Shown here piece after piece: positions 1 through 64,000 of a stretch of 64,000 bases of DNA; position 1 is the first letter of the stretch, and each line of letters starts with the position of its first letter. The notes below the pieces were generated by a model. The model saw nothing but the letters and a program-made list of their open reading frames with translations, had not been told where the DNA came from and ran no database searches. The position numbers and the translations under genes are program-made. Source of the DNA: Croceicoccus sp. (GTDB lineage Bacteria; Pseudomonadota; Alphaproteobacteria; Sphingomonadales; Sphingomonadaceae); assembly GCA_002694745.1 (NCBI GenBank), contig NZMY01000002.1, forward strand, positions 1 to 64,000, read 5' to 3'.

Positions 1-258
1 ATGCAGAACGGCTTCGTGGAAAGCTTCAATGGCCGTCTGCGCGACGAGTGCCTCAACGAGACGCTGTTCACCTCGCTGGCCCATGCGCGGTTCGTGCTGG
101 CCGCCTGGCGGCACGACTACAACACGGTCAGGCCACACTCGAAACTGGGCGGAAAGACCCCCGCCGAGATCGCCGGCGAACGTGTCTGGGGGCATGCCCC
201 CAGACACGTTGCCATCCCATCAAACATCAATCATGAAGGACCGAGACTCTACCTCTGA
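1..258 (+). CDS. IS3-family transposase (OrfB, integrase core), C-terminal fragment
   Basis: The reading frame is already open at base 1, so only the last 85 residues or so of the transposase are present. The fragment carries the end of the rve integrase core: [18 protein letters not shown] contains the final glutamate of the DDE triad with the arginine about seven residues later. It continues with the typical [20 protein letters not shown] tail. This protein cuts and joins the IS ends during transposition. The ATG at base 1 is probably an internal methionine. Whether the full gene is intact or made by programmed frameshifting cannot be judged here. Confidence 0.9.
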
Positions 259-284
259 ATGGTAACAATCAGGGGAGCACGTCA
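1..284 (+). mobile_element. Right end of an IS3-family insertion sequence (left part outside window)
   Basis: The segment holds the C-terminal end of an IS3-type transposase followed by about 26 bases. It appears to stop at the TCA at 282-284, because the interrupted response regulator resumes in frame at 285. Read from the right, the terminus begins TGACGTGCTCCCC, which resembles an IS3-family terminal repeat (from memory, not searched). The left end is outside the window, so the inverted repeat partner and the target duplication cannot be checked. Confidence 0.75.
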
Positions 285-485
285 CAGCCCGTTCATCATC
301 GGCAGCGAATAGTCGAGAACGGCGATATCGGGCTGCAGCGTCCGGATCAGTTCCAGCGCGTCGCGCCCGTTGGAAGCCTCTCCCACCACGCGCCAGTCCG
401 GATGAACGGAGAGCGCCGAGCGGACACCAAGGCGAATGGCTTCGTGATCGTCGGCCAATACTATTCGGCGAATAGGACTGCTCAT
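285..485 (-). pseudogene. Response regulator receiver domain (LuxR/NarL type), cut by the IS
   Basis: The 67-residue product begins with a receiver fold: acidic pair D12-D13, the phospho-acceptor in the VLDYSLP strand at D58, and a PMMNGL loop where the chain ends. NarL/FixJ-type regulators normally run about 210 residues with a LuxR helix-turn-helix, so roughly two thirds is missing. The stop codon is supplied by the IS end itself (TGA of TGACGTGC, 284-282). The rest of the gene presumably lies beyond the left side of the IS. Any surviving product would be a receiver without an output domain. Confidence 0.8.
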
Positions 486-929
486 GTCACTGCCCCCCGG
501 ATGACGATCCCTGGTCTTGCGGCTGAATTCATCGTGTCATCATCGTGCATGGTGCGCCTCTGGCACATCAGGGTTTTCCCTGAGAGCGGCGCCAGATCGC
601 CCTTAGGCCCCGTTCGATCTGCTGCACCGCTGAACCTTCCATCAATCTAGGCACCTGCGTCAAGATGGCCGTGGCGAATGAGGATGCGGATTTACTCGAT
701 CGTATGCGAATCTGGGGGCGGGGCGAACGCAACTGCTCCTCTTGATCCACGCCGGCCGCGCTATTGACGCAAGCCCATGTAATCTGGCCGTACGGCGGCC
801 GGTATGAGGCCCGCACTACCCGTGAGCCTGCGAGATCCAATTCGCCTTGATGGGACCGCGAATGTCCCTCGGCTGCCCGGGCGTATCGCGCGATGAAGGC
901 AGTGACCCGCTCGCTACACTTGAAACAGG
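486..929. other. Noncoding stretch between the broken regulator and the symporter gene
   Basis: These 444 bases lie upstream of the truncated response regulator and downstream of the SLC13-type symporter, both on the minus strand. Open frames here have no recognisable protein features. The region should contain the promoter of the regulator, but I see no convincing -35/-10 pair, terminator hairpin with a T run, or RNA gene. Confidence 0.5.
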
Positions 930-2393
930 TCAGTATCGCAGACCCATGGCGGCATCTCCCAGAAGATAGCATGCAAGCGTGATGAGAACCACGCCGACAA
1001 GGTTCAACACCACCCCGCCCCGCGCCATCTGCTCGATGCCCACCCTTCCCGTGCTGAACACGATTGCATTGGGCGGCGTCCCCACCGGAAGCATGAAGGC
1101 ACATGTGGCCGCCAGGGCTGCGGGGACAAGCAAAGACATCGGATCCATGTCCATCGCTATCGCGACTGCACCTAGAATGGGGATGAAGGTCGCAGCGGTC
1201 GCCGTATTGCTGGTGACTTCGGTGAGGAAGATGACCAGGGCAACGATTGCGGCGATCAGCAGGACGACGGGAAGCGTAGCCATATCGCCGACGAAAGATC
1301 CCATCCAGCCGTCGAGACCGGTCGCCGACACTGCCGACGCCAGGCTCAATCCTCCCCCGAACAGCAGAAGGACGCCCCAGGGAAGGCTTTCCTCCGCATC
1401 CTTCCAGTCCAGCACCGCGTCCCCGTCTGCGTTCGCGGGCAAAAGGAAAAGGGACAAGGCCGCCGCGATTGCTATCACGGCATCGTCGATCGCCGCCAGC
1501 CATGGCGGCATCGCGATAATGCCTGCGGCAAGACCGGGTACGATCCAGAAGAACGCCGCAGCGGCAAAGGCGCCAAGCGACATCTTCTCTCCCCTGCGAA
1601 CGGGTCCGAGTGCGGCGATTTCGCGGTCCAGCGTATCGTGACCATCGCTCAGCCCATCCAGCCGAAACGGATACAACACCCGCGTCATCAGGAACCAGCC
1701 GATCAGGATGAATGCGAAAGCCGTCGGCAGGCCGATCACCATCCAGTCGAGAAAGCCGATCCTGATGCCCAGCTCGGTCAGGGCGTAGGCCGCGATGATC
1801 GCATTGGGCGGGCTGCCGAGCAGCGTCCCCAGCCCTCCCATGCTGGCCGACCACGCGATCGCCAGCATCATGCAGACGCCGAATTGCTCGACATGGGTGG
1901 ACTTTTCCTCGTTTTCACCAAGGCCGTCCGTGACAAGCGATATGAGGGAAACGCCGATCGGCAGCATCATCAATGTGGTGGCGGTATTCGACACCCACAT
2001 CGACAGGAACCCAGTCGCCAGCATCATGCCCAATATGATGCTGCGTGGCCCGGTACCGATCACGCGCATCACCACAAGCGCGAAACGTCGATGCACGTTC
2101 CATTTTTCGAGGCCGATCGCCAGCAGAAACCCGCCAAGGAAAAGGAACACGATGGGATTGGCATAAGGTGCCGTCACCTCTGCAACCGGCAGGCCCGCAA
2201 GGGTGGGAAACAAGGCAATCGGAAGCAATGATGTCGCCGCGAGCGGAATGGCTTCTGTCATCCACCAGATCGCCATCATCGTGCCCACGGCAGCGACAAT
2301 GCGGGCCTGTTCATCCAGATCCTGCGCATTCGCCAGCAGGATCCAGACCACAATGGCGGCGACAGGACCGGACGCACGCAAAAGCCAGATCAA
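930..2393 (-). CDS. SLC13/DASS-family sodium:anion symporter
   Basis: This is a 487-residue polytopic membrane protein matching the divalent anion:Na+ symporter family, which imports dicarboxylates, sulfate or related anions. The N-terminal half has a long hydrophobic scaffold with the MTEAIPL motif. Two SNT-containing elements, SNTATTLMMLPIG and SNTATAATFIPILGA, occur in the repeat-related halves where DASS transporters bind Na+ and substrate. The length is normal for the family. The longest frame starts with TTG at 2393, and no strong Shine-Dalgarno sequence settles the start. A nine-C run sits about 30 bases upstream. The substrate cannot be told from sequence alone. Confidence 0.88.
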   Translation of the reverse strand: MIWLLRASGPVAAIVVWILLANAQDLDEQARIVAAVGTMMAIWWMTEAIPLAATSLLPIALFPTLAGLPVAEVTAPYANPIVFLFLGGFLLAIGLEKWNVHRRFALVVMRVIGTGPRSIILGMMLATGFLSMWVSNTATTLMMLPIGVSLISLVTDGLGENEEKSTHVEQFGVCMMLAIAWSASMGGLGTLLGSPPNAIIAAYALTELGIRIGFLDWMVIGLPTAFAFILIGWFLMTRVLYPFRLDGLSDGHDTLDREIAALGPVRRGEKMSLGAFAAAAFFWIVPGLAAGIIAMPPWLAAIDDAVIAIAAALSLFLLPANADGDAVLDWKDAEESLPWGVLLLFGGGLSLASAVSATGLDGWMGSFVGDMATLPVVLLIAAIVALVIFLTEVTSNTATAATFIPILGAVAIAMDMDPMSLLVPAALAATCAFMLPVGTPPNAIVFSTGRVGIEQMARGGVVLNLVGVVLITLACYLLGDAAMGLRY

Positions 2394-2422
2394 TGGCCGG
2401 GACCGTTGTTGCTCCGAAATTG

Positions 2423-2431
2423 CCCCCCCCC
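2423..2431. repeat. Nine-base poly-C tract upstream of the symporter gene
   Basis: A run of nine C residues (nine G on the minus strand) lies 30-38 bases upstream of the symporter start codon at 2393, where promoter or leader elements would be expected. Runs of this length can change by slipped-strand mispairing. Confidence 0.8.
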
Positions 2432-2582
2432 GTCAACGCCATCTTCTATTCTTACAAAGTAACGATCAGGCGAACCTGCCGACAAGTACCTCTCGGCCAT
2501 CCCAATCAGCCAGCAGGTGTTGGGAACCTGTCCTTAACCAGCATCTGATAGAGACGGAAGCGCAGCAGAACAGGATTTTGCG

Positions 2583-2951
2583 ATGTCTCGTCGGGGGCAT
2601 GAAAGATTTAATTCGGATCGACAAGTCGAATGCCGCGTCGACGGCCGGACGTTCACGGCCGTTCTTTACAACGTGTCGCTCTCGGGCTGCCTGATCGAAA
2701 TGCCGTTGAACCGGATCATCAAAGGTGACCGCGTTCACCTGAAGGATGGCAGTATTCGCATGTCGGGCCTGGTGGTCTGGCATGACGAAAGGAATGCCGG
2801 CCTGCGTTTCGATCAGCCCTTGCATGAAGCGGTCGTTCGTTTTCTGGGCTATGACCCAGCCAAAGGCGAGCCAATCGTGCCCACCGACCGATTTGGAAGA
2901 GCCCTACCTCGCCTTCCGCGAAACGACCGACATTTCGGGGAGAACCCGTAA
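2583..2951 (+). CDS. PilZ-domain protein (predicted cyclic di-GMP binding)
   Basis: This 122-residue protein is essentially a single PilZ domain. The N-terminal RxxxR arginines are R4 and R8 (RGHERF), and the second c-di-GMP-contacting motif appears as NVSLSG, matching (D/N)xSxxG. Both key elements are intact, so ligand binding is plausible. There is no membrane segment or partner domain, so it is probably a cytosolic adaptor. It stands alone, convergent with the downstream marR-type gene. The ATG at 2583 is the first in frame and gives a complete domain. A second PilZ gene lies behind motB at 33655. Confidence 0.85.
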   Translation: MSRRGHERFNSDRQVECRVDGRTFTAVLYNVSLSGCLIEMPLNRIIKGDRVHLKDGSIRMSGLVVWHDERNAGLRFDQPLHEAVVRFLGYDPAKGEPIVPTDRFGRALPRLPRNDRHFGENP

Positions 2952-2982
2952 GAAGCATATTCTCTGCGACGAGAAAATCTCG

Positions 2983-3465
2983 CTATTCCTCGCAAATGCG
3001 ACGGAGCAGCGAAAGCAACATCGCCTGTTCATCGGGCCGAAGCCCCGCCGCCATGCGATCCTGTGCTGCAAGTGCCTTGTTCATGCATTGCCGGGTAACC
3101 TCTCGTCCCTCCTCGGTAAGGACAAGCGTGATGACGCGTTTGTCGGCGGTTGAGCGGGACCGGCGGAGCAAGCCACGCTGCTCTAGCCGATCAAGCGTAT
3201 AGGTAATGGCAGCGCCATTCTGGAAGCGCAGCCTGGCAACTTCACTGGGCGTCGAGGCGCGACCGAAATAAATTGTAGTGAGAACGCCAAATTGATGGGA
3301 ACTCAACGCACAGTCCGATAACGCTGCATCGATATTATCGACGATCTTGTTAAAGCTGCGTCGCAAATTGAAAGCGAGCGAACTTTCGAAAAATTGCTCC
3401 TCTTCTCGGACGGCGCGGTCCGCAGCCTGCTTTCCATGTGCTTCATTCGTCATCGCAGAAATCAA
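2983..3465 (-). CDS. MarR-family transcriptional regulator
   Basis: This 160-residue protein has the winged-helix layout of MarR regulators. After an N-terminal helix there is the recognition region (STPSEVARL, then AITYTLDRLEQRGLLRR) and the wing with the signature DKRVITLVLTEEG, followed by a long C-terminal dimerisation helix. MarR proteins usually repress a neighbouring gene and release DNA on binding a small phenolic or lipophilic ligand. It is divergent from the exopolysaccharide kinase gene at 3910, with a 444-base gap that may hold its operator. The actual target is unknown. Confidence 0.88.
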   Translation of the reverse strand: MISAMTNEAHGKQAADRAVREEEQFFESSLAFNLRRSFNKIVDNIDAALSDCALSSHQFGVLTTIYFGRASTPSEVARLRFQNGAAITYTLDRLEQRGLLRRSRSTADKRVITLVLTEEGREVTRQCMNKALAAQDRMAAGLRPDEQAMLLSLLRRICEE

Positions 3466-3909
3466 TTTATACTACCAACAATCGGAATTTTCGATCTGGA
3501 GATCGCGTGACCGCTACAGACATCGTGCCTGCGCCGCCGCGGGACCACGCAAGCTAAGACACGAACGCAACGATAGCGCAACCCTTCGATTCGCGAGCCT
3601 TCGATATTTATCGCTGAATTTCATGAAGTTATACAAGATCTCAGGTGCTGGATCCGCGGTGCGTCCGTTCGGCCTTGCACAATCGATTTTCAGTCGATCA
3701 AACGTCCTATCCAGATTGAAAAAGCGACCCGACAGAGATGAATGACCTCCGCGATTGGCATCACCTAACTAACCACATGGGATGAGGCCGTGCCGCCCGA
3801 CTGCGCCGCAATTTCTCTTGCTGCGTTGGCGAAGGACTTGGTAAACATATGGTTATTAGCAATGCGTGCTGGCGATTTTTGACGACCAGCCAACGATCGG
3901 GGCCGGTAC
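3466..3909. other. Intergenic region between the marR-type gene and the exopolysaccharide operon
   Basis: This 444-base region separates two divergent genes and must hold their promoters. It looks more AT-rich than the flanking genes. An inverted repeat ATCGA-N7-TCGAT is visible at 3682-3698, and ATCG-N7-CGAT near 3481-3495. Either could be an operator, but both are short and unproven. No RNA gene or convincing small protein was found. Confidence 0.45.
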
Positions 3910-6096
3910 ATGAACGATGGAACTGTCGCACAGTCTATCGTGCTTCCGCACCGTAGTCCGAAAAGCCTTCTCACAGGCTGGATCGGAACCCAATCCCGCC
4001 AACATCCGGAACGTTCGTCGCTTTCGCTGGGCGACTTTGCGCGGGCGCTTCGCCACCGCTGGATGCTGTTTGCGGCAATCCTCGTCGCGGTCACGCTGCT
4101 GGTCATCCTGGCAAGCTTCGTTCTTCCCGCGCGCTATTCTGCCGAGGCGAAGCTGCGCATCGAGCCCAATCCCGGCAGCACCGCGCAAATCGCGAACAAT
4201 CCGGATCGACCACCGGATCAAGCCCTGATCGAGACCGAGGTCAATCTCATTCGCTCGCGCTCCGTACTCGGCGCTGCAATAGACAGCGTCGGATCCGACA
4301 GGGTAGCGGAAATCGTCAAGGCCGATGCTCCGCTCGATGAAGCCGGATTCCGTAATGCCGCCATCCGGGCGGTGGGCGATGCGATCGATGTCGAGCGCGA
4401 GGGGCAGAGCTATCTGGTCGGCATATCCGCACCCCTGCCCGACCCCGACCTGGCGGCCAGCCTCGCCAATGCCATCGCCCAATCCTACCTCGACCTGCGG
4501 CACAGCAGCAACGAAACCACGGGCAGCGAGCAGCTGGAAAATATCGAGGACCAGATTTCCGAGGTCCGTTCCAATCTCGACAGTGCGGAGCGCGCCGCGG
4601 CCGAGTATCGTGCCTCGCGCGGCATCGTCTCGGACGACAGCGCGGGCACGATAACCCAGCAGCAGATCGCCCCGATCTCGATGCAGCTGGCAACGGCAGA
4701 GGCGCAGGCCGCCGAGGCGGCGGCGCGGCTCTCCTCGGCGCAGCGCGAAATCGCGCGCGGCGGTATCGAGGCGCTTTCGGAAAACATGCGCTCGGACGTC
4801 GTGACCGAGTTGCAGCGTCAGCGCGCCGACATCATGCGCGAGCGCGGCGAGATCGTGACCAAATACGGTCCCAACCATCCCGCCATGATCGAGGCGAACC
4901 AGCAACTGGCTGATATCGATGCCCAGTTGCGGGCCGAGGCGACCCGCATCGAGAACAATCTCGCGGCCAACGCACGATCGACGGCAGCGAGCGCGGCCAG
5001 CCTGCGAAGCAAGCTGAACGAATTGCGCGCAAGGCAGGCCAGCGATGCGCGGCAGTCCGTGGCTGCGGAGGGGCTGGAACGCGAAGCCTTGGCCCAGCGG
5101 GAAGCCTATCAGGAGCTGACCCAGGCGGCCCAATATGCGCGCCAGTTGCAGCAGGGGGCCATTCCGGCAGGCGTGATCGTGCAAAAGGCTGTCGCCCCGG
5201 ACGATCCCAGCTTTCCGAACCGACCGCTGTTCGCCATTCTGGGCGCGCTCGTCGGAGGGCTGCTTGGCGCCGGTGTGGTCGGCTTTCGCGAGATGTCGGG
5301 GCAAACGATCCTGTCGCCGGACGACGTGGCAAAGCGTGTGGGAATCGGCTGCGGCGGTGTCCTGCCCCCCGTGACGGCAAAGCAGCGGCGCAAGGCCGGT
5401 TCGGGCGAGAATGTATGGGACTATGTGATAGCCCGCCCCACGTCGAAATATGCGGAATCGCTGCGGCAGATACGTCGGGCGATCCGCGCCGATGTCAGAG
5501 GCAAGACCGGCGTCTATGCCATTACTTCGGCCGTGCCCGGCGAAGGCAAGACGACTTTGGCGATCAGCCTCGGCAGGATTGCCGCGCTATCGGGCGATGA
5601 AGTTCTGGTCATCGATTGCGACCTGAGGCGGCGGTCTCTTTCCAGCGATCTCGGTCTCAGCTCGCCCCATTCGCTCAGCGATGTCATTCACGGACGGGTG
5701 TCGCTGAATGAGGCGATCCTGACCGATACCGCATCGGGCCTCGATGTCCTCCCGGCTTCCGAGGCGGACAATGTCGGGCGCGATATCCTTGGGAGCGCGG
5801 CGATGGCCCAGCTCTTGGCAAGACTGCGTGGCCAATTCGACATGGTGCTTCTGGATACGCCGCCATTGCTGGCAGTCGCAGACGCACGCACCGTGGCGGC
5901 TCTCGCCGACGGGACCATCTTCTCAATCGATGCGGATTCGACGCCCGCGGCAACCGCTCGCGCAGCGGTCGCGCGGCTGGAAGCGGATGGCATCACAAAC
6001 CTTGGCGCCATCCTGACCTTCCGAAAGGCCGGCAAGGCCGCAAAGGCCGCTATGGGGCAGGATTACGGAAAGTATGACGATTATTTTTCGGATTGA
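3910..6096 (+). CDS. Exopolysaccharide chain-length protein fused to BY-kinase (Wzc/ExoP/GumC-like)
   Basis: This 728-residue inner-membrane protein controls export and chain length of a Wzy-type polysaccharide. The first membrane helix is at about residues 52-73, followed by a Wzz-type periplasmic domain with long coiled coils (about 200-430). A second helix comes just after a PNRP proline motif. The C-terminal tyrosine kinase has Walker A (PGEGKTT, 543-549), Walker A' (VLVIDCDLRR) and Walker B (MVLLDTPP). A short tail carries tyrosines Y719, Y722 and Y725, the likely autophosphorylation sites. It opens the plus-strand half of the locus. No outer-membrane Wza-like partner is in the window. 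Confidence 0.93.
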   Translation: MNDGTVAQSIVLPHRSPKSLLTGWIGTQSRQHPERSSLSLGDFARALRHRWMLFAAILVAVTLLVILASFVLPARYSAEAKLRIEPNPGSTAQIANNPDRPPDQALIETEVNLIRSRSVLGAAIDSVGSDRVAEIVKADAPLDEAGFRNAAIRAVGDAIDVEREGQSYLVGISAPLPDPDLAASLANAIAQSYLDLRHSSNETTGSEQLENIEDQISEVRSNLDSAERAAAEYRASRGIVSDDSAGTITQQQIAPISMQLATAEAQAAEAAARLSSAQREIARGGIEALSENMRSDVVTELQRQRADIMRERGEIVTKYGPNHPAMIEANQQLADIDAQLRAEATRIENNLAANARSTAASAASLRSKLNELRARQASDARQSVAAEGLEREALAQREAYQELTQAAQYARQLQQGAIPAGVIVQKAVAPDDPSFPNRPLFAILGALVGGLLGAGVVGFREMSGQTILSPDDVAKRVGIGCGGVLPPVTAKQRRKAGSGENVWDYVIARPTSKYAESLRQIRRAIRADVRGKTGVYAITSAVPGEGKTTLAISLGRIAALSGDEVLVIDCDLRRRSLSSDLGLSSPHSLSDVIHGRVSLNEAILTDTASGLDVLPASEADNVGRDILGSAAMAQLLARLRGQFDMVLLDTPPLLAVADARTVAALADGTIFSIDADSTPAATARAAVARLEADGITNLGAILTFRKAGKAAKAAMGQDYGKYDDYFSD

Positions 6097-6406
6097 CGAT
6101 TGCTGCACTGCAATATGAATTGAACATCAGGTTAATTTGACGGTATTATTCGAGTTCTGGGGCATTCAAAGAGATTTTCGACGTATCGCGTATTGCATGA
6201 CAAGCATTGCCTAAATGCATGCTTTGTAAATGTTTTAGCGTGCGCAAGAATTAGCCCCGATACGCTTGCGGTTGTTCTGACACTGAACTGGAGGTCGTGT
6301 GACGTGGCATTGAGATTCGCCAGATTTTCCGGACCGGACGCTACCGGCATTTCGGTGCCGGCGGCTTTCGTCATCGGGCGGCGGGCGATCTCTTCCGTGA
6401 TGCGGG
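6097..6406. other. AT-rich gap after the kinase gene
   Basis: These 310 bases are visibly more AT-rich than the genes around them. Directly after the stop codon is an inverted repeat ATTGC-N6-GCAAT at 6099-6114 that could be an operator, but it lacks a T run and is a poor terminator. The gap probably contains a separate promoter for the glycosyltransferase gene. I see no credible small protein or RNA gene. Confidence 0.4.
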
Positions 6407-7441
6407 GTGCTTATGGGTAATCTTGCATTCGACTTCGCCACCGATGCCGAAACCGCACTGGTTGCGATCATCATCCCGACACTGAACGAGGAGGATCACA
6501 TCGAGGCAACCCTTGATGCGCTTGCCCGTCAGTCGCTGGGCTATTGCAAGGAAATCATCGTCGTCGACGGTGGAAGCTCGGACGCCACCTGCGCCATCGT
6601 TCGCGACTATGCCGACAGGGATGACCGGGTTCGGCTGATCCATAATGCCAATCGCCTGCAATCCTCCGGCATCAATCTGGCCGTGTCGCAACTCGATCCG
6701 GACACGCGCTATTTCATCAGGGCCGACGCGCATTCCGTCTATCCCGAGGATTTCGTCGAAAAGCTTTTAAATGCGGCTGTTTCATCGGGCGCGCAAAGCG
6801 TCGTCACGCGCCTGAAGGCCGAAGGACAGACGTGCTTTCAGCGCGCGGTTGGAATGGTATCGAACAGCATTATCGGCACGGGCGGCGCCATTCACCGCGT
6901 GGGCGGGGATTCGCGCTTTGTCGATCATGGTCACCATGCGCTGTTCGACCGGCACTATTTCGCGACCATCGGCGGATATGACGAGAGTTTCGCCACCAAC
7001 GAGGATGCCGAATTCGACGTGCGCCTGTGCGCGGCTGGCGGGAAGATCTGGTTCAGCAACGATTCGACGATCACCTACCTCCCCCGCTCGACGCCCAAGG
7101 CTCTGGCGTGCCAATATTTCGCCTATGGTGCGGGGCGTGCGCGCAATCTGATGAAACACCGCAACGGGCTGCGGCTGCGCCAGTTGCTCCCCCCTCTCAC
7201 GGTGCTCGTCGTCTCGATGTGCATGGCGCTTTCGCTGTCGTCGCCGTGGTTCCTGATCGTGCCGCTGATCTACCTGCTCGCCGTCGGGTTTGCGACGATA
7301 CTCATCTACAACAAGTTGAAGGCCCGCTGCGCGCTGGCGGGGATCATCGCGGCGCCCATCATGCATTTTTCCTGGGGTGCCGGTTTCATTACCGGGTTGA
7401 CCACGTACAGACGAAATTTGCCGCTACAAAGCCAGCTATGA
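6407..7441 (+). CDS. GT2-family glycosyltransferase (ExoA-like)
   Basis: This 344-residue enzyme has a GT-A catalytic domain at its N-terminus: ATP-independent, metal-using sugar transfer is expected from IIPTLNEEDHIEATL, the VDGGSSD nucleotide-binding loop, and the FIRADAHSVYP segment that supplies the DxD-like acid. Two or three membrane helices close the chain, as in succinoglycan ExoA-type enzymes. It likely adds one sugar to the lipid-linked repeat unit at the cytoplasmic face. The start could be GTG at 6407 or ATG at 6413 (MGNLAF); neither has a strong ribosome-binding site. Confidence 0.88.
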   Translation: MLMGNLAFDFATDAETALVAIIIPTLNEEDHIEATLDALARQSLGYCKEIIVVDGGSSDATCAIVRDYADRDDRVRLIHNANRLQSSGINLAVSQLDPDTRYFIRADAHSVYPEDFVEKLLNAAVSSGAQSVVTRLKAEGQTCFQRAVGMVSNSIIGTGGAIHRVGGDSRFVDHGHHALFDRHYFATIGGYDESFATNEDAEFDVRLCAAGGKIWFSNDSTITYLPRSTPKALACQYFAYGAGRARNLMKHRNGLRLRQLLPPLTVLVVSMCMALSLSSPWFLIVPLIYLLAVGFATILIYNKLKARCALAGIIAAPIMHFSWGAGFITGLTTYRRNLPLQSQL

Positions 7442-7486
7442 TGCGGCGCTTTGCCGGTAAATGACGAACGGACCAGTCCCTTAGAA

Positions 7487-8407
7487 ATGATGAAATCGGT
7501 ACAGAAAATGGCGCGTCTCGCGCCGCTACGCTATCGTACCGTTACCCCGGTTGAGGAAATCGATCTCGGTGCTCTGGTCGCCCCGCCTAAGGACTTTCTT
7601 CCGACGAATCCGTCCCTGGCCCGACTGGGCAATCGCTTCGTCGCCAATATCCGCTGCGTCAATTACCGCCTCCGGAACGAACGGACGCTGAAAAGCGATT
7701 TCCTTGTCGGCAGTGATTGGCAAAGCCGCAACCGCGTCATCAGCTGGAGCGATGATCCCGCCAATCATGTCGAGCTGAGCGAGATGTCGGACTGCTTCGC
7801 GGGCGTCGAGGATATCCGGATGCTGGTCATCAAAAACCGGCTGTTTGCCAGCGGAACGCATCATGCGGGCGGGCGGGCGGTTATGAAATCGTTCGAATTC
7901 GACGAAACGCTGTCCCTGCTGCGCGCGCGGGACATGCCCTCGCCATTCGGATTCGGGCAGGAGAAGAACTGGGCTCCGTTCGAAAAGGATGGGCAGCTAT
8001 ACTTCGTCTACTCCATCGATCCGCTGATCATTCTGCGCGCGGCCGATAATGCTGCGGGATATGACATCGTGAACGGTGCCGGCTGCGATGCGAGCGATAT
8101 ATCCTTCACGACCGGAGGATCATCCCAAGGCATTCCGCACAAGGGCGGTTGGCTGTTCATCTTTCACAGGCGCCGGGTGCAGCCTTTGATTTCCGGCACG
8201 ATCTATGTGCACTACTGCGTCTGGATTTCGCGAGATTTCAAAACCATGCGAAAAGGGCCGCCATTCGTTATCGGCCGCCCGGCGATCCATTTTGTGGGCG
8301 GCATGGTCGAGCATGAAGGCGCCCTGCTGATCAGCTATGGACGGGCGGATTGCGAGGCATGGCTTGCCCGGATTGCGTGGCATGACTTACCGGTTCCAAT
8401 GCCGTGA
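7487..8407 (+). CDS. GH130/GH43-like five-bladed beta-propeller protein
   Basis: The product of about 306 residues resembles the GH130-like branch of beta-propeller glycoside hydrolases and phosphorylases. Visible hallmarks are GVEDIRM (the GxEDxR element that carries the acid in GH130), NWAPFEKDGQLYFVYS, and HFVGGMV followed by LLISYGRADCEAW. There is no signal peptide, so it should act in the cytoplasm. It could process or recycle a repeat-unit sugar or be a binding protein. A TTG at 7451 would add twelve residues; I prefer the paired ATG codons at 7487/7490. Its GTGA stop/start overlap couples it to the polymerase gene. The substrate is unknown. Confidence 0.7.
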   Translation: MMKSVQKMARLAPLRYRTVTPVEEIDLGALVAPPKDFLPTNPSLARLGNRFVANIRCVNYRLRNERTLKSDFLVGSDWQSRNRVISWSDDPANHVELSEMSDCFAGVEDIRMLVIKNRLFASGTHHAGGRAVMKSFEFDETLSLLRARDMPSPFGFGQEKNWAPFEKDGQLYFVYSIDPLIILRAADNAAGYDIVNGAGCDASDISFTTGGSSQGIPHKGGWLFIFHRRRVQPLISGTIYVHYCVWISRDFKTMRKGPPFVIGRPAIHFVGGMVEHEGALLISYGRADCEAWLARIAWHDLPVPMP

Positions 8408-9672
8408 CCGCGATTCACCCCGAAACCACCGACCGGCAGGCGCAGCTGTCGCGCAATGCGGCGTTCGGTTTCGGTGCGGCCAACATTGTTGCGCTGGTCA
8501 TCCTGCAAGGCTTCGGCGTTCCCTTCGCCGGATCGTCGGTGCAACTGTGTCTTCCGATCTATTTTGCCAGCCTTTGCCTGATCGTCTTCGGATTGGGACT
8601 GACGATCTCGCCGGTTCGGCTGTTGCTGTACGGAGCCATGGTGGCGGCCATGGCCGTTTCGCAAATGCTCAGCGGGGCGATTGCCGACGCGCCCGCGCTG
8701 ATGCTCGTGCTCGTGCTCTATGCGGCATTCGTGATCGAGATACCGGTGGATTCCCAAACCCTGAAACGGGTCTTCGGGTTTTTTCAGGCCACGATGATGG
8801 GTGTGGCCGCTCTGGTCTTCCTGCAACATGCGGTCCAGTTCACGCTGGGTCCTGCCGCCTGGCCCAGCCTTCGCGAACTCGTGCCGGCCAGCCTGCTGTT
8901 TCCGGGATATAACTATCTTCAGCCATTCGACTATGGCTCTCCCTACATCAAGCCGAACGGGTTCTTCTTCCTGGAGGCCAGCTTCGTTTCGCAGTTCCTC
9001 GCCATCGCGCTTGTGGTCGAACTGGTGATGTTTCGGCGGATCTGGTTCATGGCCATCTTTGTCGCGGCCATCTTCGCGTCATTGGCGGGCTCGGGACTGC
9101 TTATTCTGGCGCTTGCGGCACCTGTTTTGGCTGTCCGTGCCCCCGCCAGGATCTGGTTGGCTGCCGCCATTCTGCTTGCCGCTACGGGCGTAGTCGCCGG
9201 GGCGCTTGGGTGGACCGAGGTGACCGGTCGGCGCATCGAGGAATTCAGCATGCCGGGCTCCTCGGCCTATAACCGCTATGTCCGGCCCATGCAGCAGCTG
9301 GGTCAACTGGTGGAGGAGCCCGAACGCGTGATCGTCGGTCATGGCGCCGGACGGGCACCGATAGGCGATGTGGGCGACGATACATTGCCTTTGTCGAAGA
9401 TGGCCTATGAATACGGCTTCGTCGCCACCCTGCTTCTGATAGCCTTGATGGTCACGGCGATGTTCGGGGGCGGGTCGAGCGCGAGGATCGCTACGCTGTT
9501 GTTCCTCTACTACAATCTTGGCGGCGGGGGATTGAGCGTCCCCGTCTATGTCCTGCTGCCTGCCCTGCTTGCGGCAAATCTGAAACCGCGCAGACCCGCG
9601 CTTCCGGAGAGGCTGGCCGATGAAGCGCCGGCAGCGGACCCGCTGCCGCCTGTCAGACCTTTAGCCGCCTAG
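8404..9672 (+). CDS. Wzy-like polysaccharide polymerase / O-antigen ligase-type membrane protein
   Basis: This 422-residue protein has about ten hydrophobic segments. A larger hydrophilic loop in the second half (around RRIEEFSMPGSSAYNRYVRP to GHGAGRAP) is the layout of Wzy polymerases and WaaL-type ligases. Sequence conservation in this group is low, so the call rests on topology, length and location between glycosyltransferases and the flippase. It would join lipid-linked repeat units in the periplasm. Translation starts at GTG 8404, overlapping the upstream stop by four bases. Its 3' end overlaps the convergent glycosyltransferase gene by 20 bases. Confidence 0.7.
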   Translation: MTAIHPETTDRQAQLSRNAAFGFGAANIVALVILQGFGVPFAGSSVQLCLPIYFASLCLIVFGLGLTISPVRLLLYGAMVAAMAVSQMLSGAIADAPALMLVLVLYAAFVIEIPVDSQTLKRVFGFFQATMMGVAALVFLQHAVQFTLGPAAWPSLRELVPASLLFPGYNYLQPFDYGSPYIKPNGFFFLEASFVSQFLAIALVVELVMFRRIWFMAIFVAAIFASLAGSGLLILALAAPVLAVRAPARIWLAAAILLAATGVVAGALGWTEVTGRRIEEFSMPGSSAYNRYVRPMQQLGQLVEEPERVIVGHGAGRAPIGDVGDDTLPLSKMAYEYGFVATLLLIALMVTAMFGGGSSARIATLLFLYYNLGGGGLSVPVYVLLPALLAANLKPRRPALPERLADEAPAADPLPPVRPLAA

Positions 9673-10789
9673 CAAATTCCGTTTCGTAGTTTTCGACCAT
9701 GCGTTCCAGCGTGAACTCGCGTGCCAGCAATCGGCCACGCTCGGCCATGGCTTCGCGCCCCTCTGGATCGCGCATAAGGTCGATCATCGCCTGACCCAGA
9801 TGTTCCGCACTGGGCGCCACGACGCGGGCGTCCTTGCCATCGCTCAGCCAGTCGCCGCCGAATCCCATATTGGTCGTAATGGCCGCCACGCCGAATGCCA
9901 TCGCTTCCGGCAAGGCCAGCCCGAAACCTTCCGATATGCTGGGAAACAGGAACAGCGAGCTTTGACGCAACATGGTCGCCTGCGCTGCCGGATCATAGCG
10001 CCCCATGACCTTCACATTCGGGCGATCGGCAGGGTCGAACTCGGCCACGATTTCGTCGGCATGCTGCTTCGCGCCCGCCACGACGAGTTTGGCCGCCGGA
10101 AAGACCGATCTCAGCTTGCGGAATGCGCGGGGGACATAGGCTGCACCCTTGCGCGCCTCCCACGTGGCAAGCCAGAGCAACTGGTCGGGATCGCGTGGCG
10201 TGTCATGCTGCTCCATGCTGGCCGCGAGCAATTCGGGATGAATGGCCGCCGGGATCAGGCACAGCTCGTGACCGGGCGGCATACGCGCGCCAACCCAGTC
10301 GAGGTCCTTGCGGTTCTGGACGACGGTAAGATCGGACGTCGCGATACCCTGCCAGTCCCAGCGCCTCTGCATTCGGCCGGTAATCAGCCGGTACATCGTG
10401 CTGGCCGACCAGTTGCCGATCCAATCTTCGGCCCGGTTGGCCAGGTCGTCGTACACGGCAAGTCCGTGGAGATGGTTCACCAGCAAGGGCCGTCTGCCCC
10501 CCTTCTTGCGCAAGCGGGCAAACAGGGGGGCGGCCATGCCGGACGAGGACATGATCACATCGAAATCGGAAGGGTTCTTCTTCTCGCCCATGGCGCTGAT
10601 CAGCCGCGGGAGCACGAGCCGTATCTTGAGAAGGTCGCCCACACCCTTGCCTTGCACGCCCGCATCTTCGGCGTGGTAAAGAGCAACCTCGTGTCCGCGC
10701 GCGCGCAGCGCGTCCGACAGCATGTGATAGATCCGCGATGCGCCCCCATTGGGATTGTTGGCGACATGGGAAAGCATCAGGATTTTCAT
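9653..10789 (-). CDS. GT4-family glycosyltransferase
   Basis: This 378-residue enzyme has a GT-B fold. The N-terminus, MKILMLSHVANNPNGGASR, has the glycine-rich acceptor-side loop, and the C-terminal nucleotide-sugar domain carries FLFPSISEGFGLALPEAMAFG, the E-x7-E element of GT4 retaining enzymes. The frame extends upstream to 10945, but the added 52 residues are unlike the family, so I place the start at ATG 10789. It probably transfers a hexose to the growing lipid-linked oligosaccharide. It is convergent with, and overlaps by 20 bases, the Wzy-like gene. Confidence 0.9.
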   Translation of the reverse strand: MKILMLSHVANNPNGGASRIYHMLSDALRARGHEVALYHAEDAGVQGKGVGDLLKIRLVLPRLISAMGEKKNPSDFDVIMSSSGMAAPLFARLRKKGGRRPLLVNHLHGLAVYDDLANRAEDWIGNWSASTMYRLITGRMQRRWDWQGIATSDLTVVQNRKDLDWVGARMPPGHELCLIPAAIHPELLAASMEQHDTPRDPDQLLWLATWEARKGAAYVPRAFRKLRSVFPAAKLVVAGAKQHADEIVAEFDPADRPNVKVMGRYDPAAQATMLRQSSLFLFPSISEGFGLALPEAMAFGVAAITTNMGFGGDWLSDGKDARVVAPSAEHLGQAMIDLMRDPEGREAMAERGRLLAREFTLERMVENYETEFARRLKV

Positions 10790-11038
10790 GCGGCGTCCGG
10801 GCAAAGTCACGTCAGCCCGCTCTGCCGCCAGCCTGCCTTGCGGCGGGGCGCCGCGCTGGACGAAACGCTGGAAGGGATCGAGAAGAAGTAGCCGATCTTG
10901 CACTGCAGTACCTCCGGCCATACGACACGGCTGGGCGTGGCCCATTCAGCGAAAAAGATGGTGGCGCATTTCAAGGGCAATGTCAGCAATCTATTTTGCA
11001 TCGCAGCAAGACGGCGACGTGCGCGAAATCGTCATGGG

Positions 11039-12475
11039 TCAAATAGCCTTTTGAGCCGCATTGGGCCGCACGATCTGCATGACGGTTCTCCTTTCCAGCA
11101 GCAGGATCAGGGTCACGTAAACCGCTGCGCCGGTCACGATTTTCGTCGCCAGCCCCATGATCCCGTCAATCTCGAATTCTAGATCGATGAAGGACAGCAT
11201 GGCCCCCATCCCCAGCAAGGCCAATCCAATCCGCATAAATGGCCTGAATTGATCCACATATGCGATCCCGCCGCTGCGATGGAGAACGAGCGCCCCGACG
11301 GTGAAATAGGCAAGGCCGAACAATGGCCACAGCATCAGCGTCCAATGAATGTCCAGCCCGACCGATGCGAGCAGAATGGTTCCTATGCCGGTGATCGGCA
11401 ACCCAAGCGCCTGTACCATGACCCAGCGCCCCGGATAGCCCAGCGCCTTCACCGCAGCGCCCCAGACCACGCAGGAAAAGTTGAGCAGGCTCCAGATATT
11501 GACCGCCACAAGCGCGATCGCCGCCCCTTCCCATCCCGGCCCAAGCAGCACGGCAATCAGATCGGCGCTGACGAACGCCATTCCGACGAACACCGGTCCG
11601 GTCACAAGAAACGCCATGCGCGACCCCTGCGATATCATCGCGGCCAGCCTGTCCCGGTCATGCGCGACACGCGACAGGATCGGCAGCGCCAGCCTTTGCG
11701 TCACCATCGCCAGCAAGGCCCCGACACCGTCGTTGATCCTGAATGCAATGCTTGTCTGACCGACGGGCACGACGCCGTAATAATAACCCAGCAGGACATT
11801 GAACACGCGGGGCGTGGCGGCCCCCAGAAACGCATCGGTCACGCTGAACACGCCAAACGAGGTCAGCTCTTTCGTATAGCCCCAATGCGGCCTGAACCGG
11901 GGCATGCGCGATTGCGACGCCAGCATGGTCACCGCTGCCACGAACGCAAATCCGACATTGCCCAGAACGACGCACCAGGCACCGAACCCGGCCAGTGCCA
12001 GCCCAATGGTGAGCGATCCACCGACCAGTTTCGCCGTCATATTGCAACGCGACAGGATCCTGAAACGCAGCTTGCGCGCAAACACCGCCTCGGGAATGCC
12101 GCGGATGCCGAGCAGCAGACAGGTCAGCGCCTGAACCCTGATCAGCCATGTCAGGTCCGGCTCGTCCAGCCAGTCGGCAAACAGCGGCGCGAGCAGGAAC
12201 AGCAGCAGAAACACGGCGGTTCCGGCGATCATCGCGCCGGCAAAGGCGGCATCGATGATCCGTACCGACCAATAGCGGCGCCGGACCAGCGCCTCGCTAA
12301 ACGGCATGGCGATGATTGTTTCGGCCAGCGATACGATAAGAAAGGCCAGACTGCCGAGGCCGAATGCGGCGGGGCCGATGATCCTGCCCGCCGCGAGGCT
12401 GACCACGATGGCGGTGAACAGTGCCACGAACGCTTCTGCCGAACCCCACGCAATCGATCCGCGAAGGTTCTTCAC
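11039..12475 (-). CDS. Wzx-like polysaccharide flippase (MOP superfamily)
   Basis: This 478-residue protein has about 12-14 predicted membrane helices and the MOP/polysaccharide-transporter pattern. The amphipathic N-terminus leads into SIAWGSAEAFVALFTAIVVS and then GRIIGPAAFGLGSLA, typical of lipopolysaccharide and exopolysaccharide flippases. It should move undecaprenyl-linked repeat units across the inner membrane for the Wzy-like enzyme. It is the last gene of a minus-strand block in which neighbouring genes overlap by 4-7 bases. Its start overlaps the upstream glycosyltransferase stop by four bases. Confidence 0.88.
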   Translation of the reverse strand: MKNLRGSIAWGSAEAFVALFTAIVVSLAAGRIIGPAAFGLGSLAFLIVSLAETIIAMPFSEALVRRRYWSVRIIDAAFAGAMIAGTAVFLLLFLLAPLFADWLDEPDLTWLIRVQALTCLLLGIRGIPEAVFARKLRFRILSRCNMTAKLVGGSLTIGLALAGFGAWCVVLGNVGFAFVAAVTMLASQSRMPRFRPHWGYTKELTSFGVFSVTDAFLGAATPRVFNVLLGYYYGVVPVGQTSIAFRINDGVGALLAMVTQRLALPILSRVAHDRDRLAAMISQGSRMAFLVTGPVFVGMAFVSADLIAVLLGPGWEGAAIALVAVNIWSLLNFSCVVWGAAVKALGYPGRWVMVQALGLPITGIGTILLASVGLDIHWTLMLWPLFGLAYFTVGALVLHRSGGIAYVDQFRPFMRIGLALLGMGAMLSFIDLEFEIDGIMGLATKIVTGAAVYVTLILLLERRTVMQIVRPNAAQKAI

Positions 12476-13665
12476 GACAGGGACCGTATCAGGGAAAGCA
12501 GGCGCTTGCCGTTTTCGGCCCAGTCATATTGCCGCGATGCAGCCTCGAACGCTGCCTCCTGCATCGCGTTCAACCGGTCGAAATCGTCGATGGCGGCAAT
12601 GATCTCGTCGCAAAGCGCTGCGCTGTTCGGCGCCTTCAGGCAATGGCGGACCACCTCGCTGGCCTGCCCGGCAAGCGCCGATTCCAGTCCGGCGACAGGC
12701 GTGCGGGTCATGACATAATCGAGTACCTTCAGCTTGAAGCCGCCGCCGACAGCTTCGATCACCAATCCCATCCGGCATGCCTGAAGGAAAGCTGGCAAAT
12801 CATCGACATAGCCCAGGAAACGGCTTGCCTTGCAGCTTGCCTCAAGCTTGCGCCGAAAATCGTCGGGAGCGCCGCCGACGATAGCGAGTTCGATGCCCGC
12901 CCGGTCGAGCAAGGCGTCGGCGACATCGAGGAATGCGCGCAGATTATGCTGCTTCACGATCCACTGATACGATCCGACTATGGCAACGCGCCTAGGAGTA
13001 TCCCGGTCTATCCCGCGCGCCCCGACGCGGGTGCCGTTATAGCCCGGCGGTATGACCGCAAGATCGCCGCCTGCACCGATCGAACGGAAGGCGTCGGCGT
13101 CCTCTGCAGTCAGCGTGACGACTGCCTCGCACGCTTCGGCCAGCGCACGCTCTGCCCTTGCGGTACGGCGGGCATTCAGCGCGAGCACCGCCTTACGCAG
13201 CCGGTTGCCGCGATAGGCTGCGGCGAGATCGCGGGTAACCTGCGTCTCGAAATCATGAGCCACATGGATCACGGGAGGACGCTTGCCCGCCCTCGTCCGA
13301 AGGATCGGCAGTGCCCAGATCAAGGCATACTGGTCGAGTACGATCGCGTCCCACTGCTCCTCCAGCAGCGAGATCAGAACCCGCTTGTATTCGCCCGTAC
13401 CGAAACGGCCCGCGACAAGCGGCAGGGACGAGGCCAGCGCGCGATATTGCGATGCCGGTTTTCCCGGCACGATCCTGAACTCAAGAGAAGAAAGGTAGTC
13501 CTGCGGATTTGCATCGGGCGCGTCCGGGCTCGGCAGCCCGACGAAACAGACATGCGCGCCCGACTCTGCCAGCGCTTGCGCGAGAAAGCCGGTGTACATC
13601 CTGTCCCCCGCGTCTAGCGGCAGGGGCATGGCGCGCGCCAGCCACAGGACTCTGGGGCCGCTCAC
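12472..13665 (-). CDS. GT4-family glycosyltransferase (second)
   Basis: This 397-residue GT-B enzyme starts MSGPRVLWLARAMPLPLDAG, the usual first strand and acceptor loop. A nucleotide-sugar domain follows, with VAIVGSYQWIVKQHN, GYVDDLPAFLQACRMG and GGGFKLKVLDYVMTRTPV. The last resembles the GT4 donor-site motif, although the E-x7-E pair is not obvious (E-A-V-GGGFKLKVLDY contains a single acidic residue), so the subfamily is uncertain. It is translationally coupled by four-base overlaps to the GMC oxidoreductase gene before it and the flippase gene after it. It probably adds a sugar to the exopolysaccharide repeat unit. Confidence 0.85.
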   Translation of the reverse strand: MSGPRVLWLARAMPLPLDAGDRMYTGFLAQALAESGAHVCFVGLPSPDAPDANPQDYLSSLEFRIVPGKPASQYRALASSLPLVAGRFGTGEYKRVLISLLEEQWDAIVLDQYALIWALPILRTRAGKRPPVIHVAHDFETQVTRDLAAAYRGNRLRKAVLALNARRTARAERALAEACEAVVTLTAEDADAFRSIGAGGDLAVIPPGYNGTRVGARGIDRDTPRRVAIVGSYQWIVKQHNLRAFLDVADALLDRAGIELAIVGGAPDDFRRKLEASCKASRFLGYVDDLPAFLQACRMGLVIEAVGGGFKLKVLDYVMTRTPVAGLESALAGQASEVVRHCLKAPNSAALCDEIIAAIDDFDRLNAMQEAAFEAASRQYDWAENGKRLLSLIRSLS

Positions 13666-15326
13666 GCCGCCACCGCCTTGAGCCGATCAGCCAGTCTCAA
13701 GGCCAGAGCCACGATCGTCAGGGTCGGATTCGCGTGGCCGCTGGTGGGAAATACCGACGCGCTCGCCACATGCAGATTATCGAGCCCGTGGACACGGCAG
13801 TGCTGATCGACCACACCGTTCGAGGCATCCTGCGCCATGCGGGTTAGCCCGATGTGGTGACCGCCAACGGCAACCGGATTCTGCGCCGCCTCGGCCAGTT
13901 CGGGCAGGCTCTCCTCGATCTCCGCAACGCCGCTTTCCGCAAGGCTGTCGTTCAAGGCGCGATAGGCTGCCCTTGCGCTGGCCACGTCAAGTTCCGACGG
14001 CTTCCAGTCGATCTGCAAGCGAAACATGCCATGCCGGTCGCGTTCGCTGGAAAGGGTGACGCGGCTCGCGCGCTGCGGTTCCTGCTCGACGTTCATGTCG
14101 AGGGCGTACCGTCCCTCGCCGTTCTTGAGCGCGACATAGGGCAGCTTGCGCCGGGCCAGCATATGGCGTTTGATCCAGTCGATGCCGAATCCTGCCACGC
14201 GCGGCGCACCGGCGACGATATTGCGCATGTGCCCCGTCCAGAAAGCGGTGCGATGCTCCATCGCGGCGGCGGCCACATGATCCACCATCGCCAGTTTCCT
14301 GCGATATTCGGGAATGACGGTATTCTTGGCCACATACATCAGCGACAGGATGCCGTCGCGATGCGCAGGATCGACGATCCCCGGATGGTGCAACCGTACC
14401 GACGCATTCAAGACCTGGTAATCCCGCTGAAACTGCGGCGACAGCGTGAACTTGCGCCGGGCATAGACGCCATCGCGCGTCATTTCGAAGCCATGGCTCA
14501 CCGCCCTGCCTTTCGGCGTCAGCCTCAAGGTTCCCGCCGACAGTTCAAGGTGGCACATATAGGTCCGGCCAAGAAAATCGGAATGGTTACCGATCCCGCC
14601 CTGATCGAACCAGCTGTTGGCCAGCAGGCGATAGGTTTCGAGGCCCCCCGCAGCCACTACCACCTGCGCGGCCCTGATCGTTTGCCGCGTTCCGTCAGGT
14701 GCCGTCGCCACGCAGCCCGTGACGCCGCTGAAATCGCCGCGCGGAGGCAGATCGACGCAGGCTGCATTGGTGACCATCCTGACATCGGCTGCCGCCACCA
14801 GTTTCTCGCGATACTTGGCGAAAACGTCGGTCGGCAGGCTGAACCGCTCGATCACATCGGTCTTCATCGCGCCGTCGGCGAATCCGTCGATCAGCTGGCC
14901 ATCCGGCAGGGCGGATGCGGATCGATAATCGAACTCACCGGCATCGAGAACGTTCTGAGCCCGCCGGTAGAACGGCACGAGTTCCTCGTAATCCATCGGC
15001 CAGCCGGACAGCGGCACCCAGTCCCGCTTTTCGAAATCGACGGGATCGAGGGGGAGGCATCGCCCACCCCAGATTGCGGACGCCCCGCCCGCACGCCGGT
15101 GCCGGTACAGCGACGGTTCGGGATGCGCGGGGTTCCGGCTTTCCCCTTCGAGAAACGACTGGCTGTCGGGATCTGGCTTCTCGCCGCCAGCTTCGAGAAG
15201 GATGACGTCCTTGCCGCTGCCCATCAGTTCGAGGGCAATGGCAATTCCGGCGGGTCCTGCCCCGACGATGCAGATGTCGCATGCGGTGTCGTCGGGCAGC
15301 TTCTGCCGCGTCAGGTCGGTCAGCAT
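13662..15326 (-). CDS. GMC-family FAD-dependent oxidoreductase
   Basis: This 554-residue protein has the N-terminal dinucleotide fold (DICIVGAGPAGIAIALELM, then E at the end of the second strand in LLEAGGE). It ends with the C-terminal GMC region, where GGHHIGLTRM supplies the catalytic histidine area and HANPTLTIVALALRLAD closes the FAD site. GMC enzymes oxidise alcohols, sugars or sugar alcohols. Its overlap with an aldo/keto reductase on one side (seven bases) and a glycosyltransferase on the other (four bases) suggests that it modifies a polysaccharide precursor or acceptor. The substrate is not deducible. There is no signal peptide, so the enzyme should be cytoplasmic. Confidence 0.88.
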   Translation of the reverse strand: MLTDLTRQKLPDDTACDICIVGAGPAGIAIALELMGSGKDVILLEAGGEKPDPDSQSFLEGESRNPAHPEPSLYRHRRAGGASAIWGGRCLPLDPVDFEKRDWVPLSGWPMDYEELVPFYRRAQNVLDAGEFDYRSASALPDGQLIDGFADGAMKTDVIERFSLPTDVFAKYREKLVAAADVRMVTNAACVDLPPRGDFSGVTGCVATAPDGTRQTIRAAQVVVAAGGLETYRLLANSWFDQGGIGNHSDFLGRTYMCHLELSAGTLRLTPKGRAVSHGFEMTRDGVYARRKFTLSPQFQRDYQVLNASVRLHHPGIVDPAHRDGILSLMYVAKNTVIPEYRRKLAMVDHVAAAAMEHRTAFWTGHMRNIVAGAPRVAGFGIDWIKRHMLARRKLPYVALKNGEGRYALDMNVEQEPQRASRVTLSSERDRHGMFRLQIDWKPSELDVASARAAYRALNDSLAESGVAEIEESLPELAEAAQNPVAVGGHHIGLTRMAQDASNGVVDQHCRVHGLDNLHVASASVFPTSGHANPTLTIVALALRLADRLKAVAA

Positions 15327-16117
15327 GACCGGGCCTTCGCCATGGCGTCATGCGCCTGCCGCAGATGATCGGGATTGCCGGTACCGACAAGAGCCACGCT
15401 CACCCCATTGGGTACGGAACCCATCGCCGCGTCGATGTCATGGTCGGTCCGGCCCGCGAACAACTCGCGCACGATCAGTTCGACCTCGCCGGCCATGGCT
15501 TTTTGCTTGAGGCGCGGATCCAACAGCAGCACTTGCAGCGGCAATTGCACGACTTCCACCCTGCTGTCCGCAAGCGCAGCTTCGAAAGCTGCGGCGTCGT
15601 CGATCGAGACACCGACCCGCCGCGCCATGCCGCGATCCTTGAAGTTGACGAGATGGTCCATGGCATCGCCTTTACCCAGGACGTCTGCCGATGGGCTGTG
15701 CAGCAGGAAATTATCGACCGTTTCGCGCCGCAAACGGCGAAGCGAACCAACGATCGCCTTTTCGAGATGCCCCCGGCTCCAGTCCTGTGGAAGGAGCCCT
15801 GCCCTGCTGGCCGCCGCAGCCCTGGTCAGGCCTGCCCGCCGGTCCATCAAAGGCTTCAGGATCGGTTTTGCGGTCAGCACAAGCCGTTTTGCCAAGGGGA
15901 ACCGCTGACCCGCCTTGGTCGTGATGACCGCGTCCGGCGTGGAGGCAAGCAAGCGGCCCAGAAACCTCTCGCTGTCCCCCTGTCCGTAGATATCGGCCGT
16001 ATCGAAATGCCGAACCCCCATGTCGAGCGCGGCTTCGACAAGGCCGCGCGCCGACTGCGCATCCGTCCCGCCGACGAGCGAACCGAAGCGACTGCAACCC
16101 AGTCCGATTGTCGTCAC
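15320..16117 (-). CDS. Aldo/keto reductase
   Basis: This 265-residue TIM-barrel oxidoreductase has most of the AKR tetrad in place: D39 in FDTADIYGQGDSE, Y44, K68 in ITTKAG, and the histidine in NFLLHSPS. It should reduce a carbonyl with NADPH. It is shorter than the usual 300-330 residues, mainly near the C-terminus. It uses a GTG start at 16117 and is the first gene of the overlapping minus-strand block ending in the flippase gene. Paired with the GMC oxidoreductase it may form an oxidation/reduction couple on a sugar; that is inference. Confidence 0.87.
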   Translation of the reverse strand: MTTIGLGCSRFGSLVGGTDAQSARGLVEAALDMGVRHFDTADIYGQGDSERFLGRLLASTPDAVITTKAGQRFPLAKRLVLTAKPILKPLMDRRAGLTRAAAASRAGLLPQDWSRGHLEKAIVGSLRRLRRETVDNFLLHSPSADVLGKGDAMDHLVNFKDRGMARRVGVSIDDAAAFEAALADSRVEVVQLPLQVLLLDPRLKQKAMAGEVELIVRELFAGRTDHDIDAAMGSVPNGVSVALVGTGNPDHLRQAHDAMAKARSC

Positions 16118-16377
16118 GATGTCCGCTTCTCATGGCCAGTGGCAGACCGGGCATGGCCGCGACGCCCGCAATGCGCCGGGCCGTGCCATAGGAATGGAGA
16201 TAAGCGACAGTGGAACAAAGCAAAATCCCGGGGTGCTGGCCCTGCGTTCCGGCCGTTGTCGCCCATTCCGGGAAATGCCGTCAAGACGGCGAGGACGCAG
16301 TTGCAGCATTCAAAGGGGCTAGATGCCTCGCTCTTTCGTGCCGCAACGGGCCCTTCCCACGCCCATGCCGGTCTGCA

Positions 16378-17517
16378 TCACTCCAGCAGTTCGACCAGTT
16401 CCCGGTAATCGTCCGATACGCTTGGATATTGGTCCCGGCTCAACTGCCCCGGATAATCGGCGTTCGAATCCCAATAGGATTGATAGACGAAATCATAGCG
16501 GTCGAACCATTCCGCTGCCTTGTCGACGATCAGACCGGAATCGTTCGATCTTACGCCCCACTCGGACATGGCCGTCTTCTTGCCGTGCGAACGCGCGAAA
16601 TCCTGCTGCCATTGCAGGCCATAGCTGCGCGTGACCGCGAAATCCCATGTCTTGTCGGGCCCGCCCGGATCGTCCGGATGCACATAGAAGCTGAGGCCGA
16701 CGATATCGACCACGTCGTCGCCCGGATAGGCATCCTCGGGGTTCATGCCGAGATCGCCGATATTGGGCGCCCATTCGAAACGGAAACGGTTCGAGACCGA
16801 ACGGAATGCCTCGACGAACTTGCGGAAGCCGTTGCGGTACTCGGCTTCCTTGCCGGCGGCCGCCCAGGGCTGCCAGTTGCCGTTGAATTCCCAGCCCGTA
16901 CGGACATGGATCGGCCCGTTACCCGGCGACGCGTCGAGCAGTGTCCGCGCGGCATTGCGATAGTGATCATCGTAATCGCCGGCGGCGGCTGCATAGAGAT
17001 TGCCGCCCTGCTCGAACAGCGGGATGGTCCAGTACTTCGTGCGGTTCACATCCTTCCACTCATTGGCCAGCCAGCCGATGGAGCTTTCCCAATCGGTCCA
17101 GTTTGCCCGGCCGGTATGAAGCTGAACCGCCTCGCTCCGGGCGCCGAGCCATGCCTCATAGCTACCGAGCGCAGCCGGCTGATTGCCGACATAGACCGAA
17201 TTCACGGTGATGTTGCTGCTGCCGCTTGGCGCGGGCGAAGGCGCCGGGGAAGGTGTGGGTGCAGGTGCGGGTGCGGGTGAAGGAGTGGGGGTCGGCGCTG
17301 GATTCGGAGACGGTGTTGGTGTTGGTGTTGGTGTTGGTGTTGGTGATGGCGCCGGTGTGGGTGATGGTGACTTGCCTGAAGAATCAGGCGCGATCACCAC
17401 GGGCGGTTTGTCAGTCGCAGAGGTCTCCGACCCGCTTCCTCCTCCACAGGCCGTGAGGATCAGGGCTAGGCATACGCTGCTCATGGCGCGTTCATAACAG
17501 TGTTTTGTGGCGGTCAT
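16378..17517 (-). CDS. GH26-like glycoside hydrolase lipoprotein with a Pro/Thr/Ser linker
   Basis: The 379-residue product begins with a lipoprotein signal (LILTAC, modified cysteine C24). A Pro-Thr/Ser/Ala linker runs over residues 47-100, then a catalytic domain resembling GH26 endo-glycanases. The acid/base is likely E210 in VRTGWEFNGNW and the nucleophile E319 in AMSEWGV. It should sit in the cell envelope and cut a beta-linked polysaccharide, perhaps trimming the exopolysaccharide made here. ATG 17517 is chosen because it gives a charged n-region; ATG 17484 is also possible. An in-frame extension to 17691 looks spurious. Confidence 0.78.
   Translation of the reverse strand: MTATKHCYERAMSSVCLALILTACGGGSGSETSATDKPPVVIAPDSSGKSPSPTPAPSPTPTPTPTPTPSPNPAPTPTPSPAPAPAPTPSPAPSPAPSGSSNITVNSVYVGNQPAALGSYEAWLGARSEAVQLHTGRANWTDWESSIGWLANEWKDVNRTKYWTIPLFEQGGNLYAAAAGDYDDHYRNAARTLLDASPGNGPIHVRTGWEFNGNWQPWAAAGKEAEYRNGFRKFVEAFRSVSNRFRFEWAPNIGDLGMNPEDAYPGDDVVDIVGLSFYVHPDDPGGPDKTWDFAVTRSYGLQWQQDFARSHGKKTAMSEWGVRSNDSGLIVDKAAEWFDRYDFVYQSYWDSNADYPGQLSRDQYPSVSDDYRELVELLE
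17312..17341 (-). repeat. Hexanucleotide tandem repeat coding the Pro-Thr linker
   Basis: Five perfect copies of GGTGTT (plus strand) encode alternating Pro-Thr in the linker of the GH26-like lipoprotein. Six-base units change linker length without altering the frame. Degenerate copies flank the perfect block. Confidence 0.9.
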
Positions 17518-17632
17518 GTGCGGAAAAGGCCACAGGATGCTTAACGTCCGATAAATGCGATGAGTTGACGCATTGTTAACCCGATCGGATGAGGCAGGAA
17601 TGCCACGAAGCGTGGAACTAATCCGTAGGAGT

Positions 17633-17667
17633 AGGTGGACGCCCCGAATTGCGGGCCCGATCCACCT
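17633..17667 (-). terminator. Candidate hairpin downstream of fliA
   Basis: AGGTGGA (17633-17639) pairs with TCCACCT (17661-17667), with an inner GCCC/GGGC stem. It lies 45 bases after the fliA stop codon. There is no T run on the minus strand, so it is at best a weak or protein-assisted terminator. A smaller CCACG-AAG-CGTGG hairpin lies at 17603-17615. Confidence 0.35.
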
Positions 17668-17711
17668 GTCAAGCCGCCGCCGAATCCGCACTGAAAAATG
17701 GCGCGATTCGC

Positions 17712-18455
17712 CTAATCATCGCCGACTTGCATGGCGGCATTGAGCTGGCCGAGCGCCTGCGCCTTGAGCTGGTGAACACGCGGAATGCTGACTTCCAGTA
17801 CCTGCGCGATTTCCGACAGGTTGAGTTCCTCGACGAAATAGAGCTGAACCACCAGCTGAAGCCGTTCGGAAAGCGAGCCGATCGCGACCGAAAGACGGTT
17901 CGACTGTTCCGCTGCGACCATTTCGTCATCGGCATCGGGCGCGTCGTCCGCAAAGGCGCTATTGCTGTCGGAATAGCACAGGTCGATGGGGTCGAACCGC
18001 ATAGGTTGGCTGCTGCACCGCATGGCGGAAAGCGTCTGTGCGTCCATGCCCATGGCATCAGCCACTTCGGCCTCGCCGGGTGTCCGTCCGAGCACCGCAG
18101 CCAGCCTTTGCGTCTCGCTCTCGATCTCGCGCCGCTTCCGCGCCGCCGTTCGCGTCGTCGGGGCCTCCCGCCGGATAAGGTCGAACATCGCCCCACGCAC
18201 GCGCGTCTTGGCATAGGCGGCAAAAGCGTGATCGCCTTGCCCCTGGTGCCGCTGGATACATTCGGTGAGCGCCATAAGGCCCGCCTGCACCAGATCCTCC
18301 ACCTCCATGCCCGGCCGGCCGCTTCCATAGGCATGCCAGGCGAGCCGTTTGACCATCGGCATGAACTTCCTGATCAGCTCTGCAGGGGTGCTGCCATAGG
18401 CGACACGCGCCTGTGCGCGGTCAGGATACGAAAAAGCGGAATGATCGTGCTTCAC
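17712..18455 (-). CDS. fliA: Flagellar sigma-28 factor FliA
   Basis: This 247-residue protein has sigma-70-type regions 2, 3 and 4 without region 1: MVKRLAWHAYGSGRPGMEVEDLVQAGLMAL and FAAYAKTRVRGAMFDLIRR (region 2), ESETQRLAAVLGRTPGEAEVADAMG (region 3), and VVQLYFVEELNLSEIAQVLEVSIPRVHQL (region 4). It directs RNA polymerase to late flagellar promoters and is held inactive by FlgM. It is the last gene of the lytic transglycosylase-flhA-fliA operon, with a four-base overlap with flhA. A sigma-54 promoter at 21427-21442 should therefore put FliA under sigma-54 control. Confidence 0.95.
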   Translation of the reverse strand: MKHDHSAFSYPDRAQARVAYGSTPAELIRKFMPMVKRLAWHAYGSGRPGMEVEDLVQAGLMALTECIQRHQGQGDHAFAAYAKTRVRGAMFDLIRREAPTTRTAARKRREIESETQRLAAVLGRTPGEAEVADAMGMDAQTLSAMRCSSQPMRFDPIDLCYSDSNSAFADDAPDADDEMVAAEQSNRLSVAIGSLSERLQLVVQLYFVEELNLSEIAQVLEVSIPRVHQLKAQALGQLNAAMQVGDD

Positions 18456-20560
18456 GCGGCCATCTCCATGGGGGTTTCGGTTTCAGGAATGGCTGCGTCG
18501 GATCCAATGATCTCGATCACCTCGATCGGCTGGCTGGCCGGCAGCTCGCCGATCGAGATGACCACGCATTCGGGGGTCCGCTGACGCACCAGCGAGGCGA
18601 TGGCGCGGCGCGATTGAGGCTGCACCACCAGCGCAGGCGGCAAAGCGCCGGGCCCGCGTTCGTCGACCAGCTGCTTCACCCGCCGCGCGATCGTCGTGGC
18701 AAGGCCGGGTTCGATCACTGGCCAACCGGTCACCGGATCGCGCAGCCCCTGCAGGATGGCGCCTTCCAGCGCGCCGTCCAGCGTGATCACGGGCAGCGAC
18801 CGCGTCGGGGGACAGATCCGCCCTACGATCGTAGCACCAAGATCGGAGCGCACCCTGTCGACAAGCGCTTCGTGTTCCTGCGTGCCCTGTACCGCGCGGG
18901 ACAGGCTGGCGAAGATCGGCAGCGGGTGGCTGATGGCAATGCCATCCTCCAGCAGGCTGCGCAGAACCCGCGTCACCGCGGCAAGCGACAACGGCTGAGG
19001 GTGAAAGGTTTCGACCAGATGTTCCGAGTGCTGCTTCGTCGCTTCCAGCAATTCGCGCACTTCGTCCGGTCCCAGCAGGTCATGCGCCCTTTCGCCGAGG
19101 AGCTGGTTGAGATGCGTCGCTACCACCGTTCCGGGATCGACGACGAGAAACCCGGCGGCCGTAGCATGATCGCGATTGCCTTTATCGATCCACAGCGCGG
19201 GGCAGCCGAAGCTGGGATCGCGGGTCTCCGTGCCCTTCAGGCGATGCGTGGCCGACGCCTCGCCGGTGTCGATGGCGAGCAGGCGGTCGGGCTCTACCGA
19301 CGCGCCGCCCAGTGCCACGCCGCCCAGCATGATCCGATAATCATAAGGCGCCATGTCGAGCGCGTCGCGCAGCCGGAACTGAGGGACGACAAAGCCGAAA
19401 TTGCGCGACAGCTGCTTGCGTACGCCGGTAATACGAGCGATGAGCGGCGATCCCTTTTTCTCGTCGACGAGAGGTACCAGTCCGTAACCCAGTTCGAGGC
19501 TGACCAGCGTCATATCCGACACATCGCCCAGATCGATCCTGTGCGGATCCGCCGGTGCTGCGGCCACCGGTTCGATCGCGGGTTTGTCGGCCCGCTTTTT
19601 CAGACTGCGCGCGAGCCAGAACGCGCCCCCCGCGGCAGGCAGGAAGATCGACTGCGGCATCGCCGGGATCATCCCCACCGCGGCCAGCACCACACCCACC
19701 GGCAGCCAGCTTCGCGGGTCGGCGAACTGGCCGCCAATCTGGCCCGCCAAATCCCGGGCATCCGACACGCGGGTCACGATCACCGCCGCCGCGATCGACA
19801 GCAGCAGTGACGGCACTTGCGCCACCAGCGCGTCACCGATTGCGAGCTGGATGTAGGTCTCTGCCGCCTCGCCGGCGGAGAGCCCGTGGGTGATCATGCC
19901 AAGGCACAGGCCCGCGATGATGTTCACCGCCAGGATCAGCAGCGCCGCGATCGCATCGCCCTTCACGAATTTCGACGCACCGTCCATCGAACCGTAGAAA
20001 TCCGCTTCGGTAGCCACTTCGCGGCGGCGGGCCTTGGCTTCATCGGCGGTCATGATGCCGGCGGCAAGGTCGGCATCGATGGCCATCTGCTTGCCGGGCA
20101 GCGCATCCAGCGTGAAGCGGGCCGAAACCTCGGACACGCGGCCCGCGCCCTTGGTCACGACGACCATGTTGATGATCATCAGGATCAGGAAGACGAAAAT
20201 GCCGACCGCGAAATTGCCGCCGATCAGGAACGCGCCAAACGCCTCGATCACATGGCCTGCCGCCGCACCGCCTTCGTGGCCGTGGACCAGCACGACGCGG
20301 GTGGACGCGACGTTGAGCGCGAGGCGAAGGAGTGTCGCGAATAGCAGGACCGACGGAAAGGACGAGAAATCCAGCGGCTTTTGCGCATTCATCGCCGCCA
20401 TCAAAACGGCGACCGAAAGCGCGATGTTCAGCACGAAGGAGATGTCGAGCAGGATCGCAGGAACCGGAACGATCATCAGCAGCATCAGGGCGATGATGCC
20501 GCCCGGCAGCGCCATGGCGGCCAGGTCCGCTTTGCGCCTTGCGCTTCCTGCGGCGGTCAC
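18452..20560 (-). CDS. flhA: Flagellar type III export apparatus protein FlhA
   Basis: This 702-residue protein has eight predicted membrane helices in the first 320 residues or so and a large cytoplasmic domain after that. The FHIPEP signature region is present as INMVVVTKGAGRVSEVSARF followed by LDALPGKQMAIDADL. FlhA forms the nonameric export ring that receives chaperone-substrate complexes. Its start overlaps the upstream lytic transglycosylase stop by four bases, and its stop overlaps the fliA start by four. Length and layout are normal for the family. Confidence 0.96.
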   Translation of the reverse strand: MTAAGSARRKADLAAMALPGGIIALMLLMIVPVPAILLDISFVLNIALSVAVLMAAMNAQKPLDFSSFPSVLLFATLLRLALNVASTRVVLVHGHEGGAAAGHVIEAFGAFLIGGNFAVGIFVFLILMIINMVVVTKGAGRVSEVSARFTLDALPGKQMAIDADLAAGIMTADEAKARRREVATEADFYGSMDGASKFVKGDAIAALLILAVNIIAGLCLGMITHGLSAGEAAETYIQLAIGDALVAQVPSLLLSIAAAVIVTRVSDARDLAGQIGGQFADPRSWLPVGVVLAAVGMIPAMPQSIFLPAAGGAFWLARSLKKRADKPAIEPVAAAPADPHRIDLGDVSDMTLVSLELGYGLVPLVDEKKGSPLIARITGVRKQLSRNFGFVVPQFRLRDALDMAPYDYRIMLGGVALGGASVEPDRLLAIDTGEASATHRLKGTETRDPSFGCPALWIDKGNRDHATAAGFLVVDPGTVVATHLNQLLGERAHDLLGPDEVRELLEATKQHSEHLVETFHPQPLSLAAVTRVLRSLLEDGIAISHPLPIFASLSRAVQGTQEHEALVDRVRSDLGATIVGRICPPTRSLPVITLDGALEGAILQGLRDPVTGWPVIEPGLATTIARRVKQLVDERGPGALPPALVVQPQSRRAIASLVRQRTPECVVISIGELPASQPIEVIEIIGSDAAIPETETPMEMAA

Positions 20561-21387
20561 AGGCCGAATCTTTCAAAGCGCGCATAGGCAGCCTTCACCG
20601 CTGGCGGCGCCGCCTGCGGGTTGTTGCCGAACATCGACTGCAGGCTGTCGCTCATCGACCTGCCGCCCGCGATTTGCGTGGTGACCGGCATGGCGCGCGC
20701 TGGCGGCGGGGCGGGAATGCCGCGTTCGACTGGCGGCAAGCCTGCGCCGAGCTCGCCCGTCATCGCGCCTTCGACCTTCGCTTCGATGATGGCCATGACT
20801 TCGGCAAGACTGCGTTCGGTGCCCGATCCGGTGCGGAATATGCCGCGATTGGCCGCGCTGGCCGCGGGCAGCAGGGCGGTTGCCGAGGCATCGGGATTGC
20901 GGGCGAGCGCCGAGATGAAGCGCGTCGCGTCGCCGCTGCCGAGGAAATGGCCGAGATAAAGCTCTGCGGCGTTCGGCTGGCGGCCCAGCGTGCGCATCAT
21001 CTCGTCGCGGTTGTCACCCGCGAGTTCGCCCGCCATCAGGGCCGAGGCGGCAGGGTCATAGCGCAGGCCCATGATGTGGCCCGCCAAGCTGCTGTCGGTG
21101 ATCCGCCCGTTCGCGATGGCGGCGCTGGCCCAGCCCAGCCCGTGCTTTGCACCGTGGCGTTCCAGCGTGGACAGCCAGGTCGCATTGGTGAACTGGAACA
21201 GCCCCGCCGCGCTGGAGGTAGCGGCCTTTGCTTGCGGGTTCAGCGAGGATTCGATCTTGGCCTGCGCCAAGAGGAAATTGAAATCCTCACCGGTGCGTTC
21301 GGCGGCGCGGGCTATGTCGGCGCGTATCGAGGCACCGGTGCCGGCGGGTGCTGGCACATGCGCGGCTGAAACGGGCGGTCCACTCAT
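20557..21387 (-). CDS. Flagellar lytic transglycosylase (SLT domain)
   Basis: This protein of about 276 residues has an SLT/lysozyme-like fold: LLAQAKIESSLNPQA with the catalytic glutamate, then SSAAGLFQFTNATWL. It should open the peptidoglycan for the flagellar rod. The FlgJ protein of this cluster (29388) lacks a muramidase domain, so this protein likely supplies it. There is no classical signal peptide, so export through the flagellar apparatus is possible. A TTG at 21426 would add 13 residues but lies upstream of the predicted sigma-54 transcription start. ATG 21387, with AGGA eight to ten bases before it, is preferred. Confidence 0.85.
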   Translation of the reverse strand: MSGPPVSAAHVPAPAGTGASIRADIARAAERTGEDFNFLLAQAKIESSLNPQAKAATSSAAGLFQFTNATWLSTLERHGAKHGLGWASAAIANGRITDSSLAGHIMGLRYDPAASALMAGELAGDNRDEMMRTLGRQPNAAELYLGHFLGSGDATRFISALARNPDASATALLPAASAANRGIFRTGSGTERSLAEVMAIIEAKVEGAMTGELGAGLPPVERGIPAPPPARAMPVTTQIAGGRSMSDSLQSMFGNNPQAAPPAVKAAYARFERFGL

Positions 21388-21426
21388 CGGGGTCGATCCT
21401 GTCGGTTGTCGTGACAGGATTGACAA

Positions 21427-21442
21427 AGCAATTAGCGTGCCA
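21427..21442 (-). promoter_or_regulatory. Sigma-54 promoter of the lytic transglycosylase-flhA-fliA operon
   Basis: On the minus strand the sequence reads TGGCACG-CTAA-TTGCT, matching the sigma-54 consensus (TGGCACG-N4-TTGCW) with GG and GC ten bases apart. Transcription would start near 21415, about 28 bases before the preferred ATG at 21387. The two boxes are identical to those ahead of flgB. Confidence 0.85.
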
Positions 21443-21460
21443 GTTTCACCTCATGCCGTG

Positions 21461-21787
21461 TCAGGCCCGCATGTCGGCATAGCGTTTCGCGCCGTAAAGG
21501 CGCGGCGATCCACTCAGCATGTCGATCCGCGCGGCGATATTGGCGGCGACCAGATTGCGCATCTGGCGGTTCACCTCGTTCGCGTCGCGGGCGGCGCGGC
21601 TCATCGCACGGCATTCCTCGTCGAACGATGCGAGGTCTGCTTCGTCGAGACGGTCGCACAGGCCCAGCTTGGTGCGGGTCGCTTCGGTGATGGCGTCGAG
21701 GTCGAGACCGGCAATCGCCTGCCGTTCGGTTTCCAGCACGGCAAGCATCTGCCGCAGCGCGTCCTTCAGCCTTGCATTGACGGTCAT
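21461..21787 (-). CDS. flgN: FlgN-like flagellar export chaperone
   Basis: This 108-residue helical protein sits immediately after flgM with a four-base overlap, the usual flgM-flgN arrangement. Two long helices are predicted (LKDALRQMLAVLETERQAIAGLDLDAITEATRTK and a second from about residue 60). FlgN chaperones the hook-filament junction proteins FlgK and FlgL. Sequence identity in this family is low, so the call leans on gene position, size and helical pattern. The frame extends to 22105, but MTVNARLKD at 21787 is the natural start. Confidence 0.75.
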   Translation of the reverse strand: MTVNARLKDALRQMLAVLETERQAIAGLDLDAITEATRTKLGLCDRLDEADLASFDEECRAMSRAARDANEVNRQMRNLVAANIAARIDMLSGSPRLYGAKRYADMRA

Positions 21788-22071
21788 CGTTCGGTCCCTG
21801 TCATGCCGCCCGTGATCCCGATTGCCATCATGGCGTCGGCGATCTTGCGCGGTTCGATGGAATAGGTGCCATCCGCCAATGCCTTGCGTATTTCGGCCAC
21901 GCGGTCCTTGTCGACCGGCGCTTCGCCGACATCGAGCGTTTCGGACATGACGATGCCCGATGTTACCTGCTTTCGCGGTTCGGTCGGGGCGCCTGCCGGT
22001 GCGCGCACGGACGAAAGGCGCGTTTCGCCCGGAATGTGGGGACGGATCGGTCCGATATCGTACGATGCCAT
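21784..22071 (-). CDS. flgM: Anti-sigma-28 factor FlgM
   Basis: This 95-residue protein has a disordered N-terminal half and the conserved C-terminal FliA-binding segment: VDKDRVAEIRKALADGTYSIEPRKIADAMM, which closely follows the FlgM pattern (VRxIRxAIxxGxYxVDxxxIAxxLL). It binds FliA until the hook is complete and is then exported. It overlaps flgN by four bases. A sigma-28-like element lies 32-60 bases upstream, which would give FliA-dependent feedback. Confidence 0.9.
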   Translation of the reverse strand: MASYDIGPIRPHIPGETRLSSVRAPAGAPTEPRKQVTSGIVMSETLDVGEAPVDKDRVAEIRKALADGTYSIEPRKIADAMMAIGITGGMTGTER

Positions 22072-22102
22072 TTCGCGGGTTCCCTAAAAGCGGTCCGAAC
22101 AC

Positions 22103-22130
22103 CATGACGGACGCTGAAAGAGATCTTTAA
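22103..22130 (-). promoter_or_regulatory. Candidate sigma-28-like promoter of flgM-flgN
   Basis: The minus strand reads TTAAA-N12-CGTCCGTCAT. The same TTAAA-N12-C(G/A)(T/G)CCG arrangement precedes fliC and fliD. It resembles the enterobacterial FliA box (TAAA-N15-GCCGATAA), with a spacer about one base shorter. Its distance to the flgM start (about 32 bases) suits a promoter. Confidence 0.45.
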
Positions 22131-22165
22131 GGGCCGCTTGCAAATTGCCCCTGTCCGGTCGGCCC

Positions 22166-22681
22166 CTATCCTGTCGTCAGAGTGACGACACCGGGGCCGG
22201 TGACGCGGGCGCGCATGATGTCGGCGCGGCGATTGCCGGTCATGGCGGGGCGCACCTTGATCCAGTCGCCGACCGCGCCGCTTTCCAGCGCCTCGCCGGG
22301 GCGGGAGATCGAGAAGCCCTGCCCCGCGACCGAGATCGACACCGCATCGCCGCGCTGCACCGCGTCTTGCCGCGCCGCCGCTGCCTGAGCCGCCGGGCGG
22401 GCATGGACGGGCATGTAGAGCCGCCATCCGCCCGCGTCGGGACACTGCAACATGACCGTATCGCGTTGCTCGCTGCGCCAGGCTATGTCGACGGGCACGT
22501 GGCAGGGGCGCAGTTTCAGCCTGCGGTCGAGCGGCTGCATTGCGCCGCCTTCCTCGCCGATCGGCGCGCCGGTGAACTCGGCGATCCGGCGGTCGAGCGC
22601 GGCGAGATCCTGCACATCCTGCGCCGCGGCCGAACCGGGAGCGGACAGGAGCAGGGAGATAAGGGCGTATGCGGAGATCAT
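22166..22681 (-). CDS. flgA: Flagellar P-ring assembly chaperone FlgA
   Basis: FlgA is a periplasmic chaperone needed for FlgI P-ring formation. From ATG 22681 the product is 171 residues with a signal peptide (MISAYALISLLLSAPGSAAAQ). The C-terminal SAF-like domain includes RPGEALESGAVGDWIKVRP and ADIMRARVTGPGVVTL. Start choice: GAAAGG lies eight bases before ATG 22681, whereas in-frame starts at 22735 and 22768 have no such site and spoil the signal peptide. It is a single gene with its own upstream region, unlike clusters where flgA is joined to flgI. Confidence 0.88.
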   Translation of the reverse strand: MISAYALISLLLSAPGSAAAQDVQDLAALDRRIAEFTGAPIGEEGGAMQPLDRRLKLRPCHVPVDIAWRSEQRDTVMLQCPDAGGWRLYMPVHARPAAQAAAARQDAVQRGDAVSISVAGQGFSISRPGEALESGAVGDWIKVRPAMTGNRRADIMRARVTGPGVVTLTTG

Positions 22682-22772
22682 GACAATGGCCTTTCGGGTT
22701 TTGCCATGCTCCTGCAAAGCCCGTGCCAGATGCATCGAACCCGCGCCGAAAAGTGACAAAGGTGACACGTCC

Positions 22773-22785
22773 TACAACGGTTGTA
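22773..22785. promoter_or_regulatory. Inverted repeat upstream of flgA
   Basis: TACAA-CGG-TTGTA forms a 13-base near-palindrome about 90 bases upstream of the preferred flgA start. Two copies of AAAAGTGACA lie nearby at 22750-22759 and 22825-22834. An operator role is possible but unproven. Confidence 0.3.
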
Positions 22786-22901
22786 ACCCGGCCCTGCACC
22801 GCGGAAATGCGCGGGTTTCGGCCCAAAAGTGACAGCAGGGACCTGCGGAGAAATTTCACGCATTTGAAAGAGCAGGAAGGAGCTAACCCGCCGCCTGCCT
22901 G

Positions 22902-22933
22902 TAGGACAGTGAAAACTATAGGACAGTGAAAAC
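22902..22933. repeat. Tandem 15-base direct repeat between flgA and the MotB-like gene
   Basis: TAGGACAGTGAAAAC occurs twice, at 22902-22916 and 22919-22933, separated by TA, immediately after the stop codon of the MotB/ExbD-like gene and upstream of flgA. The near 17-base period suggests either a slippage duplication or paired binding sites on one helix face about 1.6 turns apart. Confidence 0.8.
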
Positions 22934-22939
22934 AGCGAC

Positions 22940-23335
22940 CTAGCCATCATAGGCGAGCACGGCGCTCGGCTGGCCGCCGTCGGGTTGCAGGACGATGCGC
23001 GGGACTGCGCCCGCCGCGACCGCCTGTGCGGCCAGTGCGGCGGCGGCGGACATGGCCGTTTCGGGGTGGGCCGGGTCATAGCCCATGGTGATCTGTAGTC
23101 TCGCGCCCTTGCCCAGCCCTTGCGCGGCGATCCAGTCGGCGATGGGCGGAGCATCGGGCGATGCGCGGTAGATGGCCTGGGGGATAGGGTCGAGATTGGA
23201 CGCGTCGGAGGACTTGCCTCCACCCGCATAGGACGCGGTGACGATGAACAGGATCAGCGCCAGATCGGCGAGCATGATTGCCCAGCCCGCGCCGCCCGCC
23301 TTGGCGTGACCGATCATAGGCAGAGCGGCAGGCAT
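22940..23335 (-). CDS. Small single-helix MotB/ExbD-like protein
   Basis: The 131-residue product has one membrane helix near the N-terminus (about residues 17-36) with an aspartate at its start, D24 in MLADLALILFIVTAS. This is where MotB and ExbD carry the proton-binding aspartate. The rest is periplasmic and only loosely follows the OmpA/MotB pattern (ITMGYDP then an Ala-rich helix); the TD...NxxLSxxRA peptidoglycan signature is missing. Its ATG overlaps the stop of the MotA/TolQ-like gene by one base (TGATG), so the two are surely co-translated. A proton-channel subunit is inferred; function is unproven. Confidence 0.65.
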   Translation of the reverse strand: MPAALPMIGHAKAGGAGWAIMLADLALILFIVTASYAGGGKSSDASNLDPIPQAIYRASPDAPPIADWIAAQGLGKGARLQITMGYDPAHPETAMSAAAALAAQAVAAGAVPRIVLQPDGGQPSAVLAYDG

Positions 23336-23988
23336 CAGGCCGCCTCTGCCGCGTCAGGCAGCGGCAGGGGGTGCACCACCGCGCCTTCCAGCTGCCATGC
23401 GGTCCAGCGCATCAGCTCGTCGCGGGCCTGTTCCTCGGCCTCGCCCGAGCGGCGGATCGCCTCGGCCAGCGGGGTCAGCACCAGCTGCGCCAGCAGCACG
23501 CCGTAGAGCGTGGTCAGCACCGCCCCGGCCAGCGCGGTGTTCATCCCCTGCCCCGGATCGGCGGGCAATTGCGACAGCGCCAGCAAGGTGCCTGCTAGCC
23601 CGAAGGCAGGCGCGTTCTCCGCCGCCATCGCCAGCGTTGCATGGGCGCGGCGGTTGTCGGCCATGCGCAAGGCGCGAAAGCGGGCCATCTGCTTGTGGAA
23701 CAGCGCGATATTGCGCGCATCGACCATCGCCCTGGCTGCCTTCTGGCTGGCACGGTCACGGAAATAATAGGGTTCGGTGCGCACCAGCCCGTCGACGCGC
23801 ACATCCTGCACCATGCGCGCGAGATCGCTGCGCAGCGCGTCCTCGTCGAATTCGCGCGTCGCCAGATGGCGCACGGTGGCGATCGTCGCGCGGCATTCGC
23901 CCAGCCCTGCACGCAGCAAGGTCGCCAGCGCCGTGCCGCCAATGACGACGGCGGCGGACAGGGGATCGACAAGCGCGCTGAAATCCAT
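23335..23988 (-). CDS. MotA/TolQ/ExbB-family proton channel-like protein
   Basis: The product of about 217 residues carries the MotA pattern in shortened form: the first helix SALVDPLSAAVVIGGTALATLL, a cytoplasmic region, then ENAPAFGLAGTLLALSQL and LAGAVLTTLYGVLLAQLVLTPLAEAI, which match MotA helices three and four including the proline in AP. A canonical motA lies at 31966, so this is a second, divergent channel subunit. ATG 23988 gives a family-like start; the frame runs to 24189 with an unlikely basic extension. It is divergent from flgB across a 263-base regulatory region. Confidence 0.75.
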   Translation of the reverse strand: MDFSALVDPLSAAVVIGGTALATLLRAGLGECRATIATVRHLATREFDEDALRSDLARMVQDVRVDGLVRTEPYYFRDRASQKAARAMVDARNIALFHKQMARFRALRMADNRRAHATLAMAAENAPAFGLAGTLLALSQLPADPGQGMNTALAGAVLTTLYGVLLAQLVLTPLAEAIRRSGEAEEQARDELMRWTAWQLEGAVVHPLPLPDAAEAA

Positions 23989-24081
23989 CGAAGAATGCTG
24001 CCCTCTGCCGGCGTGGTGACTCATCGGTCGTGACGGGCAAGACGGATCGCGCGGCGATTTTTTCAGAGGGGCCGCGTTTTG

Positions 24082-24130
24082 CGGCAATGCCAGCGGCAAG
24101 ATGTTGCCGCGCGTTTGCCGCCGCTTGCCG
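24082..24130. promoter_or_regulatory. Phased CGGCAA/TTGCCG hexamers: likely enhancer for the FlbD-like activator
   Basis: CGGCAA occurs at 24082 and 24094 and its complement TTGCCG at 24104, 24115 and 24125. Spacings of 12, 10, 11 and 10 bases put all five on one DNA face. The second and third form a perfect palindrome CGGCAA-GATG-TTGCCG. The block is centred about 100 bases upstream of the expected start of the flgB sigma-54 promoter, the normal distance for a bacterial enhancer. Confidence 0.7.
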
Positions 24131-24183
24131 CTTCGCCCCGCGCGAACGGTGCAAGCCGCGGTTTTCCTGCCATTCTTGGCAAT

Positions 24184-24199
24184 TGGCACGGCTCTTGCT
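24184..24199 (+). promoter_or_regulatory. Sigma-54 promoter of the flgB operon
   Basis: TGGCACG-GCTC-TTGCT matches the sigma-54 consensus at every conserved position, with GG (24185-24186) and GC (24197-24198) ten bases apart. Transcription should begin near 24210, leaving a leader of about 40 bases with AGGAAAGG ahead of the flgB ATG. Confidence 0.9.
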
Positions 24200-24251
24200 T
24201 TTACCCCTTGCGAGATAGGCGAAATCTTTCGCAGCAGGAAAGGCAGGGATC

Positions 24252-24599
24252 ATGCCCGGCGATTTATTCGGAATTCATGGGGCCGCGCTGCAATTGCGTT
24301 CGCAGCGCATGGGCGTGCTGGCGTCGAACATCGCCAATGCCGGAACCCCCGGATACAAGGCGCGCGACATCGACGTCACCGCCGCGCTGGCCCGCATGCA
24401 GGGCGGCGGCAGCGTCGACCAGGCCGCAAACGGCGCGACCCTGTTTCGCGTGCCGGTGATCGCCTCTCTCGACGGCAATACGGTCGAGCTGCAGAACGAG
24501 CAGATCGCCTTTTCCGAAAACGCCGTGGGCTATGCCGCCACGCTCGACCTGATCCGCGGACGGGTCGAGACCGTCACCCGCGCCATCCGGGGAGAGTGA
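24252..24599 (+). CDS. flgB: Flagellar basal-body rod protein FlgB
   Basis: This 115-residue proximal rod protein has the N-terminal rod motif as QLRSQRMGVLASNIANAGTPGYKARD. The C-terminal helix (FSENAVGYAATLDLIRGRVETVTRAI) is typical of rod proteins. It is the first gene of the long plus-strand flg operon behind a sigma-54 promoter. The ATG at 24252 follows AGGAAAGG. Its stop lies two bases before flgC. Confidence 0.95.
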   Translation: MPGDLFGIHGAALQLRSQRMGVLASNIANAGTPGYKARDIDVTAALARMQGGGSVDQAANGATLFRVPVIASLDGNTVELQNEQIAFSENAVGYAATLDLIRGRVETVTRAIRGE

Positions 24600-24601
24600 G
24601 C

Positions 24602-25009
24602 ATGGCCGACCGTCCCTTGAATGCCTTCTCCCTCGCCCAGCGCGGCATGTCGGCGCAGATGGTGCGCATGAACGCGGCGGCATCGAACCTTGCCAATGCC
24701 GGTTCGGTCGCCGCCAGCGAGGGCGAGGCCTATCGCCCCGTGCGCGCCGTGTTCGCCGAGGATCTCGACCGCGCGAGCGGCCAGTCGACCGTGCGCGTCC
24801 GCTCGGTCGTGCGCGAGAATACTGCACCCACCCGCCGCTACGAACCCGGCCACCCGCTGGCCGACGCCAATGGCGAGGTCTGGGTGTCGCCCGTCGATGA
24901 GAATGCCGAGATGGTCGAGATGCTGGAAGCGTCGCGCCAGTACCAAAACATCGTCGAGGCCCTTTCCACCACCAAGCAGCTGATGCTCGACACGATGAGG
25001 CTCAAATGA
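24602..25009 (+). CDS. flgC: Flagellar basal-body rod protein FlgC
   Basis: This 135-residue proximal rod protein shows the SNLANAGSVAASEGEAYRP motif near the N-terminus. It ends with the conserved VDENAEMVEMLEASRQYQNIVEALSTTKQLM helix. Its ATG follows the flgB stop after two bases, and its stop overlaps flgD by four bases, so translation is coupled. The frame is open further upstream, but only the ATG at 24602 gives a FlgC-like N-terminus. Confidence 0.95.
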   Translation: MADRPLNAFSLAQRGMSAQMVRMNAAASNLANAGSVAASEGEAYRPVRAVFAEDLDRASGQSTVRVRSVVRENTAPTRRYEPGHPLADANGEVWVSPVDENAEMVEMLEASRQYQNIVEALSTTKQLMLDTMRLK

Positions 25010-25275
25010 CGATTTCCTCCGTAAATTCCGCCAGCGCGCCTGCGCCCGCGTCTTCGGGCGGCGGTTTCGCCTCGCTCGACCAGTCCGATTTCCTGAAGCT
25101 GATGACGGTGCAGATGCAGCACCAGGACCCGTTCGACCCGGTCGATAACAAGGAGATGCTGGCCCAAATGGCGCAGTTCTCGCAGCTGTCCGCCAGTTCC
25201 GAGACGACCAGCGTGCTCGAACAGATTTCCGCAAAACTTGATGCCCTCGCGGCGCTGGCCGCCGAAAAGGAGTAA
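25006..25275 (+). CDS. flgD: Flagellar hook-capping scaffold FlgD, short form
   Basis: The 89-residue product covers only the conserved N-terminal FlgD segment: LDQSDFLKLMTVQMQHQDPFDPVDNKEMLAQMAQFSQLSA is the family signature that directs export and hook-tip binding. Most FlgD proteins exceed 200 residues, with C-terminal Tudor and immunoglobulin-like domains that are absent here. The gene has its own stop six bases before flgE, so this is a real short protein, not a frameshift within visible sequence. It caps the growing hook; how it works without the C-terminal domains is unclear. Confidence 0.9.
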   Translation: MTISSVNSASAPAPASSGGGFASLDQSDFLKLMTVQMQHQDPFDPVDNKEMLAQMAQFSQLSASSETTSVLEQISAKLDALAALAAEKE

Positions 25276-25281
25276 TCTCGC

Positions 25282-26088
25282 ATGTCCTTCTACACTTCGC
25301 TGAGCGGGCTGAAGAACGCCCAGACCGGCCTGAACGTCACCGCCCATAACATCGCCAATGCCGAAACGAGCGGGTTCAAGAAATCCTCCGCCAATTTCGC
25401 CGATCTGGTCGCGGGTTCGGCCAATGCGGATCCGCGCATGCTGGTGGGTATCGGATCATCGGTGGATTCGATCACGCAGAACTTCGACGTCGGCCCGATC
25501 GAGCAGACAGGCGCATCGCTCGATCTTGCGATCACGGGCGACGGGTTCTTCTCCACCGTGTCGCTGGCCGACGGGAAGACGATGTACACGCGCAATGGCG
25601 GGTTCGGCATCGACGAGGCTGGCAATGTGCAGGACGGCGACGGCAATGTGCTGCAGGTCTTCGCGCCCGGCGCCGATCCTGCCGTCGATGCGCCGGTCGG
25701 GGCTCTCGTTCCGTTGGTGAACGGCGCGGGCAGCGAGTTTGCGGGCATCACCGTCAACCGCGACGGTTCGATGCTGGCATCCTATGCCGACGGCACCACC
25801 ACGGCGCTGGGCACCGTGGCGCTCGCCAATTTCACGACGCCGACGGGGCTGCGGCAAATGGGGTCGTCCAACTGGACCTCCACCGGCATTTCGGGCGTGG
25901 CGACCTATGGCGCACCCAATGTGGGTCGCAACGGGGGGATCATGTCAGGCGCGATCGAGCGGTCGAACGTCGACCTGTCGGAAGAGCTGGTCAGCCTGAT
26001 CACTGCGCAGCGCTATTTCCAGGCGAATGCCAAGGCCATCGATACGGCAACCCAGATCAGCCAGACGATCATCAACCTGCGGACCTAA
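25282..26088 (+). CDS. flgE: Flagellar hook protein FlgE, short form
   Basis: The 268-residue protein has the axial N-terminus (MSFYTSLSGLKNAQTGLNVTAHNIANAETSGFKK) and the hook-type C-terminus (SNVDLSEELVSLITAQRYFQANAKAIDTATQISQTIINLR). Position between flgD and flgF and these motifs support FlgE. Enterobacterial FlgE has about 400 residues, so the outer D2-type domains are much reduced. The downstream flgF and flgG genes are distinct, so no rod gene has been mistaken for it. Confidence 0.9.
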   Translation: MSFYTSLSGLKNAQTGLNVTAHNIANAETSGFKKSSANFADLVAGSANADPRMLVGIGSSVDSITQNFDVGPIEQTGASLDLAITGDGFFSTVSLADGKTMYTRNGGFGIDEAGNVQDGDGNVLQVFAPGADPAVDAPVGALVPLVNGAGSEFAGITVNRDGSMLASYADGTTTALGTVALANFTTPTGLRQMGSSNWTSTGISGVATYGAPNVGRNGGIMSGAIERSNVDLSEELVSLITAQRYFQANAKAIDTATQISQTIINLRT

Positions 26089-26090
26089 TC

Positions 26091-26831
26091 ATGGACCGGC
26101 TGATCTATTCCGCCGTGTCGGGCATGAGCGCGAGCATGGTGCGTCAGCGCGCCATCGCCAGCAACATGGCCAACGCGCAGTCCACCGGCTTCAAGGCCGA
26201 GATCTTCGATTCCCGCCCCGTCACCCTCGACGGCGGGCCGGTCGAGGTTCGCGCCCAGAACCGGACCGAGGTGCGCGGCGCGCAGATGGCGGACGGCGAG
26301 GTGAACGACACCGGCAATCCGCTCGACATCGCGATGCAGGGCGATGTGCTGCTGGCGGTGCAGGCACCTGACGGCAGCGAGGCCTATACAAGGCGCGGCG
26401 ATCTGTCGATTTCGCCCACCGGCGTGCTGCAGACGGGCGACGGATTGCCGGTGATCGGCGATGCCGGGCCGGTGACGGTGCCGCTGGGCGGCGATGTCGC
26501 GATTGCGCCCGACGGGGCGATCCTGCTGTCCGATCCCGCCGTGCCCGAAGCCGCGCCCGAACGGATCGGCCGGCTGAAGCTGGCGAGCGCCGCGGGTAGC
26601 GATCTGGTCAAGGGCCTCGACGGACAATTCCGCGTTCGGGGCGGCGGGATACTGCCCGAAGACCTCGACGCCAAGCTGATCACCGGCGCGTTGGAGGGGT
26701 CGAATGTCGTCTCTTCCGAAGTGCTGGTCGAGATGATCGAGGCGCAGCGCCTGTTCGAAATCCGCACCAATGTCGTCTCCACCGCCCGCGATCTGGATGA
26801 GAGCGCGGCGCGGCTGATGCGTCTTTCATAA
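26091..26831 (+). CDS. flgF: Flagellar basal-body rod protein FlgF
   Basis: This 246-residue proximal rod protein opens with MDRLIYSAVSGMSASMVRQRAIASNMANAQSTGFKAE, the FlgF form of the axial motif. It ends with EGSNVVSSEVLVEMIEAQRLFEIRTNVVSTARD. The middle has the usual GNPLDIAMQGDVLLAV segment shared with FlgG. The ATG follows the flgE stop by two bases. Size is normal. Confidence 0.95.
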   Translation: MDRLIYSAVSGMSASMVRQRAIASNMANAQSTGFKAEIFDSRPVTLDGGPVEVRAQNRTEVRGAQMADGEVNDTGNPLDIAMQGDVLLAVQAPDGSEAYTRRGDLSISPTGVLQTGDGLPVIGDAGPVTVPLGGDVAIAPDGAILLSDPAVPEAAPERIGRLKLASAAGSDLVKGLDGQFRVRGGGILPEDLDAKLITGALEGSNVVSSEVLVEMIEAQRLFEIRTNVVSTARDLDESAARLMRLS

Positions 26832-26843
26832 GGGAATTCTTCG

Positions 26844-27632
26844 ATGCCCAGTTCAGCACTCCACGTCGCCCGCACCGGGCTTGAGGCGCAGGATGCGCGC
26901 ATGCGCGTCATCGCCAACAATCTCGCCAATGTCGGCACCACCGGCTTCAAGCGCGACCGCGCCAATTTCGCGACGCTTGCCTATCAGGCCGCGCGGGTGG
27001 CGGGTCAGCAGAGCAGCAACCAGACCGAATATGCCGAGGGGCTGAACCTTGGCACCGGCGTGCAGATCCAGTCGACCAGCCGGATCGTGACGCAGGGCAC
27101 GCTGAACAACACCGGAAATGCGCTGGACCTGGCGCTGGACGGCGACGGCTATTTCCAGATCGAAATGCCCAACGGACAGATGGGTTATACAAGGGCGGGC
27201 AATTTCACGCGCTCTGCCGATGGCTTGCTGGTGACGTCGCAGGGCTATGCGGTGCAGCCGCAGATCACCATTCCCGAGGGCATGACCTCGCTGACCATCA
27301 GCGACGACGGCACCGTCTCCGCCATGGTGGCGGGCGATGCGGAGCCGGTCGAACTGGGCCAGCTGACCATCGCCAATTTCGCCAATCCGGGCGGGCTGCG
27401 GCCGATTGCGGGCAATTATCTTGAGGAAACCGCGGGCAGCGGCCCCGCCCTGCTGGGCGTCGCGGGCGAGGAAGGGCGCGGCCATGTGCAGCAGGGGATG
27501 CTGGAGGGCAGCAATGTCAATGTCGTGCAGGAACTGGTCGACATGATCGAGACGCAGCGCGCCTACGAGATCAATTCCAAGATGATCTCGTCCGTCGACC
27601 AGATGCTGCAGAATGCGAACCAGACGCTGTGA
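26844..27632 (+). CDS. flgG: Flagellar distal rod protein FlgG
   Basis: This 262-residue protein carries all FlgG hallmarks: ARTGLEAQDARMRVIANNLANVGTTGFKRDRANF, GNALDLALDGDGYFQI, and the terminal LEGSNVNVVQELVDMIETQRAYEINSKMISS helix. The distal rod passes through the L and P rings encoded just downstream. A GGGAATTC leader precedes its ATG. Its stop overlaps the possible GTG start of flgH by four bases. Confidence 0.97.
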   Translation: MPSSALHVARTGLEAQDARMRVIANNLANVGTTGFKRDRANFATLAYQAARVAGQQSSNQTEYAEGLNLGTGVQIQSTSRIVTQGTLNNTGNALDLALDGDGYFQIEMPNGQMGYTRAGNFTRSADGLLVTSQGYAVQPQITIPEGMTSLTISDDGTVSAMVAGDAEPVELGQLTIANFANPGGLRPIAGNYLEETAGSGPALLGVAGEEGRGHVQQGMLEGSNVNVVQELVDMIETQRAYEINSKMISSVDQMLQNANQTL

Positions 27633-27634
27633 CC

Positions 27635-28282
27635 ATGCGCCTAGTCCTTTCGCTCGTCGCGCTTGCCAGCGCATCGGCCTTGCAGGCGCAGGATGCCGAG
27701 ATGGCGTACGAGCCTGCCCTGCCCTATCCGCCCTCGCCGCCCGCGGCGAATGGCGGGATCTTTCAGCCCTACACCGGCTATGTCGGGCTGTACGAAGGGA
27801 CGCGTGCGCACCGGGTGGGCGACCTTGTTACCATATTGCTGATCGAAAGCACGATCACGTCCAAGTCCGTGCGGTCCAAAAACGACCGCAGCGGCAGCCT
27901 TGCGCTGATCCCCCCGGTGACCGGTCCGTTCGCGTTTCTTTCCCCCAGCGACCTTAAAGCCGCGGGCTCCGCGTCGTTCTCTGGAAGTGGAAGCGCGGGG
28001 CAGACCAGCACGATCGCCACCGCGCTGGCCGTGACCATCGTCGAGGTTTTCCCGAACGGGACCGCGCTGGTGCAAGGAGACAAGGACATGCTGCTTAGCC
28101 AGGGGGACGAATGGGTGCGCTTTCGCGGCATCATCCGGCTGGCCGATGTCGACGCGGAAAACACCGTGATGTCGAGCCGGGTGGCCGATGCCAGCATCGA
28201 ATATTCTGGCAAGGGCGCGTTGCAGCGGGCGAGCAAGCCCGGCTGGCTGTCGCGCTTCTTCTCCATCATCAGCCCTTTCTGA
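27635..28282 (+). CDS. flgH: Flagellar L-ring protein FlgH without a lipobox
   Basis: The product of about 215 residues shows conserved L-ring segments: LYEGTRAHRVGDLVTILLIEST, an SG-rich middle, and FPNGTALVQGDKDMLLSQGDEWVRFRGIIRLADVD. FlgH is normally a lipoprotein, but this one has an ordinary signal peptide (MRLVLSLVALASASALQAQ) and no cysteine anywhere, so lipid anchoring is impossible. A GTG at 27629 in frame overlaps the flgG stop; ATG 27635 gives the cleaner signal peptide. It forms the outer-membrane ring around the rod with FlgI below. Confidence 0.93.
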   Translation: MRLVLSLVALASASALQAQDAEMAYEPALPYPPSPPAANGGIFQPYTGYVGLYEGTRAHRVGDLVTILLIESTITSKSVRSKNDRSGSLALIPPVTGPFAFLSPSDLKAAGSASFSGSGSAGQTSTIATALAVTIVEVFPNGTALVQGDKDMLLSQGDEWVRFRGIIRLADVDAENTVMSSRVADASIEYSGKGALQRASKPGWLSRFFSIISPF

Positions 28283-28293
28283 CGAGGCCCGCG

Positions 28294-29391
28294 ATGCGCC
28301 GCTTTTTCCTTATCCTTGCCGCCCTTTGCACCGGCCTGCTGCCCGCGACGGCGCAGGCGGAGCGTGTTCGCGACCTTGGCCAGTTCCAGGGCGTGCGTTC
28401 CAACCAGCTGACCGGATACGGCATCGTGGTCGGGCTTCCGGGCACGGGCGACGACAATCTTGAATATGTGACGCAGGCGATGAAGGGCGTTTCTGGCCGG
28501 ATGGGCCTGCAGCTGCCGCCGGGCGTGCAGCCCGCGCTTAAGAACGCTGCCGCGGTGATCGTTACCGCCGACCTGCCAGCCTTTGCCAAGCCCGGCCAGC
28601 GAATCGACGTGACCGTGTCGACCATGGGCAAGGCCAAGTCGCTGCGCGGCGGGGCGCTGATCATGACGCCCTTGTACGGGGCGGACGGGCAGATCTATGC
28701 GATGGCGCAGGGCAATCTGGCCGTGGGCGGTCTGGGCGTGTCCGCTGCCGACGGATCGAAGCTGACCGTCAATGTTCCCACCGTGGGCCGCATCGCCGAT
28801 GGCGGCAGCGTCGAACGCGCGGTCGCGACCGGCTTCGATAGCGGCGAGGTGCTGCGCTATAATCTGTTCAACGCCGATTTCCTGACTGCGAGCCGGGTGC
28901 GCGATGCGATCAATCGCATGCTGCCGGGCACCGCGAGCATAGAGGACGGGGTGACGCTGGCGCTGCGACTGCCCGCGGGCAGCGACCGCCGCGCCAGCCT
29001 GATGGCCGCGATCGAGATGCTGGAGATCTCGCCCGCCGAGACGCCCGCGCGCGTGATCGTCAATTCGCGCACCGGCACCGTCGTGATCAACAGCGCGGTC
29101 CGCCTGTCGCCCGCCGCGATCAGCCACGGCACTTTGACGGTGCGGATCGACGAGAACCCGATGATCGTCCAGCCCGGCCCGTTCAGCGACGGCCGTACCG
29201 CGCTTGAGCCCAATTCCGAGATCTATGTCGGCGAGACCGGCGGACAGGTCGCCCTGTTCGAACCCGGCGCCTCACTGTCCGAGATCGTCGATGCGCTGAA
29301 CCTGCTGGGCGTGGGCGCGTCGGACCTTGTCGCAATCCTGGAAGCGCTGAAGCAGGCGGGCGCGCTCAAAGCCGAAATGGTGATCCTGTGA
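28294..29391 (+). CDS. flgI: Flagellar P-ring protein FlgI
   Basis: This 365-residue periplasmic protein begins with a signal peptide (MRRFFLILAALCTGLLPATAQA). The strongly conserved FlgI start follows: ERVRDLGQFQGVRSNQL then GYGIVVGLPGTGDD. VVNSRTGTVVINSAVRLSPAAI-like elements and a C-terminal LNLLGVGASDLVAILEALKQAGAL close the protein. It builds the ring in the peptidoglycan layer with help from FlgA (22681). The start at 28294 is chosen over the long upstream frame because of the signal peptide. Its stop overlaps the flgJ start. Confidence 0.97.
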   Translation: MRRFFLILAALCTGLLPATAQAERVRDLGQFQGVRSNQLTGYGIVVGLPGTGDDNLEYVTQAMKGVSGRMGLQLPPGVQPALKNAAAVIVTADLPAFAKPGQRIDVTVSTMGKAKSLRGGALIMTPLYGADGQIYAMAQGNLAVGGLGVSAADGSKLTVNVPTVGRIADGGSVERAVATGFDSGEVLRYNLFNADFLTASRVRDAINRMLPGTASIEDGVTLALRLPAGSDRRASLMAAIEMLEISPAETPARVIVNSRTGTVVINSAVRLSPAAISHGTLTVRIDENPMIVQPGPFSDGRTALEPNSEIYVGETGGQVALFEPGASLSEIVDALNLLGVGASDLVAILEALKQAGALKAEMVIL

Positions 29392-29663
29392 GCATTTCGA
29401 TCAACAATGGCGGCAGCCCTGCTCCGCTTGGCGACCGCGCGCAGCTGCGCGAGGCGGCGAAGAATTTCGAGGCGATCTTCCTGCGCCAGATGCTGTCCGC
29501 CGCGCGCGACAGCTCGATCCGCAGCGATCTGTTCGGATCGAACGGGTCGGACACCTTCAGGCAGATGCGCGACGACGCGTTTGCCGACATCGCCTCCGAA
29601 CGCGGCGTGCTGGGACTGGCCGACATGATCGAGTTTCAAATGTCCAAGAGCATCAAGGGTTAA
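29388..29663 (+). CDS. flgJ: Rod-cap protein FlgJ, rod-binding domain only
   Basis: The 91-residue product contains just the N-terminal FlgJ/rod-binding domain: LREAAKNFEAIFLRQMLSAARDS and the terminal GVLGLADMIEFQMSKSI. Enterobacterial FlgJ is about 310 residues with a C-terminal muramidase; here that activity is probably supplied by the lytic transglycosylase at 20557-21387, as in several alphaproteobacteria. GTG 29388 overlaps the flgI stop (GTGA). A five-base gap separates it from flgK. Confidence 0.9.
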   Translation: MSISINNGGSPAPLGDRAQLREAAKNFEAIFLRQMLSAARDSSIRSDLFGSNGSDTFRQMRDDAFADIASERGVLGLADMIEFQMSKSIKG

Positions 29664-29668
29664 GGTCG

Positions 29669-31006
29669 GTGGCTTCAGATCTCATCTCGATTGCCCGCAG
29701 CGGCACGCGCACGGCGCGGCAGGCGCTGGACGTGACGGCGAACAATATCGCCAATGCTTCGTCCGAGGGCTATGTCCGCCGCACCGCCCAGATGAACGAG
29801 GTCATGGCGACCGGCGGCATGTCGGGCGTCGGCAATCTGACATTGGCGGGCGTGCGGCTGAACGCGGTGGTGCGCAACGCCGACGCGTTCCGCCAGTCCG
29901 AAGTGCGGCGCACCGGTTCCGACCTTGCCCGCGCCAATGCCGAATTGTCGGGCCTGACGCATATCGAGAACGCGCTGGAACAGAGCGGGCTCTACGAGGC
30001 GGTCGTGGGGTTCGAGGCCTCGCTGAGCCGCCTGTCGTCGAACCCCGTCGACCGCTCGCTGCGCGCCGCCGCTCTCGAAGCCGCGCGGGGTATGGCCGAT
30101 GTGTTCAACCTTGCCGATGCCGCGCTGAAGGCCGCGGGCGAAGGCGTGACCTTCGAAGCCGGGGCCGAGGTCGATCAGCTCAATCTGCTGACGGGCGAGC
30201 TGGCGACGATCAATGCCAAGCTGGCCCGCGCCGCCGGAGGATCGGGAGATCAGGCGACACTGCTGGACCGGCGCGACCTGCTGCTGGGCGAATTGTCGCA
30301 GAAGATCGGCGTGCATACCGCCATCGCGCCTGACCAGACCGTGCAGATCCGCGCGGGCGATGCCAGCGGGCCGCTGCTGCTGAACGGCGATACGGCGAGC
30401 GCAGTCTCGATGACAAGTGCGGCGGACGGGACCCTGAATTTTGCCGTGGGCGGCGTCGGTATCGTGCCGGGCGCGGGATCTTTGGCGGGTCATGCGCAGG
30501 CACTGGACGAGCTGGCCGATGTGTCGGGCAGGCTGGACGCGCTGGCGATGGACATGATGAGCGCCGCCAACACGGCGCAGGCGAATGGCGCGGCGCTGGA
30601 CGGCAGCGCGGGTCTGGCGATGTTCGGCGGGACCGGCGCGGGCGACCTGACGCTGAACCTGTCCGACGGATCGCTGATCGCCACCGCCCCTGCCGGATCG
30701 CCCGCGAACAGCCGCGATTTGTCGAACCTGACCGCGCTGCGCAATGCCCTGACGGCAGGCGGCGTGGCGGCCAATCTCGATGGGCTGCTGTTCGATGTGT
30801 CCGCACTGGTGAACGGGCGGACCACGACGCGCGACACCCTGGCGACCATCGCGGACAACGCCAGCGTCGCGCTGCAGGCGCAGGCGGGCGTCGATCTCGA
30901 CGAGGAAGCGGTCAATCTCGTCCGTTTCCAGCAGGCGTTCCAGGCCTCGGGCCGCGTGATGCAGGTCGCCAGCGATATTTTCGATTCCATCCTCGGCATC
31001 AGGTGA
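29669..31006 (+). CDS. flgK: Hook-filament junction protein FlgK (HAP1)
   Basis: This 445-residue axial protein has the N-terminal SIARSGTRTARQALDVTANNIANASSEGYVRR motif. It ends VDLDEEAVNLVRFQQAFQASGRVMQVASDIFDSILGIR, the FlgK C-terminal signature. It forms the first ring between hook and filament and is probably escorted by FlgN. It starts with GTG at 29669 and is about 100 residues shorter than the Salmonella protein, again through loss of surface domains. Confidence 0.95.
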   Translation: MASDLISIARSGTRTARQALDVTANNIANASSEGYVRRTAQMNEVMATGGMSGVGNLTLAGVRLNAVVRNADAFRQSEVRRTGSDLARANAELSGLTHIENALEQSGLYEAVVGFEASLSRLSSNPVDRSLRAAALEAARGMADVFNLADAALKAAGEGVTFEAGAEVDQLNLLTGELATINAKLARAAGGSGDQATLLDRRDLLLGELSQKIGVHTAIAPDQTVQIRAGDASGPLLLNGDTASAVSMTSAADGTLNFAVGGVGIVPGAGSLAGHAQALDELADVSGRLDALAMDMMSAANTAQANGAALDGSAGLAMFGGTGAGDLTLNLSDGSLIATAPAGSPANSRDLSNLTALRNALTAGGVAANLDGLLFDVSALVNGRTTTRDTLATIADNASVALQAQAGVDLDEEAVNLVRFQQAFQASGRVMQVASDIFDSILGIR

Positions 31007-31013
31007 GGCACGC

Positions 31014-31934
31014 ATGAGCATTTACGGAACCGGCACCTCGGCCTTTTACGCACGGTCGCGCTTTGACATGGCCGCGCTGCGCAGCCAGGCCGAGAAGACG
31101 CAGGGCCAGCTGTCGAGCGGCAAAAGGCTGGAGCGATCCTCCGACGATCCGGTCGCGGCCTCGCGCCTGCGCACGCTGGACCGGCAGGACCGGCTGGGCG
31201 AAGTCGACGTGTCGAACACCAATCGCGCGGCGGGCGATCTTGGACTTGCCGATGCGGCGCTGCGGTCGATCGCGGATCTGGTGACGCGTGTCCGCGACCT
31301 GTCGATACAGGCGGGTTCGGAAACGCTGAACGACACGCAGCGCGCCGCCATCGGGATCGAGATCGGGGAGATCCACAACCAGCTCGTTTCGCTTGCCAAT
31401 GCGCGCGATGCGGGCGGGCATGCGCTGTTCGCCGGCGAGGCGACAGGCGATGCCTATGCTGTCGATGGCACGGGACAGGCGGTCTATCTGGGCACCGCCG
31501 CGTCGGGCGAAGTCGAGCTTGGCGAAGGGCAGACCGTCATCCGCTCGATCACCGGGCCGGAGATATTCCAGATCGATGTCGGGGGCACGCCGGCGAACCT
31601 GCTGAACGTGGTGAAGGACCTGTCGCTCGCACTGGGCGGCGCGGTTCCCGACACGGCGCAGGCGGCGCGCGACGCACTGGGCGGGCTGACCGCGGGAATC
31701 GACAATATCGCGACCAACCAGACCGTGCTGGGCGCGCGCCTCGTCTGGCTGGATTTCGTCGGCGAACGGCAGGTCGATCTGGGCGAAATGCGCGCCACCG
31801 AAGAAGCCGACAAGGGCGGGGTCGACATCGCCGAGGGCATGATCCGCCTGCAGGAAACCATGACCGTTCTTCAGGCCAGCCAGGCAGGCTTTACGCGCCT
31901 GTCGGGCCTGAGCCTGTTCGATCACATTCGCTGA
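31014..31934 (+). CDS. flgL: Hook-filament junction protein FlgL (HAP3)
   Basis: This 306-residue flagellin-related protein has the N-terminal pattern RSRFDMAALRSQAEKTQGQLSSGKRLERSSDDP. It ends EGMIRLQETMTVLQASQAGFTRLSGLSLFDHIR, characteristic of FlgL. It makes the second junction ring onto which the filament assembles. It sits seven bases after flgK and 31 bases before motA in the same orientation, so it is likely within one transcript. Confidence 0.95.
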   Translation: MSIYGTGTSAFYARSRFDMAALRSQAEKTQGQLSSGKRLERSSDDPVAASRLRTLDRQDRLGEVDVSNTNRAAGDLGLADAALRSIADLVTRVRDLSIQAGSETLNDTQRAAIGIEIGEIHNQLVSLANARDAGGHALFAGEATGDAYAVDGTGQAVYLGTAASGEVELGEGQTVIRSITGPEIFQIDVGGTPANLLNVVKDLSLALGGAVPDTAQAARDALGGLTAGIDNIATNQTVLGARLVWLDFVGERQVDLGEMRATEEADKGGVDIAEGMIRLQETMTVLQASQAGFTRLSGLSLFDHIR

Positions 31935-31965
31935 ACTCTTCAACGCAAGCTACGGAAATAGCATC

Positions 31966-32829
31966 ATGTTCGCAGCCATCGGTATCGTCATCCTGCTTGT
32001 TATGGTGTTCGGCGGGTTCGCCCTCACCGGCGGTGCGCTGGGGCCTGTCATGCATGCCGTCCCGCATGAAATGCTGATCATCGGCGGCGCAGCGCTCGGC
32101 GCGGTCGTCGCGGGCAATTCGATGCACGAACTGAAGGCCATCGGCGGCGCATTCGCCAAGGTGTTCAAGGGACCGAAGCATTCGAAACAGGATCACATCG
32201 ACGTAATCGTGCTGAGCAGCCGGTTGATGAAGATGCTGCGCAACGAAGGCCCCGTCGCGGTCGAGAGCCATGTGCAGGACCCAAAGAACTCCGCGATTTT
32301 CAATGAATTCCCCCGGCTTCTTGCCAACAAGCCTTTGATCGACCTGCTGTGTGATGCGATCAGCCTGCAGGTGGTGTCGTCGGGCTCCCTAGAACCGCAT
32401 GCGGTGGAAGAGGTCATGGACAATGCCATGAAGACCCATTTCCACGGGCTGCACGAGCCGCAGCATGCCTTGCAAAACCTGGCCGACGCATTGCCCGCAC
32501 TGGGCATCGTGGCCGCCGTTCTAGGCGTGGTGAAGACGATGGGGTCCATCGACGAACCGCCATCGGTGCTGGGAGGCATGATCGGGTCGGCGCTGGTCGG
32601 CACGTTTCTGGGTGTGCTGCTGGCCTATGGCATCATCGGCCCGCTGGCCGGGCGGCTGAAGCAGATCAACGAGCAGGACGAGCAGATCTTCCACGCCGTC
32701 AAGCAGGTCATCATCGCCAGCCTGCACGGATGGCCGCAGCCGCTGGTGGTCGAAAGCGCGCGGTCGGGGCTTGGCCACGGGTTCCGGCCGGGCATGAACG
32801 AGATGCTCGACGCGATGCGGGGCAAGTAG
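31966..32829 (+). CDS. motA: Flagellar stator protein MotA
   Basis: This 287-residue protein has four membrane helices and the MotA cytoplasmic loop: ANSMHELKAIGGAFAKVF region, then SSRLMKMLRNEGPVAVESHVQDP. The channel helices follow (LGIVAAVLGVVKTMG with the conserved proline-containing ALPALGIV turn, and GSALVGTFLGVLLAYGIIGPLAGRL). With MotB it conducts ions and turns the FliG rotor. It is coupled closely to motB, with one base between stop and start. Confidence 0.95.
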   Translation: MFAAIGIVILLVMVFGGFALTGGALGPVMHAVPHEMLIIGGAALGAVVAGNSMHELKAIGGAFAKVFKGPKHSKQDHIDVIVLSSRLMKMLRNEGPVAVESHVQDPKNSAIFNEFPRLLANKPLIDLLCDAISLQVVSSGSLEPHAVEEVMDNAMKTHFHGLHEPQHALQNLADALPALGIVAAVLGVVKTMGSIDEPPSVLGGMIGSALVGTFLGVLLAYGIIGPLAGRLKQINEQDEQIFHAVKQVIIASLHGWPQPLVVESARSGLGHGFRPGMNEMLDAMRGK

Positions 32830-32830
32830 G

Positions 32831-33655
32831 ATGGCAAGCGCCCCGGTCGATCCGAATTTCGACGGCAGGAACAGCCGGCCCGTCATCGTCAAGAAGGTCA
32901 CTGTCGTCGCTGGCGGCCATCATGGCGGCGCGTGGAAAGTGGCCTATGCCGATTTCGTGACCGCGATGATGGCGTTTTTCCTGCTGCTGTGGCTGCTGAA
33001 CGCCACGACCGAGGAGCAGAAGCAGGGTCTCGCCGACTATTTCTCCCCTACGCTCGTCCAGATGCGCGAGAACAGCGCGGGCAGCAACGGGCTGCTGGGC
33101 GGCGCGTCGTTTTCCGACATGAACAGCGTGTCGAACGCCAGGTCCGAGCGCGGGCAGATGTCGATCTCGCCGCCGCTGGAATCGGGCAAGGCCGGACAGT
33201 CCCAAGAGACCCGCCGCGCGGTCGAGCGCATGCTGCAATCGACCCCTCGCCTGCGCCGCCTCGCCAAGCAGGTCAGGCTGGTGCAGGTGACTGAGGGGAT
33301 CCGCATGGATCTTGTCGACGATGCCGATTTTGCGATGTTCCACCTTGGCACCACGGTGCTGACGGCGGACGCGCGCGAATTGCTGAACGCCATTGCCGAG
33401 GCGGCGGCGGCGCAGAACACGCAGATGACATTGCGCGGGCATACCGATGCCCTGCCCTGGCGCGACGGCGTGCCGGGCAACAACTGGTCGCTGTCGGCCG
33501 GTCGCGCCGAGGCGACAAGGCTGGAACTGCTGCGCGGCGGGATCGCCAAATCGCGCTTTGCCCGGATCGAGGGCGTTGCCGACCGCGAGCCGCTGATCGC
33601 GAACGACCCTAACGATCCGCGCAATCGCCGGATCTCGATCACGGTGCTCGACTGA
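32831..33655 (+). CDS. motB: Flagellar stator protein MotB
   Basis: This 274-residue protein has one membrane helix, AWKVAYADFVTAMMAFFLLLW, containing D41, the ion-binding aspartate of proton-type MotB. The C-terminal OmpA-like peptidoglycan-binding domain shows TLRGHTDALPW and NNWSLSAGRAEATRLELLRGG. It anchors the stator to the wall. Its stop overlaps the ATG of the following PilZ gene by one base (TGATG), tying a likely c-di-GMP sensor to stator expression. Confidence 0.96.
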   Translation: MASAPVDPNFDGRNSRPVIVKKVTVVAGGHHGGAWKVAYADFVTAMMAFFLLLWLLNATTEEQKQGLADYFSPTLVQMRENSAGSNGLLGGASFSDMNSVSNARSERGQMSISPPLESGKAGQSQETRRAVERMLQSTPRLRRLAKQVRLVQVTEGIRMDLVDDADFAMFHLGTTVLTADARELLNAIAEAAAAQNTQMTLRGHTDALPWRDGVPGNNWSLSAGRAEATRLELLRGGIAKSRFARIEGVADREPLIANDPNDPRNRRISITVLD

Positions 33656-33957
33656 TGGGGGCGCTGGTTCGAAGGCAGGAGCGCAAGAGCGTCGAAGGCC
33701 TGTGCCGCTATCGCTTCGGCGGCGGGATCGCCGTGCCGGTGCGCATTTCCGATCTGACCGAGGGCGGCTGCAAGATCACCTCGATCCCGCGCGCGCTGGC
33801 CGAGGGCGACCGCATTTCCATCGGCATAGAGCCGCTGGCCCCGGTATTCGCCACCGTCAAATGGGTGGACCGTGGACGCGAGGCCGGGCTGAAGTTCGAC
33901 AATCCGCTTTACCCGTCGGTTTTCGACTGGCTGCTCTCGAACATGAAGGCCGGCTGA
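33655..33957 (+). CDS. PilZ-domain protein coupled to motB
   Basis: This 100-residue single-domain PilZ protein has the arginine motif R6-x3-R10 (RRQER). Its second motif reads DLTEGG, so threonine replaces the usual serine of (D/N)xSxxG. The rest (EGDRISIGIEPL, ATVKWVDRGREAGLKF) fits the fold. It starts inside the motB stop codon, so production is coupled to the stator. The obvious inference is a YcgR-like brake that slows or stops the motor at high c-di-GMP, though it lacks the YcgR N-terminal domain. Confidence 0.85.
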   Translation: MGALVRRQERKSVEGLCRYRFGGGIAVPVRISDLTEGGCKITSIPRALAEGDRISIGIEPLAPVFATVKWVDRGREAGLKFDNPLYPSVFDWLLSNMKAG

Positions 33958-34025
33958 CACGGCATTATTGCCGGTCTGACGCCAATCCAGTAAAACGCGC
34001 GGGGTCCATTGCAAGGATACGCGCC

Positions 34026-34559
34026 ATGCGACGTCGCCGCCTGATCGGTTACTGGGCCTTACCCGTTCTTATCCTGTCACAATCCGCCTGCTGGGAGGAT
34101 TCGTCCGCCGAGACCGGCGCGAATTCGGCGCAGCCTGCGGAAGCGCCTGCCGTCACAGATGACGAGATCTTCACCGCCGCGGGCTTTACCAAGGGCGCGG
34201 GCGGCTGGACGAAATGCGGCGACCCCGGCACGGTCAGCTATGAACCCGGCCAGATTGCGGGGCGCGGCGATTTCAACGGCGACGGCCTGCCCGATGCGGT
34301 GGTGGTCGAGGGCGGCACCTATTGTTTCGGCATGACGGGTTCGGGCTATACGCTGGTCAGCCGTCAGGCGGACGGGCAGTGGCGCATCATGGACGAGCGG
34401 CCCGGCATCCTTGAGTTCCTGGACACCACGGGCACGGACGGCTGGCCCGATATAGAAGTCGGCGGCCCCGGTTTCTGCTTCCCAGTCATCGGCTGGAACG
34501 GCAGCTCCTATGAAACCGTGCGCTGGGAATATGAGGGCAAGGCCTGCACAAGGCCCTGA
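34026..34559 (+). CDS. Secreted or lipoprotein-like protein with an FG-GAP/EF-type motif
   Basis: I do not recognise the family of this 177-residue protein. The N-terminus is basic then hydrophobic (MRRRRLIGYWALPVLILSQSACWED), a signal peptide with a possible but non-ideal lipobox (QSAC). An acidic linker follows, then GRGDFNGDGLPDAVVV, a Dx(D/N)xDG calcium-loop motif like FG-GAP/VCBS repeats. Several cysteines later in the chain may pair. It lies between the PilZ gene and the convergent flagellin gene and may be unrelated to motility. Confidence 0.7.
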   Translation: MRRRRLIGYWALPVLILSQSACWEDSSAETGANSAQPAEAPAVTDDEIFTAAGFTKGAGGWTKCGDPGTVSYEPGQIAGRGDFNGDGLPDAVVVEGGTYCFGMTGSGYTLVSRQADGQWRIMDERPGILEFLDTTGTDGWPDIEVGGPGFCFPVIGWNGSSYETVRWEYEGKACTRP

Positions 34560-34583
34560 TCCGTGTGACCCGAACACGAAAAA

Positions 34584-34610
34584 GGCCCGGCGGTCTGTAA
34601 CCGCCGGGCC
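34584..34610 (-). terminator. Rho-independent terminator of fliC
   Basis: An 11-base perfect stem (GGCCCGGCGGT with ACCGCCGGGCC) closes a five-base loop. On the minus strand it is followed by five T residues, so it terminates fliC transcription, ending 50 bases after the fliC stop codon. On the plus strand no T run follows. Confidence 0.85.
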
Positions 34611-34660
34611 TGAACGATCGCCCGTATCGGGGGGAAGTGACGCGGGCGACGCCCCCTTTC

Positions 34661-35485
34661 TTAGCGGAGCAGCTGCATCACGTTCTGCTGGCTCTGGTTC
34701 GCCTGGCTGAGCATGGCGGTCGAGGCCTGGCTAAGGATCTGCGCCTTGGCCAGTGCGGTCGTTTCGGCCGAATAATCGGTATCCTCGATCCGCGAACGCG
34801 CGTCCGACAGGTTGGTCGAGTTGGTGGCGAGATTGTTTACGACGCTTTCCAGACGGTTCTGGCCGGCACCCAGCGTGGCGCGGGTGGCGGAGATGTCGGT
34901 CAGGGCCGCATCGACATTGGTGATCGTCGTCGCGGACAGCGCGGCGGTCGTCACGTCGAGCGCGGCCGCATCCATGTCGGTGATGTCCAGCGCCTTGCTG
35001 GTCAGCGTGACGACGTCGGTCGCCTTTGCACCGGTCGCGATCGAGAAGGTCACGTCGGTCGCGCCATCGGTGCTGAAGAGGGCGACGCCGTTGAACTGCG
35101 TATTGGCAAGAACGTCGCCGATCTGCGCGGTCAGCTCGGTCACTTCGGCCTGGATGTTGGTGCGGTCGGCGGCAACATAGGTGCCGTTCTTCGACTGGAC
35201 GGCCAGTTCGCGAACGCGCTGCAGCATGTTGGTGACTTCGTTCAGCGCGCCTTCCGTCGTCTGCGCAAGGGCGATGCCGTCATTGGCGTTGCGCATGCCC
35301 TGGTTCATGGCGCGCACGTCCGACGTCATCTTGGTGGCGATGGCAAGGCCTGCCGCGTCGTCCTTGGCGCCGTTGATGCGCTTGCCGGTCGACAGGCGTT
35401 CCATGGCGGTGCCCAGCTGGCGGTTGGCCGAGACGGAGGCGCTCGACGCTTTCATCGCGGCGATATTGGTATTGATTACGGACAT
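34661..35485 (-). CDS. fliC: Flagellin (filament protein)
   Basis: This 274-residue flagellin begins MSVINTNIAAMKASSASV and continues with the D1 motif RLSTGKRINGAKDDAAGLAIA. It ends with the conserved ILSQASTAMLSQANQSQQNVMQLLR helix. The outer domain between about residues 165 and 205 is very small and Ala/Thr-rich, so the filament surface is reduced. It is the only flagellin in the window. Start 35485 is chosen over the frame opening at 35539 because AGGAG lies eight bases upstream. A candidate sigma-28-like element lies about 80 bases upstream and a strong terminator downstream. Confidence 0.96.
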   Translation of the reverse strand: MSVINTNIAAMKASSASVSANRQLGTAMERLSTGKRINGAKDDAAGLAIATKMTSDVRAMNQGMRNANDGIALAQTTEGALNEVTNMLQRVRELAVQSKNGTYVAADRTNIQAEVTELTAQIGDVLANTQFNGVALFSTDGATDVTFSIATGAKATDVVTLTSKALDITDMDAAALDVTTAALSATTITNVDAALTDISATRATLGAGQNRLESVVNNLATNSTNLSDARSRIEDTDYSAETTALAKAQILSQASTAMLSQANQSQQNVMQLLR

Positions 35486-35486
35486 A

Positions 35487-35520
35487 GTGAAACTCCTGGT
35501 CTTGAGACTTCCTGGTCTGA
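35487..35520 (-). repeat. Duplicated ribosome-binding segment in the fliC leader
   Basis: The minus-strand leader contains two near copies of AGACCAGGA(A)GT(C)T(C)A, each with a Shine-Dalgarno-like core (CAGGAAG and CAGGAG). Only the second is correctly spaced from the fliC ATG. Confidence 0.6.
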
Positions 35521-35566
35521 AGTATTCCCGGTCGGCCAAGCCCCAATTGCCTGGCTGCCACGGGGA

Positions 35567-35593
35567 AAAGCGGACGATGCGGCGGGAGTTTAA
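35567..35593 (-). promoter_or_regulatory. Candidate sigma-28-like promoter of fliC
   Basis: The minus strand reads TTAAA-N12-CGTCCGCTTT. The boxes and spacing equal those upstream of flgM. The -10 side is less like GCCGATAA than at fliD, so the call is tentative. The leader would be about 80 bases. Confidence 0.4.
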
Positions 35594-35733
35594 GGGGCGG
35601 GATCCAAATTTCGGTCCGGTTCGGATGTAATGCTTAACGACTAGGTGGTTTTCCCTAATCGTTTCGCGGAATTCGTTTCCGATCCCCCCTTTAATAGCGG
35701 CCTTGAACGTTGCAGCATTAAGGGGGGAACCTG

Positions 35734-37062
35734 GTGTCCGCTGTTCAATACACCGAGAATGCGCGTGCCCGTCACGGCGCGCTGATACAGAGAATGTCGG
35801 CCATCTGCGGCATCACGCTTGCTGCCGAGGGCAAAGGCGAGATTTTCGTCCGCGATGCAGCAGAGGATACGCCTCCTCCGCCGCGGGCCCGCGTCGTCGA
35901 ATTGTCGCGCGGCGAGCAGCTGTCCATCATCCGCAAGGGCGCGCGCCATGTTGCGGTCACCTATGAAGATGCGATGTCGGACGGCGCGCTGGCTGCGGCG
36001 CTTTGCGCCATGTCGGGGCCGGAAGATCCCATCGCGGGCGATCCGGAAAGCCTTGCGGTCTTCGCCCTTGCCCAGCGCATCGCGGCAAGCGACATTCCCG
36101 TGTTGATCAATGGCCCCACCGGCACCGGCAAGGAAGTGCTGAGCCGCTTCGTCCATTCGCGCAGCCCGCGGGCGGACAAGCCGTTCATCGCGGTCAATTG
36201 CGCCGCCATGCCCGAAACCATGCTGGAAGCCATGCTGTTCGGTTACCAGAAGGGCGCGTTCACAGGGGCTAATGCAGCAAGCGAGGGCTTCATCCGCGCC
36301 GCCGACGGTGGCAGCCTGCTGCTGGACGAGATCAGCGAGATGCCGCTGGCCTTGCAGGCCAAGCTGCTGCGCGCCTTGCAGGAACAGGAAGTCGTGCCCA
36401 TCGGCGCAAGCGTTCCGGTCAAGGTCGACGTGCGCATCATCGCCGCCGCCAACCGCGACCTGTCGCGCGAAGTGGCCGAGGGACGGTTCCGGCAGGATCT
36501 CTATTACCGGCTGAACGTGTTTCCGCTGGGTCTGGAAGCGCTTGAGCATCGCCCGCAGGACATCGCCCTGCTGGCGCAGGCCATGGTGATGCGTCACAGC
36601 CCCGCGATCGGCCCAGTGCCCTGCATCGCGGACAGCGCCATCGCCATGCTGAAGGACCACGACTGGCCGGGCAATGTGCGCGAGCTGGAGAACGTGATCC
36701 GCCGCGCGCTGCTGCTGGCCGATGGCGCGCCGTCGATTGGCGCGAACCACATCATGTTCGACCGCGCCCCTGCCCGCGCCCTTTTCCGCGAGGAACCGCG
36801 CGAGACCGCACGGGTCATTCCGCTGAAGACCGTTCGTCATGAACCGGCTGCCCGCGAGGAAGCCTGCCTGTCGAGCGTGAAGCAGGAATCCGAAATGCGC
36901 GCCATTCTGGAAGCGCTGGAGGAATGCGGCGGCAACCGCCTGCGCACCGCCGACCGGCTGGGCATTTCGGAACGGACATTGCGCTATCGCCTCGCCTCGA
37001 TGCGTGAGGCGGGTGTCGAGATCGAGCGCCGTGCCAGCGGAGGCGTGCAATGTCGCCGGTAA
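35734..37062 (+). CDS. flbD: Sigma-54-dependent activator, FlbD-like
   Basis: This 442-residue enhancer-binding protein has a central AAA+ domain with Walker A GPTGTGKE (about 126-133), the sigma-54 contact loop GAFTGA (174-179), and [28 protein letters not shown]-terminal Fis-type helix-turn-helix ([22 protein letters not shown]) follows. The first 95 residues do not show a working receiver (no acidic pocket and acceptor aspartate), as in FlbD-type proteins whose receiver is degenerate. It starts at GTG 35734 after AGGGGGG and overlaps fliE by 13 bases. It is the natural activator for the two sigma-54 promoters in this cluster. Confidence 0.9.
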
Positions 37063-37409
37063 GCGGTGCGGGCTCTGCCATGAGCGTCCAGCAGATCATC
37101 GATTTGCGCAACCAGATCATCAATCGCAGCGACGCGCTGCAAGGCATCCACGCGCCGGAGGCTGCCGCTGCTGGCGCTGCCGGTCCGGCGCAGGGGTTCG
37201 ATGCGACGCTGCAGGCGATGATGGGCAGCGTGAATGCCGCGCAAACGAAGGCCGATACCGTCAGCGCCGCCTATCAGCGCGGCGAAGTCACCGACGTGGC
37301 GCAGGTGATGCTGGCCCGCCAGGAAGCCGGCGTTGCGTTCGAGGCCACGCTGCAGGTTCGTAACAAGCTGCTGTCCGCCTATCAGGACATCATGCGGATG
37401 GGGGTCTGA
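37050..37409 (+). CDS. fliE: Flagellar MS-ring/rod junction protein FliE
   Basis: The 119-residue protein ends with the FliE signature: ANAAQ-type helix SVNAAQTKADTVSAAYQRGEVTDVAQVMLARQEAGVAFEATLQVRNKLLSAYQDIMRMGV. FliE links the MS ring to the rod and is among the first exported proteins. The start at 37050 has GGAGG seven bases upstream and lies inside the activator gene by 13 bases; ATG 37080 is an alternative. Confidence 0.93.
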   Translation: MSPVSGAGSAMSVQQIIDLRNQIINRSDALQGIHAPEAAAAGAAGPAQGFDATLQAMMGSVNAAQTKADTVSAAYQRGEVTDVAQVMLARQEAGVAFEATLQVRNKLLSAYQDIMRMGV

Positions 37410-37412
37410 TAG

Positions 37413-39104
37413 ATGGCTGAGACCCTTCCCGCCGTTCCGCAGCCGGGGCTTGGTTCGCGCGCTGTCACCCTGACGGCGCCCTTGTTCGACCGTTCGGGCG
37501 GTCCCGTGCTGACCCGGCTGCGCAGCTTTGCCGCGCAGGAGCCGGTGCAGCGCATGATGCCCGCCTTCATCGCGGTCAGCGCGGTCGGGCTGGCGGCGCT
37601 GGCATGGGCGCAATTGTCGCCCGCGCCGCAGCGCATGCTCTATTCCGATCTGGGCGATGCGGAACGCGCCGAGGTGACGCAATTGCTCGACGCGCAGGGC
37701 ATCGACTGGCGCATCGACAATGCGACCGGCGTGCTGACCGTGGACGAGGAGGATTTCTACCGCGCCCGCATGGTTGCGGCTTCCAACACATCCATCGGCG
37801 CGCCCGACAGCAGTATCGAGATGCTCGACAGCCTGCCTTTGGGCGCGAGCAAGACGATGGAAGGCGAACGGCTGCGCGTGGCGCGCGAGCGCGAGTTGCA
37901 GATGACCATTGCCGAGATCGACGGCGTGGAAAGCGTGCGCGTCCATCTGGCCGAGGCCGAGCGTTCTGCCTTCGTGCGCGAGAATACGCCGCCGTCCGCT
38001 TCGGTGATGGTGCGGCTGGGGCGCGGGCGGCAGCTGGCGGATTCGCAGGTGCGCGCCATCGTCAATCTGGTCGCGGCATCGGTGCCGGGCATGTCGGTCG
38101 ATGCGGTGCGCGTGGCGGACCAGCAGGGGCGGTTGCTGTCCGATCCGGTGCTGAAGACCGACGACCGGCTGGATCTGCAGGCGCGGATCGAGGACAAGCT
38201 GCGCACGCAGGTCGCGCATCTCCTCACCCCGATGTTCGGCGAGGGCAATTTCACCAGCGAGATCCAGGCCGAGATCGACATGGACGAGGTGACGCGGGCC
38301 AGCGAAAGCTATGACCGCAACGGCGCGCTGCGCAGCGAGAACGTCGTCAACAGCCAGTCCTCTGCCGCGGGCAATGCGGCGGGCATTCCGGGGGCGCTGT
38401 CCAACACCCCTCCCCCCGCGGCCGAGGCGCAGGACCGCGCGCCCGAGGGCGGCGAGGTGACGCAGGGCGGCAGCGGCGCGGCGGAAAGCAGCGCGAGCCG
38501 CACGTGGGAACTGGGACGCGAGGTATCGGTCGCCAACAGCGCGCCGGGCGGGGTCAAGCGGCTGTCGGTGGCGGTCGCGCTCAGCAAGGAAGCGTTGGGC
38601 GATGCCAGCCCGCAAGAGATCGAGAACATCAAGACGCTGATCGGCTCTGCCGTTGGCGCGAATGCCGAACGCGGCGATCAGGTGACCGTGATCGCCCGCA
38701 ATTTCGAAGCAGTCGAGGCCGGCGGCGCCGCATTTTACGAAACCGGCTGGTTCGCACGGCTTCTCCGCATTGGCGGGGCCATATTAATCGCGCTTCTGGT
38801 CGTCCTGCTGGGCCTGCGCCCGTTCCTAAAGAGCCTGAAGGAACGGAGAGAAGCGCAAGTGCCCGCGCTGCAGAACCAGCAGGACATGGCGGGGGGTGCC
38901 GCGGCGGAAGGTGACGGCAAGCTGCTTGCCATCATGGATGCTGCCGCTCGCCGTGACGAGCTGAGCCGCAAGGTCGGGCTGGCGCGCGAGCTGATCGAGG
39001 AGAAGCCCGAAGATGCGCTGGCGGCCCTGCGCGACATGTTGGGGAACAAGCCTGCCGCTACTGGCGGCAGTCGCGGCAATGACCCGGTTCCGGAGGCGAT
39101 CTGA
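37413..39104 (+). CDS. fliF: Flagellar MS-ring protein FliF
   Basis: This 563-residue inner-membrane ring protein has two membrane helices, near residues 49-68 (PAFIAVSAVGLAALAWAQL) and near 455-475 (GGAILIALLVVLLGLRPFL). Ring-building motifs lie between them, including LDAQGIDWRIDNATGVLTV and SVRVHLAEAERSAFVRENTPPSASVMVRL. The C-terminal tail after residue 520 should bind FliG. It is the platform for rod, export gate and switch. Its last base is the first base of fliG. Confidence 0.96.
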   Translation: MAETLPAVPQPGLGSRAVTLTAPLFDRSGGPVLTRLRSFAAQEPVQRMMPAFIAVSAVGLAALAWAQLSPAPQRMLYSDLGDAERAEVTQLLDAQGIDWRIDNATGVLTVDEEDFYRARMVAASNTSIGAPDSSIEMLDSLPLGASKTMEGERLRVARERELQMTIAEIDGVESVRVHLAEAERSAFVRENTPPSASVMVRLGRGRQLADSQVRAIVNLVAASVPGMSVDAVRVADQQGRLLSDPVLKTDDRLDLQARIEDKLRTQVAHLLTPMFGEGNFTSEIQAEIDMDEVTRASESYDRNGALRSENVVNSQSSAAGNAAGIPGALSNTPPPAAEAQDRAPEGGEVTQGGSGAAESSASRTWELGREVSVANSAPGGVKRLSVAVALSKEALGDASPQEIENIKTLIGSAVGANAERGDQVTVIARNFEAVEAGGAAFYETGWFARLLRIGGAILIALLVVLLGLRPFLKSLKERREAQVPALQNQQDMAGGAAAEGDGKLLAIMDAAARRDELSRKVGLARELIEEKPEDALAALRDMLGNKPAATGGSRGNDPVPEAI

Positions 39105-40120
39105 TGAGCGACATGATGACGGCGCCCGCAGGCGATGCCGCAACCCGCGCCGCGCTGATGGTGATGATCCTCGAAGAAGAGCAGGCGGCGAAACTGCTGT
39201 CCCGGCTGGAGCCGGAAGAGCTTCAGGTGCTGGGCAACAGGCTCTGCGCGCTGGAGCAGGTCGAGGGCGGCGATCTGGACGATGCGCTGATGAATTTCAT
39301 CGACCGCATCGGCCACAGCCAGCTCTCGACCCATGACCAGATCGGCAAGGTGCGCAGCCTGATGACCCGCGCGGTCGGATCGGTGAAGGCCGACAATCTG
39401 ATGCAGCGGATCCGGCCCGAACAGGTCCGCCCTTCCCCGCTGCAGCTGATCCGTTGGTTGACGCCGGAATCGCTGGTCCCGCTGGTGCGCGACGAGCATC
39501 CGCAGGCGATTGCCGTGCTGCTGGTCCAGCTGGAAGCGCAGATCGCGGCCAAGGTGCTGCATCAGCTGCCCGACGATGTGCAGGGCGAGGTCGTGCGCCG
39601 CGTAGCGACGCTGGGGCCCGTGCGCAGCGATGCGCTGGCCATCCTTGAGGAAGTGCTGGAACGCCGCATTGCCGAGCATCACGGACAGGCGGTGCTGAAG
39701 ATCGGCGGCCCGCGCGAGGCGGCGGAGATCATCAACAATTCCGATAAGGCGGCAGAGCGCCGCATCATGCCGGTGATCCAGGAATTCGACGCCGAACTTG
39801 CCCGCAAGGTCGAGGACGAGATGTTCACCTTCGACGATCTGCTCAAGCTGGACCGCCAGAACATGGGCACGCTGCTGCGCGAGATCGAGAGCGACGTGCT
39901 GGTGGTGGCGCTGAAGGCATTGCAGGACGACGATCTGAAAGTGTTCTTCGCCGCCATGTCCGAACGCGCCGCCGAAGGCCTGCGCGACGAGATGGAAGAG
40001 CGCGGGCGGGTGCGGCTTGCCGATGTCGATGCCGCGCGGCGTGAGATGATCGCCGCCGCGCGCCGCCTGTCGGAAGCGGGCACGATCAGCTTTGGATCGG
40101 GCGACGATGATTTCGTCTGA
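39104..40120 (+). CDS. fliG: Flagellar motor switch protein FliG
   Basis: This 338-residue rotor protein shows the EHPQ motif in VRDEHPQAIAVLL. The C-terminal torque helix has ordered charges (ELARKVEDEMFTFDDLLKLDRQNMGTLLREIESD), which interact with MotA. It overlaps the fliF stop by one base and the fliH start by 14 bases. Length and domains are normal. Confidence 0.96.
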   Translation: MSDMMTAPAGDAATRAALMVMILEEEQAAKLLSRLEPEELQVLGNRLCALEQVEGGDLDDALMNFIDRIGHSQLSTHDQIGKVRSLMTRAVGSVKADNLMQRIRPEQVRPSPLQLIRWLTPESLVPLVRDEHPQAIAVLLVQLEAQIAAKVLHQLPDDVQGEVVRRVATLGPVRSDALAILEEVLERRIAEHHGQAVLKIGGPREAAEIINNSDKAAERRIMPVIQEFDAELARKVEDEMFTFDDLLKLDRQNMGTLLREIESDVLVVALKALQDDDLKVFFAAMSERAAEGLRDEMEERGRVRLADVDAARREMIAAARRLSEAGTISFGSGDDDFV

Positions 40121-40706
40121 CGCTCCGCGTAGAGCCAGGCTCGACACGCTGGCGGGCAGCGGCGGTTTCCGTCCCGCCGTCCGCTTTGGCGGTCCGCCGC
40201 AGCCGCCCGATCCGCGCGAACGCGATCTGGCGGAGCGGCAGCGGATCGAAAGCGATGCCTTTGCCCGCGGTTTCGAGGAAGGCCGCAAGTCGGCCATGAC
40301 CGAAGCGGAGGAAATCGCGGCCCGCGAAGATGCGGCGCGCGAGAAACTGGGCGCGCATCTACAGATCATCGGCAGCGAGGACGAGCGGTGGCTGTCACAG
40401 CGGCTGCGCGACATCGCGCTGGCGCTGTGCAGCGAGACGCTGGCGCCGATTGCGTTGGACGAAGCCGCGCTGAACCGGCGGATCGCCGCCTGCCTCGCCA
40501 TGCTACGCGAGGCCGAAGAACGCGTCGTTCATCTGCACCCCGACGATATCGCATTTATCGATCCTGAACTGGCCGGAACGCTGACGATCCGCGCTGACCC
40601 CGCGCTGGAACGCGGCGAGGTTCGGGTGGAAAGCGCAGATGGCGGGGTCGAGGATGGCCCCTCGACCTGGCGCAAGGCCATCGCGGAAGCGTTGAAACCG
40701 TGCTGA
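40107..40706 (+). CDS. fliH: Flagellar export ATPase regulator FliH
   Basis: This 199-residue protein has a Pro/Arg-rich start, a long helical region with glycine-spaced repeats (FARGFEEGRKSAMTEAEEIAAREDAAREKL), and a C-terminal HrpE/YscL-like domain (VHLHPDDIAFI, GEVRVESADGGVEDG). FliH dimers hold FliI at the export gate. ATG 40107 is preferred; a TTG five codons earlier also fits the frame. It overlaps fliG and, by seven bases, fliI. Confidence 0.88.
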   Translation: MISSDAPRRARLDTLAGSGGFRPAVRFGGPPQPPDPRERDLAERQRIESDAFARGFEEGRKSAMTEAEEIAAREDAAREKLGAHLQIIGSEDERWLSQRLRDIALALCSETLAPIALDEAALNRRIAACLAMLREAEERVVHLHPDDIAFIDPELAGTLTIRADPALERGEVRVESADGGVEDGPSTWRKAIAEALKPC

Positions 40707-42025
40707 ACGTCGAGGTTCTGGCTCCTCACATCCCGGCGCTCTCCCCCGGCCCCGTGTGTTTCGGGCGGGTCGCGGCATGCGACAATGGATTGCTGGAAGT
40801 CACCGGACTGTCGCTGCCCATCGGCTGCCTGTGCCGGATCGAGCAGACGCAGGGACAGGATATGACGGCGGAGGTCATCGGCTTTCGCAACGGGCGTACG
40901 CTGATGATGCTGCTGGGCGACAGCGTTTTGCTCTGCCCCGGATCGCGGGTCTATCCCGAGGGACGACCGGGCATGGTGCCGGTGGGCGAAGGCTTTCTGG
41001 GCAGGGCGGTGGACGGCGAAGGGCATCCCATCGACGGCGGACCGCCGGTGCGCGCGGCGGCATTCTGGCCCTGCGGCGGCAGGCGTAGCGGTGCGCTGGA
41101 TCGCAGTTCCGTGACACGCGGATTCGATTGCGGGGTGCGCGCGATCAATGCGCTGGCGACCATGGGACAGGGCCAGCGCATCGGCATCATGGCCGGATCG
41201 GGCGTGGGCAAGTCGGTGCTGATCGACATGATCGCGCATGGCGCGGATGCCGATATCGTGATCTTCGCCCTGATCGGCGAGCGCGCGCGCGAGGTTTCGG
41301 GCTTTGTCGCGCGGCATATGGCGGGGCCAAAGCGGCAGCGGGCGATCACCATCGCCGTGGCGGCCGATCACGCGCCCAACCTGCGGCTGCGCGCGGCGCA
41401 GCTGGCCGTCAGCCAGGCCGAGTATTTCCGCGCGCAGGGTCTGAACGTGCTGCTGATCATGGACAGCCTGACCCGCGTCGCTCATGCCGCGCGCGAGATC
41501 GGGCTGCTGCTGGGCGAACCCGGCGCGGCGCGAGGCTATCCGCCATCGGCTTTGGCGACCATCAACCGACTGGTCGAGCGTGCGGGCAACAGCGCGGAGA
41601 GCGGCGGGTCGATCACCGGCATCTATACCGTGCTGGCGGACGGCGATGACGAGAACGATCCCGTCGTCGACACGGCGCGCGCGATCCTCGACGGGCATAT
41701 CGTGCTGTCGCGGGCCATCGCGCAGCGCGGGCAATATCCCGCCATCGACGTGGGCGCATCGCTCAGCCGGGTGATGAGCGATGTCGCCGAACCCCGGCAC
41801 CGCGCCGATGCGATGGCCTTGCGGGCATTGTGCGCATCCTATGAAGCGAACCGCGATCTGGTGCTGATGGGCGCCTATCGCGCGGGCGCGGACGCCCAGC
41901 TTGACCGGGCGATGGCGATGCAGCCGGCGATACAGGCGTTTCTGGCGCAATCGGTCGAGGAAGGCTGCTCGCTGGAGGACAGCGTGGAGCGGCTGCATGC
42001 GCTGATCTCGCCTGCGCCGTCGTGA
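40700..42025 (+). CDS. fliI: Flagellar export ATPase FliI
   Basis: This 441-residue F1-like ATPase has Walker A AGSGVGKS (165-172), GERAREV, VLLIMDSLTRVAHAAREIGLLLGEPGAARGYPPS (Walker B and the family signature), and ESGGSITGIYTVL. It powers unfolding and chaperone release at the export gate with FliH and FliJ. The GTG start at 40700 lies inside the fliH stop region. Size is normal for the family. Confidence 0.96.
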   Translation: MLNVEVLAPHIPALSPGPVCFGRVAACDNGLLEVTGLSLPIGCLCRIEQTQGQDMTAEVIGFRNGRTLMMLLGDSVLLCPGSRVYPEGRPGMVPVGEGFLGRAVDGEGHPIDGGPPVRAAAFWPCGGRRSGALDRSSVTRGFDCGVRAINALATMGQGQRIGIMAGSGVGKSVLIDMIAHGADADIVIFALIGERAREVSGFVARHMAGPKRQRAITIAVAADHAPNLRLRAAQLAVSQAEYFRAQGLNVLLIMDSLTRVAHAAREIGLLLGEPGAARGYPPSALATINRLVERAGNSAESGGSITGIYTVLADGDDENDPVVDTARAILDGHIVLSRAIAQRGQYPAIDVGASLSRVMSDVAEPRHRADAMALRALCASYEANRDLVLMGAYRAGADAQLDRAMAMQPAIQAFLAQSVEEGCSLEDSVERLHALISPAPS

Positions 42026-42441
42026 AACCCGATCCGGCGATCCTGCGCCGCCTGCAACGGCTGGAGCGCGTGCGCGAAGTGGCGCGGCGCAGCGCGGCCA
42101 TGCAGATGGCCGAGGCCGAGGGCACGCTGGGCCAGCTGCTTACCCTGCGCGACAGGACGCGTGACATGGCGGGCGGCTATCGCACTGCCGAAGCTGGCAT
42201 GGAGGGCGGCGATTTGCGGCGCATAACCGCGTTTGTCGACGGTGTCGGCAGGCTGACGCGCCAGACCGAGCAGGATATCGACATCGCCCGGTCGCGAGCC
42301 GATGCGCGGCGCGGCGAGCTGCTGACCGCCGACCGCCGCCTGTCGCATGTGAGCGAGCGCGTGGAGGCGCAGCGCAAGGCTCTCTCCGCTGAAAAGCCCG
42401 CCGAAGCTTCTGCAAGACGGAGAAACTGGCACAGAACTTGA
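42022..42441 (+). CDS. fliJ: Flagellar export protein FliJ
   Basis: The 139-residue protein is a long Arg/Ala/Glu-rich coiled coil (LRRLQRLERVREVARRSAAMQMAEAE through RRLSHVSERVEAQRKAL). This fits FliJ, the stalk-like partner of FliI. Family identity is always low, so position directly after fliI with a four-base GTGA overlap is the main support. It is followed by fliK after 40 bases. Confidence 0.82.
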   Translation: MKPDPAILRRLQRLERVREVARRSAAMQMAEAEGTLGQLLTLRDRTRDMAGGYRTAEAGMEGGDLRRITAFVDGVGRLTRQTEQDIDIARSRADARRGELLTADRRLSHVSERVEAQRKALSAEKPAEASARRRNWHRT

Positions 42442-42442
42442 A
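42427..42442 (+). promoter_or_regulatory. Degenerate sigma-54-like sequence ahead of fliK
   Basis: TGGCACA-GAAC-TTGAA keeps the -24 box and spacing, but the -12 box has GA in place of the nearly invariant GC. It lies at the end of fliJ, about 40 bases before fliK. Probably weak or non-functional. Confidence 0.2.
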
Positions 42443-42481
42443 TGGTGATGGGCGAACCTTTGCCATGCGGATCACGACGCC

Positions 42482-43660
42482 ATGAATGCCCTGCCCTTTA
42501 TCTCGCTTTCCGCCCTTCGCTCTGTGGCCACTCCTGCCGATGGGGCGGCAGTTGCCGAGGGGGGCACTGACGGCGATGAAGGCGAGAACGGCGCATTTCA
42601 GCCGTTTCTAGAGCTGATCGGTTTGATGGCCGCGCCGGCGGCGGCTCTGCCGGATGCCGCGCCGGCCATGGCCGAGGCGGCACCGGCTGCCGGAGGGACC
42701 GGCAAGAATTTGCCGCTTCCCCTTCTGCCGCAGGCGAAACCGATAGACTCGGCTTTCACGATTGCTCTGCCGGGTGAGATAGCGGCAACTCCTTTTTCGG
42801 AGACGGACGGCAAGGGCTTGCCGGACGCGCTGGCGGCGGTCGTTTCCCGCGAAATGGCGGACAAGCCGGTGATTGCCGCGGCACCGCGCACGGCGCTGCC
42901 GACCGACATTCCGGCACGCATGGCCGCAGCCGTCCAGCCTGGCTCTGCCGCCGCAGTGAAGCCCTTCGCGCTACCCGATGGTTCGTCGCCGGACAGGCAG
43001 CCAGCCGAAGGCGAGAATGCCGAAACTGCCCAAGGCGAACGCCCCGCAGCCACGCCGACCGTCCAGCGAAGCGAAACGCAGGCGACGATCCTTACCGCCC
43101 GCAGCGGCGGCGACATGCAGGTGCAACTGGTCGCTGCACCTGTGCACGAAGCCAAGCCGGTCGCCGTTGCCTCCGCCGCCCTTCCCGACCGCATCGACGC
43201 GTTCCAGGGATCGCAGCGTCTGGAAGAGCTCGTGCAGGCCATCGCCCATGCGCGCGAGAGCGGCCATGCGGGTCCCGTGCGCGCCACGATCTCGCATGCC
43301 GAATTCGGTCCGCTGGCGGTCCGCCTGACTCGCGAGGACAGCGGCATGTCGGCGCAGATCGCCAGCAGCGATGCCGCATTCGCGCCTGCCGCCCATGCCG
43401 CGCTGCGCTCCGCCGACGCGAACCTGTTCGGACAGCAGCGCGGCGAGGAACAGCCGCGCCATCATGCGGCGCAGGACCAGCAGCAGGCCCATAGCCAGAC
43501 CGGCAGTGCCCAGACCGGCAACCAGCAAGGCACCGGACAAGGACGTTCGCAGCCCCGCCCCGACGCGCCGCATGACGCCGCGCGGGAACAGCCGGGCCGA
43601 CCCGACAAGCGCGAGGATCGCGGCGAGCCGAAGCAGCGGCCTTCCGGCCTCTACGCCTGA
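42482..43660 (+). CDS. fliK: Flagellar hook-length control protein FliK
   Basis: This 392-residue protein has a low-complexity Ala/Pro/Glu-rich N-terminal part and a C-terminal FliK domain: SQRLEELVQAIAHARESGHAGPVRATISHAEFGPLAVRLTREDSGMSAQI. A Gln/His-rich tail (AQDQQQAHSQTG) follows. FliK measures hook length and switches FlhB specificity. Because the hook protein here is short, the size of this ruler is of interest. It is encoded between fliJ and fliL in the same transcript direction. Confidence 0.88.
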   Translation: MNALPFISLSALRSVATPADGAAVAEGGTDGDEGENGAFQPFLELIGLMAAPAAALPDAAPAMAEAAPAAGGTGKNLPLPLLPQAKPIDSAFTIALPGEIAATPFSETDGKGLPDALAAVVSREMADKPVIAAAPRTALPTDIPARMAAAVQPGSAAAVKPFALPDGSSPDRQPAEGENAETAQGERPAATPTVQRSETQATILTARSGGDMQVQLVAAPVHEAKPVAVASAALPDRIDAFQGSQRLEELVQAIAHARESGHAGPVRATISHAEFGPLAVRLTREDSGMSAQIASSDAAFAPAAHAALRSADANLFGQQRGEEQPRHHAAQDQQQAHSQTGSAQTGNQQGTGQGRSQPRPDAPHDAAREQPGRPDKREDRGEPKQRPSGLYA

Positions 43661-43701
43661 ACCCATTCATCCGACCCGAATTTGCAAAGAGTGATTTTGA
43701 C

Positions 43702-44265
43702 ATGAGCAAGCCAGACACATCCGAAAAGAAGAAGAAGGGCGGCAGCCGCCTGTTCATCGTGATGGGCGCCGTCGCGCTGGTCGCGGCCGGCGGCGGCGGA
43801 GCCTATGCGATGATGGCGGGCGGGATGATCCCTTCGCATGCGAAAGAGGACAACACCCCCCGGCTGGTGCGCAAGGGCGACAGCGACCCCTACCCCGCTG
43901 CCGAGGGCGAGGAAGTGGCCGCCGTCCATGGCGACGGGGGCAGCGAATATCGCACGGCCTATTACAGCTTTGCCGATCCGTTCACTTCGAACCTGAAAGG
44001 ATCGGACGGGCTGGTGCAGCTGAGCCTTGCCGCGTCGACCCGCCGCGACGGGCGCGTGCTGATGTGGATGCAGCAGCACGAACTGGCGATCCGGTCCTCG
44101 ATCCTGACCGTTCTTGCCGACACGCCCGAGGAGCAGCTTGGCAGCATCGAGGGCAAGCAGGCGCTGCGCAAGCGGCTGACCGCCGCGATCAATGACGAGC
44201 TGACCTCGCAGGAAGGCTTTGGCGGCGTCGACCAGGTCTATTTCCGCAGCTTCATCGTGCAGTGA
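43702..44265 (+). CDS. fliL: Flagellar basal-body-associated protein FliL
   Basis: This 187-residue single-pass protein has a Lys-rich cytoplasmic start (SEKKKKGGSR), a membrane helix LFIVMGAVALVAAGGGGAYAMMAG, and a periplasmic FliL domain with RSSILTVLADTPEEQLGSIEGKQALRKRLTAAINDEL. FliL rings surround the stator and raise torque. It is followed by fliM with a four-base overlap. Confidence 0.92.
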   Translation: MSKPDTSEKKKKGGSRLFIVMGAVALVAAGGGGAYAMMAGGMIPSHAKEDNTPRLVRKGDSDPYPAAEGEEVAAVHGDGGSEYRTAYYSFADPFTSNLKGSDGLVQLSLAASTRRDGRVLMWMQQHELAIRSSILTVLADTPEEQLGSIEGKQALRKRLTAAINDELTSQEGFGGVDQVYFRSFIVQ

Positions 44266-45167
44266 TTGCCATGGACCAGAGCCTTTCCTTCAAAGCCGAG
44301 CGCATTGCCGCGCAGCACTGCCCGGAGCTGACCGCGCCGCGCCGGTCGCCGCCCGATCACGAAGCGGGGCTGTCGCGCTTTGGCCGCCGGGTCGCGCAGG
44401 TGTTGCCGGGGCTGATGGCGGCGTTCTGCGACGATGTGCGCATTGCCGCGTCCTGCGGCGACATCGCGAACGGCAGTCCGGCTGACATGCTGCAAGGAGA
44501 GGATGCGAGCCTTAGCCATGTGGTGCTGTCGGCCTCAACCAGCGACGATTTCGTGCTGTCGATCGACCGGCGGGCGGTTTTCGAATTGCTGGACCGCGCG
44601 TTCGGCGGCGACGGACGGATTACGGGCGATCTGCCCGAGGCGCTGCCGCTTTCGGGCCAATCGATCCTTGCGCGGCTTGAACGTGCGCTGGCCGATGCGG
44701 TTGCCGCGCTTGCGCCTGCGGGCGGGATGGCTGCGCTGACCATTGGGCGGCGGGAGAGCGATCCCGCCATGCTTCGCGCCTTTGCGCGCGAAGAGCATGT
44801 TCACCGCATCGCGCTCAGCATCCAGTGCGGCGAGACGCAGCCCTGGACCGTCCTGCTGTCGATGCGCCCCGCCATGGCCGAACTGCTGGCCGAGGCGCAT
44901 GCCGAAAGGCCGCGCCGCTCCGCCATCGGGCCGCAGGACGCGCCCTTTGCCGATATTCCGCTGCGGCTGCAGGCGACGCTGATCGACATGCGCATGCCGC
45001 TGTCGCGCCTCAGCGGGCTGAAGCCGGGCGATCTCATTCCCGTTTCGGTCGCGCGCAGCGTGCCGCTGGCGCTGGGCGGCAAGATCGTCGCGCATGGCAC
45101 CGTGGGCGAGATCGACGACCGCGTCGCGCTGCAGATCACCAGCGCCTTTGCCCATTCCGTTTCCTGA
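44262..45167 (+). CDS. fliM: Flagellar switch protein FliM-like, without the CheY-binding N-terminus
   Basis: The 301-residue protein occupies the fliM place and has the C-terminal SpoA domain (LPLSRLSGLKPGDLIPVSVARSVPLALGGKIVAHGTVGEIDDRVALQI). A CheC-like middle comes before it, with VLSIDRRAVFELLDRAFGGDG. It lacks the N-terminal LSQxEIDALL helix that binds phospho-CheY, reading MDQSLSFKAERIAAQHCPEL instead. GTG 44262 overlaps the fliL stop; ATG 44271 is an alternative start. The sequence is divergent, so symbol confidence is moderate. Confidence 0.82.
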   Translation: MIAMDQSLSFKAERIAAQHCPELTAPRRSPPDHEAGLSRFGRRVAQVLPGLMAAFCDDVRIAASCGDIANGSPADMLQGEDASLSHVVLSASTSDDFVLSIDRRAVFELLDRAFGGDGRITGDLPEALPLSGQSILARLERALADAVAALAPAGGMAALTIGRRESDPAMLRAFAREEHVHRIALSIQCGETQPWTVLLSMRPAMAELLAEAHAERPRRSAIGPQDAPFADIPLRLQATLIDMRMPLSRLSGLKPGDLIPVSVARSVPLALGGKIVAHGTVGEIDDRVALQITSAFAHSVS

Positions 45168-45180
45168 AGGACCCATAAAG

Positions 45181-45459
45181 ATGCAATCCGATCCGCTGAA
45201 TTTCCTGAAAGATGTCGACGTCCGCCTCTCGGTCGAACTGGGCGGCGCGCTGATGCCGCTGCGCGAGGTGATGGCGCTGCGCGAGGATAGCGTGGTGCCG
45301 CTCGACCGGCTGACCGACGAGCTGGTCGATATCGCCGTCAATGGCCGCCGTATCGCGCGCGGCGAAGTCGTCGTGCAGGGCAACCGCTTTGCGCTGCGCA
45401 TCGTCGAGATGGAGGGCCACGAACCCGCCACTGCCCTCGCCGATCCGGCGGAGGCCTGA
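45181..45459 (+). CDS. fliN: Flagellar switch protein FliN
   Basis: This 92-residue SpoA/FliN domain protein contains [32 protein letters not shown] and [29 protein letters not shown], all canonical. It forms the lower C-ring with FliM. The frame is open from 45094, but ATG 45181 gives the typical length. Thirteen bases separate it from fliM. Confidence 0.95.
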
Positions 45460-45464
45460 GCGCG

Positions 45465-45743
45465 GTGCTGGAATATCTGCTCAAGCTGGCGATCATGCTG
45501 CCGGCCATCGGCTTGCTGGCATGGGGCTGCCTGAAACTGGCCAAAAAGATGCAGGACCGCGTCGGAGGACCCGTGCAGGGCAAAAGCGCGCGGATCATCG
45601 AGACGACCATGCTCTCGCCCTCGCTGAAGCTGGCGGTGATCGAGTTTCATGGGCGCGAGATCCTCGTCTCCGCATCGCGCACGGGGCTGACCCGTCTGGC
45701 CGAAGCGCCCGCGCGCAGCATTTCCGGGGACGAAGCACGATGA
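45465..45743 (+). CDS. fliO: Flagellar export gate assembly protein FliO
   Basis: The 92-residue protein has one N-terminal membrane helix ([22 protein letters not shown]) and a cytoplasmic domain with [28 protein letters not shown], the FliO pattern. FliO helps FliP assemble. GTG 45465 is the start, five bases after fliN; the stop overlaps fliP by four bases. Confidence 0.88.
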
Positions 45744-46492
45744 AGCGCGCCGCGATCTGGCTGGCCGTCACCGCGGCCACCCTGCCCCTGCCCGCCGCCG
45801 CGCAAGAGGCGATCCCCGGCGCGCTGGACCGTGCGTTCGGGTCTCTGGAGGCCAGCAATGGCGGCTCGCTGAGCCTGTCGCTGCAATTGCTGCTGGTGAT
45901 GGGGCTGCTGACGATCCTGCCCAGCCTGATCCTGATGATGACCAGCTTTACCCGCATATTGATCGTGCTGGCGATCCTGCGGCAGGCACTGGGTCTTCAG
46001 CAATCACCGCCGAATCAGGTACTGATCGGGCTGTCGCTGTTCCTCTCGCTGTTCGTGATGGCGCCGACCATCGAGCAGGTGAACACGCGCGCCATCGCGC
46101 CCTATGCAGCGGACCAGATCCCCGCCGAAACCGCCATCGCCAATGCGGGCGAGGAATTTCACGCCTTCATGCTGCGCCAGACGCGTGAGCGCGACCTGAT
46201 GATGTTCGCCGATATCGCCAATGCGCCCAAGTTCGAAAGCCCGGAGGCGGTGCCTTTCTCGATCCTGCTGCCCGCCTTTGTCACCAGCGAACTCAAGACC
46301 GCATTCCAGATCGGCTTCATGCTGTTCCTGCCCTTCCTCGTCATCGACCTTGTCGTGTCGTCGGTGCTGATGAGCCTTGGCATGATGATGATGAGCCCGG
46401 TGATCGTCTCGCTGCCGTTCAAGCTGCTGCTGTTCGTGCTGGTCGATGGATGGGCGATGCTGATGGGCTCGCTCGCCCAGAGCTTTGCGTAA
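45740..46492 (+). CDS. fliP: Flagellar export gate protein FliP
   Basis: The 250-residue protein has a cleavable signal peptide ([22 protein letters not shown]) and four helices. The FliP signatures [29 protein letters not shown] and [30 protein letters not shown] are present. Five copies form the core of the export gate with FliQ and FliR. The start is set by the overlap with fliO and the signal peptide. Confidence 0.96.
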
Positions 46493-46505
46493 GGAGCGCC
46501 GCGAT

Positions 46506-46781
46506 ATGGAAAGCGAAGTCATGCCGCTGCTGGCGCTGGCCGACCGGATGCTGTGGATCACCGCGCTGGTCGCCGCACCGGTGCTGATCGCCTCGTTGGC
46601 GGTGGGCCTGCTGATCGGGCTGATCCAGGCGGCGACATCGGTGAACGAACAGACGCTGACCTTCGTGCCCAAGCTGGCCATCACCGCGCTGGTGCTGGTG
46701 CTGCTGGGCGGCGCGATGATGGGGCTGGTGGTCGAATTCGCGCAGGAGATCTTTACCGAAATCGCGCAGGTGTCGCAGTGA
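46506..46781 (+). CDS. fliQ: Flagellar export gate protein FliQ
   Basis: This 91-residue protein has two membrane helices and conserved LIGLIQAATSVNEQTLTFVPKLAI, the FliQ signature. AGGAG precedes ATG 46506, deciding that start over an open frame seven codons longer. Its stop overlaps fliR by four bases. Confidence 0.95.
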   Translation: MESEVMPLLALADRMLWITALVAAPVLIASLAVGLLIGLIQAATSVNEQTLTFVPKLAITALVLVLLGGAMMGLVVEFAQEIFTEIAQVSQ

Positions 46782-47563
46782 TTCAGATGGATTTCGGCCT
46801 TGGCGGGATCGAGGCCGAGTTCTGGCGCTGGGTCTTCGTCATGACCCGCATCGGCGCGGCGATGGCCGCCGCCCCGCTGTTCGGCGCGAGCAGCGTGCCC
46901 GCGCAGGTGCGCGTGATCGCGGGCGGCGCGGTCGCGATTTTCCTGTGCGTGTGGTTTCCCGCGATACAGGCCCCTGCCGACATGCTGTCGGTGGGCGGCA
47001 TGGTGATCGTGGCGGGCGAGGTTTTCATCGGCCTTGCCATGGGCTTCATGCTGCAGATGGCCTTTGCCGCGCCCGTCATCGCGGCGGAGATGATTTCGGG
47101 CACCATGGGCATGTCGATGGCCACCGCCGTCGATCCCGGCAGCGGCGCGCAATCGCCCGCGCTGGGGCAATATTTCACCGTGGTGATGACGCTGATCTTC
47201 CTGGCGCTGGGCGCGCATCTGCACTGGATCCGCCTGCTGGTCGAAAGCTATGGCGCGTTTCCGCCGGGCGCGCCGTGGTTCGGGCCGGAGCGGTCGGGCA
47301 TGATATTGGGCTTTGGCTCCACCATGTTCGTCAGCGCCGTGGTGATCGCGCTGCCGGTGACTTTCGTCCTGCTGATGGCGCAGGTGGTGACGGGCGTGCT
47401 CAGCCGGTCCGCGCCTTCGCTCAACCTGTTCGCGCTGGGCCTGCCGCTGGGCGTGCTGGCGGGGCTGGCCGCGCTGATCGCCAGCCTGCCGGTGCTGCAT
47501 GAGCAGCTGGCCGATTTGTCCACCACCGCCGTCATCGCGACCGCGGAACTGGTCACGCCATGA
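46778..47563 (+). CDS. fliR: Flagellar export gate protein FliR
   Basis: This 261-residue protein has about six membrane helices. It contains the FliR patterns AAPLFGASSVPAQVRVIAG, GFMLQMAFAAPVIAAEMISGTMGMSMATAVDP, and LLMAQVVTGVLSRSAPSLNLFALGLPLG. It caps the FliP5FliQ4 gate. GTG 46778 overlaps the fliQ stop (GTGA); ATG 46787 is possible. Its stop overlaps flhB by four bases. Confidence 0.95.
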   Translation: MIQMDFGLGGIEAEFWRWVFVMTRIGAAMAAAPLFGASSVPAQVRVIAGGAVAIFLCVWFPAIQAPADMLSVGGMVIVAGEVFIGLAMGFMLQMAFAAPVIAAEMISGTMGMSMATAVDPGSGAQSPALGQYFTVVMTLIFLALGAHLHWIRLLVESYGAFPPGAPWFGPERSGMILGFGSTMFVSAVVIALPVTFVLLMAQVVTGVLSRSAPSLNLFALGLPLGVLAGLAALIASLPVLHEQLADLSTTAVIATAELVTP

Positions 47564-48702
47564 GCGGGGAGCAGACCGCGGGCGAAAAGACATTCGCGCC
47601 GACCGACAAGCGCAAGCGCGAGGCAGCACAGAACGGCGATGTGCTGCGGTCCAAGGAACTGGCGACGGCGGCGGCGATGCTGGTGGGCGGCGCGTGGCTG
47701 CTGTGGGCGGGCGGATGGATGCTGGACAGCCTGTCGAGCGCGCTTCGCCTTGGCCTGTCGTGGAACCGCGCCGATCTGCAGCAATTCGATCCCGGCGGCG
47801 CGATGATGGCGCTGCTGATCGCGCTATTGCCGCCGGTCTGCGTGCTGGGGCTGGTGGTGATCGCGGCGTCCATCGCATCTCAGCTTGGGTTCGGAACCGG
47901 GATCTGGGTGGCGAAGAACCTGACTTTCAAGGGATCGCGCCTGAACCCGCTGTCGGGGCTGAAGCGCATGTTCGGACCGAACGGGCTGATCGAGATGGCG
48001 AAGGGCCTTGCCAAGGTCACGCTTCTGATGGCCATCGCATGGGCATGGGGCAAGAGCCATTATCAGGGTTTCGCCTCGCTGGGGCGCGGCGAGCTGATGC
48101 AGCAGCTGGGCTTTGCGTGGGACGCGCTGATCTCGCTGGTGTTCTGGCTGGGCGCGGGGCTGCTGATCATCGCGCTGTTCGATCTGCCGGTGCAGCTTTT
48201 CCGCCGCAACAAGCGCCTGATGATGAGCCTTCAGGAAATTCGCGACGAGCACAAGGAATCCGACGGCTCGCCCGAACAGAAGGCCGCGATGCGCGACCGG
48301 CAGCGCAAGCTGGCCGCGGGCGCGCTGGCCCCCGCCATGCGCGAGGCGCAATTCGTGATCGCCAATCCGACCCATTTCTCGGTCGCGCTCTGCTATGATC
48401 CGGCCAAGGCGCACGCGCCGCTGCTGCTGGCCAAGGGGCGTGACGAGAAGGCGCTTGCGATGCGCGATCTGGCCGCCGAACATGGCATTCCGGTGCTGGA
48501 ATATCCGCTGCTGGCGCGCGCGGTCTATTTTACCACGCAGGAGCGGCAGGTGATCCGGCACGAGCTATATGCCGCCGTCGCCTCGCTGCTGGCCTTTGTC
48601 TATTCGCTGAAGCGCGGGGAAACGCCGCGCGCGCCGCAGGTGGACCTGCCGGTATCGCTGCATTTCGATGCCGAGGGCTGTCCTTCGGCCAAACGCCCTT
48701 AA
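47560..48702 (+). CDS. flhB: Flagellar export switch protein FlhB
   Basis: This 380-residue protein has four membrane helices followed by a cytoplasmic domain. The autocleavage site NPTH is at 269-272 (VIANPTHFSVALCYD). FlhB changes export specificity from hook to filament proteins after FliK signals. The N-terminal EKTFAPTDKRKREAAQNGDVLRSKEL is typical. Its TAA stop is part of the sigma-28-like box for fliD. Confidence 0.96.
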   Translation: MSGEQTAGEKTFAPTDKRKREAAQNGDVLRSKELATAAAMLVGGAWLLWAGGWMLDSLSSALRLGLSWNRADLQQFDPGGAMMALLIALLPPVCVLGLVVIAASIASQLGFGTGIWVAKNLTFKGSRLNPLSGLKRMFGPNGLIEMAKGLAKVTLLMAIAWAWGKSHYQGFASLGRGELMQQLGFAWDALISLVFWLGAGLLIIALFDLPVQLFRRNKRLMMSLQEIRDEHKESDGSPEQKAAMRDRQRKLAAGALAPAMREAQFVIANPTHFSVALCYDPAKAHAPLLLAKGRDEKALAMRDLAAEHGIPVLEYPLLARAVYFTTQERQVIRHELYAAVASLLAFVYSLKRGETPRAPQVDLPVSLHFDAEGCPSAKRP

Positions 48703-48725
48703 ATCCCGGCCTCCGCAGCCGTTAA
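48699..48725 (+). promoter_or_regulatory. Sigma-28-like promoter of fliD
   Basis: TTAAA-N12-CAGCCGTTAA: the -10 half GCCGTTAA differs from the enterobacterial GCCGATAA by one base, and the -35 half has TAAA. It is the best of three such elements. It ends eight bases before the fliD ATG, so the transcript would have almost no leader. Confidence 0.55.
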
Positions 48726-48732
48726 TGCCATC

Positions 48733-50169
48733 ATGACATCGACCAGCGCCACTCCCTCCGCCACCAGTAGCCTTATCACCGCATTGGGTGCGGGGAGCGG
48801 GATCGACATGGCCAAGCTGGCCAGCGACCTTGCCGCCGCGCAATATGCCGGCCGGATCGACCGTCTGTCGGCCAAGTCCGAGACGCTGAAGGCGCAGATC
48901 TCGGCCGCGTCCGACATCAAGAGCATGATGCTGAGCCTTGCGACATCTTTGGGCGACAGGGTGCGCATGGGCGATCTGTCCGCGCAGCCTGCCGTCGATG
49001 CCGCCGGTGTGGCCAAGGCTACGCTGTCGGGCACCGGCCAGCCCACGGGCACCTATTCGCTGGAAGTCGAACGACTGGCGCAGGGCCAGATGCTGGCGAG
49101 CGGCAGTTTCGCCTCGCGCGATGCGGTCGTGGGCGCGGGAACGATGACGATCCGCTTCGGCACCGTCGATGTCGGCGCATTTACCGAGGATACGGCGAAA
49201 GCCGCGGTCGATATCGTCATCGCACCGGGCGCGACGCTGGCGCAGACTGCGCAGGCGATCAGCGCATCCGGCGCGGGGCTGACGGCCTATGTCTCGGACA
49301 CGGTGGACGGGGCAAAGCTGGTCATCAAGGGGCCCGAGGGGGCCGCCAGCGGTTTCGTCATCGATGTGGCCGAGGACGGCGCCAATCCGGGCCTCTCTGC
49401 ATTGGCATGGCAACCCGGATCGGGAAGCGGCACTTTGTTGCAACAGGGGCAGGACGCGCTGGTCAAGATCGACGGGTTGGCGCAGCAATCGGCGACCAAT
49501 GTGCTGACCGATGCCATTCCGGGTGTCAGGCTGAACCTGACCGCCACCAATATCGGCGCGCCGACAACCGTGCGCTTTGCCGATCCCTCGACCGCGATCA
49601 CCGGCGCGATGCAGGACCTGACATCCGCCTTGAACGAGATTGCCGCCGTGCTGAACGAGGCCACCGATCCGCAGACCGGCGACCTTGCCCGCGATCCGGG
49701 CGCACGGGCGCTGCGACAGAATTTCTCGGCGTTGGCCGGGCGGGTCATCATGCCCGGCGCGGCGGAAGGCGAAGCACGCACGCTGTCGGACCTTGGACTC
49801 AAGATCACGCGCTATGGCACGTTCGAGCTGGATACCCAGCGCCTGACCGACGCGATGAAGCGCGATCCCGAAGGCGTCGCCGCCATGTTCACCACGGGCA
49901 TCAGCGGCATCTATTCCACCTTTGATTCGCTGTCGCGCAGCACCAGCGCGGTCGGTAATCCGTCCAGTCTGGGCGGTTCGATCTCGCGCTATAATGCACA
50001 GCTTCTGGAAGTCGGCGAGGATCAGGCCGAACTGGTCGAGGATCAGGAAGCGACCCGCGCACGGCTGGCGGCGCGCTTTGCGGTGTCGGACAGCCGGATC
50101 ATGGGCTTTCAGTCCACGCTCAGCTTTCTGGAGAACCAGATCGCGGCATGGAACGCGGACAAGGGCTGA
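48733..50169 (+). CDS. fliD: Filament cap protein FliD (HAP2)
   Basis: This 478-residue protein has the N-terminal FliD motif LGAGSGIDMAKLASDLAAAQYAGRIDRL and the C-terminal coiled coil (LGGSISRYNAQLLEVGEDQAELVEDQEATRARLAARFAVSD then MGFQSTLSFLENQIAAW). It caps the filament and inserts flagellin. No Shine-Dalgarno sequence precedes ATG 48733, and the predicted transcription start is almost at the ATG. It is followed by fliS through a TGATG junction. Confidence 0.94.
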   Translation: MTSTSATPSATSSLITALGAGSGIDMAKLASDLAAAQYAGRIDRLSAKSETLKAQISAASDIKSMMLSLATSLGDRVRMGDLSAQPAVDAAGVAKATLSGTGQPTGTYSLEVERLAQGQMLASGSFASRDAVVGAGTMTIRFGTVDVGAFTEDTAKAAVDIVIAPGATLAQTAQAISASGAGLTAYVSDTVDGAKLVIKGPEGAASGFVIDVAEDGANPGLSALAWQPGSGSGTLLQQGQDALVKIDGLAQQSATNVLTDAIPGVRLNLTATNIGAPTTVRFADPSTAITGAMQDLTSALNEIAAVLNEATDPQTGDLARDPGARALRQNFSALAGRVIMPGAAEGEARTLSDLGLKITRYGTFELDTQRLTDAMKRDPEGVAAMFTTGISGIYSTFDSLSRSTSAVGNPSSLGGSISRYNAQLLEVGEDQAELVEDQEATRARLAARFAVSDSRIMGFQSTLSFLENQIAAWNADKG

Positions 50170-50543
50170 TGCTGTCCGGCAGGGTCCATCCGGCGGAGGC
50201 CTATCGGCAGGTCGAATTCGACGCGCGCGTCCACGGGGCCAGCCAGCAGGAGCTGGTCTGGATCTGTTTCGAGCAGCTGACCGGCGCGCTTGGCACCGCA
50301 ATCCACGTGCATGAGATCGGCGATCCGCAATTGCGCAGCCGGTCGCTGTCGCGCGCGGTGTCTAGCCTGCTGGCGCTGGAGATGGGCCTGTCGGGCGACG
50401 ACCCTGTGGTGCTGGCGATGCGCGATCTCTACAGCCGCGCGCGCTCCTCGATCCTGTCCTGTGCGGTCGATTTCGATGCCGAAAGGCTGGATCACATCCG
50501 GCGCGATTTCATCGACATCCATGCCGCGCTGAGCGGCGGCTGA
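50169..50543 (+). CDS. fliS: Flagellin export chaperone FliS
   Basis: The product of about 124 residues is helical and FliS-like: AEAYRQVEFDARVHGASQQELVWICFEQLTGAL begins the first bundle, and YSRARSSILSCAVDFDAERLDHIRRDFIDIH ends it. FliS binds the flagellin C-terminus to prevent early polymerisation. ATG 50169 shares a base with the fliD stop and follows AAGG; ATG 50148 inside fliD is possible. Confidence 0.82.
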   Translation: MLSGRVHPAEAYRQVEFDARVHGASQQELVWICFEQLTGALGTAIHVHEIGDPQLRSRSLSRAVSSLLALEMGLSGDDPVVLAMRDLYSRARSSILSCAVDFDAERLDHIRRDFIDIHAALSGG

Positions 50544-50550
50544 CATGCGA

Positions 50551-50583
50551 AGGGCCCGCTCCCGCCGCGACGGAAACGGGCCT
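50551..50583. terminator. Hairpin between convergent fliS and the HhH-OmpA gene
   Basis: GGCCCG (50553-50558) pairs with CGGGCC (50577-50582), with an inner CCG/CGG stem. It lies between two convergent stop codons and could terminate both transcripts. No T run is present, so it is tentative. Confidence 0.4.
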
Positions 50584-50600
50584 GTCGGAATGGAGAAACG

Positions 50601-51917
50601 TCAGCTTTCGACGAACAGGTCCACGCTCACCCGGCGGTCGGGGGCAAAGCATTCGCCTGCCGCAACCGGATCGGCGTTTGCCGCCGTGAATGAGGCGCAA
50701 TCCTCGGCCGTGTTGGCGGACGGATTGGGGAATTTCTCCCCCGCGCCGAAGACCTGCACGGTGCGGCCGTTCCAGTCGATCCCCTCTGCCACCGCGCGTT
50801 CGCGCAGATAGTCGGCGACCGCCTGCGCGCGTTCCTGAGACAGCAGCAGATTGGCCGCATCGTCGCCGCGCACATCGGCATGGCCGACGATCCTTGCACC
50901 GCGAACATTGGTGCCGCGCGCCTTGGCGATGATCTCTCCGTCGATGGCTGCCTTGCCCGCGTCGGTCAGCACCGCGCTGTCGGTGTCGAACAGCGTGTCG
51001 CTGACCAGATCGGTGGTGAGCACCCGCGTCCCTTCGGGCGCGGCGGCGGTTGCGGCAATCTCTGCCTCTCTCGCACCGCCCATACCCAGCAGGGAAAGCA
51101 GGCCGATGACGGCTGCGCCGATCAGGCCCAGCCAGAACGGCAGCAGCGAAGGACGCCCGGTTCCGCTGGCGGTCGCGCTCAGTGCCGCTAGCGGGCCGGC
51201 ATCGACGATCGGGCCGGAAACGACGTGCTGCTCCTTGTAGGTGCGCCCGGTTCGTCTCGACAGGACCGCCGCAGGGACGCCCAGCGCGGCGGCAAGGCTG
51301 GTGCCGTCGCCCATCAGCAGGCGGCGGGCCTGGTCGATCCAATTGCCGACATTGCCCACGGTCACGTCATCGCCCGCCTGCACGAGCTGGCCGGTCAGCT
51401 TCTCCACTTCGGCATCGGCAAGCTGGGGGACGGACGTAATGCCCAGCATGCCGAGGCGCTCCGCGGTCGGCTCGCCGATCCCGCGCACGGCCTTCACGTT
51501 AAGGCGTCCGGCGCGCAGGTCCTGTTTGACCTTCACGAATTCGTTCAGCCAGCCATTGTCCAGCAAGCGAGCCTGAAACGGCCAAGAATAGGGCCGTGCA
51601 ATGGCGAATTCGCTGCCGCCCCTGCGCAATATGTCCGCAATCTCGACCGGGTCCATCGCAGCAATCTGCGAAAAGCGGTGGATGCCATTTTCATGCAGCA
51701 GGTCCGCGATCTTGGGACCGATGCCCTCGATCGCCTCAAGCTGGTCGACAAGCGTGTCGCGTTCGTACTTGACGCTAACCGTCTTCCCTTCGAAGTCGCG
51801 CACCGAAAGCGCCGATGCCGTGTCGGTCCGCCCGCCCATCAACCACGAGATCAGGCCGCCGATTGCGATGCCGACGAATATCCAGAACAGGATCGGCAGA
51901 ACTCCCACTTCGAACAT
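50601..51917 (-). CDS. Membrane protein with two helix-hairpin-helix domains and an OmpA domain
   Basis: The 438-residue protein has a membrane helix at 5-27 and two helix-hairpin-helix-type segments (LEAIEGIGPKIADLLHENGI from residue 60, and VKAVRGIGEPTAERLGMLGI from 141). A second helix spans 257-279, and an OmpA-like peptidoglycan-binding domain covers about 305-430 (GHADVRGDDAANLLLSQERAQAVADYL). AGGAGGG precedes ATG 51917. The two helices should put the HhH part in the cytoplasm and the OmpA part in the periplasm. The HhH modules resemble those that bind DNA or other proteins. The role is unknown; a structural link between wall and cytoplasm is inferred. Confidence 0.8.
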   Translation of the reverse strand: MFEVGVLPILFWIFVGIAIGGLISWLMGGRTDTASALSVRDFEGKTVSVKYERDTLVDQLEAIEGIGPKIADLLHENGIHRFSQIAAMDPVEIADILRRGGSEFAIARPYSWPFQARLLDNGWLNEFVKVKQDLRAGRLNVKAVRGIGEPTAERLGMLGITSVPQLADAEVEKLTGQLVQAGDDVTVGNVGNWIDQARRLLMGDGTSLAAALGVPAAVLSRRTGRTYKEQHVVSGPIVDAGPLAALSATASGTGRPSLLPFWLGLIGAAVIGLLSLLGMGGAREAEIAATAAAPEGTRVLTTDLVSDTLFDTDSAVLTDAGKAAIDGEIIAKARGTNVRGARIVGHADVRGDDAANLLLSQERAQAVADYLRERAVAEGIDWNGRTVQVFGAGEKFPNPSANTAEDCASFTAANADPVAAGECFAPDRRVSVDLFVES

Positions 51918-52541
51918 GACGCCCTCCTTGCTGAAAGCCGCGATGGGATTCCGGCATGACGGCATGCCCGGTGACGGGCATCGGCAGACGCGGAAAGTCC
52001 CCGGCGGCAGGACCGCGCGAGTTTCCGCCGGACGGAAAGCCATGACTATCGGGCCAAACCCCATGGATTGGAAAGCCAGCCCGGATGCGCTGTAGGTATC
52101 GCTACCGGAACCCGGGCGGAAAAGCCCGCGGCGGATTTGTGCAGGCTATATCTGTTAACGCCGCCCGCCCCGACCGGTGTTCACCGGCCATGCCTGTCGC
52201 CCGATGCGATGATGCGCGTTCCTATCCCAAATAGGTAGAAGCAAGTATCCTGATGCGCGTCGGCTGCCGGGCCATCGAAAAGATTGGCGGCGTTCAAGAA
52301 GCAAGTGGATTCTGCCGCTGTCGCGGCAACTTGGGCCTCTCATGGGACTGATAGGTCAACTGTGGCTTATGGATCAAAGCTGCACCGACAAGGCGGCCGC
52401 GGCAAATTAAGATCCAGATTTTTCAATCGACTGAATGAAGACGTCGAAAAAGTTTAACAGCTTTCCTCCGATGCGCCATTGCAACAATTCGGCTTTTCCG
52501 GTTTCTTGGATCGGCGGGGCAGCGATAATAACGGGGGCGTT
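51918..52541. other. 624-base intergenic region before the sugar genes
   Basis: Divergent promoters for the HhH-OmpA gene and the GT2 gene should lie here. A small CGGGC-N6-GCCCG hairpin is at 52113-52128. The half from about 52350 to 52530 looks more AT-rich than the genes. I found no RNA gene, riboswitch-like fold or credible small protein. Confidence 0.45.
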
Positions 52542-53549
52542 ATGAGTAGCGTGAAGAGCCGGGTGGTTCTGGCCATGCCAGTCTACAACGGCGACAAATA
52601 TGTGCGAGAGGCCATTACATCGATCCTTGAACAGGATCATGCCGATTTCAGACTGATCGTCACCGATAACGCCTCCACCGACGGGACAGAGGATATCGTG
52701 CGGACGCTGGCGGCTGAAGACGACCGCATCACCTATGTCCGCAACCGCGTGAACCTTGGGGCGTCGCGTAACTACAATCTCGGCTATGAACTGTCTGACG
52801 GCGAATATCTGAAATGGTGCGCGCATGACGATCTGCTCAGCCCCAATTACGTCGGCGACTGCGTGGCCGCGCTGGATGCCGATCCGGACCTTTCGCTAGC
52901 CTTCGGCAAGACGGTCAGCATCGATCCCAACGGGCGGCGGTTGCCGCCGGCAGGCTGGGACACGCCCGACATCGACGCCGGGGATGCAGCGGCGCGTTTC
53001 AAGCAGGTCGTCGGCCTGTTCGGACGGATGTGCTTTCCGATTTTCGGCGTGATGCGCCGCTCGGCGCTGGCCCGGACCGATCTTCATCCCTCCTATTACG
53101 GTTCCGATCAGGCGCTGCTGGCCGAACTGGCGCTGCGCGGACGCTGGCGGCGGATCGAGGATGCGGTGCTGTGGAACCGCGACCATGAGCAGCGCTCGCT
53201 GAACATCGATGACAAGCTTGAGCGCGCAGTATGGCAGGGCGGCGCGAAGAACAGGCTGGCAGCGGCGGAACATTGGCAATTGCTGCGCCACCTGCTGCAA
53301 ATCTGCCGCCAGCACGCGGATGTCGCCTCGCCCGCTTCGCTGCGGCGCGTCGTGCTGCGCCGCGCGTTCGAGCCTCGGCAGCTGGGCCGCTATGTGCTGG
53401 AAGCGACCAGCCTCGCCTCGCCCCGGACGGCGCGGGCGATGCGCAATCTGGTGACGCGGGGGCACAAGGGTCCCCTTCCCGCCGCGGAGACGACAGCGAA
53501 AAGGCCCGCTGCCCCTGTCGTCAAGGAGACGATGGAGACGGCCCGATGA
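52542..53549 (+). CDS. GT2-family glycosyltransferase
   Basis: This 335-residue GT-A enzyme has VVLAMPVYNGDKYVREAITSIL, TDNASTDGTEDI, and LKWCAHDDLLSPNYV, in which the two aspartates provide the metal site. ATG 52542 follows GGGGG; the frame opens 21 codons earlier with unlikely sequence. It is the first of four tightly overlapping genes that appear to build and transfer an unusual sugar. Its stop overlaps the cytidylyltransferase start by four bases. Confidence 0.88.
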   Translation: MSSVKSRVVLAMPVYNGDKYVREAITSILEQDHADFRLIVTDNASTDGTEDIVRTLAAEDDRITYVRNRVNLGASRNYNLGYELSDGEYLKWCAHDDLLSPNYVGDCVAALDADPDLSLAFGKTVSIDPNGRRLPPAGWDTPDIDAGDAAARFKQVVGLFGRMCFPIFGVMRRSALARTDLHPSYYGSDQALLAELALRGRWRRIEDAVLWNRDHEQRSLNIDDKLERAVWQGGAKNRLAAAEHWQLLRHLLQICRQHADVASPASLRRVVLRRAFEPRQLGRYVLEATSLASPRTARAMRNLVTRGHKGPLPAAETTAKRPAAPVVKETMETAR

Positions 53550-54403
53550 AAGTGGGGATCCTTGCCGGCGGGCTGGGATCCCGCCTTTCGGAAGAGACCG
53601 ACATCAGGCCCAAGCCCATGGTCGAGATCGGCGGCATGCCGATCCTGTGGCATATCATGCAGATCTATGCCCATTACGGCCTGTCGGAATTCTGCATCGC
53701 GCTGGGATACAAGGGCGAATACATCAAGCGCTGGTTCCGCGACCTGCACAACCAGTCGGGTTCGATCAATGTCGCGACACGGTCGGGCATGGTGGCAAGC
53801 CACACGCTGCCCAAAATTCCCGACTGGTCGGTCGATCTGATCGAAACGGGCATGAACGCGGGCACGGGCGGGCGCATAAGGCGGCTTGCGCCTTTTCTTG
53901 GCGAGGAAACCGCGCTGATCACCTGGGGCGACGGCGTGGCGGATATCGACATTGCAGGCCTGCTCGACTTCCACCGCTCGCACGGCAGGCTGGCCACGCT
54001 GACGGCGGTGCGCCCCCCTGCCCGCTATGGCCATCTGGAACTGTCGGGCGACAAGATCACCAGCTTTACCGAAAAGCCCCAGATCGGCGAAGGCTGGATC
54101 AACGGTGCGTTCTTCGTGCTGGAGCCGGAGGTGATGGAATATATCACCTGCGACACGATGATGTTCGAACAGGACCCGCTGGTCCGGCTGGCGCAGGACG
54201 GCGAGCTGATGGCCTATCGGCACGAAGGCTATTGGCAATGCATGGACACGATGCGCGAGAAGCAGCTGCTGAACGACGCATGGAATTCGGGCAGCGCGCC
54301 CTGGAAAATCTGGAAGGACGAAGTTGATGAAGATCTTGGTGACGGGCCATCTCGGGTACATCGGATCGGTCCTCGTCCCCCTGCTGCAGCAGCGGGGGCA
54401 TGA
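53546..54403 (+). CDS. rfbF: Glucose-1-phosphate cytidylyltransferase (RfbF-like) with extended tail
   Basis: The 285-residue nucleotidyltransferase starts MKVGILAGGLGSRLSEETDIRPKPMVEIGG, the signature of glucose-1-phosphate cytidylyltransferases that form CDP-glucose. EGWINGAFFVLEPEVMEYI and EGYWQCMDTMREKQLL are also typical. RfbF proteins usually end soon after NSGSAPWKIW; here about 27 further residues (Arg/Pro/Ala-rich) read through into the next gene, overlapping it by 77 bases. The product would feed a CDP-sugar pathway. No CDP-glucose 4,6-dehydratase is in the window. Confidence 0.87.
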   Translation: MKVGILAGGLGSRLSEETDIRPKPMVEIGGMPILWHIMQIYAHYGLSEFCIALGYKGEYIKRWFRDLHNQSGSINVATRSGMVASHTLPKIPDWSVDLIETGMNAGTGGRIRRLAPFLGEETALITWGDGVADIDIAGLLDFHRSHGRLATLTAVRPPARYGHLELSGDKITSFTEKPQIGEGWINGAFFVLEPEVMEYITCDTMMFEQDPLVRLAQDGELMAYRHEGYWQCMDTMREKQLLNDAWNSGSAPWKIWKDEVDEDLGDGPSRVHRIGPRPPAAAAGA

Positions 54404-55382
54404 TCTTCACGGGCTGGATTCCGACCTTTTCGGCGCCTGCGATTTCAGCGGCGCGCCGGTCGAACTGCCGCTGGTCGGGCACGATTTGCGCGACTTCGTG
54501 GCGCGCGGCGACGCGGTGGAGGCGCTGCGTGGGTTCGACGCGGTCATCCATCTGGCGGGCCTGTCGAACGATCCGCTGGGCGATTACCGTCCCGGCCTGA
54601 CAGAGGCGATCAATTGCACCGCCTCGGTCGATCTGGCGCGGCTGGCGAAGCAGGCGGGCGTTTCGCGGTTCCTGTTCGCGTCGTCCTGCTCGAACTATGG
54701 CGCGTCGGGCAATGATTACATTACCGAGGACGCGGCGTTCAATCCGGTCACGCCCTATGGCGAGTCGAAGGCCAAAGTCGAACGTCTGGTCGGGCCGATG
54801 GCGGACGAGAATTTCTCGCCCACTTTCCTGCGTGCCAGCACGGCCTATGGCCTGTCGCCGCGCATCAGGTTCGATCTTGTCGTCAATAATCTGACCGCAT
54901 GGGCCTTCACCACGGGCGAGGTTCACCTGAAGAGCGACGGCACCGCGTGGCGTCCGATCGTGCATGTCGAGGATATCGCCGCCGCCTATGTCGCCATCGT
55001 CGAGGCCCCGCGCGAGGCGGTGCACGGCGCTGCGTTCAACATCGGCATGACGGACGAGAATTATCGCATCCGCGACATTGCCGAGATCGTGCACCGCATG
55101 GTCCCCGGATCGACATTGGGCTTTGCCGCGGGCGCGGAGGCGGACAAGCGCAACTACCGCGTCGACTGCGACCTGATCCGCCGGGTGCTGCCGTCCTATC
55201 GGCCGCGCTGGACCTGCAGGCTGGGGGTCGAGCAATTGCTGGAGGCCTATGCGGCGTTCGGCCTGAAATTGGCCGAGTTCGAAGGCGAGCGTTACAACCG
55301 GATCGCGCATATGAAGCACCGGCTGGCGAATGGAACCGTTGATGCCGATTTCCGCCCGGTGACGCAAAAGGCCGCCGCATGA
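54327..55382 (+). CDS. NAD-dependent epimerase/dehydratase (extended SDR)
   Basis: The 351-residue protein has the Rossmann start MKILVTGHLGYIGSVLV (GxxGxxG), HLAGLSNDPLGDY, the catalytic SSCSNYGASG, and YGESK (YxxxK). It probably epimerises, reduces or dehydrates a nucleotide sugar. ATG 54327 lies inside the rfbF-like gene; a TTG one codon earlier also fits. It overlaps the methyltransferase gene by four bases. The precise reaction is not deducible. Confidence 0.88.
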   Translation: MKILVTGHLGYIGSVLVPLLQQRGHDLHGLDSDLFGACDFSGAPVELPLVGHDLRDFVARGDAVEALRGFDAVIHLAGLSNDPLGDYRPGLTEAINCTASVDLARLAKQAGVSRFLFASSCSNYGASGNDYITEDAAFNPVTPYGESKAKVERLVGPMADENFSPTFLRASTAYGLSPRIRFDLVVNNLTAWAFTTGEVHLKSDGTAWRPIVHVEDIAAAYVAIVEAPREAVHGAAFNIGMTDENYRIRDIAEIVHRMVPGSTLGFAAGAEADKRNYRVDCDLIRRVLPSYRPRWTCRLGVEQLLEAYAAFGLKLAEFEGERYNRIAHMKHRLANGTVDADFRPVTQKAAA

Positions 55383-56593
55383 ATATCGCCGCGTCCGTCG
55401 CGGCCGATGCCGGGCAATTGATCGCCGCCTGCCCGTCGTGCGGCGGCGGATCACTGGCGCAGATCTATGCGCAGGACGATGTGCCGGTGAGTTCCTGCCT
55501 GTTGTTCGACGATGCCGACAGCGCGCGGCAGGTCGAACGCGGCGACATCAGCCTGTGCCACTGCGAGGGATGCGGCTTTATCTTCAACGCCGCGATCCGG
55601 CAGGGCGCGAGCGAGTATTCCGAGCGTTACGAAGAAACGCAGGGCTTTTCGCCCACCTTCTCGGGCTTTCACACCGCGCTGGCGCGCGAGCTGATCGAGC
55701 GCCACGAACTGCGCGGGCGCGAGGTGCTGGAGATCGGCTGCGGCAAGGGCGAGTTCCTGCTGTTGCTGTCGCAGCTGGGCGAGAACCGCTGCACCGGCAT
55801 CGACCCCAGCGCCCTGCCCGAACGGATCGAGGGCATCGAAGGGGCGGAGCGCGTGACGCTGATCCCGGAATTTTTCGCCCCCGAACTGGCGCGGCAGCAA
55901 TTCGACGCCATCGTGTGCAAGATGACGCTGGAGCATATCGTGCCCACGCTCGATTTCCTGCGCATCGTACGCGCGGGGATCGTCGAGGGCAGCAGGCCGC
56001 TGGTGTTCTTCCAGATACCCAATGCGATGCGCATCCTGCAGGATGCCGCCTATGAGGATATCTATTACGAGCATTGCTCCTATTTCACCGAGGGGTCGCT
56101 CGCGCGGCTGTTCGAACAGGCCGGTTTTGCGCCGCTGCGGGTGCTGCACCAGTATGACGACCAGTATCTGACGATAGAGGCGACGGTCGGCGATGCGCCT
56201 GTGTTCAAAGCCGCCGACGACCGCGAGGAGATCGCTCGGCTTGCGGCGAGTCTGGCGGACCGCATAGCGACCAAGCAGGCCGCTTGGGCCGACCGGATCG
56301 AAGCGGCGATCACGGCAGGCCGCAAGGTGGCGATCTGGGGCAGCGGGTCGAAGGCGGTGTCGTTCCTTGCCGCCCAGCCCCGCCCGGAACTGGTCGGCGC
56401 GGTGGTCGACATCAATCCCAACCGGCAGGGCCACGCGATGCCGGGGACGGGCCATGCGATCCTGTCGCCGCATGATCTGGCCTCGTTCCGACCCGATCTG
56501 GTGATCGTAATGAACGCGGTCTACCGCGACGAGATTGCGCACGACCTGTCGGCACTGGGCCTCTCGCCAGAGATCGTCACGCTGGAGAATTAG
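55379..56593 (+). CDS. Sugar C-methyltransferase-like SAM-dependent enzyme
   Basis: The 404-residue protein has an N-terminal zinc-type cluster (CPSCGG with CHCEGCGFIFN), a SAM-binding core (VLEIGCGKGEFLLLL), and a C-terminal domain with VAIWGSGSKAVSFL. This three-part layout is that of NovU/TylC3-type sugar C-methyltransferases and related enzymes acting on nucleotide-activated ketosugars. It closes the four-gene sugar block. Its stop overlaps the convergent ABC-F gene by four bases. Confidence 0.85.
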   Translation: MNIAASVAADAGQLIAACPSCGGGSLAQIYAQDDVPVSSCLLFDDADSARQVERGDISLCHCEGCGFIFNAAIRQGASEYSERYEETQGFSPTFSGFHTALARELIERHELRGREVLEIGCGKGEFLLLLSQLGENRCTGIDPSALPERIEGIEGAERVTLIPEFFAPELARQQFDAIVCKMTLEHIVPTLDFLRIVRAGIVEGSRPLVFFQIPNAMRILQDAAYEDIYYEHCSYFTEGSLARLFEQAGFAPLRVLHQYDDQYLTIEATVGDAPVFKAADDREEIARLAASLADRIATKQAAWADRIEAAITAGRKVAIWGSGSKAVSFLAAQPRPELVGAVVDINPNRQGHAMPGTGHAILSPHDLASFRPDLVIVMNAVYRDEIAHDLSALGLSPEIVTLEN

Positions 56594-58452
56594 GCGGCTT
56601 CGGCTTCCTCCAGCCTTTCGCCAAGCGACAGCCATTCCGCCTCGACACCTTCCAATTCGGCGGCGATCTTTGCGCGGTGTTCCAGCAGGTCGCTCATTGT
56701 CCTGTCCGCCCATTTCGGGGCGGCGTTGGCGGGTTCGTACATGGCGCGGTCGATCTCGCTGATGTCCGCCTGCAGCTTGGCCATCGCCTTTTCGACACGG
56801 GAAAGCTCGGACTTCACGAAGCGGGCCTGTGCGCGCGACTTGGCCGAATTGGCGGGTTTGGCGGCTTGCGGCTTCTTTTCCTTGGGCTGGTTCCGGCCCA
56901 GCACGAAATCGATGTAATCGTCCATGCTGCCCGCATATTCGCTCGCCGTGCCGTCATCGACCAGCACCAGCCGGTCGGCGGTGAGTTCGACCATGTGGCG
57001 GTCATGGCTGATCAGGATGACCGCGCCCGAATAATCGTTCAGCGCATGGATCAGCGCCTCGCGCGCGTCGACGTCGAGGTGGTTGGTCGGCTCGTCCAGG
57101 ATCAGCAGGTGCGGCGCGTCGCGGGTGATCAGCGCCAGCGCAAGCCGTGCGCGTTCGCCGCCCGACAGCTTCTCGACCTTCTGCTCGGCGCGCGGACCCG
57201 AAAAGCCGAAACGGCCCAACTGCGCGCGGACCGCGGCGGGGGTCTTGCCCTCCATCGCGCGGGTCATCAGTTGCAGCGGCGTTTCCTCTGCGGCAAGTTC
57301 CTCGACCTGATACTGGGTGAAATAGCCTGCCTTCATCTTGGCCGACGCGTTCATCGCGCCTTCCTGCGGCTGCAGTTGCGCGGCCAGCAGGCGGGCGAAG
57401 GTCGTCTTGCCATTGCCGTTGCGGCCCAGCAGCGCGATCCGGTCGTCCGCGTCGATGCGGATGCCAAGGCGGCGCAGGATGGGCTTGCCTTCCTCATACC
57501 CCACGGCCGCGCTGTCGAGCGTGATCATGGGCGATCGCAATTCGGCGGGCGAAGGAAAGTCGAACGTCAGCGAGGGATCCTCGGCCAGCGCGGCGATGGG
57601 CTGCATCTTGGCCAGCATCTTGGCGCGCGACTGGGCCTGCTTCGCGGTCGAGGCGCGGGCCGAATTGCGCGCCACATAATCGGCAAGTCGCGCGCGCTGC
57701 GCGTCCTGATTGGCCTTGGCCGCCGCAAGCTGGGCCGCGCGTTCGGCGCGCTGCCGTTCGAACGAATCGTATCCGCCCGAATAAAGCGCCAGCTGCCCGC
57801 CCTGCAGGTGCAGGATATGATCGACCACCTTGTTCAGCAGGTCGCGCTCGTGGCTGATGACCAGCAGGGTCGCCGGATAGCTCTTGAGGAAATTCTCGAG
57901 CCAGAGCGTCGCTTCGAGATCGAGGTGGTTCGAAGGCTCGTCCAGCAGCAGCACGTCGGGCTGAGAGAACAGCAGCGCGCCCAGCGCGACGCGCATCTTC
58001 CACCCGCCCGAAAAGCTGTCGAGCGGGCGCTTCTGCATCTCCTCGTCGAAACCCAGACCATTCAGGATCTTCGCCGCCCGTGCGGGTGCGCTATAGGCGT
58101 CGATGGCGAGCAGCCGGTCGTGCACCTCGCCCAGACGGTCGGGATCGGTCGAGCTTTCCGCCTCGGCCAGCAGCTTTGCGCGTTCGGTATCGGCGGCCAG
58201 CACGACCTCTTCGGGCGTGACCGTTCCGCTGGGCGCGTCCTGCGCAATATAGCCGATGCGCGCGCGCGAAGGCTTGGCGATGTCGCCCTCATCCGGCTCG
58301 ATCTCGCCGATGATGGCCTTCATCAGCGTCGACTTGCCCGCGCCGTTGCGGCCGATCAGCCCGACGCGCGCGCCAAGCGGGATGGACGCGCTGGCGCGTT
58401 CGAGAATGGGCCGGCCGCCAAGCCGGACGGTAAGGCCGTCGATCGTAAGCAT
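56590..58452 (-). CDS. ABC-F family ATPase
   Basis: The 620-residue protein has two ABC domains without membrane helices: GRNGAGKST and FSGGWKMRVALG in the first, GRNGNGKTT and LSGGERARLALALI in the second. A charged linker joins them and a C-terminal coiled coil (about 530-620) follows. This is the ABC-F plan (Uup/EttA-like), acting on ribosomes. ATG 58452 (MLTIDGLTVRLGG) is chosen over an open frame starting at 58488. It is a housekeeping gene flanking the sugar block. Confidence 0.92.
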   Translation of the reverse strand: MLTIDGLTVRLGGRPILERASASIPLGARVGLIGRNGAGKSTLMKAIIGEIEPDEGDIAKPSRARIGYIAQDAPSGTVTPEEVVLAADTERAKLLAEAESSTDPDRLGEVHDRLLAIDAYSAPARAAKILNGLGFDEEMQKRPLDSFSGGWKMRVALGALLFSQPDVLLLDEPSNHLDLEATLWLENFLKSYPATLLVISHERDLLNKVVDHILHLQGGQLALYSGGYDSFERQRAERAAQLAAAKANQDAQRARLADYVARNSARASTAKQAQSRAKMLAKMQPIAALAEDPSLTFDFPSPAELRSPMITLDSAAVGYEEGKPILRRLGIRIDADDRIALLGRNGNGKTTFARLLAAQLQPQEGAMNASAKMKAGYFTQYQVEELAAEETPLQLMTRAMEGKTPAAVRAQLGRFGFSGPRAEQKVEKLSGGERARLALALITRDAPHLLILDEPTNHLDVDAREALIHALNDYSGAVILISHDRHMVELTADRLVLVDDGTASEYAGSMDDYIDFVLGRNQPKEKKPQAAKPANSAKSRAQARFVKSELSRVEKAMAKLQADISEIDRAMYEPANAAPKWADRTMSDLLEHRAKIAAELEGVEAEWLSLGERLEEAEAA

Positions 58453-58633
58453 GGCCGGCCCCATAGCAGCGAGGCGGCGCCGGCCCAATCACTTATATGC
58501 CCAATCGATTATATGCCCGGACTCTATATCGCCGGTCCCACAGCTGGCCGCATGAAATGGAAACAAAGTCCGTTCGAAAGGTTAAGGGGTCAACGCGCGA
58601 TCAATGGGATTATGCGCGAAAGGATCGTTAACG

Positions 58634-59326
58634 ATGGACAAGGTCGCGGATACACAGGACAACATCGCCGAGGAGTTCGAGGATTTCATCCGTTCGCACG
58701 GCTTCCCCTGCGTCGGCGCGAAGAGCGCCTTGTCGCGCGGGACGCTGAACATCGTCGTGTGCCGCACCATCACCAGCGCGTGGGACGATGTGCGCATGCA
58801 CCGCGAATTGCTGGACTGGGCCTATGCCTATCAGGACAATCCCGGCCTGTTCCGTTCGCTCGCCTTCGTGTTCGAAGAGGACGAGGGTCTGGACGAACAG
58901 GAATTCGAGGCCGCGATGTGGGAACGCATCCAGTCGCTGTCCGACAAGGATGCCTGGCTGGAACAGCCCTATGACAAGCGCGTCAGCCCCGATCCCGAAG
59001 ATCCGCATTTCTCGCTGAGCTTTGGCGGGGAGGCGTTCTTCGTCGTCGGCATGCATCCGCGCGCGAGCCGCCCCGCACGCCGTTTCGACCGGCCGGTGCT
59101 GGTGTTCAACCTGCACGACCAGTTCGAAAAGCTGCGCGCCCAGAACCGGTACGAGCGTATCCGCGAGACCATCCTGCAGCGCGACAAGCAGCTGGCGGGG
59201 TCGGTCAACCCGATGCTCGCCCGCCACGGCGAGACGAGCGAGGCGCTGCAATATTCCGGGCGTCTGGTGAGCGACAAATGGGAATGCCCGTTCCGCGACA
59301 AGAGGTCGGACGAAGGCGCGGCGTAA
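58634..59326 (+). CDS. YqcI/YcgG family protein (GntA-like heme N-oxygenase family)
   Basis: The 230-residue protein matches the YqcI/YcgG family: FIRSHGFPCVGAKSAL, FSLSFGGEAFFVVGMHPRASRPARRF, and NPMLARHGETSEALQYSGR near the end. A characterised member, GntA, is a heme-dependent enzyme that N-hydroxylates a guanidine group in guanitoxin biosynthesis. No other guanitoxin genes are nearby, so the substrate here is open. ATG 58634 is preferred over an open frame starting 30 bases earlier. Confidence 0.82.
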   Translation: MDKVADTQDNIAEEFEDFIRSHGFPCVGAKSALSRGTLNIVVCRTITSAWDDVRMHRELLDWAYAYQDNPGLFRSLAFVFEEDEGLDEQEFEAAMWERIQSLSDKDAWLEQPYDKRVSPDPEDPHFSLSFGGEAFFVVGMHPRASRPARRFDRPVLVFNLHDQFEKLRAQNRYERIRETILQRDKQLAGSVNPMLARHGETSEALQYSGRLVSDKWECPFRDKRSDEGAA

Positions 59327-59355
59327 TCCGCCTTTCGTCGCCCGGCCATAAGACA

Positions 59356-60492
59356 CTAGGCCTTCTTCGCCTCGTCCTTCCGCATCTTGCGCGCGCGGTG
59401 CTGCAGCGTGCGCCTTTGCGTCTGTTCCAGCCATTCGTCGATGGACAGGCCGCCTTCTTCGACATCCGCAAGGGTCGCGCCGCGCTCGCCCATGGGGCGG
59501 TCGGGGCCGACGGTGGTATCGCATTTCACCTGGCGCTCGATCTCGGCATTGATCAGCGCCCCGGCCAGAACGCCATAGGCCGACAGGAACAGCCACATCA
59601 GGAACACGACGATCGCGGAGAGCGAGCCATAGGTCGCGTTATAGTCGCTGACATAGGCGACATAGAGCGAGAAGCCGAAGGAGATCAACAGCCAGATCAG
59701 CGTCGCGCCCAATGCCCCGGGCGCCAGCCAGCGCCAGCGTGCCGGGCGGCGGTCGGGGCCGTAACGCATCATCACCGCAAAGCCGAGGCTGCCCAGCGAT
59801 ATCGCGGCGACCCAGGCCAGTATCTTGATCAGAAGACCCGTGCTCTCGCCGAGAAACGCTTCGGAATGGCGCTGCAGCCAGGCGAACACGCCGCCGCTGA
59901 CCACGCCGGTGATGGCGATGCCGATGGCCGCCAGCGTCAGCAGCAGGCCGCGCAGGGTCAGCTTGATGAAATTGCGGCTCTCATGCTCTTCGTTGATGAC
60001 GTTGAGCGCGATGATGAACCCCTTGGCCGCACGGGTCGCACCATAGATCGCAAAGAACAGCGCGATCGCCAGCGCCACCCCGGTCACGCCCGAACTGGTC
60101 GTGACGGCGGCCATCATCTGGCGTTCGATCATGGTCGCCGCATCGGCGGGCATGACGTCGAACAAAGTGCTCATCTGCCGCTGCACGGTCGACACGTCGC
60201 CGATCAGCCCATAGACCATGACGGTCGCGGCCAGCAGCGGCGTGATGGCCAGAAAGGTGAAAAATGCGACCCCCGCCCCAAGAAGCGACAGATTGTGGAA
60301 ACCCCACATGGTGTATACGCGTTTACCAATCTGCTTCCACGCCTTGCGCGGAAGTTCCAATGGGGAGCTTGCCGTCGCACCCGGCACTTCACCGGAGCTT
60401 TGGGATCGTTCATGATTGGGTGCTTGGGGATCGACACGGGCCGTCTCTACCGGCTCCATGCTGTCGCGAGGGGTAGTCTTGGCTGTATCCAA
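59356..60492 (-). CDS. YihY/BrkB-family inner-membrane protein
   Basis: The 378-residue protein has a Pro/Ser-rich cytoplasmic start and about six helices. Typical motifs are LSLLGAGVAFFTFLAITPLLAATVMVYGL and the AYGVLAGALINAEIERQ end. The family is widespread; its function is unresolved (earlier called ribonuclease BN in error). Its start region overlaps divergently with the open frame of tamA: ATG 60492 here, and another in-frame ATG at 60459. Confidence 0.87.
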   Translation of the reverse strand: MDTAKTTPRDSMEPVETARVDPQAPNHERSQSSGEVPGATASSPLELPRKAWKQIGKRVYTMWGFHNLSLLGAGVAFFTFLAITPLLAATVMVYGLIGDVSTVQRQMSTLFDVMPADAATMIERQMMAAVTTSSGVTGVALAIALFFAIYGATRAAKGFIIALNVINEEHESRNFIKLTLRGLLLTLAAIGIAITGVVSGGVFAWLQRHSEAFLGESTGLLIKILAWVAAISLGSLGFAVMMRYGPDRRPARWRWLAPGALGATLIWLLISFGFSLYVAYVSDYNATYGSLSAIVVFLMWLFLSAYGVLAGALINAEIERQVKCDTTVGPDRPMGERGATLADVEEGGLSIDEWLEQTQRRTLQHRARKMRKDEAKKA

Positions 60493-62953
60493 TGCATCTC
60501 ACCTGATCTGGTCGCGGCAGCGTGCCGCGATATTTCCACCACCTGAATTCCTAACGGCGCCGGGCCGTATTTGTGCCTACAGCGGATCGGCCAGCGCGAA
60601 AACCCGCCCCTTTCTGTCGGCTTGCGTGGCCGCGGGCGCGCTTGCGGCGGGTCTTGCCATGCCGATGGAGGCCCGCGCGCAGGACGCATCCCGCCCTCAG
60701 GACACACAGGCCATGCAGGCCCCGCAGGACGACAGCGGCATCCCCGCGCCGCCGCCGGGCGTCACATTGCCCGAAGTCGAGCCGGTCATCACCGACGAGG
60801 AATTCGAAAGCACCGTCCCCGACCTGGAAACGGACGATCCCGCGATGGACGGCCCCCTGGAATCGATCGAGGCGTTCGAACGCCGGATCGAGGAGGAAGC
60901 GGGCGACGCGGGCGAACAGGTGAGCGAGGCCGAAACCACGGGCGGCGAAACCACGAGCGAAGGCCAGTCGCCCCCGCTGGGGGATCCGGCGCTGGCCGAT
61001 GAGGACCCGGTCGAGGAAATCGGCGACGCGCCTGTCCGAGACGCAGAGCTGGCCGCCCCCCTGCCCCCGCTGTCAACCTTCGACGTCGAACCCGTGGAAC
61101 TGGCCGAGGACACGTCTGACCCCGACGAGCCGGTCGAGATCGCCTATGACATCCAGATCAACGGGCTGGAGCAGGCGGACGAGGAAACAGAGACCGATCT
61201 CGACGGCATGTTCAACAGCCTTGCCGCGCTGCGCGAGGACGGGCGGGAAGCGGCCAATACGGCGCAGGTCTCGGCCCGCCTGACCGAGGACAGCGCGCTA
61301 CTGGAGCAGATCCTGGCATCCGAAGGCTGGTACGAGGCGGAGGTGACGACGCGGCTGGACCGCACCGAGGAGGAGCTGACCGCAGTGCTGGACGTCGCGC
61401 CCGGGCAGCGTTTTACCTTTTCCGACATCACCCTCGACGCGCCGCCGGTGGTGCCCGAAAACCTTCTGACCGAGAACTTCCCGTTGCAGATCGGCGAACC
61501 CATTATCGCCGCGCGGGTCCAGGGCGCAGAGGCCGGTCTGGCCGTCACCCTGCCGCAGAACGGCTATCCGTTCGCCAGTATCGGGCAGCGCGACATATTG
61601 CTCGACCAGTACGAAGGGACCGGGGCCTATACGCTGCCGATCGACACGGGACCGCGCGCGGTGTTCGGCGGAATCGAGACGACCGGCAATCTCGCCTTCG
61701 ATGCCGAGCATGTCGAAACGCTCGCCCGGTTCGAGCGGGGCGAGCTTTACGACAGCGACGATGTCGACGATCTGCGCAAGGCGCTGGTCGCGACCGGGCT
61801 GTTCAACACCGTCTCGGTCACGCCGCAGCAGACCGGCGAGGACGCGGGCATGGTCGAGGGTCCGGACGGGGCGACCGGCCCTGCCGAATACGCGACCATC
61901 CTGGTCGAACAGGACGCGGGCCCGTTCCGCACCCTGGCGGGCGGTGCGGGTTACGGGACCGATCAGGGTTTCCGAGTGCAGGGCAGCTGGACCAACCGCA
62001 ACATGTTCCCGCCCGAAGGCGCGCTGGGCTTCAACGGTATCCTCGGCACCAACGAACAGGGCGTCGGGGCCAGCTTCACGCGCTCGAACGCGGGGCGGCG
62101 CGGCCGCACCTTCCAGCTTTCGGCCAATGCGCTGCATTCCAACTATGACGCGTTCGAGGCGTTTACCGGGCGGCTGGGGATCAACTGGAGCTATGGCTCC
62201 ACCCCGCTGTGGCAAAAGCGGCTGAGCTATGCCTATGGCGCGCAGATCATCGGCACGGTCGAGGAAGCGTGGGACCCGGTCGTGATGGACCGGGTGCGCC
62301 GCACCTATTTCATCGGCGGGCTGACGGGCCAGATCGGGCTGGACACGACCGACGACCTGCTGAACGCGACAGAGGGTTTCCGCGTGACCGCGCTGGTCGA
62401 GCCCGAGGGATCGCTGCAGGACGGTTTCACCCCCTATGTCCGCACCCGCATCGACGGTTCGACCTATTTTCAAGCCACCGATGCCATCGTGCTGGCGGGC
62501 CGCATCGCGCTGGGTTCGATACAGGGGATCGCGCGCAACGATCTGGCGCCTTCGCGGCGGTTCTATTCGGGCGGCGGCGGTTCCGTGCGCGGTTACGGGT
62601 TCCAGCAGTTGGGTCCGCAGTCGCGCGAACCCAATCCCGATTTCGACCCCGACGATCCCGACAACGATGCCGATCCATTCGAATTCAATCCGATCGGCGG
62701 GCGGAGCCTGAACGAGGCATCGGTCGAAGTTCGTTATCGCTTCGGCAATTACGGCGTGGTCGGCTTCGTCGATGCGGGGCAGGTCTATGAAGAGACGACG
62801 CCCCAGTTCTCGGACCTGCGCTATGGCGTGGGCATCGGCGGGCGATATTACACCAATTTCGGGCCGGTGCGGCTTGATGTCGCCATGCCGCTGGGGCGGC
62901 GGCAGGGCGAAAGCAGGTTCGGCGTCTATATCTCGATCGGGCAGGCGTTCTGA
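60458..62953 (+). CDS. tamA: TamA-like outer-membrane assembly protein (Omp85 superfamily)
   Basis: The product of up to 831 residues has a signal peptide (TRPFLSACVAAGALAAGLAMPMEARAQ, coded from about 60599), a long acidic linker, and POTRA-type domains (TFSDITLDAPP, FGGIETTGNLAF). A C-terminal Omp85 barrel contains GGGGSVRGYGFQQLGP and ends GVYISIGQAF. With TamB it moves lipids or outer-membrane proteins. The true start is unclear: ATG 60458 leaves 47 odd residues before the signal peptide, and no standard start codon sits immediately before it. Confidence 0.85.
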   Translation: MLSRGVVLAVSNASHLIWSRQRAAIFPPPEFLTAPGRICAYSGSASAKTRPFLSACVAAGALAAGLAMPMEARAQDASRPQDTQAMQAPQDDSGIPAPPPGVTLPEVEPVITDEEFESTVPDLETDDPAMDGPLESIEAFERRIEEEAGDAGEQVSEAETTGGETTSEGQSPPLGDPALADEDPVEEIGDAPVRDAELAAPLPPLSTFDVEPVELAEDTSDPDEPVEIAYDIQINGLEQADEETETDLDGMFNSLAALREDGREAANTAQVSARLTEDSALLEQILASEGWYEAEVTTRLDRTEEELTAVLDVAPGQRFTFSDITLDAPPVVPENLLTENFPLQIGEPIIAARVQGAEAGLAVTLPQNGYPFASIGQRDILLDQYEGTGAYTLPIDTGPRAVFGGIETTGNLAFDAEHVETLARFERGELYDSDDVDDLRKALVATGLFNTVSVTPQQTGEDAGMVEGPDGATGPAEYATILVEQDAGPFRTLAGGAGYGTDQGFRVQGSWTNRNMFPPEGALGFNGILGTNEQGVGASFTRSNAGRRGRTFQLSANALHSNYDAFEAFTGRLGINWSYGSTPLWQKRLSYAYGAQIIGTVEEAWDPVVMDRVRRTYFIGGLTGQIGLDTTDDLLNATEGFRVTALVEPEGSLQDGFTPYVRTRIDGSTYFQATDAIVLAGRIALGSIQGIARNDLAPSRRFYSGGGGSVRGYGFQQLGPQSREPNPDFDPDDPDNDADPFEFNPIGGRSLNEASVEVRYRFGNYGVVGFVDAGQVYEETTPQFSDLRYGVGIGGRYYTNFGPVRLDVAMPLGRRQGESRFGVYISIGQAF

Positions 62954-64000
62954 TGGCAGAGGAAGCGACCATGGCCAGCGATCCCGCCGCCCCCGTCCAC
63001 GACACGCCCGAGCCGGAGCCCCGGCATCGCGGTCGCAAAATTTTGAAATGGGTCGGCATCGCGCTCGCGGCGCTGCTGCTGGTGATCGCGGCGGTGCTTC
63101 TGCTGCTCAACACCGGACCGGGCAAGCGCTTCATCATCGGCCAGCTTGAGGGGATGGAGTTCGAGAACGGCATGGAGATCGGCATCGGCGCGATCGACGG
63201 GGCGATCTATGGCGCGATGGTAATCCGCGATCTTGAGGTGCGCGATCCCAAGGGTGTGTTCCTGACCTCGCCCGAGATCGCGGTCGACTGGCGGCCGTTC
63301 GCCTTCGTGAACAACCATGTCGACGTGCGTTCGCTGACCAGTCCGCTGATCACGCTGCAGCGCCTGCCCGAATTCAACGAGACCCCGCCCAGCGACGATC
63401 CGCTGCTGCCCGATCTCGACATCGATGTGAACGAGCTGCGCGTGGACCGCTTCGTCGCCGAAGCGCCGGTGACGGGCGAGCGCCGGGTGGTGGACATGGC
63501 GGGCGAAGTGCATATCGCCGATGGCCGCGCACAGGTCCGCTTTGACGCCAACACGCTGCGCGAGCGCGGTTCGGATGCACCGGGCGGCGACCGGCTGGCC
63601 CTGCTGCTCGACGCGGTGCCCGAGGATAACCGGCTGGACATCGAACTGATGCTGGACGCGCCGGGCGACGGCGTGGTGGCCACCATGGCGGGGCTGACCG
63701 AACCGCTGACCGTGCGGCTCGACGGCGAAGGCGACTGGCAAAGCTGGGCGGGCGACCTCAATGCCGATCTTGCCGGGACGGAGTTCGCGCGGCTTGACCT
63801 GACGGCCCGCGACGGCACCTTCACGGTCGAGGGACCCACCCGCGTGGCCCGCCTGTTCGAGGGGCCGACCGCCGCCCTGCTGGGGCCGGTGCTGAACATC
63901 GACCTGACCGCCGCGCTGGACGAACGCCGCGCGCAATTGGCGGGCGGCGTCAATAGCGATGCATTCCGGCTCGATACCGATGGCGGGATCGACCTTTCGG
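62953..64000 (+). CDS. tamB: TamB-like translocation/assembly protein, N-terminal part
   Basis: The gene starts at ATG 62953, sharing a base with the tamA stop (TGATG), and runs off the window, so 349 residues are visible. A Lys/Arg stretch precedes a membrane helix (WVGIALAALLLVIAAVLLLL). The beta-rich AsmA/TamB-like repeat region begins after it (IGAIDGAIYGAMVIRDLEVRDPKGVFL and EIAVDWRPF). TamB spans the periplasm as a hydrophobic groove and works with TamA. The C-terminal DUF490 domain lies outside. Confidence 0.88.
   Translation, partial: MAEEATMASDPAAPVHDTPEPEPRHRGRKILKWVGIALAALLLVIAAVLLLLNTGPGKRFIIGQLEGMEFENGMEIGIGAIDGAIYGAMVIRDLEVRDPKGVFLTSPEIAVDWRPFAFVNNHVDVRSLTSPLITLQRLPEFNETPPSDDPLLPDLDIDVNELRVDRFVAEAPVTGERRVVDMAGEVHIADGRAQVRFDANTLRERGSDAPGGDRLALLLDAVPEDNRLDIELMLDAPGDGVVATMAGLTEPLTVRLDGEGDWQSWAGDLNADLAGTEFARLDLTARDGTFTVEGPTRVARLFEGPTAALLGPVLNIDLTAALDERRAQLAGGVNSDAFRLDTDGGIDLS

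Follow-up and report, generated by a model that had tools for sequence, protein, structure and literature searches.

The gene pair and its surroundings in Croceicoccus

The window, meaning the whole analysed stretch of 64,000 nucleotides, belongs to a Croceicoccus sp. genome of 4.02 Mb in 59 contigs and carries a flagellar gene cluster. Two small genes lie in this cluster beside the flgB promoter, and the proteins of 217 (subunit A) and 131 (subunit B) residues that the original prediction had placed there, joined by a TGATG junction, were both recovered (Table 1). The junction is an overlap of stop and start codons by one base on the minus strand. D24 of B, read at the time as an intramembrane aspartate, does lie within the single predicted helix of this protein. 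The pair stands at the head of a minus-strand block, flgA-flgM-flgN-SLT-flhA-fliA, and the order and common strand of these genes suggest that a single transcript may run from the pair through fliA. The ordinary motA-motB genes reported elsewhere in the window are genuine, as judged from Pfam and NCBIfam matches. The sole relative of the window's A in the genome-contig database is on a Croceicoccus MAG contig (87%). The FlgD of the window (25006–25275) has just 89 residues, and the N-terminal FlgD domain alone was matched.

Table 1. Positions of the pair, neighbouring flagellar genes and intergenic sites in the window.
Feature	Position	Strand	Match or remark
Subunit A, PomA-like, 217 aa	23335..23988	-	three predicted membrane helices, without TM1 of MotA/PomA
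Subunit B, shortened MotB-like, 131 aa	22940..23335	-	helix 16–37 with D24; degenerate OmpA-like domain ~52–131
flgA, P-ring chaperone	22166..22768	-	next downstream of the pair; ChapFlgA, 48.9 bits
flgM, anti-sigma-28	21784..22071	-	43.7 bits
flgN-like	21461..21808	-	25.8 bits, below the Pfam cut-off of 30.5
SLT-domain transglycosylase-like protein	20557..21426	-	22.9 bits (cut-off 21.3)
flhA	18452..20560	-	FHIPEP, 746.8 bits
fliA-like sigma factor	17712..18455	-	sigma-70 regions 2, 3, 4; last gene of the block considered
flgB	24252..24599	+	divergent from the pair, on its upstream side
Ordinary MotA	31966..32829	+	TIGR03818 MotA1, 326.9 bits
Ordinary MotB	32831..33655	+	MotB_plug 67.6 bits, OmpA 43.1 bits
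Sigma-54-type site TGGCAC-N5-TTGC	24184..24199	+	~50 bases before flgB
Near-palindrome CGGCAA-N4-TTGCC	24094..24108	.	between flgB and the pair

Subunit A

The A protein of the window scores above the Pfam MotA_ExbB cut-off (37.1 vs 22.9 bits) and has no match to Pfam MotA_N; its best NCBIfam match is PomA, at 57 bits, far under the cut-off of 341. A profile built from 40 A sequences matches PomA with 180 bits over PomA residues 26–229, starting at residue 24–26, and the ten chains that it matches at E ≤0.001 are all MotA/PomA, with no ExbB or TolQ chain there. The predicted structure (mean pLDDT 92.7) has helices at residues 9–27, 94–139 and 149–200, giving three membrane crossings, and helix 94–139 (TM3) is continuous. 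All 23 Foldseek matches of this model at E ≤0.001 are MotA/PomA. The motifs of the pore are kept: P127, G163 and P173 are found in all 85 A proteins, T134 is found in 84, and position 124 is occupied by E in 45 and by D in 39 (E or D in 84/85), so that, with the proline present in 85/85, the Glu-Pro motif of TM3 is retained.

The first membrane helix of MotA/PomA is missing. PomA-type proteins of the phylum sample (n=22) have 19–26 residues ahead of the start of the profile. The start nearest the aligned part was taken for each A gene, a choice that favours a short N-terminus, and the absence of TM1 was therefore checked with alternative starts 25–80 residues upstream; no 19-mer above 1.6 was found there in any of the 85 loci. 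A misread start hiding TM1 was rejected on the basis of this lack of a hydrophobic 19-mer, and the two longest N-termini chosen (L074, L122) contained no obvious helix on reading.

In a published classification, flagellar stators, with a four-helix A subunit and an anchored B subunit, are divided from generic transporters, with a compact B subunit (PMC12505986). In the same work, flagellar ion transporters (FIT stators) have a square four-helix A subunit whose cytoplasmic domain is enlarged and includes four or more torque-interface helices, a continuous TM3 with a Glu-Pro motif and, in B, a long plug and linker followed by an OmpA-homologous periplasmic domain; PomAB is given as a TGI4-type flagellar stator, and generic B subunits as being without OmpA homology (PMC12505986). 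The square four-helix membrane domain is absent from A, which has three crossings in its model. The cytoplasmic part of A was read from this model as helices 29–44, 49–70 and 79–91 with the start of 94–139, outside the classification method of the paper (PMC12505986).

Subunit B

Compared on its own with Pfam and NCBIfam, the B protein of the window matched nothing at E ≤1. Pfam OmpA matches 24 of 40 B members at E ≤0.1, the window's own B not being among them, and a B profile matches PomB (42.6 bits) as well as MotB. The B model, which is of moderate quality (pLDDT 82.6, pTM 0.57), has the order beta-alpha-beta-alpha-beta-beta in its OmpA-like domain. The pair had been called minimal, but its small partner does have a periplasmic domain, of a degenerate OmpA-like kind. 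The intramembrane aspartate is invariant (84/84).

The median distance from this aspartate to strand beta-1 of the OmpA-like domain is 46; the window's B has 32, and 81 of the 84 proteins do not exceed 56, the other three (L115, L117, L120) having distances of 86–102, which border on the ordinary range. The distance in ordinary B proteins is at least 100 in 29 other rows (28 different proteins), these being the rows with both anchor positions aligned. The long plug and linker of FIT stators are thus absent from B, the distance being about halved. A short linker need not block anchoring, because MotB of Salmonella can do without some of its linker. The motif GHxD, which we take to be the wall-binding motif of the OmpA-like domain, or its variant GYTD occurs in one of the 84 pair B proteins, compared with 22 of the 28 frames from ordinary B; that one is not the B of the window, which had been correctly described as lacking a peptidoglycan-binding signature.

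ExbB has three membrane helices, and the pair is like ExbB/ExbD and TolQ/TolR in that its A has this number and its B is compact; a role driven by ions off the wall would be a likeness by analogy. The pair is unlike these systems in that ExbB fold matches to A begin only at E 0.011, B has OmpA homology and the genes have a flagellar context. An ExbB/ExbD transport pair away from flagella, which the original prediction had named as an outcome that would speak against it, was consequently rejected, given that the profile and fold matches of A are to MotA/PomA and that B is homologous to OmpA. The SiiA/SiiB proteins of Salmonella are not flagellar; the comparison with them was limited to the fold of a single domain, for which unrelated folds were found at similar Z. 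A defence system was also considered and discarded, with no PADLOC match at E ≤0.01 for A or B.

Ancestry and rotor-contact positions

A tree of 59 A-type rows, including 25 of the 85 pair proteins, was rooted on two MotA1 rows, with ExbB and TolQ left out. The 25 sampled pair proteins form one clade (98/98) on the PomA-type side, far from MotA1 (branch of 1.94), and the subclade of the window has a long branch (2.08). Taking the sequence comparisons and the predicted structures together, the pair descends, in reduced form, from a flagellar stator of the PomA/PomB type. Like PomA/PomB, it combines an A subunit matching the PomA profile with a B subunit that has an aspartate-bearing helix and an OmpA-like domain; unlike PomA/PomB, it is without TM1, has about half the distance between aspartate and OmpA-like domain, rarely has the wall-binding motif and does not conserve the rotor arginine. 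MotA1 and MotB of the window share their broad families and their flagellar cluster with the pair, but are of another lineage and full length, with the MotA_N, MotB_plug and OmpA matches that are missing from the window's pair. No description of such a pair was found among the top-ranked matches in the open literature, most subscription papers lying outside the scope of the search, and to this extent the suggestion of an undescribed system stands; the part of it that implied an unrelated minimal system does not, since this is a reduced pair of the PomAB lineage.

The PomA R88 and E96 positions, which we take to be rotor-contact sites, have changed to different degrees. The R88 position holds R or K in only 28 of the 85 pair A proteins, against R in 22/22 PomA proteins of the phylum sample and R/K in 27/27 alphaproteobacterial PomA proteins (49/49 together). 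The E96 position holds D or E in 65/85, with E in 22/22 of the phylum-sample PomA proteins and D/E in 10/27 of the alphaproteobacterial ones; the frequency of an acid here, above that in alphaproteobacterial PomA, makes rotor contact possible. The pair might then be an auxiliary stator, as had been proposed, docking at the C-ring and adding or tuning torque while held by a basal-body protein (FliL, the P-ring or another) and not by the wall. This would agree with the PomA ancestry and the retained cytoplasmic helices, with the acid at the E96 position and with the setting in a flagellar cluster, and a non-peptidoglycan anchor is raised in the accessible part of PMC7990780. A torque-generating role of this kind is nevertheless unlikely, and less likely than the original prediction held, because the rotor-contact arginine is not conserved; the rarity of GHxD/GYTD, the short linker of B and the lack of TM1 in A also speak against it, as does the position of the pair among assembly genes, whereas motA1 follows flgL.

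Gene order and distribution within the family

Eighty-eight loci were examined (86, together with L006 and the window), and 85 were retained once three without flgB had been left out. A is present in all 85 loci with a recognisable flgB and B in 84; the two genes overlap in 79 of these 84, by four bases (ATGA or GTGA) in 74 and by one base (TGATG, the form seen in the window) in five. The flgA gene is opposite in strand to flgB in 83/85 loci, and A lies between flgB and flgA, in line with flgA, in 80/85 (plain tblastn). Of 20 long loci with the pair, 19 have SLT, flhA and fliA after flgA, as do seven of the 14 loci fetched from the 47 genomes with FlgI but no pair. Because the block stays together in these seven pair-less loci, the pair can be regarded as a cassette forming the optional head of the flgA-to-fliA block, and the position before flgA may be a mere cassette site. 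The flgB and flgA matches are 135 to 411 bases apart in eight of the 14 pair-less loci, the other six giving no such match pair. In one genome (G019, locus L114) A is degenerate and B is missing, and in another labelled as belonging to the same genus (G105, locus L133) flgB and flgA are adjacent and the pair is absent; these two look as if the pair were being lost.

The sample comprised 199 genomes of one family, which we take to be Sphingomonadaceae as broadly defined in GTDB; in the NCBI taxonomy, Qipengyuania belongs to Erythrobacteraceae. The query P0001 matched 91 of them at E ≤0.001, and 87 were counted as having the pair, the four left out being G007, G052 and G056 (locus without flgB) and G005 (E 4e-4, two internal stops). 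The locus was read in 84 of the 87, which do not include G083, G152 and G156 (contig ends). The original prediction of a second pair, resembling a stator and linked to the flagellar cluster, is borne out: FlgI is present in 133/199 genomes and in 86 of the 87 with the pair, whereas the pair occurs in only one of the 66 genomes without FlgI (Fisher p 2e-20, with kinship ignored). That single genome (G143) is a fragmented assembly, and its locus still has flgB, flgC, flgE and flgA. The pair is common yet dispensable for having a flagellar cluster, because 47 of the 133 FlgI genomes are without it.

Ordinary MotA (E ≤1e-20) was found in 126/199 genomes and in 85 of the 87 with the pair, G143 and G036 being the exceptions. 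Such regular company would suit a regulator of the ordinary stator, with A or B joining MotA/MotB or occupying rotor sites as a chaperone, a brake or a spare part. There is a precedent in FlgX of Campylobacter, a stator chaperone according to the accessible part of PMC6686046, which is likewise an extra flagellar gene bearing on stators and is likened to the pair by description only. Ordinary MotA also occurs, however, in 39 of the 47 FlgI genomes without the pair, so a regulator of this kind is not generally needed, and the invariant aspartate of B suggests that the pair has a channel of its own; together with the distance between A and MotA1 in the tree, this leaves regulation of the ordinary stator a rather improbable function.

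The exception G036 (L058, L171, L172; same genus) has the pair and flgB to flgI, with a short flgB match. The pair was considered as the sole stator of this genome, which has FlgI, no MotA1 at E ≤1e-20 and a weak MotB match. This was rejected in favour of a remnant flagellar cluster, because tblastn gave no match to flgK, flgL, motA1 or motB1 in the 28 kb of sequence read at the locus and the flgB match is short.

Selection and the intergenic region

Comparison with L006 gave dN/dS values of 0.18 for A and 0.21 for B (118 codons, dS 1.2), alongside 0.08 for flgE, 0.18 for flgB, 0.31 for flgA and 0.55 for flgM. The values relative to L037 were 0.22 for A and 0.38 for B, with dS above 1, and B changes fast there. 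On these codon comparisons, selection on the pair is purifying. Chance open reading frames were discarded as an explanation on the grounds of recurrence (A in 85/85, B in 84/85), the overlap of the genes and the dN/dS values relative to L006. The pair could also be what is left of an earlier PomAB stator, decaying and no longer functional, a reading to which the degenerate A in L114, the adjacency of flgB and flgA in eight of 14 pair-less loci and the long branch of the window's subclade would lend themselves. It is very unlikely in view of the low dN/dS of both genes, the unchanging aspartate of B, the gene overlap in 79/84 loci and the presence of the pair in 87/199 genomes.

Sigma-54-type sites were called with what we take to be the sigma-54 consensus. 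The form TGGCAC-N5-TTGC faces flgB in 76/85 loci, and its strict form faces the pair in 1/85, so the pair seems not to share the promoter type of flgB. The near-palindrome CGGCAA-N4-TTGCC is present in 70 of the 85 intergenic regions between flgB and the pair (17 with at least two copies) and was found in 0 of 50 mononucleotide-shuffle rounds; a possible role for it is that of an activator site at the sigma-54-type promoter of flgB.

Proposed function

The aspartate of B and the pore motifs of A suggest that the ion channel core is conserved in the pair, conduction being putative. An ion-driven core that is conserved, with mechanical attachments that are relaxed, is consistent with a stator lineage that has taken on a different task. 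The pair may thus be an ion-powered unit derived from PomAB that is without load-bearing attachments and acts in energising or signalling during flagellar building, a reading that we favour while regarding it as far from secure. Sequences and models show that the pair has kept its membrane core (the aspartate of B, the TM3/TM4 motifs of A and the unbroken TM3), while the parts lost or relaxed are TM1 in A, the greater part of B's linker, the motif for wall binding and the conserved arginine of the rotor contact. Five A and two B subunits would form a putative ion-driven rotary unit, free of the cell wall and exerting no high load on FliG. The small OmpA-like heads of B would lie near the inner membrane, where they could pass motion or a conformational signal to some part of the basal body, in a manner comparable to the energising of other proteins by ExbBD or TolQR.

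The most likely stage of action of the proposed unit would be the building or checking of the rod, the P-ring or export, because the pair heads the flgA-flgM-flgN-SLT-flhA-fliA block. This gene block points weakly to assembly, since it also exists without the pair. A more specific form of the proposal, in which a stator stripped of its wall and rotor attachments has become an ion-powered engine for basal-body building, for example for the passage of the rod and P-ring through the wall with FlgA and the SLT enzyme, is put forward as a tentative and rather unlikely suggestion. The pair has the ancestry of flagellar stators and much of the build of generic transporters, and it is spread over many genomes of a single family. 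Provided that it is functional, it would offer a natural means of telling the stator parts needed for torque from those needed for the use of ions, and it may point to a way in which energy enters flagellar assembly.

Occurrence beyond the family and on plasmids

No clear case of the pair outside the family was seen among the matches listed for three broader samples, one of the order (147 genomes, searched with the B profile), one of the class (385, with the A profile) and one of the phylum (249, also with the A profile), matches being judged by scores and frame lengths and gene context being read in the loci of 18 genomes and in short flanks only. The three samples overlap one another and contain members of the family. 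Two frames of pair-like size were encountered in these broader samples, of 216 aa in G783 and of 218 aa, at a contig end, in G780. Other alphaproteobacteria (L173, L177, L178, L180, L183, L188, L189, L190) and one genome of the family (L093) have a PomA-type gene of full length with no motB match next to it; the neighbours of these lone genes are, judging by size and order, presumably fliF-fliG-fliH-fliN and flbD-flhA.

Among 72,556 plasmid records, one had a match, a plasmid of Qipengyuania citrea E4 annotated in the same order with a MotA/TolQ/ExbB family protein, a hypothetical protein, FlgA and FlgM. This 270-kb plasmid (L236, NZ_CP098495.1) carries a large flagellar cluster that includes the pair.
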